A model generated the notes under the pieces. The model was not told where the DNA came from. It ran no database searches and saw only the letters and a list, made by a program, of their open reading frames with translations. Made by a program: the position numbers and the translations under genes. Of a stretch of DNA of 10,295 bases, positions 1-10,295 are shown one piece after another; position 1 is the first letter of the stretch, and the number at the start of each line of letters is the position of its first letter. The DNA is from Clostridiales bacterium (lineage in GTDB: Bacteria; Bacillota; Clostridia; Lachnospirales; Lachnospiraceae). The stretch is taken from positions 1 to 10,295 of the forward strand of contig JAATEU010000347.1 of the NCBI GenBank assembly GCA_015655565.1, in the 5' to 3' direction.

Positions 1-2
1 AA

Positions 3-317
3 CTATATCAGTCAAAATGCTATGAAGCTTCTTATACATTAAAAATCACTTCAGTACAAACTTATTTATCTTATATATGTGAAATTATAAAACAACATGA
101 GTTTAGCAGTGCTTCAGATTTTAAAGATATTCTGATTGCGCTTGAAGATATTAAATTCCAATGGAATAAATTTAGTGCAAAATTACTTCGGGATAGCTTT
201 AAAGAAAAAGTGAAAAGAAATGTTGATTTGCTGCAATCAAGTACTTTCATTATGGAACAGCAAAATGAGATATTTAAAAAAATTGTGGAGAAAACATCAG
301 TAGATCGTACTCGGTAA
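3..317 (+). CDS. C-terminal end of an unrecognised protein (5' partial)
   Basis: An open frame runs in from the left edge of the window and ends at TAA 315-317, giving 104 residues with no start inside the window that is obviously preferred. The segment is rich in Lys, Phe, Ile and Glu and looks helical. Near its C-terminus it has a run of alternating charged and hydrophobic residues (around MEQQNEIFKKIVEK) that could form an amphipathic helix. I see no catalytic motif, membrane segment or known domain signature, so I assign no function. Codon use is AT-rich, like the following phosphotransferase gene. The 157-base gap to the next start and the lack of a clear terminator leave open whether the two are co-transcribed. 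Confidence 0.6.
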   Translation, partial: LYQSKCYEASYTLKITSVQTYLSYICEIIKQHEFSSASDFKDILIALEDIKFQWNKFSAKLLRDSFKEKVKRNVDLLQSSTFIMEQQNEIFKKIVEKTSVDRTR

Positions 318-356
318 GTTTTATACTGAAAAATGCTATATTAGGAAGAGCTTTTT

Positions 357-376
357 ATCGATATAAATCGATATAA
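357..376. repeat. Perfect 10-bp tandem repeat upstream of the phosphotransferase gene
   Basis: The unit ATCGATATAA occurs twice in direct succession (357-366 and 367-376). Each unit contains the palindrome ATCGAT. It lies about 100 bases before the phosphotransferase start, within the likely promoter/leader region. It could be a tandem operator, or chance in AT-rich DNA. No function is shown by the sequence. Confidence 0.4.
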
Positions 377-474
377 GATGTAAGAGGTAAAACTGGATTT
401 TCTTCCTCTTGATTTTGATGCGTGCCAAAGGCATACATGTAAGAGTTAAATATTTAATAGGAGGGAACAACAAG

Positions 475-1440
475 ATGAAAAGTTTAACAAAGAATAAACA
501 AAATTCAGATGAAATTATAAAAATGGCTGAAAAAGCATTTGGTAAAAAAAACATTGTAAAGGAATTCACAGAACTCAAAGAGGGATATTTTAATGCGGCT
601 TATTCCCTGCGGTTATATGATGGAAATGAAGTTGTTTTGAAGATTGCTCCGAAAGAAACAGCTAACATTTTGAGCTATGAAAAAAATATTATGCGTGTAG
701 AAGTTGAAGCATTGCAATTGATTAAAACACATACAACTGTTCCGGTTCCAGTTGTATATCTTTATGATGATTCGAAGAAACTATGTGATTCGGAATATTT
801 TTTTATGGAGAAAATGAAAGGTACAAACTATCGGAATCTTATGAATTCACTGAATTCGGAGCAGAAAAAGATGATAGAGACGGAGATTGGTTCTTATAAC
901 TGGGAGATCAACCAAATCAAGGGAAATGCATTTGGTTATTTTATTCAGCCTCAAAAACAGTCCGCTGAGTGGGGAGAAGCGTTTTATATCCTGATTTCGG
1001 ATATTCTAAATGATGGAGCCGCCTTAGATATCGAATTACCTTTTCCTTATGTTGTGATACATGATATTGTTAGGAAATACCTTTTTGCCTGCGATTCTGT
1101 AAAAGAGCCGAAACTTATTCATTGGGATTTATGGCCTGGAAACGTTATAATTAATGAGGGAAAAATTTCGGGGATTATTGATTTGGAAAGGGCTTTATGG
1201 GCAGATCCTCTGATGGAATATTATTTTGGAAACTTATCTGACTCGAAATATTTTTGTATGGGTTACAAAGAAAATTTAATTTGTGATGACGAGGCTAAAA
1301 TAAGAAGAATGCTGTATAATTTGTATCTTTACCTTGTAATGAAAATTGAAAGTAAATATCGGGGCTATAAGGATTTGCAGCAAAGCGAATGGGCGGGAAA
1401 AATGATAGCCGCTGAAATAGAAAATTTAAATAAGATGTAA
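475..1440 (+). CDS. Aminoglycoside/choline-kinase-type phosphotransferase (APH family)
   Basis: Predicted 321-residue cytosolic enzyme of the APH / protein-kinase-like fold, which transfers the ATP gamma-phosphate to a small-molecule hydroxyl. Visible motifs: the ATP-binding lysine in VVLKIAP (K56), a helix-C-like glutamate in RVEVEAL (E76 or E78), the catalytic Brenner-type loop HWDLWPGN (H216, D218, N223; most relatives have HGDxxxxN), and the metal-binding Asp in IIDLERA (D236). The frame is open from 409, but ATG 475 is chosen because GGAGGG (about 460-465) lies 9-10 bases before it, while ATG 409 has no ribosome binding site. Length is normal for the family. Substrate cannot be read from the sequence: aminoglycosides, macrolides, homoserine, choline and sugars are all possible. 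It precedes a butirosin-like amino-acyl cassette, but 576 bases and a separate promoter intervene, so a joint role is only a possibility. Confidence 0.85.
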   Translation: MKSLTKNKQNSDEIIKMAEKAFGKKNIVKEFTELKEGYFNAAYSLRLYDGNEVVLKIAPKETANILSYEKNIMRVEVEALQLIKTHTTVPVPVVYLYDDSKKLCDSEYFFMEKMKGTNYRNLMNSLNSEQKKMIETEIGSYNWEINQIKGNAFGYFIQPQKQSAEWGEAFYILISDILNDGAALDIELPFPYVVIHDIVRKYLFACDSVKEPKLIHWDLWPGNVIINEGKISGIIDLERALWADPLMEYYFGNLSDSKYFCMGYKENLICDDEAKIRRMLYNLYLYLVMKIESKYRGYKDLQQSEWAGKMIAAEIENLNKM

Positions 1441-1640
1441 ACAGGCATTATGCAGACTAATATGCCTAATGTCATATATTTAAATGGCGGAATTGCAGGA
1501 TTAGTCAGTGTGGAAGATAAAGGAGTTTATGCATAACTCTATTATTAAAAATGGTATAGTTGGATGCGTAGATAATAAAGTATTAAATAAGAGTGAAAAA
1601 TAAATATTGGCAAATTATAGTGAAAAATGGAATATATTAG

Positions 1641-1669
1641 TTGACAACTGATTGAATTTAAAGTAATAT
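1641..1669 (+). promoter_or_regulatory. Sigma-A-type promoter of the ACP/decarboxylase/ATP-grasp operon
   Basis: TTGACA at 1641-1646 is separated by exactly 17 bases from TAATAT at 1664-1669. The -35 is perfect and the -10 keeps T1, A2 and the final T. Transcription would begin around 1676 and run into the ACP gene at 2017, giving a leader of about 340 bases. This is the only strong promoter seen between the phosphotransferase and the operon. Confidence 0.7.
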
Positions 1670-1767
1670 ATAATGTATGAATTACTAAATATTGGAATTT
1701 TATTTTGGCAATATTATAAATAGATGTAATGTTTATAAACGGCAGGATAAAAGTGGCTAAAAGATAT

Positions 1768-1805
1768 ACGTGAGGGAAATATTAAAGAAAGTTTTTCACG
1801 TTTTT
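1768..1805 (+). terminator. Possible hairpin plus T-run within the operon leader (attenuator candidate)
   Basis: ACGTGA (1768-1773) can pair with TCACGT (1796-1801), extended by G-T pairs from GGG 1774-1776, and TTTT follows directly. The stem is short and the loop long, so the structure is weak. Its place between a strong promoter and the first gene makes premature termination conceivable. I see no recognisable riboswitch aptamer or T-box motif before it. Confidence 0.25.
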
Positions 1806-2016
1806 AGCAAGGTGTAAAAGAAAAGGCAGTTATTTTAAACATGGTATTAATGAGAAGATTAATATTTGGAATGAGAAACAGACTATTATTATGAATTGTA
1901 GTATTTTACATAATTATAAAAGAAGTTAAGCAGAAATATTATAGTGCGGAAAGCGGTTATACCATGATTAGTCGGATATTTGTCTATAAATTTATAAATA
2001 GAAAAGGATAATGGTG

Positions 2017-2277
2017 ATGGAAAATCTTAGAGAAATGGTAAGAAGAATTGTTCGTGAGATTATTAGCAGTGAGAGAGATGAGAACAAGGAGGAGATTATT
2101 GAAGATGCTCAGATCTTAAATGAAGCAGGATTAGATTCTCTCAGTTTTGTTAAATTATTAGTAGCATTAGAAGACGAACTGGATATTGAATTTGATTATG
2201 ATTACCTTGTTTTAGACAACTTTAAGACAATTAATAATATTGTGGAATCAATTTCGGATCAAATGGAAAGGAAGTAA
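2017..2277 (+). CDS. Acyl carrier protein (BtrI-like, amino-acyl carrier)
   Basis: An 86-residue carrier protein. The phosphopantetheine site is GLDSLSF with Ser41 as the attachment residue, at the start of helix II. The acidic segment after it (ALEDELDIEFDYDY) is typical of ACP helix II/loop. The frame is also open from ATG 2011, but AAAAGGA at 2002-2008 sits only 2 bases before that codon and 8 bases before ATG 2017, so 2017 is preferred. It is the first gene of a tight operon, with its stop 2 bases before the decarboxylase start. In the butirosin pathway the equivalent BtrI carries glutamate and then 4-aminobutyrate as thioesters. Here that role is inferred from the neighbours, since the protein alone says only carrier protein. 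A phosphopantetheinyl transferase would have to act from elsewhere. No condensation or adenylation gene is nearby, which argues against a fatty-acid or standard NRPS role. Confidence 0.88.
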   Translation: MENLREMVRRIVREIISSERDENKEEIIEDAQILNEAGLDSLSFVKLLVALEDELDIEFDYDYLVLDNFKTINNIVESISDQMERK

Positions 2278-2279
2278 AA

Positions 2280-3467
2280 ATGAATAGTGCTACAATTCAT
2301 CATCTTGTAAATAAGTATAAAACCCCACTGTATATATATAGCCTTGAAACAATAAAAGAAAAGATAAGAGTTTTGAGAGAGACACTTCCAAAACAAGTAG
2401 AGCTTTTTTATTCAGTTAAGGCAAATCCGAATGAAGAATTATTACAGACAATAAACTTATCTGTGGCGGGTATGGAGATCGCTTCCGGCGGGGAGCTTAA
2501 AAAAGTAATTAATGCCGAAGTAAATGCAGACAATGTAATATTTGTAGGTCCAGGTAAAACATATGATGAACTTGAGATGGCTATTAGTAGAAACCTGTAT
2601 TGTATCGTTATTGAGTCTGTACAGGAAGCAAAGATTGTGGATAAAATCGCTTTAAAACATGACAAGATAGTACGTATAGCGATACGGGTTAATCCAATTA
2701 GGGGTAATAAAAGCGCTAGAATAAAGATGAGCGGTGTAGCAAAGCCGTTTGGAATAGATGAAGAAAAGTTATTGCCCGATTTACAAAATATTTTAGAGTT
2801 AACAAATATAGCATTATTAGGAGTTTATACTTATAATGGAACGCAGGCATTGGAAGCTGAGAGTATAAGCAGCAGTATGGAAAATACTTTTTTAATTGCA
2901 AAATCAGTACAGGATTATATAAGAAGACCTATTGAGTTTATTGGATTTGGCGGAGGTTATGGTATTCCATATTTTCAAACAGAGACTAAACTTAATATGG
3001 ATGAATTAAAAGTAAGGTTAAATGAAGTTTTCAGCAAATATGAACATTTATTCAGTAAAACGATACGTTATGTTTCAGAATCCGGGAGATATATTGTAGC
3101 AGAGTGTGGCAGCTATGTTGTAAAAGTACTCTATAAAAAGGAATCACGGGGAACGAATTATGCAATAGTTGATGGAGGCTCTAATTTTTATGCCTCTACT
3201 GCAGGGCTGGGTAAGTTTTTGAGACAGAATTTACCAATATATACACTGAATGAAAATGTTGAATCAGAAAAAGTAACAATTGTAGGTCCACTGTGTACTC
3301 CAACAGATATTCTATCACAGAATATTATATTACCTAAATGTAGTGAAGGAGATATTATTGTTTTTCCTAAATCAGGAGCTTATGGGTTATCTGCAAGTCC
3401 GGTTAATTTTCTTTCACACACAAGGCCATGTGAAGTTTTAACAGATGAAAAGGAACATGTTGTTTAA
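2280..3467 (+). CDS. PLP-dependent decarboxylase, LysA/ODC fold (BtrK-like, ACP-substrate candidate)
   Basis: A 395-residue fold-type III (alanine-racemase-fold) PLP enzyme. The PLP lysine is K47 in FYSVKANP. The phosphate-binding glycine loop is FGGGYG (223-228). ESGR (267-270) matches the EPGR motif. C339 and D343 in GPLCTPTD match the active-site Cys/Asp loop of diaminopimelate and ornithine decarboxylases, and GAYG (366-369) supplies the C-terminal Tyr. The segment corresponding to HxHxGS in LysA reads YTYNGT (183-188), so the histidine that normally stacks on PLP appears to be a tyrosine. AAGGAAG at the end of the ACP gene serves as the ribosome binding site and the start is 2 bases after the ACP stop, indicating translational coupling. 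A plain LysA would act on free meso-diaminopimelate. The ACP and ATP-grasp neighbours instead point to a BtrK-like enzyme that decarboxylates an amino acid held on the carrier protein. The family is certain; the substrate is inferred. Confidence 0.85.
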   Translation: MNSATIHHLVNKYKTPLYIYSLETIKEKIRVLRETLPKQVELFYSVKANPNEELLQTINLSVAGMEIASGGELKKVINAEVNADNVIFVGPGKTYDELEMAISRNLYCIVIESVQEAKIVDKIALKHDKIVRIAIRVNPIRGNKSARIKMSGVAKPFGIDEEKLLPDLQNILELTNIALLGVYTYNGTQALEAESISSSMENTFLIAKSVQDYIRRPIEFIGFGGGYGIPYFQTETKLNMDELKVRLNEVFSKYEHLFSKTIRYVSESGRYIVAECGSYVVKVLYKKESRGTNYAIVDGGSNFYASTAGLGKFLRQNLPIYTLNENVESEKVTIVGPLCTPTDILSQNIILPKCSEGDIIVFPKSGAYGLSASPVNFLSHTRPCEVLTDEKEHVV

Positions 3468-3491
3468 TTCTAGTAATGGGGAAATGATTAT

Positions 3492-4544
3492 ATGGATTTG
3501 TTAGATTTGGATAAATTTGAACCAAAATGTGAAGAAGGTATCACTAAAAAGGTATGGTGGATGAATATTGGTTGTGAAAAGATATGGAATCAAGGTCAAA
3601 CACTATTACCGCATATGACTAATAAATATGAGAAAGAAACAATTGCAGGAACTGAACAATTGTGTTTGTTATTAGCAAAAAAAAAAGATATTGTTATTTT
3701 GCAGCAGCGGCCGGAAGAATTGTTATGTGATCATTTAACAAGCATTGGTTTTACGTTACCTGAAATTATAATACCTAAAGACACTAATCAACTGGACATA
3801 TCGCAAGCAATATTGAATGATGCTTATGTAATGCGGTATTTAAAAGAGGCAGGGAGTAAAAGTTCATTAGGGTTAATGCCATATTGTATTACAAAATATG
3901 AAGAGGATATTGCTGAAGCCGTTAACGGAAAGCTATACGGAACTAATAGTAAAATAATATCTTGGGTAAATAATAAGTGTACAGCACGTCAGATTTCACA
4001 ATTAGCAGGATTAAATATGACTGAAGGTTATATATGTAATAATATTGAAGAAGTATTAACTGCATATAATAAATTGATTAATGGTCAAATAATAAATAAA
4101 CTTGTTATAAAAGAACCTTACGGTGCTTCAGGAAAAGGATTACTTGTTGTTAATAATGAGCGTGAATTTAAGTTTTTTTTGAGAATATTAAAGGGCAAAA
4201 AAATTAATAATTTTGAGTTGATTATAGAAAAATGGTATGACACTATTCTAGACATCAATTACCAGATATTTATAAAAAGTGATGGGACGTCTTACTATAT
4301 AGAACCTAAAAATCAGATTGTTAACAATTCTATCTATGTAGGATGTGATGGATTAGGAAAAAATAATCAATTAACCGGTAAGCAGAGAACATACTTTCAA
4401 ACAGTAGCAGAAACGGTAGCAAATGTACTATATAAACAAGGATACTGGGGTATGGCGAGCATTGATGCAATTATTACAAAAGAGAGAGGAATTATACCCA
4501 TTTTAGAGATTAATGGTAGATTTTCGTTGTCAACATATATTTAA
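3492..4544 (+). CDS. ATP-grasp amino-acid:ACP ligase (BtrJ-like), truncated by an in-frame stop
   Basis: 350 residues before a TAA at 4542-4544. After an N-terminal pre-ATP-grasp-like region (QGQTLLPHMT near residues 34-43) come an ATP-grasp glycine loop (VIKEPYGASGKGL, 205-217), the hinge-like IIEKWYD (244-250), and the metal-binding Asp/Glu/Asn of GMASIDA and ILEINGR (D325, E339, N341, R343). All recognisable catalytic residues therefore lie before the stop. The frame continues open for 87 codons beyond it, so the natural protein was about 438 residues. GGGGA at 3478-3482 gives a good ribosome binding site 9 bases from the start. The gap after the decarboxylase is 24 bases, so it is the third gene of the operon. 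The family joins an amino acid to an acceptor through an acyl phosphate; in butirosin BtrJ the acceptor is the ACP. Whether the truncated form is active is unknown. An authentic nonsense mutation and a sequencing error are both possible. Confidence 0.75.
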   Translation: MDLLDLDKFEPKCEEGITKKVWWMNIGCEKIWNQGQTLLPHMTNKYEKETIAGTEQLCLLLAKKKDIVILQQRPEELLCDHLTSIGFTLPEIIIPKDTNQLDISQAILNDAYVMRYLKEAGSKSSLGLMPYCITKYEEDIAEAVNGKLYGTNSKIISWVNNKCTARQISQLAGLNMTEGYICNNIEEVLTAYNKLINGQIINKLVIKEPYGASGKGLLVVNNEREFKFFLRILKGKKINNFELIIEKWYDTILDINYQIFIKSDGTSYYIEPKNQIVNNSIYVGCDGLGKNNQLTGKQRTYFQTVAETVANVLYKQGYWGMASIDAIITKERGIIPILEINGRFSLSTYI

Positions 4545-4808
4545 TTTATACCCCAAAGATTAGGAATAAAGGCGGAAGTATATTCAAGATATTATAACAT
4601 TAAATCTAATGTTAATATACAAAAAATATTCTTACTATTTCATGATGTATTATATGTTACAGGCAAGGATAAGGGAATTATAATATATTCTTACTCAGAA
4701 GGGATAAATATAAACGGGAGATTATTTACATTAATTATAGGAGATGATATTAATAAAAACAACTTATTGAAAATAATATCAAGTAGATTAAAAGTATTCT
4801 TAGCGTAA
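4545..4808 (+). pseudogene. Severed C-terminal part of the ATP-grasp ligase (same frame, after the stop)
   Basis: Directly after TAA 4542-4544 the same frame stays open for 87 codons to TAA 4806-4808, beginning FIPQRLGIKAEVYS and ending SSRLKVFLA. It has the AT-rich codon use of the preceding gene and reads as ordinary globular protein. It contains no Met codon and has no ribosome binding site, so it cannot plausibly be a gene of its own. RFSLSTYI-stop-FIPQRLG reads as one continuous ATP-grasp C-terminal region with one codon changed to TAA, for example from TCA or TTA. No readthrough context such as a following CTA or CAATTA is seen. Confidence 0.75.
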
Positions 4809-4870
4809 GCTGCGGATTATTTCCTTTTATCCTATATTCAGTAAGCGTTCAAAACATAGCGTAATGTAAT

Positions 4871-4885
4871 AATTGCCAGGCAATT
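4871..4885. repeat. Short perfect inverted repeat between convergent genes
   Basis: AATTGCC-A-GGCAATT lies in the 126-base gap between the ATP-grasp frame and the convergent beta-helix gene. It could act as a weak bidirectional transcription stop, but no T-run follows closely on either strand, so terminator function is doubtful. Confidence 0.3.
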
Positions 4886-4934
4886 CGATTTATGCTTTCT
4901 GATATTTAATTTTCATTTTTTACTAATAGTAAAC

Positions 4935-6452
4935 CTATTTCTCGTAGGCTCCGCAATCGACGCGGTCTCCCCATATGCGCGCATTGCCATCAAAATCAGT
5001 TTCCCCTGAAGCAGCTGTGAAAGAAGGATCACCAGCCCCTACGGCCGGAGAACTATTCCCAGTGTTCAGATTTCCATTTGCTGCATCAACAAAAAGAGGA
5101 TCTGCAAATATGGAATTTGCATCATTACCGGAACCTGTTTGATATGGTACAAAACCTGTATAGGAAGTTTTTTTCCATGTCCAGGAAGCTTTGCTTGAGC
5201 CTGATGCACAATAATAAAGATTATAATCAATTACATTGCCCGTATTCTGGGTATATTCATTACTAATAAATAAATTTTGTGAATTTGCATATAGGAGGTT
5301 GTTTTTAATGGTATTGTTTCTGGTATCGTACTGCATATAAATTTCTCCGTTGCCATCCTGCAAAGTGTCATTATTGTAAAGTGTATTATTTAAAAACTCG
5401 CAGTTCTCCGTACTTCCTCTTTTTTTATCATATCCGCCAAAGGCAATACCGGCAATATCATTGTTAAAGATCAGGTTATTCCTTACCGTGATATAACTTA
5501 CTGTTTTATTGGCATGCTCACTGGCAATTTCTATACCTAAGTTGCAGTTATAAACCTTGTTTTTCTCTATGACGATATCGGTACTGCCATCACAGTATAT
5601 TCCGTCTGCGCTGCGTTCGCCGTCATATGCAGGGTTTTCTGACGAAACAATATATGCCACCGTATTTCCGTTGCACACCCCGTTACGTGCCTGATCATTG
5701 GCAGACGCAGTACCTTCCCAACCAATGAAATCAATTCCGATGTTATCATTATTATGAACATAGTTGTTGGTTACCTGGAAATTTTCAACATTGCCGTTGA
5801 GAACCATGGATTCACTCCATCCAAGCTTGCATTCCGATATTTCATTCGCATCCAAAATAATATTGTTAATGGATGAAGTTCCATTGGTGCCGTATACCGC
5901 TATGCCATGTGCATTGCCATCGGATGATGCATTGTTTTCTATTGCATGAATCCAATTGTTTCGTATTTCAATATGATTTGAACTGCCTGTCACATAAATC
6001 CCTGCCGGAACGCTGCTGTTTGATTTCACTTTATAGTTTCTGATTTCAAAGCCAACTATTTTTATATAGATTTTATTGTTTACATAAAAAGCCGCCGGTG
6101 TATCTCCGGACAAAGATAATCCTGTTCCGTCCATGACAGCTGTTTCATCCGGATAACTTGATATGGTAATATATCCTGATGATGAGCCTGAAACATTGAT
6201 CTTTACCTGCTCGCTGTAGGTTCCGCCCCGAATATAAACCGTATCGCCGGCCGCAACCGTATTGCACGCTTTTTGGATCGTTTTCCAGGGGCTGCTCAAC
6301 GTTCCCGAATTGCTGTCATTTCCGTCAGCGGCCACATAATATGTATTGGACTGCGCTGTAACAGGCATACAGCTTAATATGACACAAAACACCAGACTGA
6401 ATATAAGAGTAATGGAACCGGATATCATTTTCTTGCTTTTTGCGATTTGCAT
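4935..6452 (-). CDS. Secreted right-handed parallel beta-helix protein (pectate-lyase-like fold)
   Basis: A 505-residue extracellular protein. The N-terminus (MQIAKSKK, then a hydrophobic stretch, then VTA-QS around 31-34) is a signal peptide. Mature residues 38-80 hold the entry module YYVAADGNDSNSG...PWKTIQKA...GDTVYIRGGTY, the DUF1565/PL9-type start of secreted beta-helix proteins. Many Asn-rich coils follow (for example IEIRNNWIH, FQVTNNYVH, IVIEKNKVY, ITVRNNLIF, CEFLNNTLY, TIKNNLLYA). The end has the common cap DFDGNAR...VDCGAYEK. SADGIYCDG (281-289) and HGIAVYG (182-188) are candidate ligand-facing turns. AAGGAGG at 6461-6467 is 8 bases from the start. No CBM, dockerin or cell-wall anchor is seen. 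Beta-helix relatives include polysaccharide lyases and glycosidases acting on pectin, alginate or xylan. The catalytic residues cannot be fixed from sequence alone, so the substrate is left open; pectin is a guess from context. Confidence 0.8.
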   Translation of the reverse strand: MQIAKSKKMISGSITLIFSLVFCVILSCMPVTAQSNTYYVAADGNDSNSGTLSSPWKTIQKACNTVAAGDTVYIRGGTYSEQVKINVSGSSSGYITISSYPDETAVMDGTGLSLSGDTPAAFYVNNKIYIKIVGFEIRNYKVKSNSSVPAGIYVTGSSNHIEIRNNWIHAIENNASSDGNAHGIAVYGTNGTSSINNIILDANEISECKLGWSESMVLNGNVENFQVTNNYVHNNDNIGIDFIGWEGTASANDQARNGVCNGNTVAYIVSSENPAYDGERSADGIYCDGSTDIVIEKNKVYNCNLGIEIASEHANKTVSYITVRNNLIFNNDIAGIAFGGYDKKRGSTENCEFLNNTLYNNDTLQDGNGEIYMQYDTRNNTIKNNLLYANSQNLFISNEYTQNTGNVIDYNLYYCASGSSKASWTWKKTSYTGFVPYQTGSGNDANSIFADPLFVDAANGNLNTGNSSPAVGAGDPSFTAASGETDFDGNARIWGDRVDCGAYEK

Positions 6453-6577
6453 AAAGACTACCTCCTTAATAATTGTTAATAAATTTCCTGTTTATTTCTC
6501 CCGCAATTGCGTTGCTTTTTTTTGCTTCTATAAGCTTGCAATCTTTTAAAATAATTTTTTGAAATGATAAGTGTGGA

Positions 6578-6593
6578 GGCCGTCATGACAGCC
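6578..6593. promoter_or_regulatory. Imperfect dyad, operator candidate
   Basis: GGCCGTCATGACAGCC is a 16-bp inverted repeat around the perfect core GTCATGAC, with one mismatched pair. It is GC-rich in an AT-rich intergenic region and lies about 125 bases upstream of the beta-helix start, where a regulator of the divergent genes could bind. No regulator gene is in the window. Confidence 0.3.
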
Positions 6594-6732
6594 CCTAAAT
6601 TGGCACCGTACTAATTAGACAAAAAGCCGGCCGAACCTGTTACGATAGGAATATTCTAACATAATAAAAGGAATAAGTCGAGCTTTCCATTTTGGATAAT
6701 AATGCTAAAAATATCCTTTTTCTGCAATTTTG

Positions 6733-6760
6733 TTGACATGAATTATCAAATTGTTATAAT
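6733..6760 (+). promoter_or_regulatory. Consensus sigma-A promoter with extended -10
   Basis: TTGACA (6733-6738), a 16-base spacer, then TATAAT (6755-6760) preceded by TG-T (6752-6754), an extended -10. Both hexamers are perfect. Transcription would start near 6767 on the plus strand, towards the GH5 gene about 475 bases downstream. No better promoter was found nearer to GH5. Confidence 0.8.
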
Positions 6761-6811
6761 AAATTAAAATAACCCTATTTTTTTTAAGATTCAGAAAGGA
6801 GGGGTCAATAA

Positions 6812-6958
6812 ATAGTATCTGTTAAGAGGCTTTTTATTATAGTATGCTTTCTTTGTTTTAAATGTTGATTTATACTGACAACGGTACTGCCGCTCAAAAA
6901 TGAAAGATTATTCAAGCAGATGATACTAATGCTGAACAATTATACGGTGAGTAAATAA
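6812..6958 (+). pseudogene. Possible decayed small secreted-protein gene in the GH5 leader
   Basis: A strong ribosome binding site (AAAGGAGGGG, 6795-6804) follows the consensus promoter. Seven bases after it the codon is ATA (6812-6814), not ATG. The frame from there reads VSVKRLFIIVCFLCFKC, a basic start followed by a hydrophobic stretch like a signal peptide. It is interrupted by TGA at 6866-6868 and then runs open to TAA 6956-6958. Another frame of the same stretch gives QADDTNAEQLYGE (about 6917-6955), which looks more like a mature protein segment and would imply a frameshift. The reading as a broken gene is inference: the promoter, the spacing of the ribosome binding site and the hydrophobic segment support it; the missing start and the stop speak for decay or chance. 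Confidence 0.3.
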
Positions 6959-6986
6959 GTCAACATCTTGAATCAGTGAATTCCTG

Positions 6987-7076
6987 ATGGCGGCGGTGAA
7001 AAAGAATGAAATTCCCATTTTGCCAAATGATACGAAGGAGGTGAAATATTTATTTAAAAAGCAGATGAAATATTAA
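6987..7076 (+). pseudogene. Short open frame of 29 codons in the GH5 leader, possible relic
   Basis: ATG 6987 opens 29 codons ending at TAA 7074-7076, beginning MAAVKKNEIPILPND and ending LFKKQMKY. It has no ribosome binding site of its own; the AAGGAGGTG at 7035-7043 lies inside it. It may be a frameshifted continuation of the relic at 6812-6958, or mean nothing. Confidence 0.2.
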
Positions 7077-7139
7077 ATAATTACAGCTTAAAATTGATAT
7101 ATAACTGAAAAAAGGGCGCTGAATACGGAGGGTTACAGG

Positions 7140-7205
7140 TTGGCGAATGGTATTTTAATAGATAATGGGAAGGGAGGTGTTCCTTGTTATAAATCTTTAA
7201 CATAG
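7140..7205 (+). CDS. Possible 21-residue leader peptide before the GH5 gene
   Basis: TTG 7140 follows GGAGGG (7127-7132) by 7 bases and opens 21 codons (LANGILIDNGKGGVPCYKSLT) to TAG 7203-7205, 38 bases before the GH5 start. The ribosome binding site is well placed but the start codon is TTG and the frame is short. It does not match a known attenuator peptide. It may be a real small peptide, or part of decayed coding, since the frame is open upstream to about 7098. Confidence 0.22.
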   Translation: MANGILIDNGKGGVPCYKSLT

Positions 7206-7243
7206 GGAGCTATATTAAATAATTGATAAAGGAGAAAATTAGG

Positions 7244-8653
7244 ATGAAAAAAACAAAAAAGATTATTTCATTGCTTATTATTTTAACGACTGTTGTTACA
7301 ACTGGTTACTTTAATAACAACCAAATAGTAACTGCTTCTGATACAAATAATGATGACTGGCTGCATTGCGTCGGTAACAGGATTTATGACATGAATGATA
7401 ATGAGGTTTGGCTGACCGGTGCGAATTGGTTTGGTTTTAACTGCAGTGAAAATGTATTTCATGGTGCATGGTATGATGTTAAGGATATTTTAATAAGTGT
7501 TGCAGATAGAGGAATAGGATTTTTAAGAGTCCCAATTTCTACTGAGCTTTTGTATAGTTGGATGGTTGGAAATCCAAATAAAGTTTCAAGTGTAACTGCG
7601 GCCAATAATCCGCCATATTATGTTTGCAACCCTGATTTTTATGATACGGCAACAAATAGTACGAAAAACAGCATGGAAATATTTGATATTATAATGGGAT
7701 ACTGCAAACAGCTGGGTATCAAGGTAATGATTGATGTACATAGCCCGGACGCCAATAATTCAGGGCATAACTATCCGTTATGGTATGGACTGACCACAGC
7801 TACGGCAGGTGAAATAACGACAGATAAGTGGATCAATACTTTGGCATGGCTGGCTGATAAATATAAAAATGACGATACTATCCTGGCATTCGATTTAAAA
7901 AATGAGCCCCATGGAAAAAGGGGATATACGGATGCTGCACCTGCGGATATGGCAAAATGGGATAATTCCGAAGATGAAAATAACTGGAAATATGCAGCTG
8001 AAAGCTGTGCTAATGCAATACTTGCAGTAAACCCGAAGTTATTAATAATGATTGAAGGTGTTGAACAATACCCTAGAACTGAAATGGGCTATACCTATGA
8101 TACACCGGATGTTTGGGGGGCTGCCGGTGCTCAGGCTCTATGGTATGGTGCCTGGTGGGGTGGAAATTTAAGAGGAGTGAAGGATTATCCCATTGATTTA
8201 GGTTCCCTGAACAGCCAGATTGTATATTCACCTCATGACTACGGGCCTTCCGTTTACAATCAAACATGGTTTGATAAGGATTTTACAACCCAGACCCTTC
8301 TGGATGATTATTGGTATGATACTTGGGCATATATTAATGATCAGGGTATTGCACCGCTTTTAATCGGTGAGTGGGGAGGATATATGGATGGAGGAAAGAA
8401 CCAGGAATGGATGACACTATTAAGGGATTATATGATTAGTAACCATATCAATCATACATTTTGGTGTATTAATCCAAATTCAGGTGATACCGGAGGCTTA
8501 CTGGGAAATGACTGGGAAACCTGGGATGAAGAAAAATATGCATTGTTGAAACCTGCATTATGGCAGTCAGGCGGAAAATTTATCGGGCTTGACCACCAGA
8601 TACCTCTTGGTTCAAACGGAATATCCTTAGGACAGTATTATGGGAGTAAGTAA
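7244..8653 (+). CDS. Secreted GH5 endoglucanase-type glycoside hydrolase
   Basis: A 469-residue extracellular enzyme, hydrolysing beta-1,4-glucan (cellulose/beta-glucan) by the retaining mechanism if it follows its family. The signal peptide is MKKTKKIISLLIILTT... ending near VTA-SD (31-32). The rest is a single GH5 (beta/alpha)8 barrel: R95 in LRVP, H166 in DVHSPD, the acid/base pair N220-E221 in LKNEPHG, H331 and Y333 in SPHDYGP, the nucleophile E376 in IGEWGG, and the aromatic W407 in FWCINP. IGEWGGYMDGG and NPNSGDTGGLLG are typical of the GH5 group of clostridial and Bacillus-type endoglucanases close to subfamily 1; that subfamily is from memory, not computed. A TTG at 7223 is in frame, but ATG 7244 is chosen because AAAGGAG (7228-7234) is 9 bases from it and the basic N-terminus then suits a signal peptide. 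The protein stops right after the catalytic domain, without the CBM or dockerin many relatives carry. Confidence 0.92.
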   Translation: MKKTKKIISLLIILTTVVTTGYFNNNQIVTASDTNNDDWLHCVGNRIYDMNDNEVWLTGANWFGFNCSENVFHGAWYDVKDILISVADRGIGFLRVPISTELLYSWMVGNPNKVSSVTAANNPPYYVCNPDFYDTATNSTKNSMEIFDIIMGYCKQLGIKVMIDVHSPDANNSGHNYPLWYGLTTATAGEITTDKWINTLAWLADKYKNDDTILAFDLKNEPHGKRGYTDAAPADMAKWDNSEDENNWKYAAESCANAILAVNPKLLIMIEGVEQYPRTEMGYTYDTPDVWGAAGAQALWYGAWWGGNLRGVKDYPIDLGSLNSQIVYSPHDYGPSVYNQTWFDKDFTTQTLLDDYWYDTWAYINDQGIAPLLIGEWGGYMDGGKNQEWMTLLRDYMISNHINHTFWCINPNSGDTGGLLGNDWETWDEEKYALLKPALWQSGGKFIGLDHQIPLGSNGISLGQYYGSK

Positions 8654-8701
8654 TCCACATTTATTTAAAACCACACTCTGTTAGGTGAACAGATAAAAGA
8701 T

Positions 8702-8746
8702 AAAAATTGAGAATGGGTTTCTAAATAAGCCCATTCTCAATTTTTT
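8702..8746. terminator. Strong bidirectional intrinsic terminator between convergent GH5 and GH43 genes
   Basis: AAAATTGAGAATGGG (8703-8717 region) pairs perfectly with CCCATTCTCAATTTT (8730-8744 region) around a loop of about 12 bases, parts of which can pair further. The plus strand ends in TTTTTT (8741-8746). The A-run at the left becomes the T-run on the minus strand, so it can also stop the GH43 transcript that ends at 8806. It is the clearest terminator in the window. Confidence 0.9.
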
Positions 8747-8805
8747 GTGAGTGCAGCAAGTCGAAATTGCCAAATTGAGCAGATGTTAAATTTTAAGCCT
8801 GTTTT

Positions 8806-10152
8806 TTAATTTGTAATTTTGAAGGTTGCGTCCTGCTTTTCACTATCGGAACTTATGGGATCCAATTTCAAAAGATAATTACTGTGCCTTATATACCTTG
8901 ACGGGAAGTTATAAGACTGGAAGGACGTCCATGCAGAATCCTTAAGTCCGGCTACTTTTTTAAAAGTTGCATCTTCCGCAAAGTTACTGGTTCCGTCGTA
9001 CTTCTCCAGAGCAAAGTCATAATTGTAATGCCTCAAATAGTAACCGGGGTAATTAACAGACTGGAAGGAAATATAATCTGCGGCGGAGTTGGCCAGACCC
9101 GGCACAAGCTGCCATTGTGAGTCCATAAATGGATCCACGTCAGCGTCAATTCTGGCATCATAATTTGAATGCCTTACAAACATAGTCGGAAAGTTATAAG
9201 ACTGGAGCCTGTTCTTAACTCCGTCTACTCCTGTTGAAGTCTGTGCAATTGCTGGAAGGGTACCGTCGGCGTTATAATTAAACTTTTCAATGCAGACCGA
9301 ACGCTTATAATCTCCGCCCGCCGGCAGGGAGCCATTATGATATATAAAGTATGGCTGACCATTAAATTCTATAATTGCCTGGTGGTTAGTACTGCAGGTT
9401 CCCGTAGCCGGCATGATGATCCCTCTGTAGGTCCAGGGTCCTGTGGGGCTGCTGCTTGTAGCGTATGCTATCTGCTCAGGCCAACCATATGCATAAGAAA
9501 GATAATATGTGGAACCGTACTTGTGAAGCCAGGGAGCTTCCGTAAAGCTTGGAAGAGTTACGGTATTGATGGAGCCGCTATAGGAAATCATATCACTGTT
9601 AAGCTTTACATACTTACAAACAGTATTTCCCCAATACATATATGTCTGTCCGTCACTGTCTACAAAAACGGTAGGATCAATATCGTCCCAGGATATATCA
9701 GTCTGTGTTGTCATATCGTTAGTTATAAGCGCATAGCCGAGTGCATCGGTAAATGGGCCTGTTGGACTGGCTGATACCGCAACACCGATGGCTTTGCCTG
9801 AAATACTCTTATGCTCCGCACAGATATACCAGTAGAACTTTCCGTCTTTATACACAACCTGACTTGCCCATGCATCACCTTTCGCCCAACTGAATGCACT
9901 CACTGCAAGCGGTGTCCCCCGGTCGGTCCAATTGACCATATCTGTTGAGGAATAGCATTTCCAATTATTCATGACATAGCCGGTGGAACCTTCGTCATGC
10001 CCGGTATACAGGTAGCATGTGCCGTTGTATACCATAGCTGCGGGGTCTGCGGTATAGATATTTTCAACGATCGGATTATCTGCATAGCACACAAATGTGA
10101 ACAATAGCGTAATAATAAGAGTTGTTGCCAGTACCTTTAAAACTAATCTCAT
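8806..10152 (-). CDS. Secreted GH43 arabinofuranosidase/xylosidase-type enzyme with C-terminal AbfB (CBM42) domain
   Basis: A 448-residue extracellular enzyme. Signal peptide MRLVLKVLATTLIITLLFTF ends near CYA-D (24/25). Residues about 25-305 form a GH43 five-bladed propeller: base D36 in TADPAAM, pKa-tuning D159 in DIDPTVF, acid E205 in FTEAPWLH, and H272 region YHNG. Residues about 312-448 form an AbfB beta-trefoil with three repeats, LQSYNFP...RHSNYDARID (316-336), FQSVNYPG...RHYNYDF (363-380) and FQSYNFPS...RHSNYLLKLD (411-431), which bind arabinofuranosyl side chains. The combination points to release of arabinose from arabinoxylan or arabinan; the exact linkage and GH43 subfamily are not determined. 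AAGG at 10162-10165 is 9 bases before the start. A second AbfB gene ends only 53 bases upstream, so this is probably the second gene of a minus-strand operon. Confidence 0.9.
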   Translation of the reverse strand: MRLVLKVLATTLIITLLFTFVCYADNPIVENIYTADPAAMVYNGTCYLYTGHDEGSTGYVMNNWKCYSSTDMVNWTDRGTPLAVSAFSWAKGDAWASQVVYKDGKFYWYICAEHKSISGKAIGVAVSASPTGPFTDALGYALITNDMTTQTDISWDDIDPTVFVDSDGQTYMYWGNTVCKYVKLNSDMISYSGSINTVTLPSFTEAPWLHKYGSTYYLSYAYGWPEQIAYATSSSPTGPWTYRGIIMPATGTCSTNHQAIIEFNGQPYFIYHNGSLPAGGDYKRSVCIEKFNYNADGTLPAIAQTSTGVDGVKNRLQSYNFPTMFVRHSNYDARIDADVDPFMDSQWQLVPGLANSAADYISFQSVNYPGYYLRHYNYDFALEKYDGTSNFAEDATFKKVAGLKDSAWTSFQSYNFPSRYIRHSNYLLKLDPISSDSEKQDATFKITN

Positions 10153-10205
10153 AATTTCTAACCTTCTTTCATTTTTTTATTATAATCCTTTAATCTGCTG
10201 AAAAG

Positions 10206-10295
10206 CTAATTTATCACCTTAAATGTAGCATCCTGTTTTTCCGTATCGGTGCTGACCGGATCTAACTTGAGATAATAATCGTAATGTCTTAAATA
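10206..10295 (-). CDS. C-terminal end of a second AbfB (CBM42)-domain protein (5' partial)
   Basis: On the minus strand from the right edge, 29 codons run to TAG at 10206-10208. The peptide (YLRHYDYYLKLDPVSTD...EKQDATFKVIN) closely matches the last AbfB repeat of the neighbouring GH43 protein (YIRHSNYLLKLDPISSD...EKQDATFKITN); 19 of 29 positions or more agree by eye. It is therefore the end of a paralogous arabinose-binding enzyme, upstream of the GH43 gene and probably co-transcribed with it. The catalytic domain lies beyond the window and is unknown; another GH43 or a GH54/GH62-type domain would be typical partners. Confidence 0.85.
   Translation of the reverse strand, partial: YLRHYDYYLKLDPVSTDTEKQDATFKVIN

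Follow-up and report, generated by a model that had tools for sequence, protein, structure and literature searches.

The window, the whole 10,295-nucleotide stretch of DNA analysed here, carries a gene cassette that is likely to be an aminoacyl donor module of the butirosin/closthioamide type. Such a cassette would probably use a carrier protein to hold a short amino acid while it is made, before passing it to another molecule. Its core, on the + strand, comprises the genes for an acyl carrier protein (ACP), a PLP decarboxylase and an ATP-grasp ligase, separated by intergenic gaps of 2 and 24 bases. As described in the original prediction, the three genes are tightly packed, and the DSL serine of the ACP (Ser41, numbering from the start at 2017) and the VKAN lysine of the decarboxylase (Lys47) were both located. 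The protein families, with each Pfam match over its cut-off, are settled by sequence profiles, and the proposed likeness to BtrI, BtrK and BtrJ is borne out by these profiles together with the decarboxylase and ligase trees. The butirosin side-chain module, BtrH-BtrI-BtrJ-BtrK, is that of Bacillus circulans. For butirosin, the comparison used BtrK (2j66) and a butirosin-type cluster (L141); for closthioamide, it used a locus (L096) assigned by gene content to CtaD/CtaE/CtaF and CtaG of Ruminiclostridium cellulolyticum.

This association of genes is not particular to the window. The ligase profile was used to collect 46 loci, of which 37 contain a decarboxylase gene, at most 150 bases from the ligase in 24 of them, so that the trio cannot be attributed to chance. 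A survey of gene neighbourhoods, suggested beforehand as a means of finding a recurring fourth gene, revealed a BtrH-like gene in 32 of the 46 loci, including 28 of the 37 with the decarboxylase. The view of the trio as a minimal novelty, undescribed in a clostridium, has thus to be abandoned, all the more so as CtaD/CtaE/CtaF of closthioamide are homologous to it. The closest homologues were P0003, P0072 and P0191; relatives were absent from the 53 pattern stretches of viral contigs, and those on plasmids amounted to three Streptomyces records with 20-28% identity.

The ATP-grasp carboxylate ligase, a member of the BtrJ/CtaD family (3492..4544, + strand; ATP-grasp_3, 28.7 bits, over the cut-off), ends at an in-frame TAA (4542-4544) that breaks the frame 3492-4808. 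After this stop the unchanged frame is open to 4808, and the C-terminal remainder that it encodes (4545..4808, + strand) aligns with the family. The ligase is 24% identical (pairwise E 2e-39) to the BtrJ-type enzyme of the butirosin-type cluster, a stand-in for BtrJ itself traced through BtrK genome searches (75 genomes and 394 genomes), and 32% to the CtaD-type enzyme; the A1 ligase profile matches the same stand-in with an E of 2e-73. The frame, with its one stop, is hence that of an ATP-grasp ligase homologous to this BtrJ-type enzyme. An unrelated ligase family had been named as the outcome to watch for, and the tree instead groups the enzyme with the BtrJ and CtaD types, the window clade (25 members) being sister to a three-member group that includes both (support 0.72; all support values are FastTree local supports).

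Intact homologues of the ligase were found, and the window copy may be dead, or else the assembly may be wrong. Beyond the stop, nine columns reach at least 80% conservation across 31 homologues, and the window ligase retains all of them, so the break is either recent or an assembly error. A decaying remnant, with the ligase as a pseudogene and no product, would be compatible with a donor module and is a possibility that we rate as somewhat doubtful. Besides the stop itself, it draws on the sporadic occurrence of the trio (4 of 397 family genomes, the source genome G000 included) and on an AT-rich gap of 570 bases upstream of the ACP (1441-2010), in which no gene was detected: a tblastn search using 851 ORFs of the window and the 46 loci found no hidden gene, the best match having an E of 0.006 over 34 aa. 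However, the ACP and decarboxylase frames are intact in the assembly, the strongly conserved ligase columns beyond the stop have all been kept, and single-base errors are plausible in a source assembly that is a fragmentary MAG (632 contigs, 63% complete).

The ACP is a stand-alone protein of the BtrI/CtaE type (2011..2277, + strand, with an ATG at 2011 or 2017; PF00550, PP-binding, 35.4 bits), and its gene adjoins that of the decarboxylase. It matches the ACP of the butirosin-type cluster at 55% over 42 aa and the CtaE-type ACP at 31% over 77 aa. In the proposed scheme, the ligase would use ATP to attach glutamate or aspartate, via the side-chain carboxylate, to the thiol of the phosphopantetheine group on the ACP. 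The decarboxylase would strip the alpha-carboxylate from the ACP-bound amino acid to give 4-aminobutyryl- or beta-alanyl-ACP, and a BtrH-like enzyme of papain fold would move the acyl group from the ACP to the amine of some acceptor. We infer this chemistry as a whole, including the order of steps on the carrier, the amino acid and the acceptor. The ACP-bound omega-amino acid first put forward as the product is upheld on the same footing, and is helped by ACP-decarboxylase fusions in 2 of the 120 homologues listed (P0077 and P0082), which support decarboxylation on the carrier. Alternatively, the decarboxylase could make a free omega-amino acid, such as beta-alanine from aspartate, that the ligase would then load onto the ACP. 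The authors of the closthioamide study draw CtaF and CtaD, both homologous to the window enzymes, in this manner, leaving open whether the beta-alanine that CtaD loads is made by CtaF from aspartate or supplied by primary metabolism (PMC6772006). This order of events appears unlikely for the window enzymes in view of the two fusions and of butirosin, where BtrK decarboxylates glutamate while it is bound to BtrI as BtrI-S-glutamate (PMC7857480).

For the transfer step expected of a donor module, the cassette had been thought to lack an acyltransferase. This has to be corrected, as a BtrH-like gene starts on contig C290 of the same genome and ends at window position 317. The C-terminal third of this acyltransferase (papain-like fold) occupies positions 3..317 (+ strand), where the start of the contig truncates the gene, and the N-terminal part of 213 aa (L105:5338-5976) lies at the end of C290. 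Our own BtrH10 profile matches the window piece at positions 248-342 (38 bits) and the C290 piece at 27-216 (95 bits). Both pieces match a single full-length protein, P0191, with the C290 piece corresponding to residues 1-210 (51%) and the window piece to residues 228-325 (42%, E 3e-28), leaving 17 residues between the matches. A Pfam scan of the window piece (3-317) gave no match; with PF14399 (cut-off 29.7), the C290 stretch scored 30.4 bits in one scan and 29.4 in another, and P0191 38 bits. We infer that C290 and the window contig (C400) are neighbours and that the cassette thus includes a BtrH-type acyltransferase as a split gene. The join is without synteny support, since the conserved genes metA (on C290) and GH5 (on the window contig) are separated by over 1 Mb in those four relatives where a single contig carries both (G008, G010, G012 and G014), and no overlap was found between the ends of the two contigs.

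A gene for an APH/fructosamine-kinase-like phosphotransferase (475..1440, + strand; PF01636, 66.8 bits, over the cut-off), of uncertain membership in the cassette, follows the BtrH-like gene and precedes that of the ACP. No relative of this kinase was found among 1120 ORFs of the surveyed loci, leaving it unsupported as a conserved cassette part. The position of this APH-family gene, and scaffold genes being seen on neither contig, would suit a system in which kinase, BtrH-like acyltransferase and donor module modify an external antibiotic instead of the cell's own product. We consider this highly improbable: the kinase scores at most 26.6 bits with aminoglycoside kinase models whose cut-offs range from 205 to 725, is without relatives in other loci, and lies 570 bases away from the ACP.

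The decarboxylase (2280..3467, + strand; Orn_Arg_deC_N, 129.3 bits, over the cut-off) has the alanine-racemase fold and is of the BtrK type. Its top match among solved structures is BtrK 2j66 (E 7.3e-82), with 37% identity, and it is 35% identical to the CtaF-type decarboxylase of closthioamide. In a FastTree phylogeny of 98 sequences, including 14 LysA-type enzymes of related genomes, it groups with BtrK and without any of the 14 (support 0.85 for an 82-member and 0.95 for an 83-member group). Like BtrK, it has a C-T-P-x-D motif (CTPTD), where all 14 LysA-type enzymes have C-E. Clustering with LysA, which had been named in advance as a refuting outcome, was not seen in the tree, and the motif differs as well. 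The TIGR01048 score (251.6 bits, cut-off 297.9) decides nothing by itself, since the LysA-type enzymes of the genus likewise fall under this cut-off (270-281 bits), 3 of 15 genomes passing it. The idea that the enzyme is the organism's LysA, in a trio formed by chance, can draw on that match and is virtually dismissed by its place outside the LysA-type clade without the C-E motif, by the conservation of the trio in other loci, and by a separate LysA-type gene of G000, a fragment on contig C246 whose eight best matches among the LysA-type enzymes, all from the genus, are 82-87% identical to it.

In a Lachnospiraceae locus (L031), the trio was observed amid nonulosonic-acid genes (DegT aminotransferase, NeuB, cytidylyltransferase and polysialyltransferase-like), adjoining an AAC(3)-like acyltransferase; the related L029 holds a nucleotide-sugar dehydratase and DegT. 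A published description of the trio in an L031-type context was not found. At such loci, the AAC(3)-like enzyme might attach 4-aminobutyryl or beta-alanyl to a sugar of the cell surface, which would thereby become positively charged. We tentatively suggest that the trio could be a portable omega-amino acyl donor with uses beyond antibiotics, serving small molecules through BtrH-like enzymes and, in some Lachnospiraceae, a surface sugar through the AAC(3)-like one, with the window copy as a compact, scaffold-free version. If this glycan context holds true, the role of a chemistry familiar from antibiotics would extend to the tailoring of sugars on bacterial surfaces.

Carrier chemistry of the butirosin type occurs across Clostridia and Paenibacillaceae. 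The clusters concerned, which also encode BtrH-like transferases, exporters and modifying enzymes, make up a testable group of cryptic clusters, and the window can no longer be viewed as an orphan trio. The top NCBIfam match of its decarboxylase is TIGR03099 of the exosortase A system, although at 372.1 bits it remains below the cut-off of 478.45; this decarboxylase is accompanied here by ATP-grasp and BtrH-like genes, and the scanned window genes are of kinds other than the exosortase system. The butirosin-type cluster comprises GGACT, BtrH_N, ACP, ATP-grasp, decarboxylase (61% to BtrK) and luciferase-like genes, and shares with the cassette the ACP, the BtrK-type decarboxylase, the BtrJ-type ligase, interrupted in the window, and the BtrH_N acyltransferase. 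The gene order differs (G-H-I-J-K-O versus H-kinase-I-K-J). As originally stated, the ORFs of the window contig and C290 showed no flavin oxygenase (BtrO) or gamma-glutamyl cyclotransferase (BtrG). Nor did they show scaffold or exporter genes, those for the aminocyclitol 2-deoxystreptamine included. Closthioamide, from a cellulolytic clostridium, differs by its AANH thioamide synthetase, transglutaminase, chorismate lyase, second carrier protein and AMP ligase, none of them seen in the window or C290, where the scanned genes include none for p-hydroxybenzoate supply. Common to both are the ATP-grasp enzyme, the carrier, the BtrK-type decarboxylase and a C39/papain-like transferase: P0191 matches Peptidase_C39_2, and the CtaG-type protein comes close to the Peptidase_C39 cut-off (20.7 bits against 22), which indicates that the transferases share a papain-like superfamily. 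The cassette belongs to a pathway type already known from butirosin and closthioamide.

The window, which is an entire contig of 10,295 bases (C400), comes from the fragmentary assembly of genome G000 (632 contigs, 3.18 Mb, 63% completeness), and two of the cassette genes are broken in it. Its gene map bore out the positions predicted for the acyl carrier protein (ACP), PLP decarboxylase and ATP-grasp ligase genes, together with the gaps of 2 and 24 bases within this trio, the ACP Ser41 (counted from 2017) and the decarboxylase Lys47. Two ACP start codons, at 2011 and 2017, are candidates. A TAA at 4542-4544 breaks the ligase frame, which then continues, still in phase, to 4808. This cassette is probably a further module of the butirosin/closthioamide type, with a BtrH-like acyltransferase probably belonging to it.

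Among solved structures, the best match of the window decarboxylase is the butirosin enzyme BtrK (E 7.3e-82), followed by 6knh (1.7e-49), presumably SbnH, and by diaminopimelate decarboxylases. Comparison with NCBIfam gave 372 bits for TIGR03099 and 252 bits for lysA, each below the respective cut-off. In a FastTree phylogeny of 98 sequences, the enzyme falls within a group of 82 that contains BtrK (support 0.85), or of 83 when 6knh is added (support 0.95). The original prediction had considered that it might cluster within true LysA, yet all 14 lysA-model matches from related genomes lie outside both groups; these are termed here LysA-type because only 3 of them pass the model's own cut-off. 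The catalytic cysteine is followed by T-P-T-D in the window, T-P-E-D in BtrK and T-P-K-D in 6knh, and by E in 14/14 LysA-type enzymes. A fifteenth lysA-model match (locus L109), with T-P-I-D at this position, is placed immediately outside the group of 83. G000 also carries a separate LysA-type gene, a fragment on contig C246 with the C-E motif. Compared with the sequences in the tree, its top eight matches (82-87% identity) were without exception LysA-type enzymes from the genus.

For the ligase, a word-limited search covering some 5.8 billion proteins returned 69 matches, one of them the window protein itself. The ligase nearest to it, P0003, shares 51% identity, and for the decarboxylase the nearest is P0072 at 57%; each is encoded on a contig 15,003 bases long. 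The top PDB match of a ligase profile built from 32 sequences was the ATP-grasp peptide ligase 8ynd (5e-14), with further matches to carboxylases (from 2e-10), BesA (2e-8) and PGM1 (6e-8). Placement in an unrelated family had also been envisaged; when 93 ligases were arranged in a midpoint-rooted tree, the window enzyme instead fell in a clade of 25 that is sister (support 0.72) to a group of three that includes the BtrJ-type enzyme of locus L141 and the CtaD-type enzyme of locus L096.

The trio was initially described as lacking an acyltransferase. An ORF at 3-317, cut at the contig start, matches positions 248-342 of a profile made from BtrH-like proteins of other loci (38 bits), and the last ORF of another G000 contig, C290 (5,976 bases), cut at that contig's end, matches positions 27-216 (95 bits). 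The latter is the sole BtrH_N match at E 0.001 in this genome, which is 63% complete. P0191 (334 aa), the single match to the C290 piece among 57 candidates in a protein search, is covered by that piece over residues 1-210 (51% identity) and by the window piece over residues 228-325 (42% identity), and an acyltransferase is thus probably present. The simplest reading is that both pieces, with a G+C content of 32.2% and 28.1%, belong to a single gene, interrupted in the assembly by a gap of some 17 codons. Counting against a single split gene, the two contig ends share no common sequence, and the neighbours of metA (C290) and GH5 (window contig) differ in the relatives having both on one contig, where these genes are more than 1 Mb apart (4/4).

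No link to plant cell walls was seen, since the gene following the trio (4935-6452) is convergent to it and GH5 lies beyond. The region 4935-10152 encodes a right-handed beta-helix (pectate-lyase-like) protein (minus strand), the GH5 (plus strand) and a GH43 with AbfB (minus strand). Five of the 14 other genomes from the genus also encode this GH5 (77-82% identity), and its neighbours vary among the three that were read. An APH/fructosamine-kinase-like gene (475-1440) scores far under curated aminoglycoside-kinase cut-offs and has no PDB relative at E 0.001.

A survey of one genome per species (84,980 species) yielded 79 pattern matches, reduced to 46 loci, with genes called by our own ORF caller and profiles made from the same loci. 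The decarboxylase occurs in 37 loci (within 150 bases of the ligase in 24/46), the ACP in 32, short genes being undercalled, and the BtrH-like gene in 32. The latter accompanies the decarboxylase in 28 of 37 loci, with an AAC(3)-like gene in 4 more. Neither was called in L017, L023, L037, L052 and L056; Pfam BtrH_N nevertheless matches inside L023, provided that this locus lies on contig C13, and roughly 0.5-0.6 kb past the ends of L017 and L056, and contig ends cut L037 and L052 at or near the decarboxylase. Among the 45 genomes bearing these loci, 36 have a BtrH_N match (above cut-off in 29), not always close to the ligase. By our own profiles, ABC exporters occur in 27 of the 46 loci, AMP ligases and radical SAM enzymes in 18 each, and NTP_transf_5 in 16. 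Counting G000, the ligase profile matched 12/391 genomes of the class (7 in one genus), 5/392 of the order and 4/397 of the family, and ligase presence is therefore sporadic. In G008, of the same genus, a distant ligase is accompanied by ACP and BtrH-like genes, and no decarboxylase was found within the 20 kb read. No survey of the trio in Clostridia was found among the literature matches listed, subscription journals being mostly outside their scope.

Several other cluster types carry these genes. An AAC(3)-like acyltransferase gene directly precedes the decarboxylase in L029, L031, L035 and L046, and L029, L031, L035, L037, L038 and L052 carry a DUF4910 gene in the vicinity; the hosts are Lachnospiraceae and one Clostridiales MAG. 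L031 also has a DegT aminotransferase, NeuB, CTP_transf_3 and a polysialyltransferase-like gene, and L029 a DegT and a Polysacc_synt_2 dehydratase. The context of the AAC(3)-like loci, of which L031 and L029 were scanned for NeuB, suggests omega-aminoacylation of nonulosonic acid; among the matches listed, with the same restricted journal coverage, no paper on the trio in such clusters was found. Six loci (L022, L025 and L034 from Ruminiclostridium, L094, L095 and L100) all share ligase, decarboxylase, BtrH-like, NTP_transf_5, thymidylate-kinase-like and AMP-ligase genes, with a 5'-nucleotidase in four, making nucleotidyl masking and subsequent removal outside the cell possible. The 11 Paenibacillus clusters (L030, L032, L033, L039-L042, L045, L047, L050, L051) all have radical SAM and BtrH-like genes, with two ligases in 10, a GFO/IDH dehydrogenase in 9 and, in 10, a decarboxylase sharing 44-48% identity with BtrK; their products are possibly aminocyclitols.

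The best reading of the cassette is loading, on-carrier decarboxylation and transfer. Glutamate or aspartate, which sequence cannot separate, would be loaded onto the ACP, the carrier-bound amino acid would be decarboxylated, and the acyl group would be passed from the carrier to an acceptor. Decarboxylation on the carrier is favoured, at the sequence level, because two of the 120 homologues listed, P0077 and P0082, have the ACP fused to the decarboxylase. A carrier domain occupies the decarboxylase C-terminus in both proteins and in L091:10627 (508 aa).

Two known systems offer a comparison. In butirosin biosynthesis, BtrJ loads glutamate via its side chain. Judging from its gene content, L141 is a butirosin-type cluster, with GGACT, BtrH_N, ACP, ATP-grasp, a decarboxylase 61% identical to BtrK and a luciferase-like enzyme, near dehydroquinate-synthase-like and aminotransferase genes. 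BtrK decarboxylates glutamate bound to BtrI (PMC7857480), and BtrH is an ACP:aminoglycoside acyltransferase (PMC10318531). The closthioamide-type locus L096 (genome G195) encodes, in order, chorismate lyase, class III aminotransferase, AANH-like, ATP-grasp, carrier protein, decarboxylase, C39-like, a second carrier protein (detected by our own profile only), AMP ligase, transglutaminase-like and aldo/keto reductase products, the AANH, C39 and transglutaminase matches being 1 to 2 bits below Pfam cut-offs. This gene set corresponds to the roles assigned to CtaA to CtaK in PMC6772006.
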